64,000 bases of DNA from Micavibrio sp. (GTDB lineage: Bacteria > Pseudomonadota > Alphaproteobacteria > Micavibrionales > Micavibrionaceae), in the NCBI GenBank assembly GCA_026989265.1, contig JALSJP010000001.1:186001-250000 (forward strand). The letters run 5' to 3'. The position numbers were made by a program, and so were the translations under genes. This document shows, piece by piece, positions 1 to 64,000 of this stretch (within the stretch, counting starts at the first letter, position 1; each line of letters begins with the position of its first letter). The notes under the pieces were generated by a model, which worked only from the letters and a program-made list of their open reading frames with translations, did no database searches and was not told the origin of the DNA.

Positions 1-192
1 TCGATGGATATGAGTAAATCTGAGCTTGAGCATTTGAATAAAGAAATACATGATATGCTGGAAAACACATGGACAGATAGCGCGCGCTCAACGCTGGCTA
101 GTTGGATTGGGCTGGTTTATCAAATCACAAATGCAGATAGACAAAAGCAATTTATGGATGGGATTAATCCTGATAATCCTTTAGGAATTTAA
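1..192 (+). CDS. C-terminal end of an unrecognised protein (cut by window edge)
   Basis: The reading frame is open from base 1 to a stop at 190-192, so this is probably the tail of a gene beginning upstream. The visible 60-odd residues are hydrophilic and helical, with no signal peptide, membrane segment or motif I recognise. The methionines at bases 4 and 10 could be internal or could be a real start of a 62-residue protein; no upstream sequence is available to decide. It points toward the tRNA-Asp gene on the opposite strand. Confidence 0.45.
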   Translation, partial: SMDMSKSELEHLNKEIHDMLENTWTDSARSTLASWIGLVYQITNADRQKQFMDGINPDNPLGI

Positions 193-296
193 AGATAGTC
201 ACAGCTTCCTTATTTTTCCTGAACTGACAGACCTTGTTTTCAACCCACGGCACTGCGTAATTGAAATTACTGTATTTTTATTCAAAAGACCTCAAA

Positions 297-373
297 TGGC
301 GCGAGTGACGAGACTTGAACTCGCGGCCTCCGCCGTGACAGGGCGGCGCTCTAACCAACTGAGCTACACCCGC
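297..373 (-). tRNA. tRNA-Asp (GTC)
   Basis: Read on the minus strand, the gene starts GCGGGTG at 373 and ends with an encoded CCA at 299-297 (77 nt). The 7-bp acceptor stem closes (GCGGGTG with CACTCGC, one G-T pair). The D arm (AGCTCAGTTGGTTAGAGC) and T arm (GAGTTCAAGTC) are standard. The anticodon stem CCGCC/GGCGG frames a loop CTGTCAC with anticodon GTC, which reads aspartate codons. It stands alone between the partial gene and ald. Confidence 0.97.
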
Positions 374-416
374 GCATTTGAGATGAGAAATGTTATATAA
401 CTAGCTCCCCCGCTCG

Positions 417-1535
417 TCAAGAAAGAAATTCACTTGAATCCACATATTTCATATCCAAAGCTTCGCCCACTGGTTTATTGGTGATTTTTCCAGCGCAAAC
501 ATTAAGCCCATTTAGGAAATTAGAATCATCGCTAAGCGCTTTTTTCCAGCCATTATCAGCCAAGCGCAAAGCATAAGGCAATACCGAATGATTAAGCGCA
601 AGAGCAGAGCTAAGCGGCACAGCGCCTGGCATATTCGCCACGCAATAATGCAAAACCCCATCAACCACATAAGTAGGCTCGGCGTGCGTAGTGGCCTTGC
701 TAGTCTCAAAGCACCCGCCTTGATCAATGGCAATATCAACCATAACCGCGCCGCGCTTCATGGTGGATAACATATCACGAGTAACCAGCTTTGGCGCAGA
801 AGCCCCTGGTATAAGCACAGCTCCAATCACAAGATCAGCCTCGGTCAATGCGCGTTCCAACGTATCAATATTAGAGTACACAATATTTGCACGCCCGTGG
901 AAATATTCATCCAAAAATCTCATTCGGGTATTTGATCGCTCTAATATAGTTACATTCGCGCCAAGCCCTGTTGCCATTTGCGCGGCGTGAAAGCCAGCCA
1001 CTCCGCCGCCAATAATAAGCACTTCCGCAGGCTTAACGCCCGGAACGCCGCCAATTAAACGACCAAGACCGCCCATATGTTTTTGCAGATTAAACGCGCC
1101 AACTTGAACGGATAAGCGCCCCGCTATCTCGCTCATAGGCTCTAGCAATGGCAGTCCATGACCATCCGCGCCAGTTACCGTTTCATAAGCAATAGCAACG
1201 CAACCCGAATCAATTAAACCTTGAGCTTGCGGCTTGTCTGCTGCTAAATGTAGATAAGTAAATAAGATTTGCCCCTCGCGAAGCATTTTGCATTCCCCCG
1301 CTTGAGGCTCTTTAACCTTGATAATCATGTCAGCTTGTTCAAAAATATCCTTGGCATTATTGGCTATTTTCGCGCCAGCATTTTTGTAATCATCATCGGT
1401 AAAATTAATTCCTAACCCTGCATTGGTTTCAATCAAAACCTCATGACCGCGAGAGGTTAACTCCTTTACCGAAGAAGGCACAAGCCCTACTCTATGTTCG
1501 AGAACTTTAATTTCCTTAGGTACTCCAATTAACAT
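417..1535 (-). CDS. ald: alanine dehydrogenase
   Basis: NAD-dependent alanine dehydrogenase (L-alanine + NAD to pyruvate + ammonia + NADH), a cytosolic enzyme of alanine catabolism or ammonia assimilation. At 372 residues it has the usual length. The N terminus MLIGVPKEIK is the family signature. Lys75 and His96 lie at the positions known as substrate-binding and catalytic residues. The Rossmann motif IIGGGVAG is at about 174-181. The start has a good ribosome site (CAGGAG) eight bases upstream. It lies 21 bases downstream of ispG on the same strand and may be co-transcribed with it, although the two functions are unrelated. Pyridine nucleotide transhydrogenase alpha subunit is a relative, but it lacks this exact N terminus and length. 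Confidence 0.95.
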   Translation of the reverse strand: MLIGVPKEIKVLEHRVGLVPSSVKELTSRGHEVLIETNAGLGINFTDDDYKNAGAKIANNAKDIFEQADMIIKVKEPQAGECKMLREGQILFTYLHLAADKPQAQGLIDSGCVAIAYETVTGADGHGLPLLEPMSEIAGRLSVQVGAFNLQKHMGGLGRLIGGVPGVKPAEVLIIGGGVAGFHAAQMATGLGANVTILERSNTRMRFLDEYFHGRANIVYSNIDTLERALTEADLVIGAVLIPGASAPKLVTRDMLSTMKRGAVMVDIAIDQGGCFETSKATTHAEPTYVVDGVLHYCVANMPGAVPLSSALALNHSVLPYALRLADNGWKKALSDDSNFLNGLNVCAGKITNKPVGEALDMKYVDSSEFLS

Positions 1536-1556
1536 TTTATTTACTCCTGTTTAAAT

Positions 1557-2780
1557 TTAACCAAATTTTTTAATAATATAATCCTCAAGCAAGCCTTGAA
1601 ACTCGCCCGCGATATTATCACCGCGCAGCGTATGAGTTTTCTTACCGTCCATAAATACGGGCGCAATTGGGCTCTCGCCGCTTCCCGGAAGGCTTATACC
1701 AATATCGGCGTGCTTGCTTTCGCCTGGGCCGTTAACGATGCATCCCATCACAGCTATTTTAAGCTCTTCAACGCCGATATACTTACCTGACCATATAGGC
1801 ATTTGCAAGGTGATATAGTTTTGAATATCTTGGGCAAGCTCTTGAAATACAGTGCTGGTTGTGCGCCCGCAACCAGGGCAAGCTGTAACTTCAGGGGCAA
1901 ATGACCTTATATTCAAGGCTTGCAAAATCTCCTGACATACGCGCACTTCTAATGTTCTATCGCCGTTTGGCTCTGGCGTTAGAGACGCTCTAATAGTATC
2001 GCCGATACCTTGATTGAGCAATATCCCCTCACCAAGCGCAGTGGCGACGATGCCTTTGCTGCCCATCCCTGCCTCGGTCAAACCCAAATGCAGCGCATAA
2101 TCAGACCTTTGCGCTAATTCACGATATACCGCTATCAAATCAGAGACACGGCTTACTTTTGCGGATAATATAATTTGATTTTTGGATAGACCGATATTCT
2201 CCGCTTTTTCCGCATTTATAAGGGCAGATTGCACCAAAGTCTCTCGCATTACTTCTTCGGCGGGTAAGGGGTTATCAAGCTTTGAGTTCTCATCCATAAT
2301 CTTGGTTGCTAGGTCTTGATCTAACGACCCCCAATTAACGCCAATGCGAACGGGTTTGTTATGCTCTACGGCTTTTTCGATCATTTGCTCAAATTGAGAA
2401 TCGCGCTTTGCGCCAAAACCTACATTACCTGGATTTATACGGTATTTATCTAAGGCTTGCGCCATATCAGGGTAATCATTAAGTAATGTGTGACCATTAT
2501 AATGAAAGCACCCCGCCAAAGGCACATTTAACCCATTTTTATCCAAGCGATTTTTCAGCTCAATAACGCCTAACGCCGCCGCTTCGTTATTAACTGTTAC
2601 GCGCACAATCTCTGACCCAGCCAAATAAAGCCGCTTTACTTGTTCATAAGTCTTGTCCGTGTCCGCCGTATCTGTATTGGTCATGGACTGCACCACAACA
2701 GGCGCATTGCCGCCTATTACGACGTTACCAACTTTAACGCTATGCGTCTTGTGACGCTTTATTTGTGAAATAGAAACCAT
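1557..2780 (-). CDS. ispG: 4-hydroxy-3-methylbut-2-enyl diphosphate synthase (GcpE/IspG)
   Basis: Penultimate enzyme of the MEP isoprenoid pathway, reducing MEcPP to HMBPP with a [4Fe-4S] cluster. The 407-residue protein is the short bacterial form: an N-terminal TIM barrel (opening [11 protein letters not shown], about 31-41) and a C-terminal cluster domain. The cluster ligands are visible as Cys301 and Cys304 in CPGCGRT and Cys347 in [10 protein letters not shown], followed by Glu354. The start ATG is preceded by GGTAGG. Its dependence on Fe-S clusters connects it to the suf operon near 23-29 kb. It is upstream of ald on the same strand. Confidence 0.97.
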
Positions 2781-2908
2781 GCCTACCTTTTAATATAATA
2801 TTGTGATTAGAGCAAACGGCATTTATGTACGGCTAGGAAAATGAGGTGAAGCGTATTTTTATACGTGATCCGAAATTTGACAACGTTCGTACTTGAATGC
2901 TGGAAGTT

Positions 2909-4093
2909 CTAATAAAACGCCTGTAATCCTGTTATAGCTCTTCCCAAAATAAGAGCATGAATATCGTGCGTACCTTCATAAGTATTAACCGATTCCAAAT
3001 TACACATATGGCGCATTATATGAAACTCATCAGATATGCCATTACCGCCATGCATATCACGTGACATTCGCGCAATATCAAGAGCTTTGCCGCAATTATT
3101 GCGCTTAATCATTGATATCATTTCGGGGGCAAAATTATTTTGATCCATAAGCCGCCCGACTTGCAAGGCTGCTTGCAATCCCAGCGCGATATCTGTTTGC
3201 ATATCGGCGAGCTTTTTTTGCACAAGTTGGTTTTGCGCTAGCGGTCTATCAAATTGCTTGCGATCAAGCGTATAGCTCCTTGCCGCTGCAAAGCAAAACT
3301 CTGCCGCGCCCATAACTCCCCATGCAATGCCATAGCGCGCGCGGTTCAAACATTCAAATGGGCCTTTAAGCCCGCTAGCATTTGGAAGTAAGTTTTCTTC
3401 AGGAACAAAAACCTCGTCCATAACAATCTCACCCGTTATAGATGTTCTAAGCGATAGCTTGCCACCGATTTTCGGAGTTGATAGACCTTCTATGCCTTTT
3501 TCTAATATAAAGCCTTTAATATCACCATCATGCGCCGCAGATTTCGCCCAAATTATAAATATATCTGCAATCGGGGAATTACTAATCCACATTTTAGCGC
3601 CATTTAGTTTATACCCGCCATCAACTTTTTCCGCTCTAGTAGTCATGCCCGAAGGGTCAGATCCAGAATCAGGCTCGGTCAAACCAAAACAACCGATCAA
3701 ATCACCTATAGCAAGCTTTGGCAGATATTCCATGCGCTGCTCTTCACTGCCCCAAGCATAGATAGGATACATAACCAGCGAAGATTGCACAGATAAAGCC
3801 GAGCGATAGCCAGAGTCTACGCGCTCAATCTCCCGCGCTATTAATCCATATGAAACATAACTAACTCCAGCGCAGCCATATTTTTCGGGCAAGGTCGAGC
3901 CCAGCAAGCCAAGCTCGCCCATTTCTTTTAACATATCAGGATCAAAGCTATCATCTCTATAAGCTTGCAATGCCCTTGGCTGAAGCTTGTCTTGGGCATA
4001 GCTCCGCGCCATATCGCGAATTGCGCGCTCCTCATCACTTAAAAGCGTATCTAATAACAAAGGGTCTTCCCATTGAAAAACTGAATTGCTCAT
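2909..4093 (-). CDS. gcdH: acyl-CoA dehydrogenase, glutaryl-CoA dehydrogenase type
   Basis: FAD-dependent acyl-CoA dehydrogenase; the closest family by sequence pattern is glutaryl-CoA dehydrogenase (oxidation and decarboxylation of glutaryl-CoA to crotonyl-CoA in lysine/tryptophan breakdown). At 394 residues it has the standard length. The N terminus [20 protein letters not shown] is typical of GcdH. The FAD/substrate segment [30 protein letters not shown] and the terminal [14 protein letters not shown] are present; the catalytic base is Glu373 of YEGTH. The start has AAGG upstream. It is divergent from the E1-fusion operon across 66 bases, so both promoters must sit in that gap or in the neighbouring starts. 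The exact acyl-CoA substrate is inferred from family resemblance. Confidence 0.85.
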
Positions 4094-4159
4094 TATTTTG
4101 TTCCCTTGTTATAACCAACAAAACTATACAACAGCATAGGCAAATGTTAAAGTATTCTA

Positions 4160-6331
4160 ATGAGCGATAGAGCAAAAATAATCCATGAAAATTTTCTATC
4201 CGGCGTTAAAAATGAAGATTTTCCTGATACAAACATTATTAGCCCTGCAAATGTTGGGCTTAGTAATTCGCAATTTGTCGAGATATTCGAAAGCCAAATA
4301 TTAAGCCGCCGCCTTGATATGCAATCCCGCGAATTGCAAGCTATTGGCGAGGGGTTCTACACTATCGGAAGTGCGGGGCATGAAGGAAATGCAGCCGTAG
4401 CAGCCGCGCTTAATATTAAAGATATGGCATTCTTGCATTACCGTGATGCTGCATTTTTTATACAAAGATCAAAACAACTAGCAGGGCAAACCCCGCTTTG
4501 GGATATGCTTCTAAGCTTTACCGCCTCTAGCGATGATCCAATATCCGCAGGTCGTCATAAAGTATTGGGAAGCAAAGCCCTTAACATTCCACCACAAACC
4601 AGCACTATTGCATCGCACCTGCCCAAAGCAGTTGGCGCGGCGTACAGCCTTAACCTTATGAATAAATCGAATGACCTTATATATTGCTCATTCGGTGATG
4701 GCTCGGTTAATCATTCAACTGCGGGGGGCGCATTTAACTCTGCTTGTTGGGCGGCATATCAGGGCGCAGCCATGCCTATCATGTTTTTATGTGAGGATAA
4801 TAATATAGCCATATCCACCCCTACTCCTAATAACTGGATATATAATAATTTTAGCAACCGCCCTGCCCTTAAATATTTTCACTGTAATGGGCTTAATGCA
4901 CTTGAGACTTATAAAGTAGTCAAAGAAGCGGCTATTTATGCCAGAGCCAATAAATCCCCTGTATTTGTGCATAAAAAATGCGTGCGTTTTCTTGGTCACG
5001 CTGGCGCGGACGTACAAACAGCATATATGAGCAAAGAGCAAATTGAACGCGGCGAAGCTAATGATCCGCTGCTACATAGCGCTAACCTGCTTATCCAAAA
5101 TAATATTTTAACTCCCGCGCAGATATTATATATTTACAATGAAATTGGCAAGCGAGTATCTGCCGCAGCAAAGCAAGTTATAAAACGCCCAAAACTCACA
5201 ACTTCTAAAGATGTGCAGGCAAGTATTATTCCGCCGCCTCTAATAATGTCATCCCGAGAGAAGCCGAGGGATCTTAAGGTCTCTCCACAAGGTCGAGATG
5301 ACAATGTTTTTGACAAAAAACCACAACATATGGCGAGGCTTATAAATTGGGCGTTACATGACTTAATGCTTGAACATGATAACATCGTAATGATGGGCGA
5401 AGATATTGCGCAAAAAGGCGGAGTTTATAACGTCACTGCTAAGCTTCATGAAAAATTCGGGGCAAGGCGCGTTATTAATACCCCGATTGATGAGCAAACC
5501 ATATTGGGGCTAGCCATTGGCATGGCGCATAACAATATTCTTCCCATTCCTGAAATACAGTTTCTTGCCTACCTCCATAATGCAGAAGACCAGCTTCGCG
5601 GCGAGGCGGCAACTCTTAGCTTTTTTTCCAATGGGCAATATACAAATCCTATGGTTATTCGCATTGCGGGGCTTGCCTATCAAAAAGGCTTTGGTGGGCA
5701 TTTTCATAATGATAATAGCTTTGCTGTGCTGCGCGATATTCCGGGTATTATCATAGCATGTCCATCTAATGGCGCGGACGCGGTCGCTATGATGCGCGAG
5801 GCGGTGCGGCTAGCCCGCGAGGAGCAGCGCGTTATCGTATTTTTAGAGCCAATAGCCCTATATATGACTCGCGATCTGCACGCGGATAAAGACGGGCTTT
5901 GGACTGCCAAATATGCAGATACCAAACCAATAGCCATTGGTGATATCCATGTCCACGGTAAAGGCAAAGAGCTTTGCATACTCACATATGGCAATGGATA
6001 TTATCTATCCCGCCAAGCTGGAAAGATTTTAGAAGATGAGCATAATATAAAACTTCGCATTATAGATATGCGCTGGCTAGCCCCGCTTAATGAGGAGGCA
6101 ATCCTTAACGCAATCAAGCCTTGCAGCCATGTGTTAATCGTTGATGAATGCCGCAGAACTGGTTCTATCAGTGAAGCATTAATGACTATGATAATGGAAA
6201 ATTCTGCGCCATTGCCAAAGCTTGAACGCCTAACGGCGGATGATTGCTTTATCCCGCTGGGCAAGGCTTATGCTGTCACACTTCCAAGCAAGGATAAAAT
6301 CATAGCGCACGCGCTGGAGCTTATATCATGA
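4160..6331 (+). CDS. fused alpha-beta 2-oxoacid dehydrogenase E1 (branched-chain type)
   Basis: Thiamine-diphosphate-dependent E1 component carrying both subunits in one 723-residue chain; families of this type decarboxylate 2-oxoacids and pass the acyl group to a lipoyl E2. Residues ~40-345 are the alpha part, with SAGHEGNAA, AGRHKVLGS and the TPP/Mg motif GDGSVNHSTAGG (179-190) ending in EDNNIAIS. Residues ~390-720 are the beta part, with MGEDIAQKGGVY, NTPIDEQ and GGHFHNDNS. Between them sits a short linker containing a palindromic repeat that adds 19 codons in frame (residues about 363-381). The next gene overlaps by four bases (ATGA), so the two are translationally coupled. No E2 or E3 gene is in the window. 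It resembles branched-chain oxoacid E1 more than pyruvate E1, but the substrate is not determined. Confidence 0.85.
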   Translation: MSDRAKIIHENFLSGVKNEDFPDTNIISPANVGLSNSQFVEIFESQILSRRLDMQSRELQAIGEGFYTIGSAGHEGNAAVAAALNIKDMAFLHYRDAAFFIQRSKQLAGQTPLWDMLLSFTASSDDPISAGRHKVLGSKALNIPPQTSTIASHLPKAVGAAYSLNLMNKSNDLIYCSFGDGSVNHSTAGGAFNSACWAAYQGAAMPIMFLCEDNNIAISTPTPNNWIYNNFSNRPALKYFHCNGLNALETYKVVKEAAIYARANKSPVFVHKKCVRFLGHAGADVQTAYMSKEQIERGEANDPLLHSANLLIQNNILTPAQILYIYNEIGKRVSAAAKQVIKRPKLTTSKDVQASIIPPPLIMSSREKPRDLKVSPQGRDDNVFDKKPQHMARLINWALHDLMLEHDNIVMMGEDIAQKGGVYNVTAKLHEKFGARRVINTPIDEQTILGLAIGMAHNNILPIPEIQFLAYLHNAEDQLRGEAATLSFFSNGQYTNPMVIRIAGLAYQKGFGGHFHNDNSFAVLRDIPGIIIACPSNGADAVAMMREAVRLAREEQRVIVFLEPIALYMTRDLHADKDGLWTAKYADTKPIAIGDIHVHGKGKELCILTYGNGYYLSRQAGKILEDEHNIKLRIIDMRWLAPLNEEAILNAIKPCSHVLIVDECRRTGSISEALMTMIMENSAPLPKLERLTADDCFIPLGKAYAVTLPSKDKIIAHALELIS
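5247..5303. repeat. REP/RPE-like palindromic element inside the E1 reading frame
   Basis: The left arm TGTCATCCCGA (5247-5257) and right arm TCGAGATGACA (5293-5303) are inverted copies with one mismatch. The interior contains GAAGCCGAGGGATCTT, a familiar core of bacterial intergenic palindromic repeats. The unit is 57 bases, exactly 19 codons, and keeps the frame open. It encodes a polar, charged peptide (SSREKPRDLKVSPQGRDDN) in the linker between the alpha and beta halves. This parallels Rickettsia palindromic elements found inside genes. No transposase of the RAYT type is present in the window. Confidence 0.8.
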
Positions 6332-7392
6332 GAAAAAGAGCATTAGTAATTGCCGCTGGCAGAGGAACTTACAACAAATCAGAGCTTGGATATTTATATA
6401 AGCATCACTCGGATAGGCTAGAGTTTATCTCTATGATTGATGAATATCGAAGCTCGCAAAACCAAGTAACTATAACGGATTTAGACCAAGCCCCCGCATA
6501 CTCCATTAAGACGCACACGCGCGGAGATAACGCCTCACCCCTTATATATGCTTGCGCTTATGGCGATTATATGTCGATAGATCAAGATAAGTTTGATATA
6601 GTAGCCATTACTGGTAATTCTATGGGCTGGTATATCGCGCTTGGCTGCGGCGGTGCGCTATCCGAGCTAAGCACGCTCAGGCTCATAAATACTATGGGAA
6701 CGATGATGCAAAGCGAGCTTATCGGCGGGCAGTTAATCTATCCTATTATGGATGATAATTGGCGCATAATTGATGGTAAGCGCGAAGAGATTATGCAGAT
6801 CATTAATAAATGCGGTGCATATATATCCATAGAGCTTGGCGGATTTATCGTATTTGGCGGAAGTGATAAAACTATCAAAGCATTGCATAAACGATTACCA
6901 TCAGTGCAAGAACGCTTTCCGCTTATTCTGCCCAACCATGCGGCTTTTCATACGCCGCTACAAAAACCTATATCAGATAAAGCCTTGGATATATTTAAAA
7001 GTGATATGTTTGGCTCTCCTCATATTCCATTAATTGATGGGCGGGGGCATATATGGAGGTCTCATGCAACGGATAACAAAGCAATATATGACTACACGCT
7101 TGCTCATCAAGTCTGCGAATATTATGACTTCACCCGCGCGGTTCACGTTGGTATGAAAGAATTTGCCCCTGATTGCATTATAATATTAGGGGCAGGAACA
7201 ACATTAGGCGGGGCGGTGGCTCAAAGCCTTATCCAAATTAATTGGGACGGGCTGTCTTGCAAAAAAGATTTCACCAAACGCCAAGAAAGTGATAACCCCA
7301 TAATCTATGCAATGGGAATTGATGAGCAGCGCGAAAATGTAATGATACGTAATTCAGGCAAGAAGAGCTGGCTAAACAGACCAAAAATTTAA
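6328..7392 (+). CDS. FabD-like acyltransferase-domain protein
   Basis: 354-residue protein with the malonyl-CoA:ACP transacylase fold. The nucleophile elbow is GNSMGW, with N replacing the His of the usual GHSxG, and the serine retained. A following segment resembles the arginine-containing helix (LRLINTMGTMMQSE), and the active-site histidine lies in NHAAFHTPLQ. The C-terminal GAGTTLGG matches the family's substrate-proximal loop. It starts within the stop of the fused E1 gene (ATGA overlap), which implies linked function, perhaps moving an acyl group made by E1 chemistry to a carrier. A true FabD is about 310 residues with GHSLGE; the altered elbow and longer chain suggest a specialised acyltransferase rather than the housekeeping FabD. 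The substrate is unknown. Confidence 0.7.
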   Translation: MRKRALVIAAGRGTYNKSELGYLYKHHSDRLEFISMIDEYRSSQNQVTITDLDQAPAYSIKTHTRGDNASPLIYACAYGDYMSIDQDKFDIVAITGNSMGWYIALGCGGALSELSTLRLINTMGTMMQSELIGGQLIYPIMDDNWRIIDGKREEIMQIINKCGAYISIELGGFIVFGGSDKTIKALHKRLPSVQERFPLILPNHAAFHTPLQKPISDKALDIFKSDMFGSPHIPLIDGRGHIWRSHATDNKAIYDYTLAHQVCEYYDFTRAVHVGMKEFAPDCIIILGAGTTLGGAVAQSLIQINWDGLSCKKDFTKRQESDNPIIYAMGIDEQRENVMIRNSGKKSWLNRPKI

Positions 7393-7406
7393 GGCTAATT
7401 AATAAT

Positions 7407-8123
7407 ATGATATCAATAATATTGTCAAACCCGCAAATGGGAGAAAATATAGGGGCGGCGGCGCGATCCATGCTTAATTTTGGGCTTACCGACTTGCGCC
7501 TTGTAAATCCGCGTGATGGCTGGCCTAATGAGCGGGCAATAACTCTATCTTCGGGCGCGTTTGACGTTATAAAGCCTAGAGTTTTTGATAACCTATCAGA
7601 TGCGATTGGCGATTTGCATTTCACCTTTGCCACAACGGCGCGGCGGCGCGACATGATAAAGCCTGAATTTTTACCTATGAGCGCGGCTATCGAGGGGAAG
7701 GCTCGCATTGCTCAAAATCAGAATATTGGGGTTATTTTCGGGGCAGAGCGAACGGGGCTTCTCAATGATGAGATATCACAAACTCAAGCTATAATAACCA
7801 TTCCAACAAACCCCGAATTCCCGTCAATCAACCTTGGGCAAGCCGTGCTTTTAATTGCTTATGAATGGGCAAAGCAGCACCCTATAAATGCTAACCTTGA
7901 TATGGGAGGCAGCTTCCCCGCCAAGCAAAGTGAGGTGAATAACTTTATATCACGCCTTGAAAATGACTTGGAAGAGCGCAAATATTTCCGCTCCGAAGAT
8001 TTGCGTGCAACAATGAAACGTAATATACAAAATCTTTTTACAAGAGCAGATATAAGCGATCAAGAGCTTCGCACACTTCATGGAATATTATCTGCCTTGC
8101 GCGGCAACAAAAATTCCAAATAA
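7407..8123 (+). CDS. trmJ: tRNA (cytidine/uridine-2'-O-)-methyltransferase, TrmJ type
   Basis: SPOUT-class RNA methyltransferase of the SpoU/TrmH superfamily, expected to methylate the 2'-O of nucleotide 32 in the tRNA anticodon loop with SAM. All three family motifs are visible: NPQMGENIGAAARSMLNFGL near the N terminus, IGVIFGAERTGLLNDE in the middle, and IPTNPEFPSINLGQAV forming the knotted cofactor site. At 238 residues it has the normal TrmJ length, and the C-terminal helical tail is characteristic of TrmJ rather than TrmH or TrmL. It follows the acyltransferase gene by 14 bases on the same strand and may ride on that operon. It converges on rpsD. Confidence 0.88.
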   Translation: MISIILSNPQMGENIGAAARSMLNFGLTDLRLVNPRDGWPNERAITLSSGAFDVIKPRVFDNLSDAIGDLHFTFATTARRRDMIKPEFLPMSAAIEGKARIAQNQNIGVIFGAERTGLLNDEISQTQAIITIPTNPEFPSINLGQAVLLIAYEWAKQHPINANLDMGGSFPAKQSEVNNFISRLENDLEERKYFRSEDLRATMKRNIQNLFTRADISDQELRTLHGILSALRGNKNSK

Positions 8124-8144
8124 AAAAAGCCACCTGAAGGAGGC
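8122..8144 (-). terminator. intrinsic terminator of rpsD
   Basis: On the minus strand GCCTCCT-TC-AGGTGGC forms a 7-bp stem with one mismatch, followed directly by a run of seven T. It lies about 40 bases past the rpsD stop, in the 61-base gap between convergent trmJ and rpsD. It also overlaps the trmJ stop codon region. Confidence 0.75.
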
Positions 8145-8184
8145 GACTTCCTTTTATATGATAAATTAAAGCAAAGAACGAAGA

Positions 8185-8796
8185 CTACCTTGAATAAAAT
8201 TCAACAATCAAGTTGAGTTCCATTTGAACAGGGTACGGAATCTCATCCAAAGCTGGAATACGAAGGAATGTAGCCTTAAGACCTTTAAGGTCAGCTTCAA
8301 TATATTCAGGAACTTCACGCTCACCTGATTCCACAGAAATAGTTACCATTGGGATTTTCTTGGAGTTTTCGCGAACCTCAACAACGTCACCTTCTTTTAC
8401 TTGATATGAAGGAATATTAACAACCTTGCCATTCACTGTCACATGTTTGTGATTAACAAACTGACGCGCAGCAAATACAGTTGGAACAAATAATGCGCGG
8501 TAGATAACCGCGTCTAGGCGGCGCTCTAAAAGACCTACAAGGTTTTGACCTGTATCACCTTTTATGCGTTTTGCTTCTTTGAAATAGCGGCGGAATTGTT
8601 TTTCACCAATTGAACCATAATAGCCTTTAAGCTTTTGCTTGGCAAATAGCTGTAATCCATAATCAGTAGGCTTAGAGCGACGTGCGCCATGCATACCCGG
8701 CGCTGTTTGACGTTTGTTAACAGGTGATTTTGGGCGACCCCAGATATTTTCGCCAAGACGGCGATCAATTTTATGTTTAGCTTGAATTCTACTCAT
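8185..8796 (-). CDS. rpsD: 30S ribosomal protein S4
   Basis: Primary 16S rRNA-binding protein that nucleates 30S assembly. The 203-residue chain has the standard layout: the N-terminal S4 domain ([20 protein letters not shown]), [14 protein letters not shown], and the RNA-binding S4 fold [20 protein letters not shown] in the middle. This is the cysteine-free (C-minus) form without an N-terminal zinc site. It is monocistronic here, away from the alpha operon, as is common in alphaproteobacteria. It has its own promoter with a ~94-base leader upstream and an intrinsic terminator downstream. Confidence 0.98.
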
Positions 8797-8896
8797 AGCT
8801 TTTTCCTTATTTAATTGTCTCGATAGACCGCATTAGGTTTGAGATACAAAGCTCAACGGAAGGCACCGCGCCCTCTCTTTCTCGAGAATGCTGTGT

Positions 8897-8924
8897 TTTA
8901 TATAGATTTACCTATAAAAGTCAA
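8897..8924 (-). promoter_or_regulatory. vegetative promoter of rpsD
   Basis: On the minus strand, TTGACT (924-919) and TATAAA (902-897) are separated by 16 bases, close to a sigma-70 consensus. Transcription would begin near 8890, giving a leader of about 94 bases before the rpsD start. The leader contains GTCTatcgAGAC, a small potential hairpin. Confidence 0.6.
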
Positions 8925-8964
8925 ATATTTTTTATTATTGGATGCATAATAAAGAGGTGATACT

Positions 8965-9747
8965 ATGCGGATCATGAAAATTGTTTCTTGGAATGTCAAC
9001 TCTATCAAAGCTCGGCTGGAGCATGTTAAGCGATATATATCGGAGCAATCCCCTGATATTATTATGATACAAGAGCTTAAAGGGCTTGAATTTCCAACGC
9101 TGGAATTTGAAACATTAGGATATCAAAGCCATGCTGTAACTCAAAAAGCATATAACGGCGTTGCTATAATTTCAAAACACCCTGTCAATGTTATCAGTGA
9201 CGCCCTTAATAAAGATGATGAACAAGCCAGATATTTAGAAGCTGAGATAGGCGGAATTAGGGTAATCAACATCTATCTTCCTAATGGAAATCCTATGGGT
9301 GATAAATATGATTATAAGCTAACTTGGATGGAAAGGCTTTATACTCGCCTTAAAGAGCTGCGCGATAATGACATAGAATTCATTATTGGCGGGGATTTTA
9401 ATGTTATTCCCGAAGATAAAGACTGCTACAACCCCAAAAACTGGGAAGGTGATGCACTGTTTAAGTTAGAGACTAGAAAAGCATTTAGGGCAATTATAAA
9501 TATAGGTCTAACCGATGCGTTCCGAGTGTTTAATACAAACCCTAATCAATATAGTTTTTGGGATTACCAAGCAGGCGCATGGCAAAAAGATAACGGCATA
9601 AGGATAGACCACTTCTTATTATCGCCCGTCATGAGCGATAAATTGATCGATTGCAAAATAAACAAAACCCCAAGGGGTTGGGATAAACCTTCCGATCACA
9701 CCCCTATTGAAATAACAGTGGAAAGCTTGGTAAATAATAGTGATTAG
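8965..9747 (+). CDS. xth: exodeoxyribonuclease III
   Basis: Mg-dependent AP endonuclease and 3' repair exonuclease of the EEP superfamily, acting in base excision repair. At 260 residues it has normal ExoIII length. Visible motifs are IVSWNVNSIKAR at the N terminus, the metal ligand Glu in IQELKG (normally QE(T/L)K), the catalytic Asp/Asn in GGDFNVIPEDKD, WDYQ, and the terminal SDHTPIEI with the catalytic histidine. The start at 8965 is chosen because GAGGTG lies six bases upstream; the inner ATG at 8974 is too far from that site. It is divergent from rpsD and followed by a lipoprotein gene on the same strand. Confidence 0.93.
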   Translation: MRIMKIVSWNVNSIKARLEHVKRYISEQSPDIIMIQELKGLEFPTLEFETLGYQSHAVTQKAYNGVAIISKHPVNVISDALNKDDEQARYLEAEIGGIRVINIYLPNGNPMGDKYDYKLTWMERLYTRLKELRDNDIEFIIGGDFNVIPEDKDCYNPKNWEGDALFKLETRKAFRAIINIGLTDAFRVFNTNPNQYSFWDYQAGAWQKDNGIRIDHFLLSPVMSDKLIDCKINKTPRGWDKPSDHTPIEITVESLVNNSD

Positions 9748-9801
9748 CAGCAAAACAAGTGTTAGGCTAAGGCTTTATTATATAAAAATGGTTATTCAAA
9801 A

Positions 9802-10737
9802 ATGAAAATAAGTAAATTAGCTGGATTAGTGTCCGTTGTTGCATTAGGTGGCTGCATTGCTACTACGTTCCCTTACATGCGCGCGGAAACAGCGCAGCGC
9901 ATAGCCGCTCCAGCTTGGATGATTAAACGCGATATAGTAGCCGCACCTTACCAGTTAAGAGCATATGAGCGCATTCATGAGCGTGGAGGCGTTGCTAATA
10001 TTTATATAGAGGGCGAAGGCTCTGAATTTACCTCGCCGCTTGAGTGGAAAGACAACCCTACCCCTAAAAACCCCGTCGCTCTCCATCTTGCATCAAAAGA
10101 CCGCGCCGAGAATGTTATATATTTGGCGCGTCCATGCCAATATAATGAAACAATATCAAAAACAGCTTGTGATCAAAGATCATGGAAGGAGGATAGATTT
10201 TCTCCTGAGGTTATAGAATCATTTAACATTGCTCTTGATGATATTATAAATCGTTACGATATAAAGGCTGTAAATCTTATCGGATATTCAGGCGGCGCGG
10301 CTATTGCAACATTATTAGCGGCAAAGCGAAAAGATGTGTTATCTATAAGGACAGTGTCAGGAATATTAGATCACAAAATGCAGCGCTCTATATTAGAGAT
10401 GGAAGAGCTTGAAAACTCTCTAAATCCTGTTGATGTCGCTCCCCAACTTAAAAGAACCCCGCAATATCACTTTATTGGCGGGCAAGATAGATTCGTACCG
10501 CCAGCAGTGCTGCATAGCTACTTGCAAGCTATGCCTCAGTCAAATTGCGTGCAAACTATGCTAGTGCAAGAGGCAAGATATGAAGAGGGTTGGGTGAATA
10601 AGTGGTCAGAGCTTTTGGCACTTCCCGTTACATGCTATGGCAAGGTAAATATATCCCATGATTTTGGTGAGATAACACCTCCTGCGCCGCCGAAAGAGCC
10701 AGTATTTATAGTGCGTGAGAAACCCGCAAAACCATAA
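9802..10737 (+). CDS. lipoprotein with alpha/beta-hydrolase fold
   Basis: The N terminus is a lipoprotein signal, with lipobox LGGC and Cys18 as the acylation site, so the mature protein is membrane-anchored outside the cytoplasm. The body resembles an alpha/beta hydrolase: the nucleophile elbow GYSGG puts Ser163 after a hydrophobic strand, Asp in GGQDRFVPP (a typical acid position) follows, and His in SHDFGE near residue 291 can complete the triad. Two cysteines (PCQYNE and TACDQ) could form a disulfide. The C terminus is proline-rich. The substrate cannot be inferred. It ends two bases from the stop of the convergent gene. Confidence 0.75.
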   Translation: MKISKLAGLVSVVALGGCIATTFPYMRAETAQRIAAPAWMIKRDIVAAPYQLRAYERIHERGGVANIYIEGEGSEFTSPLEWKDNPTPKNPVALHLASKDRAENVIYLARPCQYNETISKTACDQRSWKEDRFSPEVIESFNIALDDIINRYDIKAVNLIGYSGGAAIATLLAAKRKDVLSIRTVSGILDHKMQRSILEMEELENSLNPVDVAPQLKRTPQYHFIGGQDRFVPPAVLHSYLQAMPQSNCVQTMLVQEARYEEGWVNKWSELLALPVTCYGKVNISHDFGEITPPAPPKEPVFIVREKPAKP

Positions 10738-10739
10738 TT

Positions 10740-11498
10740 TCAATTACGGATAAGCTTTGGAACTAAAGGAACAAGCGTCATGGCTAGGCTATGCTTTGGC
10801 GTAGCGCCCGAAGAATCAACGCGCAATAACATGTTTTTATCCAATAGCTGAAATCCTGAAATTATAACATCACTCTCTTTACCTCTAAAGTCATTTTTAG
10901 TAACAGCAACAATGACATTGTCAGACTTTTTAAGATTAAAATGCTGCGCCCATTGCTGTGCATCATCGCGAGTACCAGCGCCGCCGCCCTCGCCATAAAT
11001 AATAATTTTAAGCTCTATTATATTATCATTAGGAAGCACTATAGAGCCGCTAGTGTTCTTTTTCAAAACCTCGGCAAATGGCTTTGCATATTCATCAATA
11101 TCACTTGATGATGCCGCGTAATAAGCTCCAAATTTCCTTGCGCCCGATTGAGCTTGTGAAACGGGAGAGGATATATCAATATATTCCACAATAATAACCT
11201 TACCCTTTAAGCTAGATAAAAGAAACTCTCTGCCCTCTTGGTCAATCATTGCAAAATCAGGATAGACATTATTCATTTTAGGGGGCCATATTTCTGGTAG
11301 ATTTTTATTAAGTTGCCCACCTTTAGCCATAATAGCGCGCATCTCCTTTGACTCCTCCAAAATCTTGGCAATTTCTTCGGGTGATTTCTTATTTGTTTCA
11401 ATATGAACAACAGAAAGAATCATTAATAACCCTAATATAGTAAAAAGGGTTTTTGTTGCATATGACAGGTATTTTTGTATTTGCTCACTACGGCTCAT
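10740..11498 (-). CDS. membrane-anchored thioredoxin-fold protein lacking the CxxC pair
   Basis: 252 residues with one N-terminal membrane segment (about 15-31, LFTILGLLMILSVVHI) and a periplasmic domain. The segment DFAMIDQEGREFLLSSLKGK followed by VIIVEYIDISSPVSQAQ matches the redoxin/AhpC-TSA family. The usual CPxC active site reads SPVS, so both redox cysteines are replaced by serine, and no other cysteine is present in the protein. It therefore cannot be a thiol oxidoreductase and may have a structural or binding role. It lies downstream of a Cys/His-rich membrane protein and recJ on the same strand, possibly in one transcript. Confidence 0.6.
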   Translation of the reverse strand: MSRSEQIQKYLSYATKTLFTILGLLMILSVVHIETNKKSPEEIAKILEESKEMRAIMAKGGQLNKNLPEIWPPKMNNVYPDFAMIDQEGREFLLSSLKGKVIIVEYIDISSPVSQAQSGARKFGAYYAASSSDIDEYAKPFAEVLKKNTSGSIVLPNDNIIELKIIIYGEGGGAGTRDDAQQWAQHFNLKKSDNVIVAVTKNDFRGKESDVIISGFQLLDKNMLLRVDSSGATPKHSLAMTLVPLVPKLIRN

Positions 11499-11544
11499 TG
11501 GTATTCCTTTATTTTACAACACATAGAGAATATAACAGAAAATC

Positions 11545-11928
11545 TTAATGAATGGATAAATAAATCACAATATTTACAACAAAAAGCAATGTAGCAATTT
11601 GTAATACACGCGCAGTATTTTTCTTCTTCGGCTCGCACGGTTCATGAACGCAGCCAGTGTCGTGACAATCCATAGCTTTACTAACAAAGTGCAGCGCCCA
11701 GCCAATTACTAAAACACTCCCTGACATCGCAATAAGCGGCAACTCCCAGCCATGCATAAAATGATGAAACCCTTCCATCCATACAGGCATCGCGCCAATA
11801 AGACCCATGCTAACCAGCACCGTTAAAAAACTAAACATTGAGGGAATAATGCAGCAAAATACATGGCTAATCTCTGAGAGAATAACCGTCCAAGAAGAAA
11901 TACTCGAAGCTCGATTTATTTGTTTCAT
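11545..11928 (-). CDS. small membrane protein with Cys/His-rich loop
   Basis: 127 residues with about three predicted membrane segments (SHVFCCIIPSMFSFLTVLVS, LPLIAMSGSVLVIGWAL and the C-terminal LQIATLLFVVNIVIYLSI). Notable features are a vicinal cysteine pair in the first segment and a loop between segments two and three with several metal-capable residues (CHDTGCVHEPCEP). The pattern recalls MerC/MerT-type metal transport proteins, but I cannot assign the family. It lies 45 bases after recJ and 46 bases before the thioredoxin-fold gene, all on the minus strand. Confidence 0.55.
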   Translation of the reverse strand: MKQINRASSISSWTVILSEISHVFCCIIPSMFSFLTVLVSMGLIGAMPVWMEGFHHFMHGWELPLIAMSGSVLVIGWALHFVSKAMDCHDTGCVHEPCEPKKKNTARVLQIATLLFVVNIVIYLSIH

Positions 11929-11973
11929 TATATGCTCATTGCTAAAGTAATACTGACTTTATAGATCATAAAT

Positions 11974-13758
11974 TTAAATTATACAAGCATCACTTATATG
12001 CATTTCCGCAGATTTCCGCCCCTGCCATTCATTAATTGTAAGCCTTCCCACTATATTAAGAGCAGATGTACCAGCATTTAAAAGCGCATCCCCAAGCGGC
12101 GTATCAACCGCCCTAAAAGCCATAGCCTTAATGCGAGAGCCACCCTCCCAATCGCTAATCATCACGCTAATATGAGAGCTGCCGCGAATATCAGCCCTAT
12201 GAATACGTATATTTTCCAGCAAAAATACAGGCTCAGGGAATTCCTGCCCGAAAGGCCCAACTTGATTTTGCAGCATCTCAACCAAATCAACGCTAACGCC
12301 GCCGCAAGTTAAAACTCCGTCAATCACAGTTTCAACATTTGTATCGGTATTTTCCATCTGTCTAGCTATATGGGGTTTCAAAAACTCGCGCAGATCATCA
12401 AGCTTATCAGGCATAACGGTAAACCCGCCCGCCATAGCATGCCCGCCGCCTTTTTCAATTATGCCCGCCGCGCGCGCATCAATAAAGCTTTGCGCGATAT
12501 GAATGCCCGCAATAGACCTGCCAGAGCCGCGCCCCTCTTTAACTCCACTAAGCCCGCTAGCATAAGTCACAACGCAAGTCGGGCGGTTATATTTTTCTTT
12601 AATCCTGCCCGCCACAAGCCCACTAAGCCCCGAATGCCAATCCTCATGATCGAGCAATATAAGCGGATCATCCGCCATGCCGCGCTCTTCCACCATGGCT
12701 ATGGCTTGCTCTTCCATTACTTGCTGAATGACTTTGCGCTTTTCATTACAATCATTTAGCGTCCATGAAATATTTTTGCATGTCTCGATATCATCACTAG
12801 TGAGGAGCTTTGCTCCTAAATCTGCCTCATGGATACGGCTGCCTGCATTTATTCTAGGCCCCAGCACAAAGCCACAATCATATGTGGATATAGGCGGATT
12901 TATCCCCGCCACGCTCATAAGCTCGCGAATGCCGAGGTTAAGCTGCTCATAAGGCACGCTAAATCCTGCGCGCACAAATAAGCGATTAACCCCGATAAGG
13001 GGAACCATATCGCAAATAGTGCCTAGGGCTACGATATCAAGCAAAGACTTTAAATCTGGTTGTTTAACGTTACCATTATAAAATCCGCGATCACGTAGCC
13101 GCGCATTAATAGAAACTGATGCCATAAATGCAACGCCGACGGCTGCTAGCATATCAAGGTTAGAGTTATCATCCTTACGCTTTGGATTTATAACATGCCA
13201 ACATTCGGGCAATGTTTCTTCTGCTTCATGATGGTCTAAAATGATGATTTTAAGCCCTAGTGCAGTTCCTGCTTTTACAATATCAAACGCCGTTGTCCCG
13301 CAATCAAGCATAAATAATATATCCGCGCCTTGATTTTTAAGTGTTTCAAGTGCGCCTATATTAGGACCATAGCCTTCTGACAGGCGATCAGGAATATAAA
13401 TTGCCGCCTCTATGCCAAGGGCTTTTAGGAAGCGGTATATAACCGCCGAAGAAGTCGCACCATCAACATCAAAATCCCCGAAAATAGCGAATTTTTGACC
13501 GCCTTCGATTGCTATTGCGATATCTTCTGCCATATCCCCCATGCCTTTTAGCAAAAACGGGTCAGGAAAATCATTTTTTAATGTAGGATTTAAAAAGCTC
13601 TCAATATTTTCCAGCTCAATCCCGCGCTGGCACAACAACCTTGCGACTATTTCAGGCACTTCGAACCTACGCATTATAAGCTCAACCTCATCAATAGAAG
13701 TTTCAGGAATAACAATGCGCGCCTTATTTAAGGAATTATCAGTAATTATTTTAGCCAT
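11974..13758 (-). CDS. recJ: single-stranded-DNA-specific exonuclease RecJ
   Basis: 5'-3' ssDNA exonuclease of the DHH superfamily, used in recombination and mismatch or base excision repair. The 594-residue protein carries the DHH phosphoesterase motifs FGDFDVDGATSS (about 94-105) and ILDHHEAEE, then the DHHA1 motif GKGGGHAMAGGF (as EKGGGHAMAGGF), then a C-terminal OB-like domain beginning near FGQEFPEPVF. Its length is typical. It is preceded by a ribbon-helix-helix gene (52 bases) and followed by two membrane-protein genes on the same strand. Confidence 0.95.
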   Translation of the reverse strand: MAKIITDNSLNKARIVIPETSIDEVELIMRRFEVPEIVARLLCQRGIELENIESFLNPTLKNDFPDPFLLKGMGDMAEDIAIAIEGGQKFAIFGDFDVDGATSSAVIYRFLKALGIEAAIYIPDRLSEGYGPNIGALETLKNQGADILFMLDCGTTAFDIVKAGTALGLKIIILDHHEAEETLPECWHVINPKRKDDNSNLDMLAAVGVAFMASVSINARLRDRGFYNGNVKQPDLKSLLDIVALGTICDMVPLIGVNRLFVRAGFSVPYEQLNLGIRELMSVAGINPPISTYDCGFVLGPRINAGSRIHEADLGAKLLTSDDIETCKNISWTLNDCNEKRKVIQQVMEEQAIAMVEERGMADDPLILLDHEDWHSGLSGLVAGRIKEKYNRPTCVVTYASGLSGVKEGRGSGRSIAGIHIAQSFIDARAAGIIEKGGGHAMAGGFTVMPDKLDDLREFLKPHIARQMENTDTNVETVIDGVLTCGGVSVDLVEMLQNQVGPFGQEFPEPVFLLENIRIHRADIRGSSHISVMISDWEGGSRIKAMAFRAVDTPLGDALLNAGTSALNIVGRLTINEWQGRKSAEMHISDACII

Positions 13759-13810
13759 AAAAGCAGGCTATGCGATTCTCATAAAAATAGAAAATAGAAA
13801 ATATTTAAAA

Positions 13811-14215
13811 TCATATAGCTTTGCTTGTAAAACTATCCTGCTGCTTGTTGCTAAATGCCTTGAAAAACCCGTTACAATCATTAGATATTCCAGCCCGCCT
13901 TTTCATTTCTGCAAAATTACCATGTCCAGCCTCATTATGTCCCTGCTCTGTCGTTGCAGCGCGATAATACAGCATAAGAAAGACACGTATGGCGGCGGTC
14001 AAAGACGTTGACATGCTCTTCCTAACATAAACAAGGGCGCATATATCATGAACTGAACATGACTCCCTATCTGATATATCATTAAGGGCAACCCACATAT
14101 CAGGCTCTAGCCTTATTGAAGTTCTGCGCCCCAATATTGTAATATTTCGACTTACTAATGAACTTGTCACACGATCACTGGTTGTATATTTAATGCTATT
14201 ATTACTATTCATCAT
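13811..14215 (-). CDS. ribbon-helix-helix domain protein
   Basis: About 134 residues. A central segment (TSIRLEPDMWVALNDISDRE ... SVHDICALVYVRK ... TSLTAAIRVFLMLYY) matches the alphaproteobacterial ribbon-helix-helix family RHH_4: a strand for base contacts followed by two helices. Such proteins bind DNA as dimers; the target is unknown. I place the start at 14215 because GGAG lies 11 bases upstream; an in-frame ATG at 14236 precedes that site. The C-terminal third is polar and unrecognised. It is located directly upstream of recJ. Confidence 0.65.
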   Translation of the reverse strand: MMNSNNSIKYTTSDRVTSSLVSRNITILGRRTSIRLEPDMWVALNDISDRESCSVHDICALVYVRKSMSTSLTAAIRVFLMLYYRAATTEQGHNEAGHGNFAEMKRRAGISNDCNGFFKAFSNKQQDSFTSKAI

Positions 14216-14316
14216 ATTTTTATATTCTCCACACACAATAAAAAATAAATTAACTATTTAACTTTGAGTAGAGTATATCATAAAAAACAACCTTACAACC
14301 TTAGGGTTAATATTTT

Positions 14317-14577
14317 TTAAAGTTTTACTGAAATAGATATGGAATGCACAGCTTCAAATTCATTTGCTAATATTTTAACTACCATTGTATGACATTTGGC
14401 GCGGCTAAGCCCTTTAAATTCATCTGATGATATTGCAACCAAAAAGTGACTCTCGCCAGAACCATCATCCCCAGCATGACCTTTATGCTTGATACTGTCA
14501 TTTTCAACTTTTAGGTGTGTTGGTGATAATTCGGCTATCAGCTTATTTTCTATGGTTTCTTGCATTGATATCATCAT
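14317..14577 (-). CDS. BolA family protein
   Basis: 86-residue BolA-like protein. The family pattern is clear: an N-terminal helix (ETIENKLIAELSPTHLKVEN), a GESHFLVAISSDEFKGLSR core with the conserved histidine, and a C-terminal VHSISISV strand. BolA proteins work with monothiol glutaredoxins in Fe-S trafficking or iron regulation, which fits the suf and fur genes in the window, although no glutaredoxin gene is adjacent. The start is preceded by AAGGGGTG. It is divergent from the J-domain gene. Confidence 0.88.
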   Translation of the reverse strand: MMISMQETIENKLIAELSPTHLKVENDSIKHKGHAGDDGSGESHFLVAISSDEFKGLSRAKCHTMVVKILANEFEAVHSISISVKL

Positions 14578-14605
14578 TTCACCCCTTGTCTATAAATTAT
14601 ATGTT

Positions 14606-14634
14606 TTGCTGATATTGATATTATATTATATAAT
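14606..14634 (+). promoter_or_regulatory. promoter predicted to give a leaderless J-domain mRNA
   Basis: TTGCTG (606-611) and a perfect TATAAT (629-634) are spaced 17 bases apart. The start codon of the J-domain gene is at 14641, seven bases after the -10 box, exactly where transcription should begin. No ribosome site lies in between (AAGACC). The mRNA is therefore predicted to be leaderless. Confidence 0.55.
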
Positions 14635-14640
14635 AAGACC

Positions 14641-15243
14641 ATGCCTAGTATAATTTTAAAACATAAATCACCTGAGTTTGCCGATTCTGACGAGCATGTA
14701 ATATCGCATCGTTGTGAGATGCCCAATTGCGGCAATGAAGGCGATTATAAAGCACCAAAGCACCGCGCTTTGAATGAGTATTATCGTTTTTGCACTGACC
14801 ATGTAAAAGAGTATAACAAAGCATGGGATTTCTTTTCTGGCATGTCTGCAAGCGATGTGCAAAGCCATATGAATTCCAGCCGCTATGGCGACCGCCCGAC
14901 ATGGAAATATAGCGCAGATAAAGATATGGAGGAGGAATTATACAAAACAGCGCAAGATACTTATAATTTTGGTGGTAATAATAGTAATGAAAATAACAAA
15001 AAACACAAATTCCAAGGCGATACTAGCACTCCTGAATATGAAGCCATGGCAATTATGGGCTTAGCTCCACCTGTTACCCTTGATGAAATTAAGAAACGCT
15101 ATAAAACTTTGGCAAAGAAATATCACCCTGACTTAAACAAAGAAGACCCAAATGCGGAAGAGCTTCTCAAAACGATTAATATGTCCTATACAATATTAAA
15201 GCTAGCGTTCAAAGGCTATCAAGATATAACCGACCAACAATAA
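14641..15243 (+). CDS. protein with C-terminal J domain (DnaJ-like)
   Basis: 200 residues; the J domain is at the C terminus (about 135-195) rather than the N terminus of classical DnaJ. It begins AIMGLAPPVTLDEIKKRYKT, has the diagnostic tripeptide in AKKYHPDLNKEDPNAEE, and ends in an MSYTILK helix. The HPD motif indicates stimulation of an Hsp70 (DnaK) ATPase. The N-terminal half contains CEMPNCGNEGDYKAPKHR and CTDHVKEYN, a possible metal-binding cysteine/histidine cluster. The Gly/Phe and zinc-finger regions of DnaJ are absent. This architecture is common in alphaproteobacteria next to bolA and cobS, as here; cobS follows after 17 bases. Confidence 0.85.
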   Translation: MPSIILKHKSPEFADSDEHVISHRCEMPNCGNEGDYKAPKHRALNEYYRFCTDHVKEYNKAWDFFSGMSASDVQSHMNSSRYGDRPTWKYSADKDMEEELYKTAQDTYNFGGNNSNENNKKHKFQGDTSTPEYEAMAIMGLAPPVTLDEIKKRYKTLAKKYHPDLNKEDPNAEELLKTINMSYTILKLAFKGYQDITDQQ

Positions 15244-15260
15244 CTAAATAAGCGATAACT

Positions 15261-16316
15261 ATGGAAACTCTCGATCAAGACAAAGAAAATGAGCGCGGCG
15301 GCATGTCGTTTAGCATTACTCAAATCAAGGCTAAGGAAGGTAAATATACCTCTATCCCTGATACAAAATGCAATGTCCGCGAGACATTTAGTATTGATTG
15401 CGATTGGCAAGTGCCAGCTTTCAGCGAAAGTACGGCTAATGTCCCTGACATTGACCCTACTTATAAATTCGACCATGACACAACTTTGGCAATACTCGCA
15501 GGGTTTACCCATAACCGCCGCGTTATGGTGCAAGGATATCACGGCACAGGAAAATCCACCCATATTGAGCAAATAGCCGCCCGCCTTAACTGGGCTTGCG
15601 TGCGAATCAATCTTGATAGCCATGTAAGCCGAATTGATTTAATAGGCAAAGACACCATAACCTTGCAAGAAGGCAAGCAAATCACCAAATGGAAAGAAGG
15701 TTTGCTTCCTTGGTCTATACAAAATCCAGTTGCGCTTGTATTTGATGAATATGACGCGGGAAGACCCGATGTTATGTTTGTAATCCAGCGCATTTTAGAG
15801 GCAGAGGGCAAGCTTACATTGCTTGACCAAAACATGATTATCCGCCCTCACCCTGCTTTTCGCCTGTTTGCGACAAGCAATACTATCGGGCTTGGTGATA
15901 CAACGGGGCTTTATCACGGGACGCAGCAAATAAATCAGGGGCAAATGGATAGGTGGAACGTGGTTACTACGCTGAACTACCTCCCACATGATCGGGAAGC
16001 TAGAATAGTGCTGGCTAAATTGCCAGAGCTTGATAATACCGAGGGCAAAGACACTATAAGCAAAATGGTAACTCTCGCCGATATGACACGGGTTGGCTTT
16101 GTTAACGGTGATCTATCTACATTAATGTCACCGCGAACCGTTATTGGCTGGGCTGAGAATATGCTTATATTTAATGATAGGGAGCTAGCCTTCCGCCTTG
16201 CATTTTTGAACAAATGCGACGAGGCAGAGCGACCAATTGTTGCGGAATATTATCAACGCTGTTTTAATATAGACCTCCCCGAAGAGGCAATCACAAATAT
16301 CGTAGTCCCGCAGTGA
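15261..16316 (+). CDS. cobS: cobaltochelatase subunit CobS (AAA+ ATPase)
   Basis: ATPase component of the aerobic CobNST cobaltochelatase, or a CobS-like MoxR-family ATPase. Of 351 residues, Walker A is [10 protein letters not shown] (about 93-102), Walker B is [14 protein letters not shown], and the sensor region [12 protein letters not shown] follows. An N-terminal segment (about 45-60) is typical of CobS. The ATPase drives metal insertion with the VWA partner CobT, encoded 2 kb downstream. No cobN is in the window, so the complex may be completed elsewhere or may serve another role. The start has no strong ribosome site; other methionines at residues 15-16 could serve. Its stop overlaps the next gene by three bases. 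Confidence 0.9.
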
Positions 16317-17797
16317 TAAAGAATATATATCCATTTATGCTGATTGTTATATGTCTTGCGCCATGGGCTGTAATTCAGTTATTCACTCGCATACCAAGTG
16401 ATGCCGCGTTTCTATATTTAGGCATGGAAATGCTTATGCAGGGCAAAGCCATGTCCGAATATTTCTATGACAATAACCCACCAATGAGCTTTTTAATATA
16501 CGCGCCAGCCGCGCTAATCCATGCTTTAGGCGTTAGTAAACATTTCGCAATTCAAATATATGTAATGTCATTTACTGCTATATCGGTATTTTTTACTTAT
16601 TATTATTTAAGCAAATATAAAGCATTAGACCTCGCCTCGCGATTTATAATAGTAACCAGCTATTTAGGCGCGGTAACATTACTTTCATATGCCGAATACG
16701 GGCAGAAAGACCACTTCATAGCCATAGCCCTTGTGCCGTTCATTCTTATGCAGCTAAGCATTACCAATAAGCATAATACCCCGCAATATATGACATGGCT
16801 TAGCATATTACTATATGTGCCATTTATATTAGTAAAACCGCATTTCGGTATATTGCCCGTCGCATTAATCCTGCAACGCTTATATATAAGTAAAAAAATC
16901 CAAATAAATGCGGATTTTATGGGGTTAGCTATAGGCGTAATATCCTATTTATCATTTATTTATATATATATGCCCGATTATATAAGTGAAATACTGCCCG
17001 CTAGCCTGCTTTATTATTTAAGCAATTACACTGTTGAATCATTTACCAAAACAACAATTGCAGTTTCTTTGTTAGGGGGGGCTTTAATTGTAATATCTAA
17101 ATTCAAGGATGGGGGATCAGATGCAAAATATCTCTGCTTCACTTTTGCATGGCTAGCGACATTATCAATTATTGCATTTTGGGTACAAGGAAAAGGCTTT
17201 ACTGTTCACTTAATGCCAATAATAACACTTATGAGTATAGCAGCGGGGCAGTTACTTTACCCCTATATTAAAAAGCCCCTCATATCTATTTTGGTTATAT
17301 TAGCCCTATTTTATATTACATTCTCATTCACTAAACATATGCCAACAAAATCAGAATATGAGGAAATGTCATTGGCTAAATTGCTAAAAGAAAAAGCAGG
17401 CGATAAGCCATTTTTCATGGAGAGCTACTCAACCAATATCATATGGACACAAAGCCTATACTCGCCCAATCAGGTGGCTTCAAGATTTCCTTCTCTATGG
17501 ATGTTATTTGGTTTGAATAAATTAACTAAGCAAGAGCAGAAATATACATGGGAGAAATACGGGGGCTTAATTGCCAAAGATATAGAGCGCGGTAAACCTG
17601 AAATGATAGCACTTATGAAGTTTGATGATCCCGACAAAGGCTTTACAGCATTCTTCAAAAACCATAAGGATTTCCAAAAACAATGGAAAAACTATAAATA
17701 TGATAGCGAGTACACGCTATCAAAAGATGAATATTTAGACTCTTTTCTAAGAGATAATGATAAAGAAATTGTCTATGACATATATATAAGGCAGTGA
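16313..17797 (+). CDS. polytopic membrane protein, GT-C glycosyltransferase-like
   Basis: 494 residues with roughly ten hydrophobic segments and a C-terminal soluble portion of about 130 residues. The first loop ([18 protein letters not shown] followed by [18 protein letters not shown]) has the acidic residue and the downstream NxPP pattern of GT-C enzymes such as ArnT or PMT-like transferases, which use polyprenyl-linked sugars. I infer an envelope glycosyltransferase but cannot name the acceptor. It begins with GTG inside the stop of cobS (GTGA overlap), so translation is coupled to cobS, an odd partner. An antiparallel gene then separates it from cobT. Confidence 0.6.
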
Positions 17798-17804
17798 ATT
17801 ATAA

Positions 17805-18269
17805 TTAGAGATTATCAAGCTCCCAACATTTTTCCTCAATAATCATAACATTCATATCATCACAATCTGGCTCTGATGGGGTATTTGGATTATTGGTGCT
17901 ATTTGCAGATGGTAGTTCTATGCCTTCCAAATCTTTAGAGGCTCTATCAAAAATCTGTGTCGCAGCATTTCCAGTAAATTCTAAAGTATTTTTCCCTGCA
18001 TCGTAAATTATGTCACCAACGCCTTCAGCTGTTATGCCTTCATCAGCATCATAAATACCAAAAGTTGCCCCTTCCAAAAATTGCTTACCGTCATGTTTAT
18101 AAGATTCTGTTGCTAAGCGATCATTGGCATCTTCTGGATTATCTTCCAACACCTCTTTAGCGCCATTAAAAATCATAACAGCGGGAAGCCCAACCACTAC
18201 AAGCAAACCAGCCGCACCCGATATAACATTTCTAAACCAACTCACATCATCACCCTCATTATTATGCAT
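17805..18269 (-). CDS. small membrane-anchored protein, unrecognised
   Basis: 154 residues. One hydrophobic segment near the N terminus (about 13-32, VISGAAGLLVVVGLPAVMIF) is followed by an acidic, soluble region rich in Asp, Glu and Asn. Two cysteines near the C terminus (PDCDDMN and EEKCWE) could pair. There is no family I recognise. It is the only minus-strand gene in the stretch from the J-domain gene to dusA and sits between cobS/GT-C and cobT, converging on the former and divergent from the latter. Confidence 0.5.
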   Translation of the reverse strand: MHNNEGDDVSWFRNVISGAAGLLVVVGLPAVMIFNGAKEVLEDNPEDANDRLATESYKHDGKQFLEGATFGIYDADEGITAEGVGDIIYDAGKNTLEFTGNAATQIFDRASKDLEGIELPSANSTNNPNTPSEPDCDDMNVMIIEEKCWELDNL

Positions 18270-18322
18270 AACTTATAGCATTATTATTACAACTTCGTCA
18301 AATTTTGATATAAAGTAAGCAA

Positions 18323-20095
18323 ATGAGAAAAAATGATCCCGAGCAGTTTAAATCAATAACATCAAGCGCTATGCGCGCTATGGCGCATAAAAAGGAGCTA
18401 GAAGTAGCTTTTTCATCAGACAATAGCTCGCTGGATGAGGTAGGGCATGACAAGCCCCCTATTCTGCCCGCCCCGACGAATAATATGCCCGAATCAAAGC
18501 GCCGCTTAATCCGTGGTTGCGCCGATAGCTACGCTCTTCGGCTTGCCCACCATGACCCGCATATCCACAGCAACCATAACAGCGCGAATATGGACGCATT
18601 AGAGCAAGCGCGTTGCTGCGCCATTGGCATATTAAGCATGGACGGCGTGGCGCAAAATCTTGACACCGCGTTAGATGCAAAGCTCAAGCATCGCGGATAT
18701 GCCAATAAAGAAAACCGTGAAGATATCCCGCTTCCTGACGCGCTTCATATTATTGCAAGAGCGGAGCTTACGGGGCGCAAAGCTACAATATCGGCTAAGA
18801 AAATAATCAAATTGTGGCAGCCATATATTAATATTGATTTTTCAAGCCTAAAGCCATTTTTGTACGATCAAAAAGCCTATGCAAAGATGGCAGAAAAACT
18901 CCTATACGGGTTAAACCAAGGTGAAAACCAAAGCCAACAAGAACAAGAATCCACGCCCTCGCCCGAATCCCCTGAAACTCAAGAAGAATCACCTCAAGAA
19001 GAGCCTCAAGAATCACAAGAAGAAAATCAAAATGCCGATGGACAAGAAGAATCTTTCGACATGGCGATGGATGAAATAATAGAAAATTTAGGGGATGATG
19101 AGGAGCTTCCAGCAGCTCCAAGCCCCCCCTCTAAACCAAGCGTAGCAAATGATTTAACCAAATATCGCGATGGGCAATATAACGTCTATACCACGCGATT
19201 CGATGAGGAAATACGCGCCGAGGATTTGTCCGACCCATTCGAGCTAGAGCGCTTGCGCGATATGCTAGACCAGCAATTATCCACTCACCATAATATCATC
19301 ACAAAGCTAGCCAATCGCTTGCAACGAAAACTTATGGCAAAACAGCGCAGAGCTTGGGAATTTGATCTTGAAGAAGGCATATTGGACAGCTCTAGGCTTG
19401 CTAGTGCAATCGCAAGCCCTAACGTTCCCATTACCTTTAAACAGGAAAAGGAAATAAAATTCAAAGATACAACCATTACAATCTTGATCGATAATTCTGG
19501 CTCTATGCGCGGTCGCCCAATCGCTATTGCCGCCATGACCGCCGATATAATCGCGCAAACATTAGAGCGCTGCGGGCTTAAGACAGAGATACTCGGCTTT
19601 ACCACAAGAGGATGGAAAGGTGGGAAATCGCGGGAGCTTTGGATGGAAAATGGTCGCCCTCCAAATCCCGGCAGGCTTAACGATTTGCGCCATATTATAT
19701 ATAAGGATGCCAATGCGCCCATGCGCCGCGCCCGCAAAAATATCGGGCTTATGCTCAAAGAGGGCTTGCTTAAGGAAAATATCGATGGTGAGGCTCTGGT
19801 TTGGGCGTATAACCGCATATCGCGCCGCGCTCAAGAGCGGAAAATATTGATAGTGATTTCAGATGGCGCGCCCGTTGATGACTCCACTTTGTCTATAAAT
19901 CCTTCAAACATACTCGATATGGATTTGCGCGGCGTTATTAGATTTATTGAGAGTGGCTCTAACGTCGAGCTAACCGCCATTGGCATTGGTCATGACGTTA
20001 CTAAATACTATCAAAAAGCTATTACTATCACCGATGCGGATGAGCTAGCCGAGGCACTAACTACTCAATTAATAACCCTTTTTGATGAGAGATAG
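18323..20095 (+). CDS. cobT: cobaltochelatase subunit CobT (VWA domain)
   Basis: 590-residue partner of CobS. Three parts are visible: an N-terminal helical domain (to about 195); a highly acidic, Gln/Glu/Pro/Ser-rich linker (about 196-265, with the repeated pattern QEE, PQE, SQE); and a C-terminal von Willebrand A domain whose MIDAS motif is [12 protein letters not shown] near residue 390. The MIDAS contacts a metal-linked partner in the CobN or chelatase core. The architecture and length match CobT of alphaproteobacteria. The usual cobS-cobT pair is split here by two other genes. hisS follows after 38 bases. Confidence 0.93.
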
Positions 20096-20133
20096 AACTT
20101 GCGCCCATGACAATCATCAAGTAACACATTTAT

Positions 20134-21429
20134 ATGAGTAATATATATAAACCAAAATCTATTAGTGGCTTTCCTGAATGGCTTCCCGAAATTAGAAGAG
20201 CAGAGCAGCTTTGGTTTGACCAAATCCGCACAGTGTTTGAGAGCTATGGCTTTTGCTCTATCGAAACGCCTAGCGTTGAGGAGCTGAATGTTATCAATGC
20301 AAAAGGTGGCGATGGCGGCGCGGACGTGGATAAAGAGGTGTACGTGCTTGAACGCTTGCACAAGCAAAATGATGATAAAGAAGCGCGGCTAGCCCTTCAC
20401 TTTGACCAGACAATACCCCTTGCCAGATATACCGCGCAGCATTTTAATGATTTAGTATTCCCGTTCAAACGCTATCAAATGCAGCGCGTTTGGCGCGGTG
20501 AACGCCCGCAAGCTGGGCGCTTTCGTGAGTTTTATCAATGCGATATAGACGTGATAAATGTTGATAACTTGCCCATGCATTTTGACGCGGAAATGCCCGC
20601 CATTATTTGGGGGATACTAAGCGGACTAGACGGCATGGAAAACGAGAATATCCAAATCCGCATTAGTAATCGCAAAATTTTAATTGGCTTGCTTGAAGGG
20701 CTTGGCATTGAAAATATTACAGAAGTAACAAGATGGATTGATAAATCAGATAAACTCCCCCAAGATAAAATAGCACATGAGCTAGAAAATATAGGGTTAA
20801 GCTCTGATAATATAGATAAAATATTTGATATAACGTCAAAATCATCATTAAAAGAAACAGTTGCTATAAATGACCTAATGCGCGAAGGAATAGAAGAGCT
20901 ATCATTTGTAATGGAGCAGCTCTCACATTTGCCTGAAGGCGCGGTAATAGCAGACTTATCCATAGTGCGCGGGCTTGATTACTATACTGGCACAGTCTAT
21001 GAGACGGTGTTTACCGACGATCCTAGCTATGGCTCGATATGTTCTGGCGGGCGTTACGATGACCTTGCCAGCAACTATATCAATAAGAAATTACCAGGAG
21101 TTGGAATATCCATCGGATTTTCACGCCTGTTTGATCGCATAAGACTTAAGGGCAATTTGCCGAGCCTTAGCATGTCACCAGCCGATATTTTAGTTATATT
21201 GCCAAGCGAAGAGCTGCGCCCTAAGGTAATGGAAACAGCTCAAATATTGCGCAAACGCGGATTTAATGTTGAGACATTCCACAGCCCGTCAAAAATGAAA
21301 AGGCAGCTTGCTTATGCTCAGAAAAAAGGGATAAAATATGTCTGGTTTCCTGATGCTGGGGAAGTTAAAAACATGGATACAAGCGAGCAAGCAAAGGCTA
21401 CGCCTGAGAATTGGACAAAAGATGATTAG
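20134..21429 (+). CDS. hisS: histidine-tRNA ligase
   Basis: Class II aminoacyl-tRNA synthetase charging tRNA-His. The 431-residue protein shows motif 2 as GRFREFYQCDIDVI, the histidine-specific loop IVRGLDYYTGTVYE, and motif 3 as GVGISIGFSRLFDR; the C-terminal anticodon-binding domain begins near ADILVILPSEE. Its length is typical. The stop codon overlaps the start region of the next gene (ATG at 21422), so the two are probably co-expressed. Confidence 0.96.
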   Translation: MSNIYKPKSISGFPEWLPEIRRAEQLWFDQIRTVFESYGFCSIETPSVEELNVINAKGGDGGADVDKEVYVLERLHKQNDDKEARLALHFDQTIPLARYTAQHFNDLVFPFKRYQMQRVWRGERPQAGRFREFYQCDIDVINVDNLPMHFDAEMPAIIWGILSGLDGMENENIQIRISNRKILIGLLEGLGIENITEVTRWIDKSDKLPQDKIAHELENIGLSSDNIDKIFDITSKSSLKETVAINDLMREGIEELSFVMEQLSHLPEGAVIADLSIVRGLDYYTGTVYETVFTDDPSYGSICSGGRYDDLASNYINKKLPGVGISIGFSRLFDRIRLKGNLPSLSMSPADILVILPSEELRPKVMETAQILRKRGFNVETFHSPSKMKRQLAYAQKKGIKYVWFPDAGEVKNMDTSEQAKATPENWTKDD

Positions 21430-22093
21430 ACTATCCAACAACGTCATTCCTGCGAATGCAGGAATCTTTAGCAACCTGCACAAACAGATTCCTGCATTCG
21501 CAGGAATGGCGCTAATGTTATTTATGATGTTTGCTCAACCCGCCACCGCGCAAGATAAATATGACAGCAAAGACTACTCCCCTGATTATTGCCAGTTCAC
21601 CGCCACATTCCCTGATGAGCCATATATAACCGAGCATTGCGAAGGAAAGAGCAAAGATACATGCTATAACCTTATATCTTACACAAAAGTGTTTGATGTT
21701 AAATCCACCGTGCGAGTTGATATTATCTGCAACCCATCCACCCCTGCAATGTATAAGGAATTCAGCACCAAAATTATGGAAAAGACTGTGCGTGCCATGA
21801 CAAAAGGCACAGTTATAGAAACATATGAAGTAAGCTCTCGCCAAGAAGATGAATACCGCCAAACAGGGCTGCTTGGCAAGGCTCGTAAAGGGCTTGGTGA
21901 TACAATATATATTGCTCAACTTTGGGCTGCGGAAAACTCGATAATGTCAGTAGAGGCGGAGCTTATGGGCGAGCCTTCTCCAGATGCCGACCAGCTATTC
22001 GCCAAGATATTAAGCACTATTGGCTTTGAAAAAGATATAAATAAAACGGAAGATAAAGGCGATAAAGATACTACTGACAAACAAGATCAGTAG
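21422..22093 (+). CDS. secreted protein of unknown function with a repeat-derived N terminus
   Basis: About 223 residues from the ATG at 21422, which overlaps the hisS stop by eight bases. The first 28 codons run through a perfect inverted repeat (NVIPANAGI ... QIPAFAGM), and the hydrophobic stretch MALMLFMMFAQPATA with cleavage before QDKY follows at once. An alternative start is the ATG at 21506, whose bases lie in the right repeat arm. The mature protein has paired cysteines (DYCQF, EHCEGK, DTCYN, IICNPS), suggesting disulfides in the periplasm, and a Lys/Asp-rich tail. No family name is recognised. An upstream in-frame ATG at 21338 lies inside hisS and is unlikely. Confidence 0.7.
   Translation: MIRLSNNVIPANAGIFSNLHKQIPAFAGMALMLFMMFAQPATAQDKYDSKDYSPDYCQFTATFPDEPYITEHCEGKSKDTCYNLISYTKVFDVKSTVRVDIICNPSTPAMYKEFSTKIMEKTVRAMTKGTVIETYEVSSRQEDEYRQTGLLGKARKGLGDTIYIAQLWAAENSIMSVEAELMGEPSPDADQLFAKILSTIGFEKDINKTEDKGDKDTTDKQDQ
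21445..21508. repeat. perfect inverted pair of REP-like units
   Basis: The 23-base unit at 21445-21467 (CATTCCTGCGAATGCAGGAA plus TCT) is repeated exactly in inverse orientation at 21486-21508, with 18 bases between. Each unit is itself a hairpin (ATTCCTGC-GAAT-GCAGGAAT). The pair matches the common bacterial GTCATTCC palindromic element in BIME-like head-to-head form. It lies between the hisS stop and the signal peptide of the next gene and is read through in frame. Confidence 0.9.
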
Positions 22094-22208
22094 GCTCGAA
22101 TGCACAAATAGCATCCACCGCCCCCGATGCGGCAGAAAATGCGAAAATAAGCGTTCCGAAGCATAAAACAAAAGCGAAAAACATATTTTTTAATTTTATA
22201 TATAACAT
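22071..22208 (-). pseudogene. mini-ORF carrying a duplicated signal-peptide start
   Basis: On the minus strand a 45-codon frame (ATG at 22208, inner ATG at 22184) reads MFFAFVLCFGTLIF and then AFSAASGAVDAICAFEPTD before a stop. The first part is nearly identical to the signal peptide of the SH3-domain gene at 46660-47172, and the DNA is identical for 40 bases. The rest is unrelated to that protein. There is no properly spaced ribosome site at either ATG. I read it as a truncated copy, although a secreted micropeptide with two cysteines is possible. Confidence 0.4.
22149..22188. repeat. 40-bp exact duplicate of the SH3 gene start (copy 1)
   Basis: These 40 bases (AAGCGTTCCGAAGCATAAAA onward to CATATTT) are identical to 47137-47176, where they encode the signal peptide and start codon of the SH3-domain protein gene. 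Similarity extends six bases further with one mismatch and stops abruptly on both sides. Confidence 0.85.
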
Positions 22209-22237
22209 CCTTTGTATTTTATGATAAAGAACTGAGA

Positions 22238-23215
22238 ATGAATCAAGAGAATAAATATATTTCATCCATATCCGTTGCGCCCATGATGGATTGGACTGAC
22301 CGCCATTGCAGGTATTTCCACCGATTAATATCCCCTAACGCTCTGCTATATACCGAGATGATAACAACGGGAGCGCTTATCCACGGCGATAAACAGCGGC
22401 ATTTGAATTTCAGCGAAGCCGAGCATCCTGTGGCATTACAGCTTGGTGGCTCTAATGCAGATGACTTGGCAAAATGCGCGAAAATGGGCGAAGATCATGG
22501 CTATGATGAGATTAACCTTAATTGTGGCTGCCCATCTGACCGCGTTCAAAAGGGTAGAATCGGAGCTATTTTGATGAAAGAGCCTGAAACCGTGGCAAAG
22601 GCAGTAGAAGCAATGCGACGCGCGGTTAATATCCCTATAACTGTAAAATGCCGCATTGGAATTGATGAGCATGATAGTTATGAATTTTTAGACAAATTCG
22701 TATCTATTATTAAAGATGCAGGATGTAATGACTTTATAATTCATGCGCGTAAATGCTGGCTGCAAGGCTTAAGCCCCAAGGAAAACCGCACTAAACCTGA
22801 AATTAATTATGCCCGCGCGGCGCAGATAAAATCCGCCTATCCAGAGCTTAATATATCCATAAATGGTGATATTAAAATGGTAGAAGAAGTTCAAGAGCAT
22901 CTAAAAACCTTCGATAGCACTATGCTTGGGCGCGAAGCTTATCAAAATCCGTATATTTTGGCGGAGCTTGAAAAATCAGTATTTAATAATGATAATGTCA
23001 TGAGCCGCATTGATATTGCCCGCGAGATGATTCCCTATGCCCAGCAACAAATTAAGGATTACGGTACGCCCATAAAATCCATCACTCGCCATATGACAGG
23101 GCTTTTCCAAGGAATGGCAGGGGCAAAAAAATATAGGCAGCTCTTAAGCACTTTGCCACATATTGACGGCGCGGATTCTAGTATTATTGATCAGGCTCTT
23201 GAGGGGTTTAGATAG
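22238..23215 (+). CDS. dusA: tRNA-dihydrouridine synthase A
   Basis: FMN-dependent enzyme reducing uridine to dihydrouridine in the tRNA D-loop (positions 20/20a for DusA). The 325-residue chain opens with VAPMMDWTDRHCRYFHRLIS, has LQLGGSNADDLAKCA and the catalytic-cysteine motif NLNCGCPSDRVQKG, then KCRIGID and the FMN-phosphate loop SINGDIK with MLGREAYQNP. These segments are specific to DusA rather than DusB/C. It is convergent with the sufA-like gene, five bases apart. Confidence 0.95.
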   Translation: MNQENKYISSISVAPMMDWTDRHCRYFHRLISPNALLYTEMITTGALIHGDKQRHLNFSEAEHPVALQLGGSNADDLAKCAKMGEDHGYDEINLNCGCPSDRVQKGRIGAILMKEPETVAKAVEAMRRAVNIPITVKCRIGIDEHDSYEFLDKFVSIIKDAGCNDFIIHARKCWLQGLSPKENRTKPEINYARAAQIKSAYPELNISINGDIKMVEEVQEHLKTFDSTMLGREAYQNPYILAELEKSVFNNDNVMSRIDIAREMIPYAQQQIKDYGTPIKSITRHMTGLFQGMAGAKKYRQLLSTLPHIDGADSSIIDQALEGFR

Positions 23216-23219
23216 GGTT

Positions 23220-23561
23220 TTAGACTTGAAAGCTCTCACCACAGCCACAGCGACCAGTTTCGTTGGGGTTTACAAAGTCAAAACGTGCATTGCCAAGCTC
23301 ATCAGTTATATAGTCGATAGTCATGCCAAACAGCATCCAAGAATAGAGCTTTGGAATATAAATGCTTGCGCCATTATCTGTGAATATTTCATCTTTTGAT
23401 AGGTCATTATCCGCATTCACATATTCGATATTATAGCTATTACCCGAACAACCCGTGGTTTTTATATTAAGGCGCAGCCCTTGTACTCCTTCGGATGTAT
23501 CCGTTAATAGAGTGGCTATTTGCTTGGCTGCATTTTCTGTGATTTTAATAGGCTTACTCAT
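23220..23561 (-). CDS. sufA: A-type Fe-S cluster carrier (SufA/ErpA/IscA)
   Basis: 113-residue carrier that accepts Fe-S clusters from the SUF scaffold and delivers them to apoproteins. The three conserved cysteines are present: TGCSGNSY in the middle and GRCGCGESF at the C terminus. It is the last gene of the suf operon, 15 bases after sufT. The operon position favours SufA over ErpA, but sequence alone does not separate the subtypes securely. Confidence 0.9.
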   Translation of the reverse strand: MSKPIKITENAAKQIATLLTDTSEGVQGLRLNIKTTGCSGNSYNIEYVNADNDLSKDEIFTDNGASIYIPKLYSWMLFGMTIDYITDELGNARFDFVNPNETGRCGCGESFQV

Positions 23562-23576
23562 AATATTATATTTCCA

Positions 23577-23969
23577 CTACATAAACATATTAAGCTGCAT
23601 TTTTGCAGTTTCCGCCATCATTGAAGGATTCCATTGTGGCTCCCAGATTATTTCAACCTGCACACCGCCAACGCCATCTATAGGCAGAATAGCGCCCTGA
23701 ACCCAGCTAGGCATTTCCTGCGCCACGGGGCAAGCGGGCGAGGTTAGAGACATTTTGACCTCAACGTCACAAACGCCGTCTTGCTCTGGCATGATTTCAA
23801 CTTCATATATAAGACCAAGTTCGTAAATATTTACGGGGATTTCAGGATCGTAAATCTCTCTTAACCCCTTTAAAATATCAGCCCATAGCGCATGATCGCG
23901 CGGAGCTTGCACGTGCGGCGGCTCTGACAAATGATCATAATTTTCTTCTGTTTCTATTTTTTGTTCCAT
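23577..23969 (-). CDS. sufT: SUF-associated MIP18/DUF59 protein (SufT)
   Basis: 130 residues with a MIP18-family domain: LREIYDPEIPVNIYELGLIY, then a motif with a conserved cysteine SLTSPACPVAQEMP, then VEIIWEPQWNPSMM. Proteins of this type assist Fe-S cluster maturation or transfer in SUF systems. The first ~35 residues are an acidic extension. It is sandwiched between sufS and sufA with very short gaps (5 and 15 bases), which supports the role. Confidence 0.9.
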   Translation of the reverse strand: MEQKIETEENYDHLSEPPHVQAPRDHALWADILKGLREIYDPEIPVNIYELGLIYEVEIMPEQDGVCDVEVKMSLTSPACPVAQEMPSWVQGAILPIDGVGGVQVEIIWEPQWNPSMMAETAKMQLNMFM

Positions 23970-23974
23970 TGCAT

Positions 23975-25213
23975 CTACCCGAATAAATCATTAACCTTAT
24001 GCAGTCCATTGATAAGAGCGTCAATATCGCTTTTATCGCTATAAATTGCAAGCGAAGCGCGCGCGGTTGCACCAATATTCATCGCCTCCATAAGCGGCAT
24101 AGCACAATGATGCCCAGTTCTAACCGCAATCCCGCACTGGTCAAGCACCATGCCTATATCACTAGGGTGAGCGTTGTCCATGGTAAAACTCAAAATCCCT
24201 GCTTTTTGTGATAAATCTTTAGTGCCATGCAGGGTTAAGCCTTTGATATTGCTTATCTTGTTGGTAGCATATTCAAGCAGCCTCGCCTCATGAGCAGCAA
24301 TATTATACATAGACTTATCCACCAAGTAATCCACAGCAGCGCCAAGCCCTATAACCTCAATAATTGCAGGCGTTCCCGCTTCGAATTTATACGGAGCTTC
24401 GCGGTATATTGTGCCAGTTTTAAAGCTCACCCGCTCTATCATATCGCCGCCACCTTGATATGGCGGCATAGCTTCGAGCAGCTCATATTTGCCATAAAGC
24501 ACCCCTATGCCAGTTGGTGCATATAATTTATGACCAGTAAATACATAAAAATCAGCGTCAATGTCGCTCACATCAACTTTTTGGTGAACCGCCCCTTGCG
24601 AGCCATCAATCAGGATTTTAATATCTGAATTATATTTACGTATCATTTTCACAATATCTGATACGGGATTTATAGTACCAATAGCGTTGGATATTTGAGT
24701 AAATGCGACCAGCTTAGTCCTATCGGATAACAGCTTGGCAAAAGCTTCTAAATCAAGCGTTCCATCACTAGTAATCGGCACAACCCTTATGATTGCACCC
24801 GTTTGCTCCGCCACAATTTGCCATGGCACGATATTGGCGTGATGCTCCATTTCGGTAATGATAATTTCATCATTTTGCTTTAGGTTAGCCCGCCCCCAGC
24901 TTTGCGCCACTAAGTTTATGCCTTCGGTGGCGTTGCGAGTAAACACTATATTCTTTTCTGAAGGCGCACCGATGAATTTAGCTACTTTGTAGCGTACAGC
25001 TTCAAAGTCACGTGTAAGATTTTGGGATATTTCATATAAGCCACGGTGGATATTGGAATACCCGCTTTCTAACACTTTATTCATAGCGTCAATAACGCAT
25101 TGGGGTTTTTGCGCACTTGCTGCACTATCAAGGAATATCAATGGCTTACCATGCATAGTCGTTGATAATGCAGGGAAATCACCGCGCCATTTAGAGCTTA
25201 AATCATCAGCCAT
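23975..25213 (-). CDS. sufS: cysteine desulfurase SufS
   Basis: PLP enzyme that supplies sulfur from cysteine to the SUF scaffold. Of 412 residues: MEHHANIVPWQ near the cofactor site, the PLP lysine in FTGHKLYAPTGIG, and the persulfide cysteine in VRTGHHCAMPLME, the type II (SufS) pattern. Length is standard. No sufE or sufU is visible in the operon; a partner may be encoded elsewhere. Its start overlaps the end of sufD by 16 bases, so translation is coupled. Confidence 0.96.
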   Translation of the reverse strand: MADDLSSKWRGDFPALSTTMHGKPLIFLDSAASAQKPQCVIDAMNKVLESGYSNIHRGLYEISQNLTRDFEAVRYKVAKFIGAPSEKNIVFTRNATEGINLVAQSWGRANLKQNDEIIITEMEHHANIVPWQIVAEQTGAIIRVVPITSDGTLDLEAFAKLLSDRTKLVAFTQISNAIGTINPVSDIVKMIRKYNSDIKILIDGSQGAVHQKVDVSDIDADFYVFTGHKLYAPTGIGVLYGKYELLEAMPPYQGGGDMIERVSFKTGTIYREAPYKFEAGTPAIIEVIGLGAAVDYLVDKSMYNIAAHEARLLEYATNKISNIKGLTLHGTKDLSQKAGILSFTMDNAHPSDIGMVLDQCGIAVRTGHHCAMPLMEAMNIGATARASLAIYSDKSDIDALINGLHKVNDLFG

Positions 25214-26139
25214 TCTAACGCCTTTTCCTTAATGTGTTCTTGTAATGTTTCACGTGAAACATTGTCTATAACCTCACCTATAAAAGCCTGCATGAGTAGA
25301 TTTTGTGCCAATTCCTCACTGATTCCGCGGGATTGCATGTAAAATACAGGATCTTCATCAAGCTGCCCGCAAGTCGCCCCATGAGAGCATTTGACATTAT
25401 CGGCATAAATCTCAAGCTCTGGCTTTGTATCCATTTCGCAGCCATCAGATAACATAATAGCCTTAGAGCTTTGCTCCGCACTTGTATCTTGAGCTTGTTT
25501 TTGGACAAGGATTTTTCCTTGAAATACACCGCGGGCTTTACCATTCAAAATGGTACGGTAAAGTTGGCTTGAGCTTGAATGCGGGGCTGCATGCTCCATA
25601 ACGATAGTGGTATCGCCATGCTGAGAGCCTTTAAGCAAATTAACGCCATTTAAATTACACTCAATATTAGCGCCATTTAACGCCGCATGGATATCGTGAC
25701 GGGTAAGTTTTCCGCCGATATTAAGTGAAAAACTATTGAGATAAGAACCCTGCTCCATAGTGATATTAACCATGTTTGTTTGTACCGCCTGCTCGCTATC
25801 TTCTACAATTCGGATATGGTTTAGCCGAGCATTTGCGCCGATAATAAATTCACTGCTCATATTTTTCCAATATGAGCCAACGCCGTCATGACGCTCAACC
25901 AAGGTGAGCTCTGCCCCCTCCTCCAAAACCACCTTCAGGCGCGGGTTATGGTGAGTGCCATCAAGACCTGTCCACAAGATTTCCTTTAATTCCCCACCAT
26001 CTTGTCCACAGCTTTTGTGAATAAGTATTTCTTGTGTCTCTTGCGGCTTTATAGCCTTCAGCCCCCCTAAGCTACGGGAAAGATTGGTGTATTTCCATTC
26101 CTCAATTTTTGGCGTGGGAAGGTTTTTTGCGTCAATCAT
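25198..26139 (-). CDS. sufD: Fe-S assembly protein SufD
   Basis: Subunit of the SufBC2D scaffold complex. 313 residues, at the short end for SufD (often ~380-440), with the shorter N-terminal region typical of some alphaproteobacteria. The beta-helix core shows LNGKARGVFQGKILVQKQAQ and TKPELEIYADNVKCSHGATC, with the conserved CSHGAT motif, followed by the helical C terminus. It overlaps sufC by four bases and sufS by sixteen. Confidence 0.93.
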   Translation of the reverse strand: MIDAKNLPTPKIEEWKYTNLSRSLGGLKAIKPQETQEILIHKSCGQDGGELKEILWTGLDGTHHNPRLKVVLEEGAELTLVERHDGVGSYWKNMSSEFIIGANARLNHIRIVEDSEQAVQTNMVNITMEQGSYLNSFSLNIGGKLTRHDIHAALNGANIECNLNGVNLLKGSQHGDTTIVMEHAAPHSSSSQLYRTILNGKARGVFQGKILVQKQAQDTSAEQSSKAIMLSDGCEMDTKPELEIYADNVKCSHGATCGQLDEDPVFYMQSRGISEELAQNLLMQAFIGEVIDNVSRETLQEHIKEKALEWLMI

Positions 26140-26900
26140 GCGGCTTCGCCTTTGATAAAACCACTATAGCCTTTTTCCTCCAGCTCAAGAGCAAGCTCTG
26201 CCCCGCCAGTTTTAATAATCTTACCATCCGCCATAATATGCACGACATCAGGCTTAATATAGTCAAGCAAACGCTGATAATGAGTAATTACAAGGAAGGA
26301 TTTTTCAGGGCAACGCAAGCTATTAACCCCATCCGCAACAACTCTTAGCGCGTCAATATCAAGCCCCGAATCCGTCTCATCAAGAATGCAGAATTTAGGG
26401 TCAAGCATAGACATTTGTAGGGCTTCATTGCGCTTTTTCTCACCGCCAGAGCAGCCAACATTAACCGCTCGCTTCATCATGTCATCGGATATGCCAAACT
26501 CCTTAGTTTTAGCTTTCATAAGTTTTAACATGCCAAGCGCGTCAAGCTCATCCTCGCCGCGCTGCTTGCGGATAGCATTAATCGAGGTCTTTAAGAACAT
26601 ACTCATATTAACGCCTGGAATTTCTATGGGATATTGAAATGCAAGAAACAGCCCCGCCGCCGCGCGCTCCTCTGGCTTTAGTGAGAGCAAATCCGCGCCA
26701 TCAAGTATTGCGGAGCCACTTGTAACCTGATAACCGCTGCGCCCCGCAAGCGTATAAGAAAGCGTGGATTTCCCCGCGCCGTTAGGCCCCATAATAGCGT
26801 GAACTTCCCCCGCCTTAATAGACAGATTAAGCCCTTTTATAATCTCTTTATCGCCTTCATCACTTTGAACCGATACATGCAAATCTTTGATATTAATCAT
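26136..26900 (-). CDS. sufC: Fe-S assembly ATPase SufC
   Basis: ABC-type ATPase of the SufBC2D scaffold; soluble, not a transporter. 254 residues with Walker A GPNGAGKSTLSY, the SUF-type signature VGCSGGEKKRNEALQM, and Walker B CILDETDSGLDIDAL. It starts inside the stop of the upstream 79-residue membrane-protein gene (ATGA overlap) and ends inside sufD, so three products are translationally coupled. Confidence 0.96.
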   Translation of the reverse strand: MINIKDLHVSVQSDEGDKEIIKGLNLSIKAGEVHAIMGPNGAGKSTLSYTLAGRSGYQVTSGSAILDGADLLSLKPEERAAAGLFLAFQYPIEIPGVNMSMFLKTSINAIRKQRGEDELDALGMLKLMKAKTKEFGISDDMMKRAVNVGCSGGEKKRNEALQMSMLDPKFCILDETDSGLDIDALRVVADGVNSLRCPEKSFLVITHYQRLLDYIKPDVVHIMADGKIIKTGGAELALELEEKGYSGFIKGEAA

Positions 26901-27136
26901 GGTTTTAGATCCCCCAACTCATCAGGTTTAATTTTATCTACTATAAAGTCGGGCAAAGGGTGAGACTTGCCGTTAGTTTTTTCTGATTTAGGCATAGGCA
27001 TTTCAACATTTTGCTTTTTGAAGATATAATATGCATAAGCCACGGCAAAAACCATAATAATAACCATTATCATCATAATGATGTGATGTATAATGAACTT
27101 TATTATAATTTTTTTGTCATATTTATTTGCAGTCAT
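26897..27136 (-). CDS. small single-pass membrane protein within the suf operon
   Basis: 79 residues: a basic N terminus, one hydrophobic segment (about 13-37, IHHIIMMIMVIIMVFAVAYA), then a Lys/Pro-rich tail (MPMPKSEKTNGKSHPLPDFI). There is no family I recognise. It overlaps sufC by four bases and lies 123 bases after sufB, so it is expressed with the SUF genes. I infer no function; a membrane tether for the scaffold is only a possibility. Confidence 0.6.
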   Translation of the reverse strand: MTANKYDKKIIIKFIIHHIIMMIMVIIMVFAVAYAYYIFKKQNVEMPMPKSEKTNGKSHPLPDFIVDKIKPDELGDLKP

Positions 27137-27160
27137 ATTAGTAACCTTAAAATATTATTT

Positions 27161-27243
27161 ACCACAGCGTTCACAGCGAATACACAGGGGCGCGACATTG
27201 ACTACAAAACGCGCTGTGATTTCGTTTGTGTTCGCTGTGTTTA
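27161..27243. repeat. imperfect palindromic repeat between sufB and the small membrane gene
   Basis: CACAGCGTTCACAGCGAATACACAG (left, split here by arm) is answered on the right by TTTGTGTTCGCTGTG; the arms CACAGCGAA-TACACA (from 27172) and TGTGTTCGCTGTG (to 27239) pair with a two-base offset. A second pairing joins ACCACAGCG with CGCTGTGAT. It resembles the widespread 'GTGTTCGCTGTG' family of intergenic repeats. It fills most of the 123-base gap and would form a hairpin in the suf mRNA. Confidence 0.6.
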
Positions 27244-27259
27244 GCTTTAATTTTCGCCA

Positions 27260-28735
27260 TTACCCTACGCTCCCCTCTAAACTTATAGCCACAAGTTTTT
27301 GTGCTTCTACGGCGAATTCCATGGGCAGATGCTGCATAACTTCACGGGCAAATCCGTTTACTATAAGACCTATTGCTTCTTCCTCGCTTAAGCCGCGCTG
27401 CATGCAGTAAAATAGCTGCTCCTCTGAGATTTTGCTAGTCGTTGCCTCATGACCAAGACTTGCCGTTTTGTTGCGACTTTCGATATATGGCACAGTGTGA
27501 GCCGAGCATTTATCACCGATTAGCAAGCTGTCGCATACGGTGAAATTCTTTGCGCCCGTAGCCTTTGGCATAATTTTAACAAGCCCGCGATAAGTTGAGC
27601 TACTGCGCCCTGCGCTTATGCCTTTAGATATAATACGAGACGTAGTGTTTTTACCAATATGGATCATCTTTGTACCCGTATCGGCTTGCTGGTGAGTATT
27701 TGTAATCGCCACGGAATAAAACTCGCCCACGGAATTATCACCCTTTAATATGCATGATGGATATTTCCACGTGATAGCAGAGCCAGTCTCTACCTGCGTC
27801 CAGCTAATCTTAGAATTGCGCCCCTCGCAAAGCCCGCGTTTGGTCACAAAATTATATATCCCGCCCTTGCCCGTCTCAGGATCACCGGGATACCAGTTTT
27901 GCACGGTGGAGTATTTAATCTCCGCGTCTTCATGGGCTATTAGCTCCACAATTGCGGCGTGAAGCTGATTCTCATCACGCGCGGGTGCGGTGCAGCCCTC
28001 AAGATATGAGACGTAAGATCCCTTGTCCGCGATAATAAGCGTGCGCTCGAACTGCCCCGTATTAAGCTCATTAATGCGGAAATAAGTCGATAATTCCATA
28101 GGGCAGCGCGTGTTTGGCGGGATATAGACAAAGCTCCCATCCGTGAATACTGCGCTATTCAGGCAGGCATGTTTATTGTCAGAGTATGGCACGACCGAGC
28201 CGAGATATTTCTTGGTAAGCTCGGGATAATCCCTTATCGCCTCAGAAATTGAGCAAAATATAACGCCATGTTTTTTAAGCTCTTTTTTAAATGTAGTAGC
28301 AACAGACACGGAATCAAACACAACGTCCACAGCAACAGGAGTGCGGTTTTTAACGCCCGCTAATATCTCTTGCTCACGCAATGGAATGCCGAGTTTTTTG
28401 TAAGTTTCTAATATGGCGGGGTCAATATCATCAAGGCTTTCGGGCGCGTTTTCCATGGATTTTGGCGCGGCGTAGTAATAGGAATCCTGATAGTCTATCG
28501 GATTAATATTAAGCTTTGCCCAATCAGGCTCTGGCATTTTTTTCCAATGCTCATATGCTTTTAATCGCCGCTCAAGCATCCACTGCGGCTCGCGCTTTTT
28601 GGCAGAAATAAAGCGAATTATGTCCTCGGATAAGCCTTTGGGTGCAAGCTCACTCTCAATATCCGTGACAAAACCTGCCTCATATTCACCTGAAAGCTCT
28701 TTTACTTGCGCGATAGTTTTATCAGTAGCAACCAT
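27260..28735 (-). CDS. sufB: Fe-S assembly scaffold SufB
   Basis: Core scaffold protein on which SUF builds clusters with SufC and SufD. 491 residues, normal for SufB. Conserved segments include [39 protein letters not shown] and the C-terminal [20 protein letters not shown] with ligand-forming residues. It is the first suf gene on the minus strand, only five bases after prfC, so prfC and the suf genes appear to share a transcript. No separate sufR/iscR-type regulator is adjacent. Confidence 0.97.
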
Positions 28736-28740
28736 TTTAC

Positions 28741-30318
28741 CTATTTCGTAGAATTAAAAGTTATGTCTTTGTTTTTATCTTGAGCATCTTGCAAATGCCA
28801 AGCGTTACGCGCTAAAAACACGGGGTCTCCATCATGATCAATAGCTATTGCGACTTGATTAGTATCAATGAATTTCTTTAGCTTAGCAGCATCATCACAA
28901 GCAAGCCAGCGCGCAGTATAAAGGCTGGTTGCTTCGAATTTAACGGGGATATTGTATTCTGAGCGGATGCGGTCGCGCAAAACTTCGAATTGCAAAGGCC
29001 CTACCACTCCCACCACCCAATCAGGGTCAGAATATGGCTTGAACACTCGCGCCGCGCCTTCTTCTGCAAGCTGCTCTAACGCTTTACCAAGATGCTTGGC
29101 TTTTAGCGGGTCTTCCGCTCTAGCTCTTTGCATATATTCAGGGGCAAAGCTTGGTATATCTTTAAATACAAGCTCCTCGCCCTCGGTTAGAGCATCACCA
29201 ATGCGCAGCCCCCCATAATTGGGCAGCCCAATAATATCGCCAGCGAATGCTTCTTCTGCTACTTCGCGATCTTGCGCCAAAAATAATTGCGGCGAATGAA
29301 TTGTTATCATCTTACCAGAGCGGATATGTTTAAGCTTCATCCCTTTTTTGAACTTACCGCTACAAATCCTTGTAAATGCAATGCGATCACGATGTTTAGG
29401 GTCCATATTGGCCTGAATTTTAAACACAAAGGCTGTGACTTTTGGCTCATCAGCTTTTATATCACGGGTTTTTGTAGGCTGTGGTCTTGGCGATGGTGCA
29501 AAGCTCGACAATCCCTCTAACAGCTCGCGCACGCCAAAATTATTAACCGCGCTACCGAAAAATACAGGGGTCATGCCGCCTGCAAGGAAAGTCTCGATAT
29601 CAAATTCGGGGAATACTCCGCGCACCATCTCGACTTCTTCGCGTAATTGAGCGGCTTGCTGCGCTGGCAAAAGATTATCAATCTGCGGATCATCAAGCCC
29701 TGAGCATTCAATAGATTGCGATAGAGCCTCGCCTTTAGAGCGGTCAAACAGCACCAGCTTATCTTCCAGCAAGTTATAACAGCCCTTAAAATCGCGCCCC
29801 ATGCCTATAGGCCAGCTAGCGGGAACTATCTCGAGCGCTAGTTTTTGCTCAATCTCGTCCAGCAGGTCAAATGGATCTTGCCCGTCCCTATCCATTTTAT
29901 TGATAAAGGTAATGATAGGGATATCGCGCAGGCGACAAACTTCGAATAATTTTAGCGTTTGCGTCTCTATGCCCTTGGCGCAATCAAGCACCATAATCGC
30001 GCTATCAACGGCGGTTAGAGTGCGATACGTATCCTCGGAAAAATCCTCATGTCCGGGCGTGTCCAGCAAGTTATAGGTAATGCCTTTATTTACGAATGTC
30101 ATAACAGATGATGCCACGGAAATGCCGCGCTCTTGCTCAACTTTCATCCAGTCACTACGCGCGCGGCGGCGCGCTCCCTTGGCTTTGACCATACCCGCCA
30201 TTTGAATTGCCCCGCCAAATAGCAGCAGCTTTTCAGTCAGCGTGGTTTTACCCGCATCAGGATGTGAGATAATGCCAAATGTTCGGCGGCTTTTGATTAT
30301 TTCTTGCAAATTGCTCAT
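28741..30318 (-). CDS. prfC: peptide chain release factor 3
   Basis: GTPase that recycles RF1/RF2 from the ribosome after termination. 525 residues with the G1 motif [15 protein letters not shown], the switch/G2 region [18 protein letters not shown]3 [12 protein letters not shown] and G4 [12 protein letters not shown]. The RF3-specific insertion and domains II-III follow with normal length. It is the upstream neighbour of sufB (five bases). Confidence 0.96.
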
Positions 30319-30372
30319 GGTAAGTGTTTTTACAAAACTTATGCTAAAAACACAAATCTATTATAAAATAAC

Positions 30373-30711
30373 TTATGATGGAGAGCGGTCATCAAGATTT
30401 TGACAATTATTTTCGCTAGCAAAAAAATCTTTGTTTTCTTCCTTAAGGCTTGTGACTTTACATTTTAAAGCTTTGATTTCACTTTGGCTGCCATATGCCA
30501 TAATTAAGTTCATTGATTTCCATAGCTCGTCTATTTCATCTTGATTTGGGCTAAAATCAGGGTTTTTTTTAGACTCCAAGAACTCATTAAACACTTTTCT
30601 TGCTTGAGATAAATTTGGCTGCGCATCCCCTATCTCTTTCCAGTCATCTTTTAAATTAGAAAAGGAATGGTCAACCAGATCTTTCACACCTTCAAATATA
30701 TTGTAACTCAT
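30373..30711 (-). CDS. small hydrophilic protein, unrecognised
   Basis: 112 residues starting at the ATG at 30711, which has AAGGTG six to eleven bases upstream; a GTG three codons earlier is less likely. The protein is charged and helical, with no signal or membrane segment, and has a predicted coiled-coil-like stretch (SEIKALKCKVTSLKEENKD). It resembles no family I know. It is followed, 55 bases on, by prfC on the same strand. Confidence 0.55.
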   Translation of the reverse strand: MSYNIFEGVKDLVDHSFSNLKDDWKEIGDAQPNLSQARKVFNEFLESKKNPDFSPNQDEIDELWKSMNLIMAYGSQSEIKALKCKVTSLKEENKDFFASENNCQNLDDRSPS

Positions 30712-30804
30712 TTTAATCACCTTGTGTTTTAATATAGCGCGACAGTACCATGCACACGTGAGTTATGCAAATGATTAAAACATAAGAAGCTTTGTTACTA
30801 CTCT

Positions 30805-30885
30805 TGCGCCCTCTGCGTCCCTGCGGTTTAAAAATAGTATAGATTTCAGCATCCGCTGGAATGACGTGAGGTGGGCTAGAATGAC
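30805..30885. repeat. decayed palindromic-repeat remnants
   Basis: The gap between the two minus-strand genes carries CCCTCTGCGTCCCTGCGGTT, the core of a common bacterial intergenic repeat, and then CATCCGCTGGAATGACG and TAGAATGACAAC, which are the right-hand ends of GTCATTCC-type palindromes like that at 21445. The copies are partial and no full hairpin remains. Confidence 0.45.
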
Positions 30886-30888
30886 AAC

Positions 30889-31215
30889 TTATTCAACAAA
30901 AGGGTTGTTCATTTTGCTGTCTTCTATCTCAATTACCCAAAGGTCAGGATCGTTGGATATAGAGCGGGTGATATAGTTATCCGCATCTTTCTCCTCGACT
31001 AATTCCTTTCGCAAAGCATTAGCCCAACCAAGTTTGCCGTCTAAATCACGCTGCTGGATAAGGAGCTTACAGCCCCCTGATAAACCATTAAGCTTTAGCA
31101 AAATCGTGCCAGTATTTTGCTCCCCGCGTTGCTGAATATAGTAGAATATCCCGCGCGCATTAAGGGGGCGAAGCTGCGCATCTATCAATAGGTGGACTGG
31201 AAGCTGGCTATCCAT
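30889..31215 (-). CDS. DUF1491 family protein
   Basis: About 108 residues of a small alphaproteobacterial family of unknown function. The pattern matches DUF1491: QLPVHLLIDAQLRPLNARGI near the start, a central TILLKLNGLSGGCKLL, and RSISNDPDLWVIEIED near the end. I start it at 31215, where ATG overlaps the fur stop by eight bases (ATGGATAG); an ATG at 31236 would add seven residues. Coupling to fur suggests co-expression. Confidence 0.8.
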   Translation of the reverse strand: MDSQLPVHLLIDAQLRPLNARGIFYYIQQRGEQNTGTILLKLNGLSGGCKLLIQQRDLDGKLGWANALRKELVEEKDADNYITRSISNDPDLWVIEIEDSKMNNPFVE

Positions 31216-31618
31216 CCGTTTTAATTTTTCGCCCATAAAGCTCTAACCTGCATTCAACCAGATCATAACCTAAATCACGGGCGATTTTAGTTTTTAGCTT
31301 TTCTATTTCCTCGTCTTTGAATTCTATAACCTTGCCAGTTTCAAGGTCAACTAAGTGGTGGTGGTGGTCAGAGCTAACCTCATACCTAGAGCGTCCCTCT
31401 TGAAATTCATGACGAGTGACAAACCCCATCTCATCAAACAGGCTAAGAGTTCTATACACGGTTGCGATGCTCATAGAAGAATCTATCTCCTTAGCTCTAG
31501 CATAAACATCATCAACAGATGGGTGATCGCCCGCCTGTCCCAAAACCTGTAAAATAACACGGCGAGGTGCGGTCATTTTTAAACCTGCATCAATACAATT
31601 CTGCTCAAGATTAGACAT
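31208..31618 (-). CDS. fur: Fur family metal-responsive regulator
   Basis: 136-residue Fur-type repressor: a winged-helix N-terminal domain (LKMTAPRRVILQVLGQAG, SIATVYRTLSLFDEMG) and a C-terminal dimerisation/metal domain with SDHHHHLVDLETGKVIEF. The C-terminal CxxC structural-zinc pairs of E. coli Fur are absent; only two isolated cysteines remain. That is common in alphaproteobacterial Fur/Mur/Irr proteins, so iron, manganese or heme could be the signal. The suf operon, bolA and hemA in this window would be natural targets, but I did not identify operators. Confidence 0.87.
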   Translation of the reverse strand: MSNLEQNCIDAGLKMTAPRRVILQVLGQAGDHPSVDDVYARAKEIDSSMSIATVYRTLSLFDEMGFVTRHEFQEGRSRYEVSSDHHHHLVDLETGKVIEFKDEEIEKLKTKIARDLGYDLVECRLELYGRKIKTDG

Positions 31619-31658
31619 CTGAATTCCTTAATAAAAATTACAACCTATTTTAACTATA

Positions 31659-32570
31659 TCAATTCTTACCATCTTGAACATAACGCTGCAACGGGCTTAG
31701 CTCATGATATTCAAGAACGGTGTCAGTTATTTTATCTTTTGAACTATTTAAATCCAAACGCAAATTTTTTACTAACTCATTAGCATCATCACACTCAACA
31801 GGCGCAGCGATGCAGCAAGACATGCTAAGCAATTGCTTAGAATTATTTGCCATTTTGATATCTTGTTTTTCAAGTTCAGTTCGTAAACGCTCAAGCGCAG
31901 AAATTCCTCCCGAGATTTCAGCTTGCTTTAAAGATAATATAAACTCAGCTTCGCCCATATAATAAGCATCATCAAAAGACCTTATGCTTAGCTTAATTAG
32001 CTCCGCTATCAATTTAATATAGCCGTCACTTTCGCTTTCATTGGCATTTGATTTAATTGAGTCAAAATCATCAATCCGAACCATAGCAACGCAAAAGCTT
32101 TTGCCCTGACGTGCTAACCTTTGTAATTCGCGGTTAATGTCGGTGTAGACAAGCTTTTTACTACGCAGCCCTGTAAAGGCATCATAGCCTATGCCGTCAA
32201 GCACGATATCCATTTCCATCCGCCTTATATAAAACAGAAACTCTTCATAAATAGTGATGAATTTCTGGAACGCTTCAATAGGAGGATTTTTATTAGCTTC
32301 ACTAGATATTTGTAATAAAGCATCGGAAAGCATAAATAAATCAGAATGCAGAGCGGTTAGTTTTTCAATTATTTCTGGAGGCATAGCGCCACCATCGCTT
32401 GCTTTTAACAGCCATTGTGCAAAAGATGTTGGTTTTTCCAGAGGCGCAGATAAGCGCACATCCTTTGGATAAAAAACATGCTGCACCAGCGCATGAAACC
32501 AGCTTGTATGATCTTCTAAAACAAGCAAAAGTGAGTTTAAATGCTCATTATTACTATAATTTACTGCCAT
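31659..32570 (-). CDS. degenerate GGDEF protein with N-terminal CZB-like domain
   Basis: 303 residues. The C-terminal half (about 130-290) has the GGDEF-domain frame: GYDAFTGLRSKKLVYTDINR, FCVAMVRIDDFDSIKSN and the signature region YYMGEAEFILSL, in which GGDEF reads GEAEF. Loss of the second Gly and of the metal-binding third residue makes diguanylate cyclase activity unlikely. The N-terminal half (DHTSWFHALVQHVFYP, SFAQWLLKAS, LTALHSDLFMLSDALL) resembles the zinc-binding CZB domain joined to GGDEF in DgcZ-type proteins, although the CZB cysteine is not evident. It may be a regulatory or c-di-GMP-binding relic. Confidence 0.7.
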   Translation of the reverse strand: MAVNYSNNEHLNSLLLVLEDHTSWFHALVQHVFYPKDVRLSAPLEKPTSFAQWLLKASDGGAMPPEIIEKLTALHSDLFMLSDALLQISSEANKNPPIEAFQKFITIYEEFLFYIRRMEMDIVLDGIGYDAFTGLRSKKLVYTDINRELQRLARQGKSFCVAMVRIDDFDSIKSNANESESDGYIKLIAELIKLSIRSFDDAYYMGEAEFILSLKQAEISGGISALERLRTELEKQDIKMANNSKQLLSMSCCIAAPVECDDANELVKNLRLDLNSSKDKITDTVLEYHELSPLQRYVQDGKN

Positions 32571-32641
32571 TTCCTTAAAATCCTTTAAACCCCAATAAGA
32601 CCATGATTATACAATGGTTTTATTAAAAATGCTTAAAGTTT

Positions 32642-33835
32642 TTATTTAATATTACCAAGCCATTCTTTTTGTAGCGCGTCTAGGGATGAGTTTTCAATAG
32701 CTGTCCTTACCTCACGCATAAGCATATTCATTGTTGCGATGTTATGCTGTGCCAATATTTGCGTGGCTAGCAGCTCATTAGCCTTTAGCAAATGATGAAT
32801 ATAAGCCTTGGAGAAATTAGCAGATGCGGGAATGCCTATATTTTCGTCCAAAGGGCTTTCATCCTCGCGATATCGGGCATTTTTAAGGTTGATAGTCTCG
32901 CGCGGCTCTCCCTTCACAAACGCCGTTCCATGGCGGGCTAGCCGCGTTGGGATAACGCAATCAAATGTATCAATGCCAAGGCGCACAAATGTAAACACAT
33001 CTTTTATGCGCCCAATTCCAAGGAAATGCACTGGTCTTTGCGGGTGAATATATTCGACAGTAGAGGCAGCGACATCATACATTTCCGTGTCACTCCCGCC
33101 AAGGCAGCCACCAATAGCAGTTCCAAAAAATGGACGATCCGCCGTATATTCCGCCGAAAACCTACGTAAATCAGAGTAAACACCGCCCTGCACTATTCCG
33201 TACACACTTTGCGCCCCATTATCATGACGCTCAAATTCGGCAAGGCAACGATCACCCCAACGAATAGACATATGCATAGATCGCTCGGTATAGCTTTTAT
33301 CCACGTGATACGGCGTGCATTCATCAAACTGCATAAGCAAATCCGCGCCAAGCTTGCGCTGGACTTCCATTGAGTATTCAGGAGTTAGGTTGATTTTTCT
33401 GCCATCGACATAGGACTTAAAGATGCAGCCCTCTTCCGTGATAGAAACCAGATTCTTATTATCGTGAACTTTATTGTTCTTCTTGCCCTTAATTTCATTA
33501 GCCATCGTCCCCTCGCCAAGGGAGAACACTTGAAACCCTCCGCTATCGGTTAGCATAGGACCATCCCAGCCCATAAATTTATGCAAGCCGCCCATCTTTT
33601 CGATTAAATCAGCAGTAGGTTGCAACATAAGGTGGTATGTGTTGGATAATATAATATCGGTCTTTGCTTCCTTAAGCTGGCAAGGCGATACATTCTTCAC
33701 CGTGGCTTTAGTGCCGCAAAATATATAATTCGGAGTTTGTATCGTGCCATGCGGGGTTTTAAGCTCGCCAACGCGCGCCTTTGAGTTTTTATCACGTGAC
33801 CTTATATCAAAAGAAAACTCTGGATAGCTAAGCAT
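32642..33835 (-). CDS. tgt: tRNA-guanine transglycosylase lacking zinc cysteines
   Basis: Exchanges guanine for preQ1 at the wobble position of GUN-anticodon tRNAs. The TIM-barrel core is intact: LTDSGGFQVFSLGEG with the catalytic aspartate, YGIVQGGVY, and the nucleophile region DTFDCVIPTRLARHG. The zinc site, normally CxCxxC, reads ENIGIPASANFSKAYIHHL, so all three cysteines are gone, whereas the later histidine (AQHNIATMN) is kept. I start it at 33835 (MLSYPEFSF); a frame 12 codons longer runs into the rpmB terminator. It has a ~30-residue Lys/Asn-rich insertion after SLGEG. Confidence 0.88.
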   Translation of the reverse strand: MLSYPEFSFDIRSRDKNSKARVGELKTPHGTIQTPNYIFCGTKATVKNVSPCQLKEAKTDIILSNTYHLMLQPTADLIEKMGGLHKFMGWDGPMLTDSGGFQVFSLGEGTMANEIKGKKNNKVHDNKNLVSITEEGCIFKSYVDGRKINLTPEYSMEVQRKLGADLLMQFDECTPYHVDKSYTERSMHMSIRWGDRCLAEFERHDNGAQSVYGIVQGGVYSDLRRFSAEYTADRPFFGTAIGGCLGGSDTEMYDVAASTVEYIHPQRPVHFLGIGRIKDVFTFVRLGIDTFDCVIPTRLARHGTAFVKGEPRETINLKNARYREDESPLDENIGIPASANFSKAYIHHLLKANELLATQILAQHNIATMNMLMREVRTAIENSSLDALQKEWLGNIK

Positions 33836-33856
33836 ACCTACAAAAACCCTACAAGC

Positions 33857-33880
33857 ACAAAAGCCCGCCAAAACAGCGGG
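33857..33880 (-). terminator. intrinsic terminator of rpmB
   Basis: On the minus strand CCCGC-tgttttg-GCGGG is followed by CTTTTGTG. It is a short stem with a weak T tract, lying 27 bases after the rpmB stop and just ahead of the tgt start. Confidence 0.5.
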
Positions 33881-33906
33881 TTATGCAATTAAATTAAACT
33901 AAATTA

Positions 33907-34200
33907 TTAAGCCGCTTTAGAAGCTAACGCTTTTTCGACTTGCACCTTAAATGGGCGAAGAGCAGCATCAAGCTTAGTTGGTGCAGTGCTGGTTAAGAAC
34001 GCATCAAACCCGCCCTTATGCTCAACAGTACGCAGGCCAGCCGCGCTAGCTTTAACCTTAACCCAACGGTCAAGAGCTTCACTGTAAAGGCTTGTATATT
34101 GTACATTTGGCAAAAATTTACGCTTAGTTCTATTAAGTGCGTGAGAAACGTTATTTCCACTCATCACGCCTTTTCCTGTAATCATGCAACGACGGCTCAT
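33907..34200 (-). CDS. rpmB: 50S ribosomal protein L28
   Basis: 97 residues, with the classic N terminus MSRRCMITGKGVMSGNNVSH, then ALNRTKRKFLPNVQ and the conserved core VKVKASAAGLRTVEHKGGFD. No zinc cysteine pairs are present (C-minus form). It is a single gene with its own promoter upstream and a terminator downstream. Confidence 0.97.
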   Translation of the reverse strand: MSRRCMITGKGVMSGNNVSHALNRTKRKFLPNVQYTSLYSEALDRWVKVKASAAGLRTVEHKGGFDAFLTSTAPTKLDAALRPFKVQVEKALASKAA

Positions 34201-34246
34201 AGCCCAATTCCTTATATTATTTTTATAATCTCAAAACAGATGCGGA

Positions 34247-34276
34247 AAAATAGTCTAATTCCACATATAAAGTCAA
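34247..34276 (-). promoter_or_regulatory. promoter of rpmB
   Basis: On the minus strand TTGACT (276-271) and TATTTT (252-247) are 18 bases apart. The -35 box is the same hexamer as at rpsD. Transcription would start near 34240, about 40 bases before the gene. Confidence 0.5.
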
Positions 34277-34343
34277 GCATTTCTGCATAAAAAACACATA
34301 AATATTTATTTCATACAAGTTTTCATACAAATATAGCTGCTTA

Positions 34344-34372
34344 TTGTTTAATTGTTAGGAGCATAGTATAAT
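34344..34372 (+). promoter_or_regulatory. promoter of phaZ
   Basis: TTGTTT (344-349), a 17-base spacer and a perfect TATAAT (367-372) lie 27 bases before the phaZ start. AAAGGA provides the ribosome site between them. Confidence 0.6.
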
Positions 34373-34398
34373 CAAGGCCAGCATCAAAGGAATCAATT

Positions 34399-35883
34399 AT
34401 GCTCTATCAATTTCATGAATTACAACACGCACTTTCAACGCCAATACGCATTCAGGCAAAAGTGACCAAGTTCATATTTCAAAATCCGCTTAATCCTTGG
34501 AGCAACACTCAATTTGGGCGTACAATATCGGCTAATGCTGAGATGATAGAACGCCTCACGCGCCGTTTTACACGCCCTGATTTTGGTTTAGATAAGACTA
34601 TTATCGGCGGAAAAACTATTGAGGTTGAGGAGGATATTATAGCGGAAAAGCCGTTTTGCTCACTGCTTAATTTTAAGCGCAAAACCAAGCGCAATGACCC
34701 GAAAGTTCTAATAGTTGCGCCCATGTCAGGTCACTATGCAACCCTGCTAAGGGGGACTGTGGAATCCCTACTACCTCACCATGATGTGTATATCACCGAT
34801 TGGGAGGATGCGCGGCAAGTGCCAATGTCTGAAGGCTCGTTTAACCTTGATGACTATATCACATATTTGCGTGAATTTATGAGCCTTTTGGGCAGCGAAA
34901 CTCACGTTATAGCGGTGTGCCAGCCTGCCCCGCCTGTTTTGGCGGCGGTGTCTCTTATGGCTAGCGAAAATGATCCTAACCAGCCGCTAACCATGACTTT
35001 AATGGGCGGCCCGATTGATACTCGCGTATCAAAAACCGAAGTTACGGAGCTTGCGGAAACGCGCCCGCTAAAATGGTTTGAAAATTCAGTACTTTATAAT
35101 GTGCCGATATTTTATGAAGGTGCGAATCGCCGAGTATATCCCGGATTTTTGCAGCTTTCAGGCTTTATGTCCATGAATTTGGATACTCATATTGGCTCTC
35201 ACATGGATTTTTACAAGCATCTTATTGAGGGCGACGGCGAATCAAGTGACAAACATAAAAAATTCTATAATGAGTATTTGTCTGTCATGGATATTCCTGC
35301 GGAATTTTACCTGCAAACTATTGTAGAAATATTCCAAAAACACTCACTTCCTAAAGGCAGCATGAAATGGCGCGATCCCCATAGTGATAAGCTCATAGAT
35401 GTGCGCCCGCAAGATATAAAGCACACCGCTCTTCTTACTGTTGAGGGGGAGCTTGACGATATTTCCGCGCGCGGGCAAACTGCGGCGGCGCATGAGTTAT
35501 GTCATTCACTAGCACAGAACAAACATTTTCATCACTTTCAATTAGGGTGCGGACATTACGGTATATTTAACGGCGGCAAGTGGCGCACTCAGATTATGCC
35601 ACGCATTAGGCATTTTATTAGGGAATTTGACAAGGATAAGTCCCCTATTCCCGCTATGGATTTAAAATCAGTTCCTGACCTTGCGCCAGATAAATTCGAT
35701 CCTGATAAACACGGCGTTGTAGCTATGCGTAAATGGGTTAAAGAACATCAACCTGAGAATCACAAAGATACAAAGATAAAAAATCTCGTTCCACCTGTAA
35801 AAAAACCAAAAAAGCCAAAGAAAACAGTAACGGCAAAACTTGTTAATAGCCCTAAGAGCAAAATAGATTCTGCCAAGACATGA
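34399..35883 (+). CDS. phaZ: intracellular polyhydroxyalkanoate depolymerase
   Basis: Degrades stored poly-hydroxybutyrate granules in the cytoplasm. The family signature is present: MLYQFHELQHALSTPIR at the N terminus, the nucleophile cysteine in VIAVCQPAPPVLAAVSLMA, GGPIDTRVSKTEV, the acid in TVEGELDDISA, and the histidine in GCGHYGIFNGGKWR. The core (to about residue 425) has normal length. The last ~70 residues are a Lys/Pro-rich extension (PPVKKPKKPKKTVTAKL) that may bind granules, other proteins or nucleic acid. No PHA synthase gene is in the window. It overlaps the next gene by four bases. Confidence 0.9.
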   Translation: MLYQFHELQHALSTPIRIQAKVTKFIFQNPLNPWSNTQFGRTISANAEMIERLTRRFTRPDFGLDKTIIGGKTIEVEEDIIAEKPFCSLLNFKRKTKRNDPKVLIVAPMSGHYATLLRGTVESLLPHHDVYITDWEDARQVPMSEGSFNLDDYITYLREFMSLLGSETHVIAVCQPAPPVLAAVSLMASENDPNQPLTMTLMGGPIDTRVSKTEVTELAETRPLKWFENSVLYNVPIFYEGANRRVYPGFLQLSGFMSMNLDTHIGSHMDFYKHLIEGDGESSDKHKKFYNEYLSVMDIPAEFYLQTIVEIFQKHSLPKGSMKWRDPHSDKLIDVRPQDIKHTALLTVEGELDDISARGQTAAAHELCHSLAQNKHFHHFQLGCGHYGIFNGGKWRTQIMPRIRHFIREFDKDKSPIPAMDLKSVPDLAPDKFDPDKHGVVAMRKWVKEHQPENHKDTKIKNLVPPVKKPKKPKKTVTAKLVNSPKSKIDSAKT

Positions 35884-36575
35884 TTAAAGACTTAGTCACT
35901 GTCAAACGAAGTACTCGTGCCAAGCGCGTGGCATTGCGCCTTGACCCTGTCGAGCGCGTAATAAATCTTGTTGTGCCAAAGAAAATGTCACTTAAAAAAG
36001 CATATATCTTTGCTAGCGCTCATGAGGATTGGGTTATAAAGACGCTGGAAAATCTTGCCCCTCCGATAGCTTTTGCAGATGGTGCGGTAATTCCTGTGTT
36101 TGGCGATTCTATTTTGATTAATATAGAGCATAATAGTGAGCTTAAACGCACCACAATAAAGCAAAGCGATGACATATTGCTGGTGAAAACCTATATGGAT
36201 GACCCGACAAACCGAATAACTGCGCATTTAAAGAAGCTTGCCCATAAAGGGCTTGCGGATATGGCTAGTGAAAAAGCCGCTATCATAGGCAAGCATATAT
36301 CATCTATATCAGTGCGTGATACTAAAAGCCGTTGGGGGAGCTGCTCTCAAGATGGAAAAATATCATTTTCATGGCGGCTGATATTCGCGCCATATAATGC
36401 CATAGATTATGTGGTGGCGCACGAAGTCGCCCACCTTATGTATATGGATCACAGCAAGGAATTTTGGGCGCAATGCCGCGAGCTATCAACTAATTTTGTC
36501 GAGGGTAAATACTGGATGAAAAATCACGGTAATGAGCTTATGAGATATGGTAATACTAAGCCCTGCACTGAATAA
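35880..36575 (+). CDS. YgjP-like zinc metallopeptidase-domain protein
   Basis: 231 residues of the DUF45/YgjP family, related to SprT and M48 peptidases. The zinc-binding motif is HEVAHLMYMDHSKEFW near the C terminus, with a preceding family signature KSRWGSCSQDGKISFSWRL. The N-terminal half is a beta-rich domain (STRAKRVALRLDPVERV). Intracellular substrates are unknown. It is translationally coupled to phaZ (ATGA) and overlaps the 3' end of convergent ruvX by 20 bases. Confidence 0.85.
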   Translation: MIKDLVTVKRSTRAKRVALRLDPVERVINLVVPKKMSLKKAYIFASAHEDWVIKTLENLAPPIAFADGAVIPVFGDSILINIEHNSELKRTTIKQSDDILLVKTYMDDPTNRITAHLKKLAHKGLADMASEKAAIIGKHISSISVRDTKSRWGSCSQDGKISFSWRLIFAPYNAIDYVVAHEVAHLMYMDHSKEFWAQCRELSTNFVEGKYWMKNHGNELMRYGNTKPCTE

Positions 36576-37041
36576 AATCCAATGCGCCTTGAAGGATATG
36601 CTGGGCGGCGAGTTTATCCACAATGCCCCGCTCTTTTGCTTTGCGGCGAGAGATATCCACAGTTTTATCCACAAAATCATGCACAGATGATGTGGATAAC
36701 CTCTCATCCCATAGAGCCACCCACGGTTTGCCCAAATCTTCGGGGAGCTGTTTAATAAATTCCAGCCCAAAATCACGGATAGATTGGCAAGCCCGCCCTT
36801 CGCTATTATCCATATTAAGTGGCAAGCCAATGATATAGCCGCCAATATCATATTCACGGATAATTTCTTCCAATGCCAATATATCGCGCGCAAATTTAGT
36901 GCGCTTTATGGTGCAAATGGGAAAGGCTATGCTCTGCGCGCTGTCAGACAAAGCAATGCCGATAGTTTTCTTGCCAACATCAAGCCCCATGAGGGCAGTA
37001 TCTTTGGGGCGAGCATCTAAAATATTTTCCAGTAAATCCAT
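36556..37041 (-). CDS. ruvX: RuvX/YqgF Holliday-junction-resolvase-like protein
   Basis: 161 residues with an RNase H-like fold. LMGLDVGKKTIGIALSDSA carries the first catalytic aspartate, GGYIIGLPLNMDNSEG the middle motif, and WDERLSTSSVHDFV the later acidic residues. In bacteria this essential protein is tied to 16S rRNA 5' maturation and possibly recombination. Its start is divergent from gatC; its end overlaps the YgjP-like gene. Confidence 0.93.
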   Translation of the reverse strand: MDLLENILDARPKDTALMGLDVGKKTIGIALSDSAQSIAFPICTIKRTKFARDILALEEIIREYDIGGYIIGLPLNMDNSEGRACQSIRDFGLEFIKQLPEDLGKPWVALWDERLSTSSVHDFVDKTVDISRRKAKERGIVDKLAAQHILQGALDFIQCRA

Positions 37042-37125
37042 AAATATTATTTACCCTATATATCGCTTGCAAGCTAGTAACCTCAGTGATAAAAATCATA
37101 CATATTTCAAATATAAGGGTTGATA

Positions 37126-37422
37126 ATGTCGTTAGATATAAAAAGCATAAAAAAAGTTGCCTCATTAGCGCGAATAAGAATGAGTGATGAAGAGCTAGAG
37201 CGCATATCCCCGCGCCTATCAAAGATTATTGATTTTGTAGAGCAGCTTGCCGAGGTTGATACTGATAATGTAGAGCCTTTGGCTAATGTAGTTGATATTG
37301 CCCCGAAATTGCGCGAAGACATTGTAAATGACGGCGGTTATGAGGAGAAAATTTTGGCGAATGCTCCAGAATCTAGCCAAGGCTATTTTGTTGTGCCAAA
37401 TGCGATTGAGGATAATACATAA
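37126..37422 (+). CDS. gatC: aspartyl/glutamyl-tRNA amidotransferase subunit C
   Basis: 98-residue subunit holding GatA and GatB together in the transamidosome that converts Glu-tRNA-Gln (and Asp-tRNA-Asn) to the correct aminoacyl-tRNA. [20 protein letters not shown] and [14 protein letters not shown] are family hallmarks. The ATG at 37126 is preferred: AAGGG lies six bases upstream, and the earlier TTG at 37120 is part of that region. The stop overlaps the gatA start by one base (TAATG). Confidence 0.95.
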
Positions 37423-38879
37423 TGACAAAGCTAACTGATTTAACTATTGAACAAGCTCTTAATGGTTTGAATAATAAAGACTTTACAGCCGTAGAGCTTA
37501 CTCAAGTGCATATTGATGCAATGGGGGTGCATAAGGGGCTTAATGCTTATATCACCGACACGCCTGAGCTAGCGTTAGAGCAAGCCTCCGCGTCTGATGT
37601 TCGCAGAGCTTCTGGTGATGCCCGCCCGCTTGATGGTATTCCGCTCGCTATCAAGGATTTATTTTGCACAAATGGCGTGCAGACAACCGCCGCTAGCCGC
37701 ATATTAGATGGCTTTATCCCGCAATATGAGTCCACAGTTACGCAAAAATTATTTGATGATGGCATTGTCATGCTTGGTAAAGCCAATTTGGATGAATTTG
37801 CCATGGGATCAGCAAACACAACTAGCTATTACGGCAATGTTATAAATCCGTGGAAACGAGATGGCGATGATGCGGAGCTTACCCCCGGTGGTTCATCTGG
37901 TGGATCGGCGGCGGCAGTGGCGGCGCGCATAGCTATGGGCGCAACGGGAACAGATACTGGCGGCTCAATAAGGCAGCCCGCTGCTTTTTGCGGGATATCA
38001 GGGATTAAGCCGACATATGGGCGTTGCTCTCGATGGGGAACCATTGCTTTTGCTTCATCATTAGATCAAGCGGGAACTCTTGCCCGTAGCGTTAAAGATA
38101 ATGCATTATTGCTGCAATCTATATCTGGTTATGACGCTAAAGACAGCACCAGCGCCAATAAAGCTGTGCCTGATTTTGCTGCGGCTTTAACTGGTGATAT
38201 CAAGGGCAAAGTTATAGGCATTCCCAAAGAATACCGCATGGACGGCATGCCCGATGAGATTGAAAAGCTTTGGCAGCAAGGCATTGAATGGCTAGAAGCT
38301 GCGGGCGCAACCACGATAGAGGTTAGCTTGCCGCACACTAAATATGCTCTGCCCACATATTATGTGATTGCCCCTGCCGAGGCTTCATCTAATTTGGCGC
38401 GATATGACGGGGTAAAGTTCGGCTATAGAGCAGATGAGGGCGACCTTACAAACATGTATGAGATCACCCGCGCGCAAGGCTTTGGAGAAGAGGTCAAACG
38501 CCGCATAATGATTGGCACTTACGCGCTATCATCTGGATATTATGATGCATATTATATCAAGGCACAAAAAGTCCGCCGCCTTATATCGCAAGATTTCATA
38601 GCTGCATTTGAAAAATGCGACGTATTATTAACCCCTACCGCGCCGTCTGCTGCCTTTGCTATTGGTGAGAACGAGGACGATCCGATCAAAATGTATCTAA
38701 ATGATGTGTTTACTGTTCCCGCTTCCCTTGCTGGGCTGCCTGCTATGTCTGTTCCTGCTGGGCTTGATGCGGGTGGTTTGCCGCTTGGCTTGCAGGTAAT
38801 CGGGCGGGCATGGGATGAGGAAACAGTGCTTAAAGTTTCGGGAGTTATTGAAAACTTATCAGGATTTAAGGGGCTGTAG
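37422..38879 (+). CDS. gatA: aspartyl/glutamyl-tRNA amidotransferase subunit A
   Basis: Amidase-signature glutaminase subunit. 485 residues; the Ser-cisSer-Lys triad can be placed at IPLAIKDLF (Lys), [13 protein letters not shown] (cis-Ser) and [14 protein letters not shown] (nucleophile Ser), with [13 protein letters not shown] downstream. Length and order are typical. It is flanked by gatC (one-base overlap) and, one base after its stop, by a secreted-protein gene inserted before gatB. Confidence 0.97.
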
Positions 38880-38880
38880 C

Positions 38881-39528
38881 ATGAGATTTTATAGGTTTTT
38901 TGCCATAGCCATTTTCAGCATATTAATATTTGCATCTAGCCACTCTATCGCTCAAAGCAATGGTGATGCGAGTAAATCGCTTGATGATATCCTAAATCCT
39001 AAAGTTGAAACTGATGATAAGCCGCTAACCGCCGCCCTTATGGCTAATCGCTATTATAAAACATGTATAGAAGAAAAAAGCCTTTCCTTTGATGATATTG
39101 AAAAAGATATATTATGTAGCTGCGTGGCTGCTAAAATGTCCGAAAATCTAACGGTTGATGAATTCAAAGGGCTTGATAAAAAAACAAAAGCTGGCAAAAA
39201 AGCCCGCAACATGATGCTTGCTTATTCATATGCGCCATGTATGGGATATGTGATTAATAAAAAAGCTAGCACTGATTGTTATATATCAAAGCGCCTTGAT
39301 GATATCATTATTGGCAAATCACTGATTTGCAAATGTGTTGCTGATCGCTTTAAACAACATATTGCACTAGATGCGCCGCGCATGATTATAAGATCACAGC
39401 TATATGAGCCAATGGATTTAAACCCGCTTGAGCGCTATTTCATGGAAAAAGACTATCATGCGCAGCATAGAATTATAATGAATCAATGTCGATTTGACTT
39501 TGAATATCACAGAGATAACAAGAGATAA
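38881..39528 (+). CDS. secreted cysteine-containing protein between gatA and gatB
   Basis: 215 residues starting at the ATG one base after the gatA stop; an earlier in-frame ATG at 38815 lies inside gatA. A signal peptide ([20 protein letters not shown]) predicts export. The mature part contains two similar modules, each with C-x(~15)-[L/I]C-x-[21 protein letters not shown] followed by C, and [20 protein letters not shown] followed by C, each ending in a later cysteine (APCMG, NQCRF). Eight cysteines in a duplicated arrangement suggest disulfides or metal binding. I recognise no family. Confidence 0.7.
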
Positions 39529-39545
39529 TAAGGACTATATATAAC

Positions 39546-40997
39546 ATGGCTAAATTAGTAAAAGGTGAGACTGGCGATTGGGAAATTGTGATTGGCATGG
39601 AAATTCATGCTCAAATCACCGCGGAGTCTAAGCTGTTTTCTGGCGCGCCCACAAAGTTCGGCGCTGCGCCAAATAGCCAAGTATCATTAGTCGATGCGGC
39701 GATGCCTGGTATGCTCCCCGTTTTGAATGAAAAATGCGTGGAACAAGCCATAAGAACGGGGCTTGGGATTAATTCCAAAATCAACACTTATTCAGTTTTT
39801 GCGCGTAAGAATTATTTTTATCCTGACCTGCCGCAAGGATATCAGATATCCCAATTCGAAGACCCTATTGTTGGCGAAGGCGAAATTGAGATTGACCTGC
39901 CCGATGGAAGTGTAAAAGTAATCGGTATAACGCGCCTACATTTAGAGCAAGATGCAGGTAAATCCGTGCATGACCAGCACCCTAATAAGACCTATGTTGA
40001 TCTGAATCGCTCGGGCTGCGCACTGATGGAAATTGTGTCTGAGCCTGACATAAGAAGCCCTGAAGAAGCTATAGCTTACCTATCAAAAATCCGCATGATC
40101 GTGCGATATTTGGAGACTTGCGACGGCAATATGGATGAAGGCTCTATGCGCGCGGATGTTAATATATCTATGCGAAGACCAAATGCAGAGCTTGGAATAC
40201 GCGCTGAAATCAAAAATGTAAACTCGCTAAAAGCCGTGGGGCAGGCTATCGAATATGAGGCTATTCGCCAAGTTGAGATATTAGAATCTGGCGGCGAGGT
40301 CGTTCAAGAAACGCGGCTTTGGGATCCTGTTAAGCTTGAAACGCGTTCTATGCGCTCGAAAGAAGAAGCTCATGATTATAGATATTTCCCTGATCCTGAC
40401 TTGCTTCCGCTTAAATTTTCGCAAGACTGGGTTGATGAGATAAAGGCAAGCTTGCCAGAGCTGCCCGATCAAAAGAAACACAGATTTATGGAAGATTTTG
40501 GACTAAGTCACTATGATGCTAGCGTTTTAATAGCAGAGCGCAGCCGCGCTGATTATTACGAAGAGGTTGCAAAAGGTCATGACCCTAAGCTTGCTGCAAA
40601 CTGGGTGATTAATGAGCTTTTGGGGATTTTGAAAAAGAATGAAAAAACCTTGGAGCAAAGCCCTATTTCTGCTGAGAAATTAGGCGGGCTTATTGCTCTT
40701 ATTTCCGATGATACAATATCGGGCAAAATCGCCAAAGATGTGTTTGCTGATATGTTTAAAAATGGCAAAGATGCTCTTGATATTGTTGAGGAAAAGGGGC
40801 TTAAACAAGTAACTGATAGCGGCGCGATAGAGGCTTTAATTGATGAAGTTATTGCATCTAATCCCGATAATGTGGCAAAGTACAAAAGTGGCAAGGACAA
40901 GCTGTTTGGCTTTTTCGTTGGGCAAGTGATGAAAAAATCACAGGGAAAAGCTAACCCCGCCGCAGTTAACAAATTATTGAAAGAAAAGTTAGGATAG
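39546..40997 (+). CDS. gatB: aspartyl/glutamyl-tRNA amidotransferase subunit B
   Basis: Kinase-like subunit that activates the misacylated tRNA's carboxylate and binds tRNA. 483 residues with [39 protein letters not shown] and [10 protein letters not shown]-type segment ([20 protein letters not shown]). The C-terminal YqeY-like helical domain (to [13 protein letters not shown]) is complete. The start has AAGGAC upstream. It is separated from gatA by the secreted-protein gene only. Confidence 0.97.
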
Positions 40998-41006
40998 CTA
41001 CGGCAA

Positions 41007-41234
41007 ATGACTAAATATGAATACAAAGTTGGGATTTACCGCGAGAGCATGATTGGCTCGCTATTTTTGGCTGGCTCAAAGGTTGATCCGATAAAATTTA
41101 GTGAGTTTCTTAATAAAAATGGCGATGCGGGCTGGGAAGTTATAACTATGGAGCGGGAAATCCGCCGTATGTTATTATTTTTTAAACGCGAAGCATTCCT
41201 AGTTGTAATGAAAAAAGAGAAAAGCGGAGAATAA
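41007..41234 (+). CDS. DUF4177-like small protein
   Basis: 75 residues with the KYEYKVGIYR opening, the FSEFLNKNGDAGWEVITM core and a C-terminal FFKREAFLVVMKK that match the DUF4177 fold (a small beta-alpha-beta protein of unknown role). It follows gatB by nine bases and precedes another small gene by four, so it is probably in the same transcript. Confidence 0.65.
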   Translation: MTKYEYKVGIYRESMIGSLFLAGSKVDPIKFSEFLNKNGDAGWEVITMEREIRRMLLFFKREAFLVVMKKEKSGE

Positions 41235-41238
41235 AGCG

Positions 41239-41454
41239 ATGCACCAAACATTATTAAAAGCCATTATAGTCATGGTATGTATTGGCGCGTTAATATCTAT
41301 CGCCCAAATATGGACTATATTTCTTGCATGGGATGTGTTTTTCAAGGCATTGATAACACTTGGAATATTAATTGTTCTGGCTGGCTTCATCTTGGTTGTA
41401 AAGTCTGATTTAGGCTCTCACAAAAAGATGAAAGACGAAAATTATTTAGATTAA
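41239..41454 (+). CDS. small two-pass membrane protein
   Basis: 71 residues with two hydrophobic segments (IIVMVCIGALISIAQIWTIF and ALITLGILIVLAGFILVV) and a charged C-terminal tail (GSHKKMKDENYLD). GGAG lies ten bases before the start. No family is recognised. It is the last gene of the gat run before tRNA-Ser. Confidence 0.55.
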   Translation: MHQTLLKAIIVMVCIGALISIAQIWTIFLAWDVFFKALITLGILIVLAGFILVVKSDLGSHKKMKDENYLD

Positions 41455-41513
41455 AATTTATAACTAAAAGCCTTTACAAATATAGTATAATCACCTAAAC
41501 AAATGGACGGTAT

Positions 41514-41606
41514 GGAGACTTGGCCGAGTGGCTGAAGGCGCGCCCCTGCTAAGGGTGTATAGGGTTTATAGCTCTATCGAGGGTTCGAATCCCTCAGTCT
41601 CCGCCA
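41514..41606 (+). tRNA. tRNA-Ser (GCT)
   Basis: 93-nt class II tRNA with long variable arm and encoded CCA. The acceptor stem GGAGACT pairs with AGTCTCC. The D arm is GGCCGAGTGGCTGAAGGC; the anticodon loop CTGCTAA between CGCCCC and GGGTG shows anticodon GCT (AGC/AGU serine codons); the variable arm TATAGGGTTTATAGCTCTAT forms its own stem; the T arm is GAGGGTTCGAATCCCTC. A TATAAT box at 41486-41491 lies 22 bases upstream. Confidence 0.97.
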
Positions 41607-41697
41607 TTTACCCGCCTCTTAAACATGGTGTGGTATGTTTTTCCAAACAAAAAACCTACAATAAGGTTGTGACGTAGCAAATAGAAATGGACAAAAT

Positions 41698-42444
41698 ATG
41701 CCACTAAAACTCCCTAAAATCATCGGACATCGTGGCTGTGCGGGCTACGCGCCTGAAAATACACTAGCCGCCATTCATACTGCCGCCGATATGGGCGTGG
41801 AATGGATAGATCTTGGTGTTAAGATCACCAAGGATGATATCCCGATTATATTTAATGATGAAACGCTTGATCGCACAACAAACGGCAGCGGCAAAGTGGC
41901 GGATAAGACTTTAGCAGAAATCAAAGAGCTTGATTGCGGCAATTGGTATGGTGAGAGCTTTTCAGCTATTCAAATCCCTACATTGGAAGAAACTATAGAC
42001 GTATTATTGGAGCGGGATCTAGGTCTAAATTTAGAAATAAAACCTTGCGAAGGGCGCGAAAAAGACACAGCCGAGGTGGCTCTCGACCTGCTTTCTACAA
42101 TTTGGGATGATCATGACCGCTTGCTTATTTCATCATCCCAACATGTTAGCCTAGAAGCCGCCGCTGATATTGCCGAGGACTGGCATCGTGGTTTGATTTT
42201 ACCTGCTGAATTTCCTGAAAACTGGGCGGAAATGGCGGATTACTTGCAAGTATCCACCATCAATGTAAATGCCAATACGATAAAACAAAGTCAAATCGAC
42301 ATCATTATGGATATGGAAAAACAAATCCTAGCATATACAGTCAACCAACCAGACCAAGCACGCTTACTACAAAGCTGGGGAGTTGATGGGTTTTTCTCTG
42401 ATGTGCCTGATGTCTTGCTGGAAGGCGTGTTTATAGTGCATTAA
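41698..42444 (+). CDS. glycerophosphodiester phosphodiesterase-like protein with altered active site
   Basis: 248 residues with the GDPD TIM barrel: KIIGHRGCAGYAPENTLAAI opens the domain, and DRTTNGSGKVADKTLAEIKE follows. Normal members then have E-x-D as metal ligands and HD as the second catalytic histidine. Here WIDLGVKITKDD replaces ELD with DLG, and PIIFNDETL replaces HD with ND. The first histidine and the ENT motif stay. Activity on glycerophosphodiesters is therefore doubtful. The length is complete, so this is an intact but divergent protein rather than a fragment. It stands alone after tRNA-Ser. Confidence 0.8.
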   Translation: MPLKLPKIIGHRGCAGYAPENTLAAIHTAADMGVEWIDLGVKITKDDIPIIFNDETLDRTTNGSGKVADKTLAEIKELDCGNWYGESFSAIQIPTLEETIDVLLERDLGLNLEIKPCEGREKDTAEVALDLLSTIWDDHDRLLISSSQHVSLEAAADIAEDWHRGLILPAEFPENWAEMADYLQVSTINVNANTIKQSQIDIIMDMEKQILAYTVNQPDQARLLQSWGVDGFFSDVPDVLLEGVFIVH

Positions 42445-42561
42445 TCGCGAATAAACCAAGTTTGGCATATCCACCACCACCGTTTATAAACTGCGCAATA
42501 GTTACATATTCGCGGAATTAATCATATGACAGCAAATCTTGCCGTTGCTTAAATACGGAAT

Positions 42562-42666
42562 ATGGCACTTGAAACAATCAAATGTAAAAGCTTTACCATA
42601 GAAGTAAATGTTTTAAAAGAAGAGCAAAATGCCAAGCTTGAGCATGATGACGCATTAGCTCCATAA
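42562..42666 (+). CDS. possible 34-residue ORF in the intergenic stretch
   Basis: In the 232-base gap before fabI a 34-codon frame begins ATGGCACTTGAAACA and ends with TAA at 42666 (MALETIKCKSFTIEVNVLKE, then a polar tail). A weak GGAA precedes the ATG. The composition is protein-like, but there is no family or strong start signal; it could be a relic. Confidence 0.2.
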   Translation: MALETIKCKSFTIEVNVLKEEQNAKLEHDDALAP

Positions 42667-42676
42667 AACACTTAGG

Positions 42677-43477
42677 CTAATCCTCATGCGGGGTCATACC
42701 AACGGCGTTATAGCCACAATCAACATAATGAATCTCGCCAGTTACCGCGCCTGACATATCGGAGAGTAAATACAGCCCTGCGCCACCGATTTCTTTTAGA
42801 TCAACAGGTCGAGCAAGGGGAGATGCCGCGACGCTTTTCTTGAATGTTTGACGCGCCCCGCCAATAACTGCGCCCGCTAAAGTCCTCATTGGTCCTGCTG
42901 ATATAGCGTTAACGCGGATTCCATCTTGCCCTAAATCAGCCGCCAAATAGCGCACAGATGATTCAAGCGCGGCTTTTGCCACTCCCATAACATTGTAATT
43001 AGGCATAACTTTTTGCGCTCCGTAATAGCTAAGCGTTACTGCGCTCCCGCCTTCGCTCATTAAATCTTTGGCTCTACGCATAACTGAGGTAAAAGAAAAG
43101 CAGGATATATGCATGGTTTGCAGAAAATTCTCCAGCGAAGTATCAACATACCTGCCTTGCAATTCATCTTTATCAGAAAAAGCAACCGCATGAATTATGA
43201 AATCTATCTCGCCCCATTTTTCTTTTAGAATGGCAAAAACATTGTCCAAATCTTCTTCATTTGAGACATCACAATCTATAACAATATCAGAGCCAATACT
43301 AGCAGCTAGCGGATTTACGCGTTTACCAAATGCATCGCCTTGATAGGTAAATGCTAGCTCCGCGCCAGCGTCATGAAGTGCGCTCGCCATGCCCCAAGCA
43401 ATAGAACGCTCATTCGCCACGCCCATAACAAGCCCACGCTTGCCTTTCATTAAATCATTCATATATTCTTCTTTCAT
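42677..43477 (-). CDS. fabI: enoyl-[acyl-carrier-protein] reductase FabI (copy 1)
   Basis: NADH-dependent reductase for the last step of each fatty-acid elongation round. 266 residues; short-chain dehydrogenase fold with the FabI-type nucleotide loop GLVMGVANERSIAWGMA, and the catalytic Tyr-x6-Lys pair in SYYGAQKVMPNYNVMGVAKA. The C terminus has SDMSGAVTGEIHYVDCGYNA. ATG at 43477 or five codons later (MNDLMKGKRG) could be the start. It lies downstream of fabA-fabB on the same strand. A second, clearly homologous FabI is at 49782-50621. Confidence 0.93.
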   Translation of the reverse strand: MKEEYMNDLMKGKRGLVMGVANERSIAWGMASALHDAGAELAFTYQGDAFGKRVNPLAASIGSDIVIDCDVSNEEDLDNVFAILKEKWGEIDFIIHAVAFSDKDELQGRYVDTSLENFLQTMHISCFSFTSVMRRAKDLMSEGGSAVTLSYYGAQKVMPNYNVMGVAKAALESSVRYLAADLGQDGIRVNAISAGPMRTLAGAVIGGARQTFKKSVAASPLARPVDLKEIGGAGLYLLSDMSGAVTGEIHYVDCGYNAVGMTPHED

Positions 43478-43479
43478 GT

Positions 43480-43698
43480 TTATAACTTCATAACCATCAT
43501 ATGGTGAAGAATTCCAGCTTCCATAAATCCATCACCATCCACAATAAAACCTAAACTCTCATAAAATGGAATAGCATGATCCTCGTTATGTTCAATTTCT
43601 ATATCTATAGGAACATTTTGCCCTTGAACAAATATAACTGTCCGCAAATAAACACAAAGTGCATGATAATATAAATTTTCAACCTTTGTGATTTTCAA
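43480..43698 (-). pseudogene. internally deleted GNAT acetyltransferase remnant
   Basis: The 72-codon frame has no ATG start (it opens with TTG). Its first part, YLRTVIFVQGQNVPIDIEIE, is the N-terminal region of an ElaA/GNAT-like acetyltransferase. It then jumps directly to AIPFYESLGFIVDGDGFMEA and GILHHMMVMKL, the C-terminal end of the same fold. The acetyl-CoA-binding middle of about 60-70 residues is missing. It lies between fabB and fabI. A 16-bp tandem repeat covers its beginning. Confidence 0.7.
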
Positions 43699-43715
43699 CC
43701 TTTGTGATTTTCAAC
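43675..43715. repeat. 16-bp direct tandem repeat, 2.6 copies
   Basis: The unit ATTTTCAACCTTTGTG occurs twice in tandem (43675-43706) followed by ATTTTCAAC. It overlaps the start of the GNAT remnant and approaches the fabB stop. It looks like replication slippage. Confidence 0.85.
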
Positions 43716-43729
43716 TATTTACCTTTATT

Positions 43730-44956
43730 TCACCCATCATATTTACTCATCGCAAGTGTAGCGTTAGTGCCGCCAAAGCCAAAGCTGTTAGATATTACGG
43801 TTTCGTGATTAACATTATCAATGCGTTTGCGAGCAATTGGCAAGCCTGCCGCGCCCTCATCCAAAGTTTCAATATTAATGCTAGGAGCTACAAAATCATG
43901 CTTCATCATAAGCAGGCTATAGATAGCTTCTTGCACGCCAGTGCCGCCCAAAGAATGCCCCGTCATGGATTTAGTCGCGCTGATATGCGGCATAGCTTGA
44001 TCTAGTGGCTCGAACACTTCGCGCACGGCGTTAAGCTCTGTTATATCACCTGCTGGAGTAGATGTTCCGTGAGTATTGATATAAGTCACGGGCGTTTTAA
44101 CGGTTTCCAAAGCCTGTCTCATACAGCGAACCGCGCCCTCACCGCTTGGCGCAACCATATCAGCGCCATCGGAAGTCGCGCCGTACCCTGTAATTTCCGC
44201 ATATATTTTTGCCCCGCGTGCCTTGGCATGTTCAAGCTCTTCCAACACCAAAACGCCGCCACCGCCGCTAATCACAAAGCCATCACGATTAGCATCATAA
44301 GCCCGCGCCGCCTTTTGGGGCGTATCATTATAGTTTGAACTCATCGCGCCCATAGCGTCAAATAACACGGACAAAGCCCAGTGCAGCTCTTCCGCTCCGC
44401 CAGCGAACATAACATCTTGCTTGCCCCACTGGATAAGCTCCGCCGCGTTGCCGATACAATGCGCAGATGTCGAACAAGCTGAGGATATAGAGTAATTCAC
44501 GCCCTTAATCTTGAAATTAGTAGCAATCGTAGCCGAACAGGTAGAGCTCATACATTTAGGAACAGCGAACGGCCCTACGCGCTTTGGGCTTTTCTCACGC
44601 GTTATATCAGCCGCAGCTACTTGCGCGCTAGTAGATGGGCCGCCCGACCCCATAACAATGCCAGTGCGCACGTTACTAACTTGGTCTTCACCAAGACCAG
44701 AATCCGCAACTGCTTGCTCCATAGCTAAATGATTATAGCCAGCCGCATCGCCCATAAAGCGTAGCAAGCGTTTATCTATATGGTCTTTAAGCACAATATC
44801 GGGCTTACCATGGATTTGCGAGCGAAAGCCAAGCTCTGCATATTCTTCGGATGCGGTAATGCCAGACTTACCAGCCTTTAGAGATTCCAAAACCTCTTCC
44901 TTGCTATTACCTATGCAAGAAATAATTCCCATTCCAGTTATTACAACGCGGCGCAT
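43730..44956 (-). CDS. fabB: 3-oxoacyl-[acyl-carrier-protein] synthase I
   Basis: Condensing enzyme (KAS I) that elongates unsaturated acyl-ACPs with malonyl-ACP. 408 residues; the Cys-His-His triad is in [28 protein letters not shown] and [34 protein letters not shown] is the usual N terminus of FabB. It follows fabA by 20 bases, the classical anaerobic unsaturated fatty-acid pair. Confidence 0.95.
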
Positions 44957-44976
44957 ATTTACTCACTCCCTGTTTA

Positions 44977-45495
44977 TTATTTACCTGAATTATCGAATAG
45001 TCCAACTTTAAGACCTTTAACGCTATAGGCTTTTTCGCCGTCCGCATATATTGTGCCGTCCGCTATTCCTAATACCAATTTACCATTCATAACGCGTTTA
45101 ATATCCACCACATATTTAAGCAATTTAACATCAGGGGTAACCATAGCCGCAAGCTTTATCTCACCAACGCCAAGCGCGCGCCCTGCCCCCTTTGCACCAG
45201 TCCAGCCAAGGTAAAAGCCGAGCAACTGCCACAAGCCATCAAGCCCAAGACAACCAGGCATAACAGGGTCGCCCTTAAAATGGCATTCATAAAACCAAAG
45301 GTCAGGATGGATATCAAATTCTGCCTCAATAATGCCCTTACCATTTGCGCCGCCCTCAAGCGAAACATTAGTTATACGGTCAAGCATAAGCATTGGCGGA
45401 AGCGGAAGCTGTGCATTGCCCGCGCCAAACATATCGCCTTTCGCGCAAGTAATTATCTCATCATAATCATAACTAGGTTTTTGTACAAAAGTCAT
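44977..45495 (-). CDS. fabA: 3-hydroxydecanoyl-[acyl-carrier-protein] dehydratase/isomerase
   Basis: Introduces the cis double bond at the C10 stage of unsaturated fatty-acid synthesis and isomerises it. 172 residues, hot-dog fold; the catalytic histidine is in [20 protein letters not shown], with the aspartate in the same block ([16 protein letters not shown]). Length is typical. It is the first gene of fabA-fabB-(remnant)-fabI, with a clear promoter upstream. Confidence 0.96.
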
Positions 45496-45524
45496 AGCAT
45501 CTCTCTGTTTTTATTACAGATAGA

Positions 45525-45553
45525 TTTATACGTGGTTATGATAAAGCGGGCAA
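45525..45553 (-). promoter_or_regulatory. promoter of fabA
   Basis: On the minus strand TTGCCC (553-548), a 17-base spacer and TATAAA (530-525) precede fabA by about 30 bases. The perfect 12-bp palindrome AGGTCTAGACCT (45573-45584) lies 19 bases upstream of the -35 box and could be an operator; it also covers the stop codon of the upstream gene. Confidence 0.55.
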
Positions 45554-45582
45554 GTGGTGATTTTAGTATTTAAGGTCTAGAC

Positions 45583-46560
45583 CTAATAAGAAGCCATATC
45601 AAAATCTAAGCACACAAATTTATAGCTCTCTGTTATAGCAGCCATAGCCAAGGGCTTTGCGATTGCAGGCTCTATTTCTGGAAGATCCCCGCCCGAAGCA
45701 ACAGCAATCATGCGCCCTGCAGCTTTCGCGCAAGCAACAGATTGATCATAAGATCCGTTCAAACCAATAGCGCGGAAAAAGCGCAAACACCTAGGCTCAA
45801 GCTCTCGCACCAGCTCAACAGGGGCATTTATCGGCATATCATTAGCGGCCAAACCGAAACGCCAATCACTACCCGCAGGAACGCCAAGGCGGATGGCTTC
45901 TTGTGTCATGTTAAATACTACGCGATCAAGATTAGTAGGTAAATCAGACCCCTTAAACACATTACACATGTTAGAAGAGCTTAGAGATATAGCGAGCCTT
46001 TGCCCTGCAATACCGCTAAGCGCAACAATGCAATCACCGATAGACCAGCCCTTGCGCCCTAGCTGATATTGAATGGAAACATCGCATAATTCTTGAGCTG
46101 ATATCTCAAATGCCATGGCCTTTTTAACGCATTCCATAAGCAAGCGCAGCGTCTCCGCTCGCGGAGCGCCCATATCCTCCCACCCAATAATAACATGATG
46201 GAAAACCGTAACAATAAGGTCATGAAGTTCAAAATCACAATCAAGCCATTCCTCAAAGAAAATGCGCGCAGCTAAACGCCCGCGCTCCGTCTCCATATCA
46301 ATAATATGAGCAGGAGGCAGCGCATAAGGTGCAAGCATGCCCTGCGCGGGATGTGTTTCAAGCATAGATGCAAGCTTTTTAAAGCTAGCCTGCATCGCTT
46401 GATCGGGATCATCAAAAAGAAAATATGTCTCGACAAGTACGCCGGCCATATGCTGGATTACCTTCATGCCATCAATGCCACGCTCATGGTCGGCAGCAAG
46501 TTGAATCAATGCGGAATAGAAACGGGAACCCATTTCTGGTTTATTAGTCAGTGCAAACAT
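45583..46560 (-). CDS. conserved-looking protein of unknown function (325 aa)
   Basis: 325 residues, soluble by inspection, largely helical, with no signal peptide or obvious motif. Hydrophobic and charged residues are spaced as in a folded globular protein (FFEEWLDCDFELHDLIVTVF, YQLGRKGWSIGDCIVALSGI). I recognise no family. It is upstream of fabA on the same strand (stop 87 bases from fabA's start), but fabA has its own promoter. Codon use looks like its neighbours. Confidence 0.7.
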   Translation of the reverse strand: MFALTNKPEMGSRFYSALIQLAADHERGIDGMKVIQHMAGVLVETYFLFDDPDQAMQASFKKLASMLETHPAQGMLAPYALPPAHIIDMETERGRLAARIFFEEWLDCDFELHDLIVTVFHHVIIGWEDMGAPRAETLRLLMECVKKAMAFEISAQELCDVSIQYQLGRKGWSIGDCIVALSGIAGQRLAISLSSSNMCNVFKGSDLPTNLDRVVFNMTQEAIRLGVPAGSDWRFGLAANDMPINAPVELVRELEPRCLRFFRAIGLNGSYDQSVACAKAAGRMIAVASGGDLPEIEPAIAKPLAMAAITESYKFVCLDFDMASY

Positions 46561-46659
46561 TTTATATAAGAAACCTATTACAGAATTATTAATAAGGTTA
46601 GAAGGAGGGAAGTTTAGAAAGATTAAAAATACATGCAGCGAAGCGCCACGAATATGATT

Positions 46660-47172
46660 CTAATCAATATTTTCGCTTTCGTAAACACCCCAAAGCAAGT
46701 TTTTTTGCATCCATCCCGAATATCCTGAGACAAAAACCTTACACCAAACGCCCTTGCACTCTTCAATATTAACTTGAGCAAGCGGCTCTAAATACATGGA
46801 AACACGTGATTTTTTACTGTTATCGTAGAACGGCTTTTCATAGGCATATGCGGGGTCAGAGCCTTTGATAATAGCTGTTCTTTTTCCTGATAAAAGAGTA
46901 TGAAAAACCCAGCCAACCTGCCCTTCATGGTCTTTTATCTTCCTCCAGTGATCAAATTCGAGGATAACTTCCACTGGCAATGATTTGCGGTTTAGCGCCC
47001 ATTTGATCGGATATTTTTGCCCTGGCCCTGCCCTTACATTGGTTTTATCTTTTGCTAAAGATACAAAACGCGGCAACTTCAGTCCAGAATTACTGAATAT
47101 ATCATCATTTTTAGCATAGGAATCAGCTCCGAAAACAAGCGTTCCGAAGCATAAAACAAAAGCGAAAAACAT
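46660..47172 (-). CDS. exported SH3-domain protein
   Basis: 170 residues from the ATG at 47172, chosen because AAGG lies six bases upstream; an in-frame GTG at 47190 would overlap aroC. A signal peptide (MFFAFVLCFGTLVFGADSYA) is followed by a bacterial SH3 domain, FVSLAKDKTNVRAGPGQKYP, then EGQVGWVFHTLLSGKR, and a second SH3-like half (NIEECKGVWCKVFVSGYSGW). Exported SH3 domains usually bind cell-wall peptides. The start of the gene is duplicated near 22.15 kb. It follows aroC. Confidence 0.82.
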   Translation of the reverse strand: MFFAFVLCFGTLVFGADSYAKNDDIFSNSGLKLPRFVSLAKDKTNVRAGPGQKYPIKWALNRKSLPVEVILEFDHWRKIKDHEGQVGWVFHTLLSGKRTAIIKGSDPAYAYEKPFYDNSKKSRVSMYLEPLAQVNIEECKGVWCKVFVSGYSGWMQKNLLWGVYESENID

Positions 47173-47176
47173 ATTT
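47137..47176. repeat. 40-bp exact duplicate (copy 2, in the SH3 gene)
   Basis: Identical to 22149-22188. Here the sequence encodes the start codon and signal peptide of the SH3-domain protein; it is presumably the source copy. Confidence 0.85.
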
Positions 47177-47180
47177 AACC

Positions 47181-48266
47181 TTATAAACACTGCGCTTTAT
47201 GCCTTAACCAATGATCAGCAAGCACACAAGCCATCATAGCCTCGACGACAGGAACGCCGCGAATGCCAACACAAGGATCATGGCGCCCTTTTGTTATTAT
47301 ATCCGTCTCATTACCATTAATGTCAATGGTTTTGCGCGGAGTTAGGATAGAGCTTGTTGGCTTAAACGCTACCCTTGCTATAATATCTTGACCAGAAGAT
47401 ATCCCGCCCAATATTCCGCCTGCATTATTGCTTTGGAATTCGGGGTTTCCATCTTTGCCCGCGCGGATTTCATCCGCATTATCAATCCCTCCAATAGATA
47501 CACAATCAAAGCCATTGCCAATTTCCACGGCTTTGGCTGCATTAATGCTCATCATTGCTTTTGCGATATCTGCGTCAAGCTTATCATAAACAGGCGCGCC
47601 AAGCCCCGCAGGAATACCGCTAACATGCACCTCCACAAGCGCACCCGCGCTAGAGCCATTTTTACGGATATCATCAAGATAGCCTGCCCAATTCTCGGCT
47701 GCATTAGAATCAGGGCAGAAAAATGGATTTTGTCCTACCTGATCCCAATTCCAGTTATCTTGATTAATTTTTTTTGTTCCGATCTGAACCACGCACGCGC
47801 GTATTTTTATATGCTCGCCTATTTGATGCTCTAACATTTTGCGAGCCACTGCTCCCGCCGCCACTCTCATAGCAGTTTCACGCGCAGAAGAACGCCCACC
47901 GCCGCGATAATCGCGGATGCCATATTTTGCTTGATAAGTAAAATCAGCATGCGCTGGACGGAATTTATCTTTTATACCGCCGTAATCCTTAGATTTTTGA
48001 TCGGTATTATGGATCAGCAAGCCAATCGGCGTTCCTGTGGTTTTGCCCTCAAACACGCCAGATAATATCTGCACCTTGTCTGACTCTTTGCGCTGCGTAG
48101 TATGGCGAGATTGCGCAGGTTTGCGTTGATCCAAAAATTGCTGGATATAACCCTCATCCAAATCAATATTTGGCGGCACGCCATCAACCACGCAGCCAAT
48201 CGCCGCCCCATGGCTCTCACCAAAAGTAGTATATTGAAATAATGTTCCGAAATGATTACCTGACAT
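47181..48266 (-). CDS. aroC: chorismate synthase
   Basis: Last step of the shikimate pathway, EPSP to chorismate, requiring reduced FMN. 361 residues. The three family signatures are present: [17 protein letters not shown], the middle [20 protein letters not shown], and [18 protein letters not shown] towards the end. Length is typical. It is first in a short minus-strand run with the SH3 gene and divergent from the 197-residue gene. Confidence 0.97.
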
Positions 48267-48309
48267 ACGCGCAGTTTAAACACTTATAATATAATTTAAA
48301 ACAAGTTTT

Positions 48310-48338
48310 TTGACAATTTATTTACATTAAAGTACTTT
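48310..48338 (+). promoter_or_regulatory. possible promoter of the 197-residue gene
   Basis: A consensus TTGACA (310-315), 17 bases and a weak TACTTT (333-338) precede the gene by 70 bases. The leader holds GTGTGCTACAC, a small inverted repeat, and AAGGGAG before the ATG. Confidence 0.35.
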
Positions 48339-48408
48339 TTTCTTGCGCTCTCACTGGAGGCTATGTAAATATACGTGTGTGCTACACATAAAAAGGGAGT
48401 AAGCTTAT

Positions 48409-49002
48409 ATGTCAGAAAACAATACCATTCAAAATATCATTGACATGGCACCTAATAATATAGACCCGCAACACCCAATAGGCAGCTCTATATTAAAGAG
48501 AGTATCAAATAAAGAGAGACACTCTCCTGAAATATGTCTGGCATGGGCAGATCGACTTTTAAGTAAAAAAGATGAAGGTGAAAAATACCTTAACGCTGGT
48601 TCTGACTGGCTTGGCAGATCTATGGACAATGCAGAGCTAGATAGAAAACCAGATGCGCTATTTATTAAAGCTGAAAAATTAGCTGAAAAGCATTTTAACC
48701 AAGATACCGTTGTTACAGTATTAGAGCGAGCAATAAAGCATTGCCCTAGTGATAACAGAATAAAAGACATGCTAATAAATGAAAGTTATAAACTTGCCAA
48801 AGCACAATTAAAAAATAATGCTCCAACAGTAGCAAAAGAAACAATAGACAGACTTATAGAACTCGTGCCAGAAACTCTCGAATATAAAGGAATAATTGCA
48901 ATATTAAATAAGGCTAATGCAGAAATTAATACTTGCTATGATACAAACCATACGCAAGAGCAGAGCGAACATCATCAATCTTTTCAAGAATACGAAGCAT
49001 AA
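48409..49002 (+). CDS. helical repeat-like cytosolic protein, unrecognised
   Basis: 197 residues with no signal or membrane segment. The helix pattern (PEICLAWADRLLSK, DALFIKAEKLAEKHFNQDTV, TVLERAIKHCPSDNRIKDML, VAKETIDRLIELVPETLEYK) resembles TPR-type repeats, which mediate protein contacts, but the consensus is weak. It has a strong ribosome site, AAGGGAG. It is convergent with the thioesterase gene, seven bases apart. Confidence 0.55.
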   Translation: MSENNTIQNIIDMAPNNIDPQHPIGSSILKRVSNKERHSPEICLAWADRLLSKKDEGEKYLNAGSDWLGRSMDNAELDRKPDALFIKAEKLAEKHFNQDTVVTVLERAIKHCPSDNRIKDMLINESYKLAKAQLKNNAPTVAKETIDRLIELVPETLEYKGIIAILNKANAEINTCYDTNHTQEQSEHHQSFQEYEA

Positions 49003-49009
49003 ATAACGC

Positions 49010-49471
49010 CTACTTTATAATAACAGCATCTTTTTGAGCTGAAAGAGTGCCTTGCTCTATCACTGCCATGGTAATTCGGCTTATAGCTGTGCGTTTACCT
49101 GTGGCTTCCTCGCTCATATCAATTTGCCAGACTTGAGTTCTGCGCCCGATATGAAGCGGACTGCATTTACCAATAACATAGCCATTAGTTACCGCGCGTA
49201 TATGATTTACATTAATTTCAAGCCCAACGGCTCTATGAGTTTCAGGATTGATAGTCATCCAAGCAGCAACGCTGCCCAAAGTTTCTGCCAAAACGCAAGA
49301 TGCGCCGCCGTGAAGAATGCCAAATGGCTGGGTTGTTCTGTGATCTACAGGAATGCGCCCGCTCAAAAAACCCTCACCAATTTCAAGGAATTCAAAGCCG
49401 ATATGCTCACCCATATTTGCATTACGCAAACCTTCGAGATAATTGACGCTGTAATCTTTAAACCAGATCAT
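49010..49471 (-). CDS. PaaI-family hot-dog thioesterase
   Basis: 153 residues with the hot-dog thioesterase pattern: MGEHIGFEFLEIGEGFLSGR, HRTTQPFGILHGGASCVLAE with the HGG turn, and a C-terminal QVWQIDMSEEATGKRTAISR. Such enzymes hydrolyse acyl-CoAs; the substrate is unknown. Its ATG overlaps the YciI stop by one base, and fabI copy 2 is upstream, so a lipid-related transcript is likely. Confidence 0.85.
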   Translation of the reverse strand: MIWFKDYSVNYLEGLRNANMGEHIGFEFLEIGEGFLSGRIPVDHRTTQPFGILHGGASCVLAETLGSVAAWMTINPETHRAVGLEINVNHIRAVTNGYVIGKCSPLHIGRRTQVWQIDMSEEATGKRTAISRITMAVIEQGTLSAQKDAVIIK

Positions 49472-49776
49472 TATTCAAAAAGCTTTTCAAATCTTGGCGC
49501 AACTTTTGCGTCATAAATTTCGATGTTTTTCCAGACATGTCCCGTGACATATGGCTCATTTTCAAGCCATGAGTTAAGCTCTACCCTAGTTGGAAAATCC
49601 ACAAGCATGATAGAGCCGCACATATTACCTTGATCATCCAAAATAGCAGTTGCCATCAAGAAATTGCCTTTTTCTGAATATATTTCAACTTGCTTTAAAT
49701 GCTCATCGCGGGCAGAAGTGCGGCGCTCTAAAGCCCCGTCGTCACTTCCATCTTTTCCTATTACAATGAATCGCAT
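49471..49776 (-). CDS. YciI-like protein
   Basis: 101 residues of the YciI family (ferredoxin-like fold). MRFIVIGKDGSDDGALERRT, then DEHLKQVEIYSEKGN, and WLENEPYVTGHVWKNIEIY match the family; the conserved His-Asp pair is in the middle region. Biochemical roles of the family are poorly known. It lies between fabI copy 2 (five bases) and the thioesterase gene. Confidence 0.85.
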   Translation of the reverse strand: MRFIVIGKDGSDDGALERRTSARDEHLKQVEIYSEKGNFLMATAILDDQGNMCGSIMLVDFPTRVELNSWLENEPYVTGHVWKNIEIYDAKVAPRFEKLFE

Positions 49777-49781
49777 AGATA

Positions 49782-50621
49782 TTATTCCTCAGGCTTTGGC
49801 TTCATACTAGCGAGTAATTCAGCAGTTTCAGCCACGCTATCCACGGCAAGCATTCCAACTGTGTGATAACCACTATCGACATGCAATATTTCGCCAGTAA
49901 CGCCGCTACCAAGATCAGAAAGCAAGAACAAACCAGACTTACCGACATCACCAATAGTCACATTGCGCTTTAATGGCGCGTTAAGCTCATTCCATTTCAA
50001 GATAAAGCGGAAATCACCGATACCGCTTGCCGCCAAAGTCTTGATTGGCCCTGCCGATATAGCATTAACGCGGATATTATCCTTACCAAGATCATTCGCC
50101 AAATACTTAACGCTTGCCTCAAGTGCGGCTTTTGCCACGCCCATAACATTATAATGTGGCATGACTTGCTCTGCCCCATAATAGGTAAGAGTTAGCAATG
50201 ATCCGCCATCTGTCATCAACGGCGCTGCACGCTGAGCTACTGCTGTGAAGGAATAAACCGATATATCCATAGTGCGTAAAAAATTATCACGGCTAGTATT
50301 CAAATAAAGCCCATCCAGCTCATTCTTGTCAGAAAATGCGATAGCATGAACAACAAAATCAATTTTGCCCCAACGTGATTCTATCTCGGAAAAAGCAGCA
50401 TCAATGCTCGCCTCATCAGTAACATCACAAGGAAGTAATATATCAGAACCTACGCGCTCTGCCAAAGGCTTAACCCGCTTAAGCAAAGCATCACCCTGAT
50501 AAGTAAAGGCAAGCTCCGCGCCATTAGCGGCGGCAGCCTCAGCAATTCCCCAAGCAATAGAGCGCTCATTTGCTACGCCCATTATAAGTCCACGTTTACC
50601 TTTTAAAAAATCACTATTCAT
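49782..50621 (-). CDS. fabI: enoyl-[acyl-carrier-protein] reductase FabI (copy 2)
   Basis: 279 residues, same fold and motifs as copy 1: GLIMGVANERSIAWGIAEAA and TYYGAEQVMPHYNVMGVAKA with the catalytic tyrosine and lysine. It differs from copy 1 throughout and has a longer C terminus (SVAETAELLASMKPKPEE), so the duplication is old rather than recent. This copy heads a fabI-yciI-thioesterase run, while copy 1 is with fabA-fabB. Either could be the main elongation enzyme. Confidence 0.93.
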   Translation of the reverse strand: MNSDFLKGKRGLIMGVANERSIAWGIAEAAAANGAELAFTYQGDALLKRVKPLAERVGSDILLPCDVTDEASIDAAFSEIESRWGKIDFVVHAIAFSDKNELDGLYLNTSRDNFLRTMDISVYSFTAVAQRAAPLMTDGGSLLTLTYYGAEQVMPHYNVMGVAKAALEASVKYLANDLGKDNIRVNAISAGPIKTLAASGIGDFRFILKWNELNAPLKRNVTIGDVGKSGLFLLSDLGSGVTGEILHVDSGYHTVGMLAVDSVAETAELLASMKPKPEE

Positions 50622-50680
50622 TATATTTCTTCTTACTTATTTGTAGTGTTAAACATTTTGTATATCCTACACATTTAAAC

Positions 50681-50708
50681 TTAGCAGTCTAGAAAAACCT
50701 GCTATAAT
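50681..50708 (+). promoter_or_regulatory. promoter that fixes the start of the 452-residue gene
   Basis: TTAGCA (681-686), a 16-base spacer and a perfect TATAAT (703-708). The first in-frame ATG (50707) overlaps this -10 box and so cannot be in the mRNA. The next ATG at 50734 has GGATA upstream and is the likely start. Confidence 0.55.
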
Positions 50709-50733
50709 GCCGCCAAATAAATGGATACATAAA

Positions 50734-52092
50734 ATGCCAATAAATCATAATATCGCAAAACACATATGCAACGTAGTAAGAAGGCAAGTGCAAAGCGCCT
50801 ACCCTGACCTTTATTTGGAATTCATACTTCATGAAGAAGGCAAAAGAAGTGATGCGTTTGAAAAAGAAGAAAAGAGAATAAGCGAGCTTCCTGCTGGGTC
50901 TTACATGATTGACTATGTGCAAAACGCCGATATTTGCAAAATATTAAAAAAGAATAACTCATGTTTTGTTGCAATATCAAGTCATACAACTCATGGGTTT
51001 ATGGGGTTTTTCAAAAATAATAACTATATTGCATTATGCTTTATCAATTATGATCAATTTGACAGTGAAGATCACTTAAGAAACCAAGTTTTTCATATTG
51101 CATGGCATGCTATAGATACTTATCAATCAAATATAATTAAAGATAATATATTAAAATCAACCGCCACCAAAAAACAAATATACCACAATAACTTAATGGC
51201 TGATATTTTTTCTGCCTCAGTGCAATTACTGCAAGGACGCAAAGATGCAATGTTGTCGCTAGCAAGGCAAAGAATTAATGAGACACTTACCCCTAAAACA
51301 GGTGTTTTTACAGAAAAATTTCCCTATCCAGTATGCTTAGATACCCTAGGTTTTATGTTCGATAATAATATAGATCAATATAAAAATAGTAAAAACCCTG
51401 TAATAAACGCCCTAAACATAGCCGATAAAATTGGCAAAACATTTGGAGATGCCACTATAAAACAATGGAATAGTTTCTGCTTTCCAGCGCAGGAAATGGC
51501 TTGGTCTGGCTATTCTCCTAATATAATTTTAGGTGCGGCATTATATACTAGCGAAAGCCCATATGTGCAATCTATCGCTGACCTGATAGCAGATAGAGCA
51601 GATATAAAGCCTGAAACCGTTACATATTTGCAAGATTACAACCCATTTGCCGATAACCAAACAAATGAAAACCTGCACAAAAAACAATGTGAAGAGCTTA
51701 TATGCAGCTTGCTGGGTAAGGTGAAAGAAAATGGTGATTACAAAATTTTAATAGAGATAGCGAAAAAGCAAAATAACTATTTATTAGAAAAATCGCCTAT
51801 GGGCTGGTGCGCGGCGGCATTAATTGCTGCTGCAAATGTGATAAAAGAAAACACAGAAGATAAAATAACAAGCGATATATTGAGCCAAGCGAGGAAAGCT
51901 TTCGATGATGAAGCAGCCTCTTTGCCATGGGGTACGCTAGCGAATTTTTCAAGAATAAAATTTCAATATATGCGCAGCAATGCAGCCCCCAATATATCGG
52001 ATATAGCGCTAATAGCTAGCAGCCGTGACGAATATCTCTCTATTTATAGAGCCATATCCGCCGTGCAAGATTCTCCTGATATAACTAGTTAA
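50734..52092 (+). CDS. unrecognised cytosolic protein (452 aa)
   Basis: 452 residues from 50734, a start chosen because the earlier ATG lies in the promoter. No signal peptide, membrane segment or well-known motif. The N-terminal part (about 1-160) is mixed alpha/beta and includes QVFHIAWHAIDTYQSN, a histidine pair that might be a metal site. The rest is helical. The hydrophobic pattern is consistent with a folded enzyme or repeat protein, but no function is inferred. It overlaps the end of the convergent 17-kDa antigen-like gene by eight bases. Confidence 0.65.
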   Translation: MPINHNIAKHICNVVRRQVQSAYPDLYLEFILHEEGKRSDAFEKEEKRISELPAGSYMIDYVQNADICKILKKNNSCFVAISSHTTHGFMGFFKNNNYIALCFINYDQFDSEDHLRNQVFHIAWHAIDTYQSNIIKDNILKSTATKKQIYHNNLMADIFSASVQLLQGRKDAMLSLARQRINETLTPKTGVFTEKFPYPVCLDTLGFMFDNNIDQYKNSKNPVINALNIADKIGKTFGDATIKQWNSFCFPAQEMAWSGYSPNIILGAALYTSESPYVQSIADLIADRADIKPETVTYLQDYNPFADNQTNENLHKKQCEELICSLLGKVKENGDYKILIEIAKKQNNYLLEKSPMGWCAAALIAAANVIKENTEDKITSDILSQARKAFDDEAASLPWGTLANFSRIKFQYMRSNAAPNISDIALIASSRDEYLSIYRAISAVQDSPDITS

Positions 52093-52561
52093 CAATTTCC
52101 CAACTACCGTCTGGTTGCTGGCAAGCTGTTCCGTAAGCTGTTTCTTCTTGCCCGCCAACATATATTGTTTGTTGATATTCACGGCAATATTTACCACTTG
52201 CGGATTGCCCCTCACGAGTTGCAACAACCGTTCCAGAATTACCGCTTTCAGGGTTGTTCCATGAGATAGGCTCGCCTATTGGCGCGCTTTGTGCTTGATA
52301 GGTTGCATTAGATAATTGCGCTCTATCAGCATTATCCAAGGATTTGCCGATCTCGCTTCCTACTAATGCCCCTAGCAATGCGCCCGCACCAGTAGCCCAA
52401 AGCTGACCAGAGCCACCGCCGACTTGCGATCCAACGATGCCGCCAAGGATAGCTCCCCCGCCAGTACCAAGCAATTGTTTATTACCCTGACCTTGCAATG
52501 TTTGACATGCGCCAAGTGCAAAAGTTGAGACAACCATCATTAAAACTGCTAATTTTTTCAT
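52085..52561 (-). CDS. 17-kDa surface-antigen-like glycine-zipper lipoprotein
   Basis: 158 residues from the ATG at 52561, with AAAGGTAG upstream. The lipoprotein signal ends in lipobox LGAC (ALGACQTL). A glycine-zipper region (GGGAILGGIVGSQVGGGSGQ, then GALLGALVGSEIGKSLD) follows, and the C-terminal domain has GKYCREYQQTIYVGGQEETA with a cysteine pair. This matches the outer-membrane 17-kDa antigen family (RT0821/Lpp0805). The role is structural or unknown. It is divergent from htpG. Confidence 0.87.
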   Translation of the reverse strand: MKKLAVLMMVVSTFALGACQTLQGQGNKQLLGTGGGAILGGIVGSQVGGGSGQLWATGAGALLGALVGSEIGKSLDNADRAQLSNATYQAQSAPIGEPISWNNPESGNSGTVVATREGQSASGKYCREYQQTIYVGGQEETAYGTACQQPDGSWEIVN

Positions 52562-52584
52562 CAAATTCTACCTTTATTACTAGA

Positions 52585-52613
52585 TTGATATTTCTAACCG
52601 AGCAGTATATACA
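52585..52613 (+). promoter_or_regulatory. promoter of htpG
   Basis: TTGATA (585-590), a 17-base spacer and TATACA (608-613) lie 45 bases before the htpG start, in the 96-base gap shared with the divergent lipoprotein gene. This is a vegetative-type promoter; I see no sigma-32-type consensus. Confidence 0.5.
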
Positions 52614-52657
52614 ATATGAAATAAATTCATAGATCAAAAAATATATGGAGTAGAAAT

Positions 52658-54574
52658 ATGAGCGCACAAGAAAAACACATAGAGCAAGAGCAGCAACCAT
52701 TTAATGCAGATGTAGCAAGATTGTTAGATATTGTTGCGCACGCGCTCTATACCGATCATGATGTTTTCCTGCGCGAACTTATCTCTAATTCCGCCGATGC
52801 ATGTGACCGCCTGCGCTATGACGCTATTGCAAATCCTGAGCTTATAAGTGACAACCCCGATTTTCGTATATGCGTATATAAGGACACGACGACGCGCACC
52901 CTTACACTTGTGGATAACGGGATTGGCATGAGCCATGATGAGCTAGCCGATAATTTAGGCACTATTGCAAAATCTGGCACAGCCGCGCTTATGGAGCAAA
53001 TGAAAGATGCTAAGGGTGATGACAAACTCAAACTAATTGGGCAGTTTGGCGTTGGGTTTTACGCTAGCTATATGGTGGCTAGCAAAATACAAGTCGTAAG
53101 CCGCAAAGCTGGGTCTGATAAAATTTGGCTGTGGGAATCAGATGGTAAATCTGGCTTTTCTATACGTGAACCTAACGAAATAGAAATAGCAAGGCTTGAT
53201 GGCGGGCGCGGCACAGCCATTACTTTGGATATAAAAGATGAGGCGTGCGAGTTCCTTTTAGATCAAAAAATCACTGATACGGTTAAGGAATATTCCGATC
53301 ATATAAGTGTGTCAATTTTCCTTGGCGCGCCAAGCATTGTCGCCAAAGATAAAGACGCTAAGGCTATAAACAGTGCTTCCGCCCTTTGGATGAAGCCAAA
53401 AAGCGATATAACGGATGAGGATTATATCAATTTCTACAAACACCTCACCTCTAATATTGACGAACCTGTTATGACTTCTCATTGGAAATCAGAAGGCACG
53501 ATAGAGTTTACCTCACTGCTATATGTTCCGATGATGCGCCCGTGGGATTTGTTTGATCCATCGCGCAAAAACTCGGTTAAGCTCTATGTGCGCCGAATTT
53601 TTATAACGGATAATATGGACACATTAATGTATCCATGGCTGCGCTTTGTTCGCGGAATAATAGATAGTGAGGATTTGCCGCTTAACATCAGTCGTGAAAC
53701 TCTGCAATATAACCTTACGATTGAGAAGATTAAAAATGCCGTAGCGCGGCGTATTCTTGGTGATTTGGATAAATTATCACGTAATGATGAGGCTGGATTT
53801 GCTGCATTTTGGAATCAGTTTGGCCCCGCCCTAAAAGAAGGGCTATATGACGCGCCAAACCATCAAGCCGCCATATTAAAAGTATGCCGCTTTTACTCCT
53901 CCCATGATGATGGCGAAAAATTCACCACCTTAGAAGAATATGTAGAGCGCATGAAAGACGGGCAAGAAGACATATATTATATCAGCGGCGATAACGTGCA
54001 AAGCATAAAGAACAGCCCACAAATAGAAGGGCTAAAATCCCGCGGTCTAGAAGTTTTATTTTTCACCGATACTGTTGATGATTTTTGGTTGCAAAGCGTC
54101 CTTGATTATAAAGGCAAGCCGTTCAAATCAATTACAAAAGGTGATATTGATCTTGAAAAGTTCGAGAGCGATAAACAAGATGAGGAAAAACCTGAAGAAA
54201 ATAACGATGAAATAAATGACTTTATTACAAAAATGCAAGATATATTAGATGGTAAAATCCATAATATCCGCAAGTCATCGCGCCTTACAAACTCCCCCGT
54301 ATGCCTTGTCGCACCAGAGGAAGGCGTGGACATGCATATGGAAAAAGTCTTAAAAATTAATCAAAAATATCAAGGCAGCACAAAACCAGTGCTTGAGATT
54401 AACGCAGATCATGAGCTAATTAAAAAACTTGCTGCCGCATGTTCCAAAGGTGATAACATTGATGACGCGGCATATTTGCTGCTGGATCAAGCCAAAATTA
54501 TTCAAGGATCGCCAATTGATGATATGGCGGAATTTACCCGTAGAATGTCAGAGTTTATGCAAAAAGCCGTGTGA
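52658..54574 (+). CDS. htpG: molecular chaperone HtpG (Hsp90)
   Basis: Bacterial Hsp90. 638 residues with the GHKL ATPase N-terminal domain: DVFLRELISNSADACDRLRY, VDNGIGMSHDEL, and GQFGVGFYASYMVASK as the ATP lid. The middle domain follows (LPLNISRETLQ), and the C-terminal dimerisation domain is present (RLTNSPVCLVAPEEGVDMHM). A central acidic stretch (DKQDEEKPEENNDEI) links the middle and C-terminal domains. TGGAG lies nine bases before the start. It is convergent with the 468-residue gene. Confidence 0.96.
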   Translation: MSAQEKHIEQEQQPFNADVARLLDIVAHALYTDHDVFLRELISNSADACDRLRYDAIANPELISDNPDFRICVYKDTTTRTLTLVDNGIGMSHDELADNLGTIAKSGTAALMEQMKDAKGDDKLKLIGQFGVGFYASYMVASKIQVVSRKAGSDKIWLWESDGKSGFSIREPNEIEIARLDGGRGTAITLDIKDEACEFLLDQKITDTVKEYSDHISVSIFLGAPSIVAKDKDAKAINSASALWMKPKSDITDEDYINFYKHLTSNIDEPVMTSHWKSEGTIEFTSLLYVPMMRPWDLFDPSRKNSVKLYVRRIFITDNMDTLMYPWLRFVRGIIDSEDLPLNISRETLQYNLTIEKIKNAVARRILGDLDKLSRNDEAGFAAFWNQFGPALKEGLYDAPNHQAAILKVCRFYSSHDDGEKFTTLEEYVERMKDGQEDIYYISGDNVQSIKNSPQIEGLKSRGLEVLFFTDTVDDFWLQSVLDYKGKPFKSITKGDIDLEKFESDKQDEEKPEENNDEINDFITKMQDILDGKIHNIRKSSRLTNSPVCLVAPEEGVDMHMEKVLKINQKYQGSTKPVLEINADHELIKKLAAACSKGDNIDDAAYLLLDQAKIIQGSPIDDMAEFTRRMSEFMQKAV

Positions 54575-54578
54575 TCTG

Positions 54579-55985
54579 TTAGTTACAGCTACCATTACCA
54601 GCAATAGATGATGGCGGGTTAAAATAACATCCCGGAGCAGGGCAAACCGCGTCAACATAGCGGTCACCATTTGGCGCAGTTACAATATACCCTGTTTTGA
54701 TAGGGTCAATAGAAGAGCATGAAGTACTATCTCTAAGCCCTAAGAAATGCTCATATGGATCAACGCCGCCCGCCGCGCCAGGCACTGGGTTAGCCCCAAT
54801 AAAAGTGCTAGCCCAATTAGGTCGAGGGCCGCTACCAAACAAACCAGTAAGAATAGGGGTTAAAGCCGTCAAACACCCTGCTGGATTAGATGTAGAGCAT
54901 CCAGACACATTAGGTAGCCCATGGGATGCTAAACTACATGCAAGCTCTCCAACACTAGGTAAATAATCAGAAATATTGAAATTATCTGAGGGTACATCAC
55001 ACATAGTCTCTCTGGTTCTAAAGTCGCGCCCAGCAGCAGCTTCATCAGTGTAATTTGGCGTTGTGCTTGCAGCATCCAAGGATGCCAAAGGATAAAAGCC
55101 ATCATGATCGGGAGTTACGCCGAACATACCAGATTCAGCTAGCATATTATAACATTTTGATGCTTGCCATACTTGATTCATTCGAGAACAAGCATAATTT
55201 TGCTTTAAGGCCTCGCCACCGAGTTCAGTAATAACAGAGGAACGCCCGCCAATAAATGTGGCTGGAAAATTATTATCCCCATAATATTGTTTATATTCTG
55301 ATCCATATTCAACAACACAAGCAGCTAAAGTTGGGTTTTCAACAATATCTGCCAGCCTCATAATATTACTTTGTGTTTCACTAGGAGAATTGTCAGATAA
55401 TTGGTCAAGCACAAGCATTTCGAGCACCGCATACATAAGAAAGCCATCTGTTCCTAAGCCTGCACCGAGAGGGTCATTAATCAAGCTAATATTATAAAAC
55501 ACCTCATCAGCATTAATAACAAGCAATCTTGTAAATCTCCCAGCAAGGGAGCCCAAGGCAGATCCAAGCATCCCCCCCATTTCCCCCACTGATGCTTGCG
55601 GGTTACCAGGAAAATTCCCCCCTGAATACCTTGTAAGGTGATTAACAAAAGAATCAAAACATGTCATTTGAAGAACACTATCAGGTCTTGCAATTAAATT
55701 ATTATTTTGTGTAATCTCACGCTGCCCCTCTTGCCACGCACGATCCTTTAGAACTTCCCAAAATTCTGGGTCACAAGTCTTACGCTCTGTATCAATAAGA
55801 GGATTAAGAATCACCCGAATAGGTGCAAGTATAGTATTTTGAGGTTCTGGCAATCCGCCATAATCCTCCTCAACAGTAATGGGAACGCTAGCGGCGCGCA
55901 CAATGGATGTGTCAAGAAGAACAACAATAAAAACCATTATATATATAAAACGAGTAAAAACAGACAAATCACTTTTCCAAATCAT
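54579..55985 (-). CDS. secreted cysteine-containing protein, unrecognised (468 aa)
   Basis: 468 residues. A signal sequence with a hydrophobic core (FIYIMVFIVVLLDTSIVRA) predicts export. The mature protein contains around sixteen cysteines, several closely spaced near the C terminus (FNISDYLPSVGELACSLASH, VSGCSTSNPAGC, CPAPGCYF), suggesting disulfides. A segment CDPEFWEVLKDRAWQEGQRE and SVLQMTCFDSFVNHL look conserved, as in proteins found near conjugation or type IV secretion loci, but no such genes are here and I do not assign the family. AAAGGTGG lies eight bases before the start. Confidence 0.65.
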   Translation of the reverse strand: MIWKSDLSVFTRFIYIMVFIVVLLDTSIVRAASVPITVEEDYGGLPEPQNTILAPIRVILNPLIDTERKTCDPEFWEVLKDRAWQEGQREITQNNNLIARPDSVLQMTCFDSFVNHLTRYSGGNFPGNPQASVGEMGGMLGSALGSLAGRFTRLLVINADEVFYNISLINDPLGAGLGTDGFLMYAVLEMLVLDQLSDNSPSETQSNIMRLADIVENPTLAACVVEYGSEYKQYYGDNNFPATFIGGRSSVITELGGEALKQNYACSRMNQVWQASKCYNMLAESGMFGVTPDHDGFYPLASLDAASTTPNYTDEAAAGRDFRTRETMCDVPSDNFNISDYLPSVGELACSLASHGLPNVSGCSTSNPAGCLTALTPILTGLFGSGPRPNWASTFIGANPVPGAAGGVDPYEHFLGLRDSTSCSSIDPIKTGYIVTAPNGDRYVDAVCPAPGCYFNPPSSIAGNGSCN

Positions 55986-56049
55986 AAAATAACCACCTTT
56001 AACAGCTTAGCATATAGGAAAAGCATCTGCATAGTTTTGAATTATATAA

Positions 56050-56481
56050 TTATATCATCGATTGATAATTTTGGTCATTCATTTCTTGAATATCATCTTC
56101 TGAAAGATCAAAATGCCGCCCAAGCTCTTCTATAATGACTTGGCGCATCAATATTTGCAAGTCCTCGCCAGTCTCACTCCACATATCAAGAAGAGGTCTT
56201 CTGTAAAGCACTAAAACATCGTCGTTACTTGCCGTTTTTTGTTCAATCCCTGGCGCAATAGATTTGCCACTTTTATATAAAGCAAGCAGATCAAACGGAT
56301 CATCTAGGCTTAAATCATCTTGCAAGGTTTCATCGGCCATATCTTCAATGATAAGGATTAGCTCTTCGCAATGGCATGATAGCTCCTCAGGCAGTGACTC
56401 CGCTATAAGCTCGCCAATCACCTCTAAATCCTCAAGGCTTGGGGCGGTTGTGTAATTCATGATAATGCGCTTAGTATTCAT
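56050..56481 (-). CDS. zincin-family protein with a lost HExxH motif
   Basis: About 143 residues from the first ATG (56481); a longer frame opens only with TTG. It resembles the small DUF1025/Zincin_1 metallopeptidase-like family: APSLEDLEVIGELIAESLPE, a middle DDPFDLLALYKSGKSIAPG, and the terminal RQVIIEELGRHFDLSEDDIQ. In the family this last block carries HExGHHFG; here it reads IEELGRHFD, so the first zinc histidine is isoleucine and the second is arginine. Zinc peptidase activity is therefore unlikely. The core is otherwise complete. Confidence 0.75.
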   Translation of the reverse strand: MNTKRIIMNYTTAPSLEDLEVIGELIAESLPEELSCHCEELILIIEDMADETLQDDLSLDDPFDLLALYKSGKSIAPGIEQKTASNDDVLVLYRRPLLDMWSETGEDLQILMRQVIIEELGRHFDLSEDDIQEMNDQNYQSMI

Positions 56482-56580
56482 AAAAAAGCATATTATTGTG
56501 AGTCGCCAAGGCAATCAATATTTTAAATGAAGTTTCCAGCAAAATAATGTATAATAATTATATATGAAAGGATTCGCACC

Positions 56581-56757
56581 ATGGAACTTCCCGCATCGAT
56601 AGCAGCAAGCGCTGCACTTGCACGTCAAAACATGACAATGTCAGTGATTAAGCAAAATGCCGAGCAAGGGAAAGCCATTGCAAATATAATTGAGAATTCA
56701 ATTATATCCACTCCTGTTAATGGCACTCGCGGAGTTAGTGTTAATTTCTCAGTTTAA
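56581..56757 (+). CDS. 58-residue small protein
   Basis: A 58-codon gene too small for common gene-finding cut-offs. [20 protein letters not shown] is followed by [20 protein letters not shown] and a polar end. AAAGGA lies nine bases before the ATG. The composition (Ala-rich, amphipathic helix, no cysteines) resembles the small putative motility-associated YjfB-like family, but the match is weak. Its stop overlaps the hemA stop by four bases on the other strand. Confidence 0.6.
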
Positions 56758-57980
56758 GCGGCAACACTACCCAGCATACTATGATTGCGCCATAGATCCT
56801 GCAAAGCATTAGCCATAAATTTAACATCATCAAGAGAGTGCGCCGCCGTAGCGGTTAGGCGCAAACGCTCTGTCCCACGCGGAACAGTGGGATAGTTAAT
56901 TGGCTGCACATATATATTATACTCACGCATAAGGATATCGGTTACATCCTTGCAGCATGTAGCCTCCCCCACAACCAGCGGAACTATATGGCTCTCGCCT
57001 TTCATGAATGGCAGTCCCGCTTCACTAAGCATTGATTTAAGCAACGCCACATTTTCACGCACTTTTGCGCGCTCAACGCCCGAGACTTTCAAATGTTCAA
57101 CAGCAGCCATAGCGGCGGCAGATACAGCGGGCGGCAAAGCGGTGGTGAATATAAAGCTTGGTGAGTAAGAGCGCACAGCGTCAATTATAGCAGTATTAGC
57201 AGTAATAAACCCGCCCATAGCACCATATCCCTTGCCAAACGTCCCCTCAATAACATCAATACGATCCATAAGCCCGCGCTCTTCTGCGATTCCTCCGCCA
57301 CGAGAACCATATAAACCAACGGCATGCACTTCATCAAGATAAGTCATTGCATTATATTTATCCGCAAGATCCGCAATTTCCTTGATCGGCGCAATGTCAC
57401 CCTCCATAGAATAAACGGATTCAAATACAATGATTTTAGGGCGCTTTATATCGACGGATTTAAGTAAATCCTCCAAATGTTCTAAATCATTATGGCGGTA
57501 AATAAGTTTTTGCTGCTTGCTGTCTTTCATGCCATGGATCATAGATGCGTGATTAAGCTCATCCGAGAAGAATGCACATTCAGGTAGTAGCTTACCCAGC
57601 GTGCCAAGTGCGCCCTCATTAGCAACATACCCCGAAGACATAACAAGCCCCGCCTCTTTATTGTGAAGATCGGCAACGCACGCCTCAAGTTCAACAACAT
57701 AGCGGGTTGTCCCCGAAATATTACGAGTGCCACCCGCCCCTGCGCCTGAATTTTCTAATGCCTCGCGCGCGGCTTTTATGACCTTCGGGTGTTGCCCCAT
57801 AGCTAGATAATCATTATTACACCATATAGTAACTTCTTTTTCTGTGCCGTTAGGGCTGCGATAAACAGCCTTAGGAAAGCGCCCCGCTTTGCGCTCAAGA
57901 TTAGCAAAAATTCTATAACGCCCCTCAGACTTAACCGCGTCAACGCATTTTTGGTAATGCTTATTATAATCTATAGACAT
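56754..57980 (-). CDS. hemA: 5-aminolevulinate synthase
   Basis: PLP enzyme making 5-aminolevulinate from glycine and succinyl-CoA, the C4 route to heme found in alphaproteobacteria and mitochondria. 408 residues; [20 protein letters not shown] at the N terminus, [25 protein letters not shown], the PLP aspartate in [13 protein letters not shown] and the Schiff-base lysine in [13 protein letters not shown] are standard. Length is typical. In many relatives it is regulated by iron through Irr/Fur; I did not find an operator by eye. Confidence 0.97.
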
Positions 57981-58086
57981 ATGACCTACTCTTTCACTAT
58001 CCGCTTATTATTGTCTTTTACAGCAAAATATCAAGATTTTCCTTTAATTATTTTTATAGTTTGCAGAAATGCGCTATTACTTAATA

Positions 58087-58845
58087 ATGATAGTAAGCTT
58101 TGGTTATATATGTATGGAATTGCAAATGGATATAAGCGGCGAGCTTGCATTTCCATGCGCGGTAAAGTCCAGAAATTCTCATCTAGTTATCGGGGGTAGT
58201 GCCACTAACCAAGCAATATCAGCGGCAAGATGCGGGGCTAAAGCCTCTTTGATCGGCACTATAGGTAATGATATTTTCGGGAAAACTATATTAGCTACAT
58301 TAAGAAGAGAAGGCATTCACAGCTCTGGAATAGTTAAATCAGATGAACCAACCTCTATAATCAACTCTATAACCATCCCCAACGGTCAGCAAGCCTCTAT
58401 AATAATGGAAGGAGCAAGTAACAATATATCTGCAAAGCAAATTCCTGATAATTTACTCAATGAAAAGACATTGTTGCTACTGCAAAATGATATAAATATA
58501 GAGACAAATACAGATATCCTAAAACGCTGCAAAAAAGGCGGGGCAAAATCTATAATATGCGTAAGCCATGAAAATAATATAGATAAAGCTCTATTTGATT
58601 ATTCAGATATCCAGATAATAAATGAGCAAGTTTCTTACTGTGATAATAAAAGTACTATTAAGGTAAAATACACAAGCAAAGCATTCGATGCATTTTGCGG
58701 TAGCTTCGCCGCATGTTTTCAAGCAGGGCTAGCCTTAGAGCTATCCACAAAATACGGGCATGTAGCAGCTCAAAAATATATGGAGAGTGGTAGCTTTCCC
58801 TATATTTGTGATATAGAAGAAGATGTCAAAAACCTAAAAGCTTAG
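58087..58845 (+). CDS. degenerate PfkB-family carbohydrate kinase
   Basis: 252 residues from 58087 (an ATG at 58069 adds six). The fold matches ribokinase/PfkB: an N-terminal strand MIVSFGYICMELQMDISGE, the first signature GGSATNQAISAARCGAKASL, then IGTIGNDIFGKTIL. The second signature, normally DTTGAGDAF, reads YTSKAFDAFCGSFAACF: the aspartate base is kept but the GAGD anion hole is changed to KAFD. The chain is ~50 residues shorter than a normal member. Kinase activity is doubtful. It is convergent with the TetR gene, whose end overlaps by 20 bases. Confidence 0.7.
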   Translation: MIVSFGYICMELQMDISGELAFPCAVKSRNSHLVIGGSATNQAISAARCGAKASLIGTIGNDIFGKTILATLRREGIHSSGIVKSDEPTSIINSITIPNGQQASIIMEGASNNISAKQIPDNLLNEKTLLLLQNDINIETNTDILKRCKKGGAKSIICVSHENNIDKALFDYSDIQIINEQVSYCDNKSTIKVKYTSKAFDAFCGSFAACFQAGLALELSTKYGHVAAQKYMESGSFPYICDIEEDVKNLKA

Positions 58846-59392
58846 CCGCCCTATCTGCACGCTCAAGCGTCTTATCCAAATACGCCATTGTTTTGGATAA
58901 ATCTTCGCTATCATCCTTAATCCAAACCATTAAGACTTTAATGTAAACACCTGTTAAGCCAGTAACTTTTATCGCCCCGCTAATTCCAGAAATTTCTATT
59001 CCAGATATTTCAAGCATCCAGCTCATAGAGCGACATAAATGCGGCATAGAGATAATAACTTGCTTAGGGTCGCACTTAAAGGACTCTAATATCGCACAAA
59101 CGCCATCGCGATGTTCGTTTAATGCCTCATAGCGATCCATCATAAGGTCAAATAAGCGCTCGCGCTCACTGTCAGAATTATCACCAGAAACATCAATATC
59201 ATCTAGTAACTTTTTATCAATCGCCCGCCCTAGCATGGTAAGGATATCGCTTTTATCATCAATGGCATCATATAAATCAGAGGCGCTTATGCCTGCATGC
59301 TCTGCTATATCGCGCAAGCTTGTATATTCCCAGCCCTGCTCTACCGCCAAATGCAGCGCCGAATCAATGATTTTCTTACTTTTTTTATCCAT
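58826..59392 (-). CDS. TetR-family transcriptional regulator
   Basis: 188 residues with an N-terminal helix-turn-helix: KIIDSALHLAVEQGWEYTSL followed by RDIAEHAGISASDLYDAIDD. The C-terminal ligand domain is unrecognised; it contains HLCRSMSWMLEISGIEISG. Position next to two sugar-kinase-family genes suggests, but does not prove, regulation of either. It overlaps the degenerate kinase gene at the 3' end. Confidence 0.83.
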   Translation of the reverse strand: MDKKSKKIIDSALHLAVEQGWEYTSLRDIAEHAGISASDLYDAIDDKSDILTMLGRAIDKKLLDDIDVSGDNSDSERERLFDLMMDRYEALNEHRDGVCAILESFKCDPKQVIISMPHLCRSMSWMLEISGIEISGISGAIKVTGLTGVYIKVLMVWIKDDSEDLSKTMAYLDKTLERADRAAKLLGF

Positions 59393-59502
59393 GCTATTGC
59401 TCTTACCCTATAATTTAGTATAGAGATAGAACAATATTTTTTAAAATCACACAAGACTAGTGAAATTAAATATAATCATTCATATCTTTATCTGGACAAG
59501 GC

Positions 59503-59577
59503 ATGAGTGACGACAAGTATTTTAATACTTTAGGATACGAAATAACGATGTTCCAGATGAATAGAGGAATGATTTAA
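59503..59577 (+). CDS. possible 24-residue leader ORF
   Basis: ATG at 59503, preceded by ACAAGG, opens a 24-codon frame (MSDDKYFNTLGYEI, then TMFQMNRGMI) that stops immediately before the kinase start (TAAATG). It could couple translation or be accidental. The AGAGGA that serves the kinase lies within it. Confidence 0.25.
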   Translation: MSDDKYFNTLGYEITMFQMNRGMI

Positions 59578-60570
59578 ATGTCCAGCACGAAATACGGAGT
59601 AATAGCAGTAGGCAACGCGCTTGTTGATGTCATATCACAAGTTTCTGAAGAGTTTATAGCAAAACAAAGCGACGATCACGGCATGGAAAAAGGCGCTATG
59701 ACATTGGTTGAAGAGGAGCGCGCGGTTGAGCTTTATTCTCAAATGTCCAAAAGCCTAGAGACTTCTGGCGGCTCTGCTGCTAATACAATGGCTGGATTTG
59801 CTTCATTTGGCGGCAAGGGCGCATTTACTGGCAAGGTTGCAGATGATGCGCTTGGTAAGGTTTTTCAAGAAGATATACGTTCATTAGGCGTTAATTTTGA
59901 AACGCAACCACTTATAGTTGGCGCGTCTACAGGGCGCTGCATGATATTAGTTACACCTGATGCAGACAGAACAATGAACACATTTCTTGGGGCGAGCATT
60001 GAGCTAAGCCCTATTGATATTGATCAAAACATCATTGCTTCCGCGCAAATAACTTATCTTGAAGGCTATTTATTTGATCGCGCCCAAGCAAAAGCAGCAT
60101 TCATTGCCGCGGCTAATTACGCGCATGAAGCGGGGCATAAAATTGCCCTCACCCTATCCGATCCATTTTGCGTAGATCGCCACCGCCACGACTTTTTAGA
60201 CCTTGTGGAAAACCATGTGGATATATTGTTCGCAAATGAGGATGAAATAAAATCCCTGTTCATGCAAGAAGAGTTTGACGATGCGATAAGCGCAATAAGC
60301 AAGCATGTTGATATTGCCGCAATAACTCGCAGTGAAAAAGGCGCGGTTATTATCTCTAAAGGCGAGCAAATAAAAATTGATGCCGTCCCTGTTGAAAATG
60401 TAATTGATACAACTGGCGCAGGCGACCAATTCGCGGCTGGCTTTTTATATGGTCTTACCGAAGGAAAACCACTTGCGGAATGCGGAAAGCTAGGCGCAAT
60501 CGCTGCCGCCGAAGTTATATCTCATATAGGTCCAAGGCCAGCGGTTAAGCTCGCCGATCTAGCGGCTTAA
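59578..60570 (+). CDS. PfkB-family kinase, adenosine-kinase type
   Basis: 330 residues with intact signatures: a first block SGGSAANTMAGFASFGGKGAF, and the ATP/anion-hole block DTTGAGDQFAAGFLYGL with the catalytic aspartate. The N-terminal GNALVDVISQV and the length match the alphaproteobacterial adenosine kinase branch of the family, so phosphorylation of adenosine or a related nucleoside or sugar is likely. AGAGGA lies ten bases before the start. The degenerate relative is 0.7 kb upstream. Confidence 0.85.
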   Translation: MSSTKYGVIAVGNALVDVISQVSEEFIAKQSDDHGMEKGAMTLVEEERAVELYSQMSKSLETSGGSAANTMAGFASFGGKGAFTGKVADDALGKVFQEDIRSLGVNFETQPLIVGASTGRCMILVTPDADRTMNTFLGASIELSPIDIDQNIIASAQITYLEGYLFDRAQAKAAFIAAANYAHEAGHKIALTLSDPFCVDRHRHDFLDLVENHVDILFANEDEIKSLFMQEEFDDAISAISKHVDIAAITRSEKGAVIISKGEQIKIDAVPVENVIDTTGAGDQFAAGFLYGLTEGKPLAECGKLGAIAAAEVISHIGPRPAVKLADLAA

Positions 60571-60591
60571 ACCCAACTTAGATTACATAAC

Positions 60592-60620
60592 TTGACTTAA
60601 GTCTCTTTGTTCTATACATT
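60592..60620 (+). promoter_or_regulatory. promoter of the 193-residue secreted-protein gene
   Basis: TTGACT (592-597), a 17-base spacer and TACATT (615-620) lie about 30 bases before the ATG at 60652. The -35 box matches those of rpsD and rpmB. Confidence 0.5.
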
Positions 60621-60651
60621 ACTATAAATTATATAGATATAGGGACTTAAC

Positions 60652-61233
60652 ATGAGCGTAAAATTACCGACATTATTTCTAATGGCAACGGTTGCATCTA
60701 ACGCAGTTACGGCGGGAAGCCCCGTAGATGACTTCATAGAAGGTGTTTCTGGGAATAATGCATGGAACACCACATCAACTTGCGTAGCCTCTGCAAAAAA
60801 TAGAGAATTTTTTGATCACGTCAATATACCTAACTGTATCAAAAACAAGTTTAATAAACTGGAGAAAGTAATATCTGATGATAAAATATACATTCTTGAA
60901 GGTGGAGATCAAATTTATATATATGACGCTGATGATGGTCACGCAAAAGGTCGAATCAATTTAACTTGGGATACAGTGCAACCTGAACATAGCGAAAATG
61001 ATATCCCATATAACAATTTAACCAATAGAGCCAAAAGAGAATTCCAATCAGCTATTCTAGCTGTCTGCGGCAACATATTACAAAACAAATATAATGTAAC
61101 TAACAAAACCCAAGAAGAAATAAATGCCTATTACGAAGAACACCCTAGAATGAACAATAAATACGGCGTGCATATTGGAATAAATAATCGCATAAAAAAT
61201 ATTGAACAATTTGTAGAAGAGCGTTGCCCCTAA
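60652..61233 (+). CDS. small exported protein, unrecognised (193 aa)
   Basis: 193 residues with a short signal-like N terminus (PTLFLMATVASNAVTA, cleavage before GSPVDD likely). The mature part has four cysteines in two pairs (TSTCVAS, IPNCIKN, LAVCGNI, EERCP) and many Asn, Asp and Lys. It resembles no family I know. AGGG lies upstream of the ATG. Its stop overlaps the end of the macro-domain gene by four bases. Confidence 0.6.
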   Translation: MSVKLPTLFLMATVASNAVTAGSPVDDFIEGVSGNNAWNTTSTCVASAKNREFFDHVNIPNCIKNKFNKLEKVISDDKIYILEGGDQIYIYDADDGHAKGRINLTWDTVQPEHSENDIPYNNLTNRAKREFQSAILAVCGNILQNKYNVTNKTQEEINAYYEEHPRMNNKYGVHIGINNRIKNIEQFVEERCP

Positions 61234-61793
61234 CCTTCCCAGCCATTTGCGCGTAGACTACGCTCAAAATGTTCCATCATGTCCCTATCTTGGCAGGATA
61301 TGCGAACCTCTTTAAAGCTTTCCGACATACGGTCACTTATACCTTGCACTATAAGACGCGCGGCTTTTGCCTTTGGATATGCCCCCTTGCCTGATGCAAG
61401 CGGCGGAAAAGCAATGGTTTCAAGCAACATACAGCGCGATAGCTCCATAATTTTGCGCACTACGCCCGATAAATGCGCATCATTCATATCAAATTCAGTG
61501 CGAAAATGCGGCAATATTCCAACAAATATATGCTTAGCTGGTAGCTCAAATGCAGGGATAGCGTAAACATCGCCCGCCCTTGGCTTATATATATTATCCA
61601 AGATAAATTCATCCAGATTATGCCCGCTCGCCGCCATAACGGATTTGTTTATACTTCCGCGATAATCAAGTGTTTGAGGGATAATAATAGCGATAGCATC
61701 AACCTCTTGCAAGGCAACATCTCCGCGCACCAAGTTAATGCGCTCAAAAAACGAGTTGGAGGATTGCCCTGATTTTGATATTACTAACTTCAT
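61230..61793 (-). CDS. macro-domain protein
   Basis: 187 residues with an Appr-1''-p/ADP-ribose-binding macro fold: INLVRGDVALQEVDAIAIII (the strand-loop usually reading GDI...DAIVNAAN), then a Gly-containing phosphate loop LASGKGAYPKAKAARLIVQG (normally SGxxGxP). The alanine-asparagine part of the substrate loop reads IIPQ, and FPPLASGKGAYP keeps the SG-KG pattern, so ADP-ribose binding is plausible, although key Asn and Gly residues differ. Its start codon overlaps that of the divergent binding-protein gene (CATG). Confidence 0.75.
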   Translation of the reverse strand: MKLVISKSGQSSNSFFERINLVRGDVALQEVDAIAIIIPQTLDYRGSINKSVMAASGHNLDEFILDNIYKPRAGDVYAIPAFELPAKHIFVGILPHFRTEFDMNDAHLSGVVRKIMELSRCMLLETIAFPPLASGKGAYPKAKAARLIVQGISDRMSESFKEVRISCQDRDMMEHFERSLRANGWEG

Positions 61794-63480
61794 GATAAAA
61801 TATTATACAGCTATTATTACTATTTCCTTTATTTTTATAAGTTTTCCTGCTCAAGCGGAAGATAAAATATTTGGTCTTGCCATGCATGGGCAAGCTAAAT
61901 ATAGCGATAAAGACACTCACCTTGCCTATGTGAATGCTAATGCTCCTAAAGGCGGAGGGCTCAAAATCGCGGCGATAGGCACGTTTGACAGCCTCAACCC
62001 CTACTCTATCAAAGGGATAGCGGCAAAAAACATGAATCTTGTTTATGACCGACTGATGCGCAGAGTTTGGGATGAACCATTTACAATGTACCCTCTAATC
62101 GCCGAGCATGTAGAAATGGCGCAAGACAGATCATGGATAATATTTCACATTAATCCAAAAGCGCGCTTTCATGATGACACGCCAATAACCGCGCAAGATG
62201 TTTTATTCTCCTATAAGACACTAAAAGAGCATGGCAGACCAAATATGCGCAATATTTATAAGCTTGTATCAAAAGCGGAAATATTAGACGCAAACATCAT
62301 CAAATTCAGCTTAAGCGAGGATAGAACACGTGAAACTGTAATGATAATAGCAATGATGCCCGTATTATCCCAAAAATGGTGGGGCGAGCGTGAATTTAAC
62401 TCCACAACAATTGAAATGCCCCTGCTTAATGGTGCTTACCGCATAAAAGAGTTTGATATAGGGCGGAAAATCACCTATGAGCGCGCTTCTGATTATTGGG
62501 CTAAAGATTTATTTGTAAATAAAGGGCAGTATAATTTTGACACTGTAACTTATGAATATTTCCGCGATGATACTATCGCATTAGAAGCATTCAAAAAAGG
62601 TGATCTAAATCTCCGCCGTGAATGGGATGTTGGCAAATGGAATGCAGCTTATAATGGCATGATAAAAGATAATACGCAGCTAAACTCCCCCCATCAAAGA
62701 CCAGAGCGCGCGCATGGCTTTATATTTAACCTGCGCCGCGAGCCATTTAATGATATAAATGTACGCAAGGCTTTGTCACTTGCTTTTGATTATGATTGGG
62801 TGGCTAAAAATATTTTCCACGGCGAGTTTAAGCGTATAGAAAGCTTTTTTCCTAACTCATCCTTAAAATACCCCATATTACATGAAAAGATGGATTTATC
62901 CCTTCGTCAAAAATTGAAAATAGCATCAGGTATTTTGCAAGATGCAGGCTGGATTATTGAGAATGGCAAGCTTGTCAATAAAGATACAAGTAAGCCATTT
63001 AGCTTTGAGCTTATGATTTCAACCAAGCAAGAAGAAAAAATAGCTATAACATATCAAAAAACGCTACAAAGACTTGGCATTGATATGCGCATAAGAATGA
63101 ATGACAGCGCAACATTCCAGAAACGCAAAAGCATCTATGACTATGATATGATTGCATTTTTCTGGCAAAACAGCCTCTCCCCAGGAACAGAGCAAGCTCT
63201 ATACTGGTCATGCGCCGCCGCTAATGAGCCGTCGCGATTTAATTATTCAGGAATATGCAACGCTGAGCTTGATAATTTTGTAGAAAAAATAGCGGATGCA
63301 AAAACCTATGATGATTTAACAAAATATGCGCATGAAATTGATCGTATATTACTATCACAATATATTTCCATACCACTATTTTACAAAGGTTTGGACTATA
63401 TAGCTCATCACAAAAATATAAAGCATAGCGATATAGTGCCGATATATGGGGCAGTCATTGAAAGCTGGTGGATGGATTAA
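61792..63480 (+). CDS. YejA-like extracellular solute-binding protein (family 5)
   Basis: 562 residues from 61792; a longer frame (61738) runs back over the divergent gene. A signal peptide (AIITISFIFISFPAQA) precedes the mature family-5 SBP: EDKIFGLAMHGQAKYSDKD, FDSLNPYSIKGIAAKNMNLV, and RAHGFIFNLRREPFNDINVR in the second domain. The pattern agrees best with YejA, the microcin C/oligopeptide ABC-transporter binding protein. The ABC permease and ATPase genes are not seen here. No clear ribosome site lies before 61792. Confidence 0.85.
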   Translation: MIKYYTAIITISFIFISFPAQAEDKIFGLAMHGQAKYSDKDTHLAYVNANAPKGGGLKIAAIGTFDSLNPYSIKGIAAKNMNLVYDRLMRRVWDEPFTMYPLIAEHVEMAQDRSWIIFHINPKARFHDDTPITAQDVLFSYKTLKEHGRPNMRNIYKLVSKAEILDANIIKFSLSEDRTRETVMIIAMMPVLSQKWWGEREFNSTTIEMPLLNGAYRIKEFDIGRKITYERASDYWAKDLFVNKGQYNFDTVTYEYFRDDTIALEAFKKGDLNLRREWDVGKWNAAYNGMIKDNTQLNSPHQRPERAHGFIFNLRREPFNDINVRKALSLAFDYDWVAKNIFHGEFKRIESFFPNSSLKYPILHEKMDLSLRQKLKIASGILQDAGWIIENGKLVNKDTSKPFSFELMISTKQEEKIAITYQKTLQRLGIDMRIRMNDSATFQKRKSIYDYDMIAFFWQNSLSPGTEQALYWSCAAANEPSRFNYSGICNAELDNFVEKIADAKTYDDLTKYAHEIDRILLSQYISIPLFYKGLDYIAHHKNIKHSDIVPIYGAVIESWWMD

Positions 63481-63499
63481 AATAATCAATATAATTATA

Positions 63500-63528
63500 T
63501 TGAGGTTAAACATTATTCTTGCTATGAT
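63500..63528 (+). promoter_or_regulatory. promoter of the truncated secreted-protein gene
   Basis: TTGAGG (500-505), a 17-base spacer and TATGAT (523-528) lie 45 bases before the ATG at 63574. Confidence 0.45.
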
Positions 63529-63573
63529 TCTAACTGGTTTATTATAAACTTGTCACAAAATAGAGATCTTCCC

Positions 63574-64000
63574 ATGATAGTTATGCGTCCCTTCCTTACT
63601 TTAGTTCTAGCTCTTACTTTCTCACTTCCTGCCACAGCAGGAGTTAATGATGACGTAGAGCAAAAAGGTCAATACTGGCAAAGAGTTCACACCTCATCAG
63701 CTCTTTATCTGCGCGGCCCCAAAGCTCAGCAAATGCTAAACAGGAATATAGCAAGATGCGTTACTGAACTGCGTGAGCTTGAGCGTTTAGGCGCGATAAA
63801 AGATGCAATTCCTCATTATCTTGACGGCCTAGTCCTTAGCGAAGATGAAGCAAAGCTAGCTGGATGGGATTCTCCTGAGCGTGATAAAGAGCTATTCGCA
63901 GAGCATTCCGACTATATCGACTTTGAAGGCTGCATGCTTGCAAAAGGTTGGGAGCGCATTAAATATGTTCCATTCGATGTAGCAAAAGATGCGCGTGATA
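63574..64000 (+). CDS. exported protein of unknown function, 5' end only
   Basis: The frame opens at 63574 (or the ATG at 63583) and continues past the window edge; 142 codons are visible. A signal peptide (MRPFLTLVLALTFSLPATAG) is followed by a hydrophilic region with GQYWQRVHTSSALYLRGPKA, MLNRNIARCVTELRELERLG and a later FEGCMLAKGWERIKYVPFD. Two cysteines are present. I recognise no family. It has its own promoter. Confidence 0.7.
   Translation, partial: MIVMRPFLTLVLALTFSLPATAGVNDDVEQKGQYWQRVHTSSALYLRGPKAQQMLNRNIARCVTELRELERLGAIKDAIPHYLDGLVLSEDEAKLAGWDSPERDKELFAEHSDYIDFEGCMLAKGWERIKYVPFDVAKDARD

Follow-up and report, generated by a model that had tools for sequence, protein, structure and literature searches.

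A TGTC-Tagged Palindromic Repeat in Frame within the Interdomain Linker of a Fused E1 Gene of Micavibrio

Introduction

The stretch of DNA analyzed here, referred to as the window, is 64 kb long and carries on its forward strand a gene of 723 codons (4160–6331) for a fused alpha-beta 2-oxoacid dehydrogenase E1, in which three Pfam domains are recognized: E1_dh at residues 47–347, Transket_pyr at 391–562, and Transketolase_C at 595–714. A palindromic element of 57 bp is placed between E1_dh and Transket_pyr, inside the single reading frame of the gene. The locus raises the question of how such a repeat came to encode part of a conserved enzyme, and whether it lengthened the linker between the two halves, created it, or took the place of residues that were already there. 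The first-pass annotation of this DNA regarded the element as a REP/RPE-like insertion that added 19 codons to a tolerant linker.

Results

Architecture of the element and membership in a repeat family

The element (5247–5303, forward strand) is a head-head dimer of TGTC-tagged REP half-palindromes, as determined from an alignment with nine further genomic copies and from a covariance model, R2, which was built from those nine copies with the E1 copy left out. The left outer arm, TGTCATCCCGA (5247–5257, forward strand), carries the TGTC tag and pairs in the consensus structure with the right outer arm, TCGAGATGACA (5293–5303, forward strand), which carries the inverted TGTC tag in a CTC variant; the 11-bp inverted arms with one mismatch described in the first-pass annotation were thereby verified. 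The inner arms, GAGGGATCT and AGGTCTCTC (5266–5285, forward strand), belong to the consensus inner stem, which corresponds to columns 25–33 paired with columns 54–62 in the alignment of ten copies, and are separated by almost no spacer, giving the short-spacer form.

The ten full genomic copies follow a common two-stem plan, with outer arms of TGTCATC(C/T)CGA and inner arms of GAGGGATCT and AGATCTCTC. The two halves of the element are unlike, where one has an ATCCC stem and the other an ATCTC stem, with the TGTC tags on the outside. In the left unit of the E1 copy, ATCCCGAG/CGAGGGAT, the stem begins with AT, 6 of 8 positions are paired, a tandem G-A mismatch is present, and the loop is 6 nt long; these details of stem and loop vary among the other genomic copies in the alignment. 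The tail of the family copies is CTT or CTA. The E1 copy carries TGTC at either end, and both ends are tagged in 83 of the 95 other copies. The tags point outward in all copies aligned to the covariance model, which was itself built on dimers.

When the window was searched with R2, a single site was obtained, at 5247–5303, with a score of 56 bits and an E value of 5.7e-10, for which the calibration is rough; the match is reported on both strands because the element is a palindrome. This result bears out the earlier description as REP/RPE-like, in the sense of a dispersed family. The 11-mer end motif with one mismatch allowed is weak evidence when taken alone, as it gives 24 matches in the 1.74-Mb genome compared to 11 for the reversed control; many of the matches pair up 57–87 bp apart. 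Folded by itself, the strand of the E1 copy is no more stable than its shuffles (z = −0.29), whereas another copy folds strongly better (z = −4.3). The evidence for the E1 copy is therefore its membership in the family, not its stability. The copy in E1 is thus a genuine but partly eroded member of the family. The Rfam search returned no family for the element and the search of plasmid DNA no match, and the literature search with its bare sequence gave nothing relevant among the matches listed.

Replacement of the native linker

The element extends from the second base of codon 363 to the first base of codon 382, that is, residues 363–381 and one further base. In the alignment of 81 E1 sequences, the interdomain linker of the window E1 comprises residues 359–387 (5234–5320, forward strand), of which 19 of the 29 are encoded by the element. 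The linker between two conserved positions has 29 residues in 54 of the 81 sequences, the window included, and 27–36 residues in all but two of the remaining ones. Because the linkers of the orthologues have the same length, the net gain due to the element is zero, and the 19 codons are not an addition, as had been claimed, but a replacement of native ones. At the positions of codons 363–381, the orthologues have R (91%), L/I (80%), F (88%), and E/D (100%). The element replaced the native linker of E1, including this conserved R..LF..E/D motif, for which the structure model of the nearest orthologue shows an ordered helix. A fully tolerant linker, as presumed earlier, does not agree with the replacement of such conserved positions.

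No copy of the element is found in or near any of the 80 loci around the E1 orthologues. The element did not create the linker, a role that had also been considered, because the 80 element-free orthologues already possess one.

In that model of the nearest orthologue, the stretch matching the element is helical, and its block averages of pLDDT lie between 78 and 88 (residues 380–387). In the model of the window E1, the pLDDT is below 50 at the element-coded residues 366–380, the longest very-low-confidence segment, although the low values may partly stem from missing homologous columns at the element. Among the orthologues, 242 positions are conserved in 95% or more of the sequences, and the window E1 retains 234 of them. 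The identity to the nearest orthologue is 77% in the alpha part and 84% in the beta part; differences occur 3.5 to 4.4 times as often at third codon positions as at first and second positions. Judged from its sequence, the enzyme apart from the linker looks intact and functional.

A palindrome also occurs in the linker of one E1 orthologue from another lineage, L047, a groundwater MAG. It is unrelated to the present family, GC-rich and near-perfect (CCCCCCCTCCCAACCCTCCCTCC...); the linker that contains it has an RNA fold of −52 kcal/mol and, owing to the palindrome, exceeds the usual length by 7 residues.

Copies across genomes and inside genes

The recurrence of the arms elsewhere in the genome, which the first-pass annotation had put forward as a check, was confirmed: at least 10 copies are present in the genome of the window, in which copies lie in frame in three genes (E1, lepA, and polA), and the model R1 detects about a dozen places. 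Among the 12 genomes of the same GTDB genus, R1 gives about 49 places in G007, about 31 in G009, about 7 in G011, and a few each in G001, G003, and G004, where the place counts were obtained by roughly halving the two-strand matches. R1 detects no copies in five other genomes of the genus, including G002, the nearest relative with respect to E1. Of 289 Alphaproteobacteria sampled, only six pass an E value of 1e-5, counting the present genome. Matches to the same model in distant Alphaproteobacteria occur in G074, G186, and G275 (one other family), and in G115 and G124.

In G007, 11 of 45 copies have a partner of the same length at 95% identity or more, which suggests a fairly recent spread in that species. 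Four intergenic copies in the genome of the window (C30:3574, C5:5989, C5:63491, and C2:92661) adjoin or sit inside a repeat with the unit CACGAAG, and this repeat is not found in the 64-kb window.

A total of 96 copies were read in the genus (95 and the E1 copy), of which 12 lie in frame inside genes whose families were confirmed by family models. In addition to the three genes named above, the hosts are murD, an amgK-like kinase gene, PDH-E2, and leuS in G007; dnaE, uvrA, the gene of a lipoyl-bearing PDH-E1beta, and ygfZ (near the gene end) in G009; and rnhB in G001. The names amgK-like and PDH-E2 are approximate because the matches are below the NCBIfam equivalog cut-offs. The view that such elements are normally intergenic outside Rickettsia is not supported, in view of the eleven in-frame copies besides that of E1 and of intragenic REPs in the literature (PMC3733652). 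The in-gene copies are read in several frames, giving MSSR/LSSR...RDD, VIPS...RDD, or CHP/CHS; they have one to four stop-free frames, and 22 of the 84 remaining copies have none.

By plain count, four of the 12 host genes serve DNA replication or repair (polA, dnaE, uvrA, and rnhB), a share that agrees with the unexplained bias in PMC3733652. Three of the 12, again by plain count, belong to 2-oxoacid dehydrogenase complexes (the window E1, PDH-E1beta, and PDH-E2).

The change in protein length was determined against element-free orthologues. Relative to those of the same genus, the net gain is +28 residues in lepA, +32 in uvrA, and +22 to +30 in dnaE; it is about 11 to 17 residues in murD and the amgK-like gene, and 1 to 7 in polA. 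In E1, compared with the 80 orthologues of the alignment, it is zero. These graded net gains among the host genes fit an insertion followed by trimming.

Transposase genes and target sites

The search for a RAYT gene suggested by the first-pass annotation detected no intact one in the genome of the window; it yielded only a fragment of 19.8 bits and 27 positions, below the Pfam cut-off. Uninterrupted full-length Y1 transposase genes are present in G002 and G004, and the gene in G008 is broken by two stops. These three genomes have no or few copies, and the copy-rich G009 (about 30) has no Y1 transposase gene; across the 12 genomes of the genus, the presence of a RAYT/Y1 transposase does not track the copy number. 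Target-site duplications of 3 bp or more were not found beyond chance around the genus copies, which weighs against taking transposition as demonstrated. A weak excess of 2-bp duplications is seen (15 compared to 8.8 expected, p about 0.02). No parent IS was found for the element.

Discussion

Origin of the E1 copy

A non-autonomous TGTC-REP dimer very probably entered the E1 linker in frame, and native codons were lost while the length of 29 residues was kept. A REP dimer of this kind would have been copied around the genomes of the alphaproteobacterial genus, presumably mobilized in trans by some enzyme, and would have arrived in frame among the linker codons of E1 after the lineage had diverged from the closest relatives in the sample. 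About 20 native linker codons, including the conserved R..LF..E/D helix, were lost, probably by in-frame deletions that came after the insertion and were favored by selection for linker length, and less probably in a single replacement event. As a result of this loss of native codons, the E1 linker now has the usual 29 residues and is mostly REP-encoded. The element may persist because an open, polar, and probably disordered peptide of this length still joins the E1 halves, and the insert would be nearly neutral.

The main point to be weighed is whether the length was restored by trimming or was never changed. In a direct replacement, the repeat would have been copied in through gene conversion or template switching and the same length of linker lost in a single step, which would account for the exactly modal length of 29 residues in E1 and for the polA copy, which is likewise near length-neutral. 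However, the genus copies in lepA, uvrA, and dnaE clearly add residues on balance, and the net gain grades continuously from gene to gene; a direct replacement is considered unlikely. A broader form of the idea, in which the REP dimers of the genus enter coding linkers, displace as many host codons as they bring, and thereby re-sequence proteins in place at unchanged length, with E1 and perhaps polA as the record, is considered rather improbable. It is also conceivable that the REP-coded peptide or an mRNA hairpin alters the activity, the assembly, or the mRNA processing of E1 and was kept by selection, as conserved linker residues are gone and yet the enzyme is intact, and as more than one 2-oxoacid dehydrogenase gene hosts a copy. 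The 12 unrelated host genes and the several reading frames argue against one selected peptide, the fold of the E1 copy is not above its shuffles in stability, and such an adaptive role is very unlikely.

Mobilization by a RAYT, with the element as a REP of the GTAG type, might be considered because several genomes of the genus contain genes for a Y1 transposase or fragments of them. The tag is TGTC and not GTAG, the genome of the window contains only the sub-threshold match, and the transposase genes sit in copy-poor genomes; this origin is disfavored and regarded as most improbable. A chance inverted repeat within a fast-evolving linker could appeal to the number of matches that the 11-mer gives in the reversed control. 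It is refuted by the full two-halved architecture and by the E value from a model trained without the E1 copy, and its probability is negligible.

Comparison with known repeat systems

The nearest description in the literature is that of the CGTC-tagged REPs (CGTC-1 to CGTC-4), defined by Di Nocera et al. 2013 (PMC3733652). According to that work, their tag is CGTC, TGTC, or CCTC, often TGTC; an 8–9 bp stem opens with A-T pairs and closes on a loop of 4–5 nt, and the unpaired tail is mostly CCA, a majority feature that is not strict. Head-head dimers prevail, with heterodimers also present, and the repeats occur mostly in alphaproteobacteria, Micavibrio included. Intragenic copies, many of them in replication and repair genes, show a bias that is unexplained, and no dedicated transposase is known (PMC3733652). 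The window family shares the TGTC tag, the head-head dimer, and the intragenic copies, and AT also stands first in the stem of the left unit in E1. It differs from the published description in the tandem G-A stem mismatch, the longer loops, and the CTT/CTA tail, and because of these deviations in stem, loop, and tail it is not assigned to any of CGTC-1 to CGTC-4.

The earlier comparison with the Rickettsia palindromic elements proved apt, as RPE-4 and RPE-6 of R. conorii are CGTC-4 and CGTC-1, respectively (PMC3733652). Judged from the literature description, the window family would belong with them to the tagged-REP superfamily, and it shares with the RPEs the in-frame insertion into conserved protein genes, dnaE among them, although it comes from a different genus. 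The ATP/ADP translocase, a sign of intracellular life, gave no match in the 12 genomes, in a search without a positive control that is uninformative. Intragenic GTAG REPs, as well as CGTC REPs, have been described in several species (PMC3733652). The window family resembles the GTAG REPs as small dimeric palindromes that are sometimes intragenic, and differs from GTAG REP/RAYT systems in its TGTC ends and in a genome where no intact RAYT was detected. MITEs (ERIC, RPE-1, and others) are non-autonomous, have terminal inverted repeats, and are known to form in-frame fusions (PMC2229807, PMC10969869). All three properties are found in the window family, which differs from MITEs in being shorter (57–98 bp), in showing target duplications of 3 bp or more no more often than chance, and in that no parent IS was found.

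With the present results, one more alphaproteobacterial genus joins those with tagged REPs inside genes, and empty-site controls are provided for six genes besides E1. In E1, a core enzyme, a conserved helix of the linker gave way to the repeat and the usual linker length was kept, which makes the tolerance of REP-coded peptides testable in one enzyme. The element is a family member of an already known repeat type, and it is the length-neutral outcome in E1 that is unusual.

Follow-up and report, generated by a model that had tools for sequence, protein, structure and literature searches.

Palindromic repeats as probable in-frame insertions in the signal peptide of a secreted protein encoded after hisS in Micavibrio relatives

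Palindromes within genes are already known in two forms, intragenic REPs and the Rickettsia palindromic elements (RPEs), the latter being families spread over many proteins within one genus; what is new at the locus described here is the repeated recruitment of such repeats into one signal peptide. The CGTC-1 REP family, as delimited by Di Nocera et al. (2013, PMC3733652), includes Micavibrio aeruginosavorus, Neisseria dRS3 and Rickettsia RPE-6. Intragenic copies are reported in that account, in which the majority of N-terminal copies are regarded as probably lying outside the gene and, as far as it bears on the matter, no recurrent site is described. The element analysed here shares with the CGTC-1 REPs an 8-bp stem, a 4-nt loop, an outer CGTC tag, a head-to-head dimer, a short spacer and an alphaproteobacterial host (PMC3733652), and with the RPEs, as they are cited in the same paper, the in-frame insertion of a palindrome at a tolerant site of a conserved protein. 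It differs from the RPEs in that one signal peptide appears to have been entered independently by many unrelated families, selection favouring the hydrophobic frame. Likewise, Coxiella QMITE2 in enhC (PMC5896051) is an in-frame MITE at the end of a gene that supplies terminal residues, although it is C-terminal, a single case and not part of a signal peptide. The signal peptides of GDF/BMP proteins (PMC2717928) also change almost completely in sequence while keeping their function, although the part of that work relevant here does not name a mobile repeat as the source of new sequence. A literature search returned nothing relevant on signal peptides built from REPs, nor on the peptide strings.

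With a probability that we put at about 0.83, comparison of the sequences indicates that a REP dimer inserted in frame into a signal peptide, that the same site was refilled repeatedly in relatives with selection for the hydrophobic frame of the right arm, and that some relatives have domesticated the inserted sequence.

The hisS locus and its hairpin element

The window, that is, the whole stretch of 64,000 nucleotides that was analysed, belongs to a Micavibrio-related alphaproteobacterium with a genome of 1.74 Mb in 34 contigs, and an Rfam search of it matched two tRNAs only. Within it, the ATG of a secreted-protein gene (21422) overlaps the hisS stop codon (21427–21429), and 12 nt past that stop begins a palindromic element (Table 1).

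Table 1. Positions of features at the hisS locus of the window, and loci of element classes in relatives
Feature	Position or loci	Strand	Basis or remark
hisS, histidyl-tRNA synthetase	20134..21429	+	Pfam PF13393 (E 3.9e-25) and PF03129
Secreted-protein gene, predicted Mog1/PsbP-like fold	21422..22093	+	orthologues; AlphaFold; Foldseek
Inherited start and n-region of signal peptide (MIRL)	21422..21433	+	element-free orthologues open with MIK/MMK/MKI at the same place
Left CGTC-REP arm of head-to-head dimer	21442..21467	+	repeat search; read as VIPANAGI; low-copy family
Right REP arm, reverse orientation	21486..21511	-	repeat search; + strand reading QIPAFAGM; holds in-frame ATG 21506–21508
Inherited h- and c-region (ALMLFMMFAQPATA), predicted cleavage before QDK	21509..21550	+	matches conserved A-x-A-Q(E/D) end of orthologous signal peptides
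REP-type class at site	window, L055, L057, L060, L063, L068, L099, L116		
GTCATTGCGAG...CTCGCAATGAC class at site	L040, L043, L050, L066, L078, L082, L091, L094		
GTCATCCCGAGCGCAGCGAAGG class at site	L051		second palindrome nested inside
GTCATTCCGAGCGTAGTCGAGG class at site	L076		
accaccaaggcaccaag class at site	L045		
cgcgaagacgcaaagacgcc class at site	L052		
Eroded copies at site	L062, L072, L104		recognised from peptide
hisS-internal elements, SGLLRDFITRNDVIARSVSDEAIQ-type	L052, L056, L062, L083, L104		
hisS-internal element, REP	L088		

The sequence-only reading had described a perfect 23-bp inverted pair, translated as NVIPANAGI and QIPAFAGM in frame with the secreted-protein gene, together with an ATG inside the right arm, and the repeat search and translation bear out both, the ATG being in frame. 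The perfect pairing (21445–21467 with 21486–21508) lies within arms of 26 nt each that an inverted-repeat search finds complementary at 25 of 26 positions across an 18-nt spacer. Each arm is itself palindromic (CGTC-ATTCCTGC-GAAT-GCAGGAAT), so that the element is a head-to-head REP dimer, and the gene frame across it reads MIRLSNNVIPANAGIFSNLHKQIPAFAGMALMLFMMFAQPATAQ. Folded as RNA, the element reaches -50.1 kcal/mol, compared with a mean of -22.7 for shuffled sequences (z -7.6; none of 200 shuffles equals it). A chance palindrome is ruled out by these fold statistics and by recurrence at orthologous loci.

The features that define CGTC-1 REPs can be located individually. The CGTC tag, for which TGTC or CCTC may also stand in this family, occupies 21442–21445, the right arm ending in CGCC, one base off; the 8-bp stem starts with A-T pairs and closes on the 4-nt loop GAAT; the tags face outward in the dimer; and eight exact half-palindromes are dispersed over the whole 1.74-Mb genome, making the family low-copy. 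The unpaired tail is CTT, unlike the majority published tail CCA, which the published wording does not make exclusive. The remaining clear copies examined in the genome lie between genes, such as the pair of ruvA- and ruvC-like genes or the pair of pdxT- and pdxS-like genes (named from their translations), and a pattern search of the host genome for the exact consensus GTCATTCCCGCG gave no copy. The GTAG tag of RAYT-type REPs is absent from the window element. RAYT-type genes (PF01797 above cut-off) are present in 33 of 104 relatives. In the host genome the best match is a 27-residue PF01797 fragment below cut-off, and a RAYT as mobiliser within this genome was rejected for want of an intact gene, in agreement with a published remark that CGTC REPs are seemingly without a dedicated transposase (PMC3733652).

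Of the 104 family genomes, 90 encode an orthologue of the secreted protein, almost always immediately downstream of hisS, and these orthologues share four invariant cysteines. Pfam and NCBIfam assign the protein to no family, the one weak Pfam match, in a single member, being at chance level. The mature domain is modelled by AlphaFold with a pLDDT of 91.3, and its Foldseek matches (PsbP, DcrB, SciW and LpqN; best E 1.8e-5; TM-scores of about 0.5–0.6 to PsbP) predict a resemblance to the Mog1/PsbP-like fold. A duplicated 3′-end fragment of the gene lies outside the window (L025 1501–1596; G000:C1:273679-273774); it is 81% identical over residues 191–222 of the protein, and its surroundings show no visible intact gene.

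Signal peptides were judged by eye from hydropathy and motif. The N terminus of the window protein consists of MIRL, then SNNVIPANAGIFSNLHKQIPAFAGM, then ALMLFMMFAQPATA-QDK, and it combines a positive n-region with a hydropathy peak of 2.44 at residues 29–38 and a PATA-QD end. Element-free orthologues carry plain signal peptides from the hisS-overlapping start, for example MMKLLRVLCLTLLFSAPVMAQE and MIKYLPALLILIFSNTAIAQE. By this comparison the window element appears to split an ordinary signal peptide, separating the n-region MIRL from the h-region ALMLFMMF, which stands intact after the element.

Recurrence at the orthologous site

Orthologous loci were fetched, hisS and the mature domain were located in each, and inverted repeats were scanned (score at least 11). 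In the interval that separates the hisS stop from the mature domain (9.6 kb in total), DNA structure alone reveals an inverted repeat in 20 of 80 hisS-linked orthologues of the Micavibrio group, compared with 24 in 219 kb of flanking control sequence (nine in the 109 kb that comprise hisS and its upstream flank, 15 in the 110 kb from the mature domain onward). The control repeats on the downstream side are not of recognised element types, and recognised classes in the flanks are found essentially at one other spot, in hisS. Exact-pattern copies tell the same story: the site holds 10 REP and 10 GTCATTGCGAG ends, whereas about 0.05 of each would be expected per 100 bp of a uniform genome, an excess of approximately 200 times; were insertions permitted in no more than a tenth of the genome, p would still be about 5e-6 for each pattern.

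Counting eroded copies, the elements at the site fall into at least six sequence classes in 12 genera, a possible remnant in L115 having been left out as too uncertain. On an 85-row tree of hisS and the mature domain, the pattern takes 19 multistate or 15 binary changes. Parsimony cannot tell whether such a change was a gain or a loss, some of the cases within a genus may go back to a single insertion, and most of the genomes are metagenome assemblies. Presence can differ between closely related sisters, as with L099, which has an element, and L100, which does not.

Individual loci record further events. In L051 (G059) one palindromic element is nested in another, and both are open in frame through the signal peptide. 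L060 and L063, two members of one genus, carry a tandem duplication of the element's right end (GMTMRAGMT and GVTMMAGVT). Because both duplicate this end although their stems differ, the sequences suggest a common origin followed by turnover of the stem.

Reading frame, start codon and hairpin

From the hisS stop to the end of the element, the gene frame contains no stop in 637 orthologue codons, whereas the shifted frames contain 25 and 20. All 22 tested elements are open in the gene frame, compared with 5 and 7 in the shifted frames (Fisher 5e-8 and 2e-6); these comprise the 20 found by DNA structure plus L062 and L104, which were recognised by translation and so are not fully independent. 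With one representative per genus and class, 13 of 13 are open, compared with 4 and 5. All 21 elements with GTCAT/ATGAC-type ends place the terminal ATG or GTG of the right arm (in L062 only its position) in the gene frame, as do 18 of 18 when only elements found by DNA structure are counted, while the left ends split 5/7/7 over the three frames. Consequently variable on one side and fixed on the other, the elements always present a right arm that reads as hydrophobic (IPAFAGMT, WIASLTLAMT). The two remaining frames of this arm offer, respectively, a terminal TGA and charged residues (FRRND, for example), and this would be why the hydrophobic frame is retained. As with RPE-type elements, the insertion is in frame within a conserved protein that relatives possess without it.

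It is worth considering that the element might instead be untranslated 5′ sequence that provides a new start, either the right-arm ATG or GTG (21506 in the window) or a codon at 21515. The in-frame terminal ATG or GTG in every one of the 21 elements is what such a start predicts, and the right-arm frame result by itself fits it too; moreover, a published warning holds that N-terminal REPs are often extragenic since translation starts downstream (PMC3733652). However, the frame upstream of such a start should lack constraint, and the stop-free upstream frame does not fit. Furthermore, L062 has lost the right-arm ATG, and in L043 and L066 a start there would leave only 3–5 residues before the cleavage site. 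In the window, the ATG at 21506 directly abuts AGGA and sits inside the -50 kcal/mol hairpin, whereas the ATG at 21422 has GGA six nucleotides upstream. We therefore regard a downstream start as very improbable. The suggestion that the repeat had supplied the start codon fails for a further reason: orthologues that lack any palindrome open at the same hisS-overlapping codon (MMKLL, MIKYL, MKIRH), one of the outcomes that the sequence-only reading had itself named as refuting it. Its other proposal, a contribution of the repeat to the n-region, gains support: the repeat reads as signal-peptide sequence that extends the n-region, in keeping with the open frame and with the constant hydrophobic frame of the right arm. 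Since the gene frame is free of stops and the right-arm frame is fixed, ribosomes most likely initiate at the hisS-overlapping codon at 21422 and translate the whole element. This departs from the view taken of N-terminal copies in PMC3733652, as far as it is set out there, in that the frame statistics of the orthologues indicate coding copies within a signal peptide.

We thus favour the view that a REP dimer of the CGTC type, which is a mobile palindrome of small size and non-autonomous, inserted in frame between the inherited n-region and the hydrophobic core. Translation from the old hisS-overlapping codon through both arms would then yield an n-region of about 28 residues before the old core, and the product would presumably be exported and cleaved. 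The site would tolerate insertions because it lies directly past the hisS stop and because n-regions accept almost any sequence; in relatives, unrelated palindromic repeats would have filled it repeatedly, and selection would have retained only those insertions that were open and had the right arm in the hydrophobic frame. The insertion, its recurrence and the frame constraint can be read from the sequences themselves, while the manner of insertion and any effect on fitness are what we infer from them.

A different possibility is that the hairpin itself is selected, as an RNA element tuning mRNA stability or the coupling of hisS to the downstream gene, and that coding is a side effect. The window hairpin is very stable and begins 12 nt past the hisS stop; elements of the relatives mostly begin 6–21 nt past it, and REPs located near gene 3′ ends are commonly held to function at the RNA level, according to remarks in PMC3733652. 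Nonetheless, about three quarters of the orthologues have no element, the eroded copies in L062 and L072 preserve the right-arm peptide and not the hairpin, and a bias in right-arm frame combined with random left-end frames would be left unexplained. Selection on the hairpin with coding as a by-product is accordingly unlikely in our judgment, although tuning by the hairpin may be an extra effect beside the coding role.

Domestication and elements elsewhere

Granted in-frame insertion, the elements might still be neutral decoration, inserting everywhere, surviving at a tolerant spot and adding nothing to the signal peptide. For the window gene this is compatible with the explanation we prefer and differs from it only on whether the element acts. 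ORF calling places 66 of 80 further element copies, drawn from seven genomes, between genes, implying that elements land mainly where they are harmless, and the original h-region of the window protein is intact. Since the old core was left whole, the window repeat would mainly lengthen the n-region, and its own contribution may be neutral ballast. In some relatives the pattern differs: most of the hydrophobic core of L043 (WIASLTLAMTTVAYA-QE), L066 (WIAASALCLLAMTANA-QE) and L072 consists of right-arm sequence, and L099, which has the element, also has part of its old core replaced relative to its close sister L100. The eroded copies of L062 and L072 have lost the left arm but retained the right one, and no left-only remnant was seen among the copies at the orthologous site. 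For the site as a whole we consider neutral decoration possible and lean against it. Because the right arm became most of the h-region, the sequences of some relatives indicate that the repeat has been domesticated as signal-peptide sequence. In L043 (G022), a single element provides hisS with its stop codon and at the same time the gene that follows with its signal peptide.

The secreted-protein gene after hisS is the strongest case of an element in a signal peptide, and others exist. Of the sampled copies that are not intergenic, at least three lie in signal peptides (L195, L159 and L196), while the element of L204 precedes an N-terminal membrane segment and that of L163 lies inside a dxs-like gene. 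L159 (the same gene as L227) and L196 (the same gene as L228) are one LysM lipoprotein carrying two element classes in sister species. Across 30 orthologues of this lipoprotein there are two clear elements and two probable right-arm remnants (L233, L243), all in the same hydrophobic frame. A second site lies within hisS, where in-frame elements occupy one variable position approximately 600 nt before the stop in several genera (Table 1), and L073 carries the same element ends in its hisS part. These hisS-internal insertions behave like classical RPEs.

Several palindromic families hold a hydrophobic peptide (PAFAGMT, IASLTLAMT, FAALAMT) in one frame of one arm. This invites the tentative speculation, to which we give somewhat less than an even chance, that such families repeatedly furnish exported proteins of this order, and perhaps of bacteria widely, with the cores of their signal peptides, so that the mobility of repeats would drive the turnover of signal peptides. 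Whether REPs at annotated N-terminal ends are translated had been left open, given that the start codon could lie downstream; with the start fixed by the hisS overlap, and with 80 orthologues at hand, sequence comparison suffices to answer that question for one gene. Mobile repeats would appear to have supplied the raw material of a signal peptide many times over, indicating that such repeats can become protein sequence.
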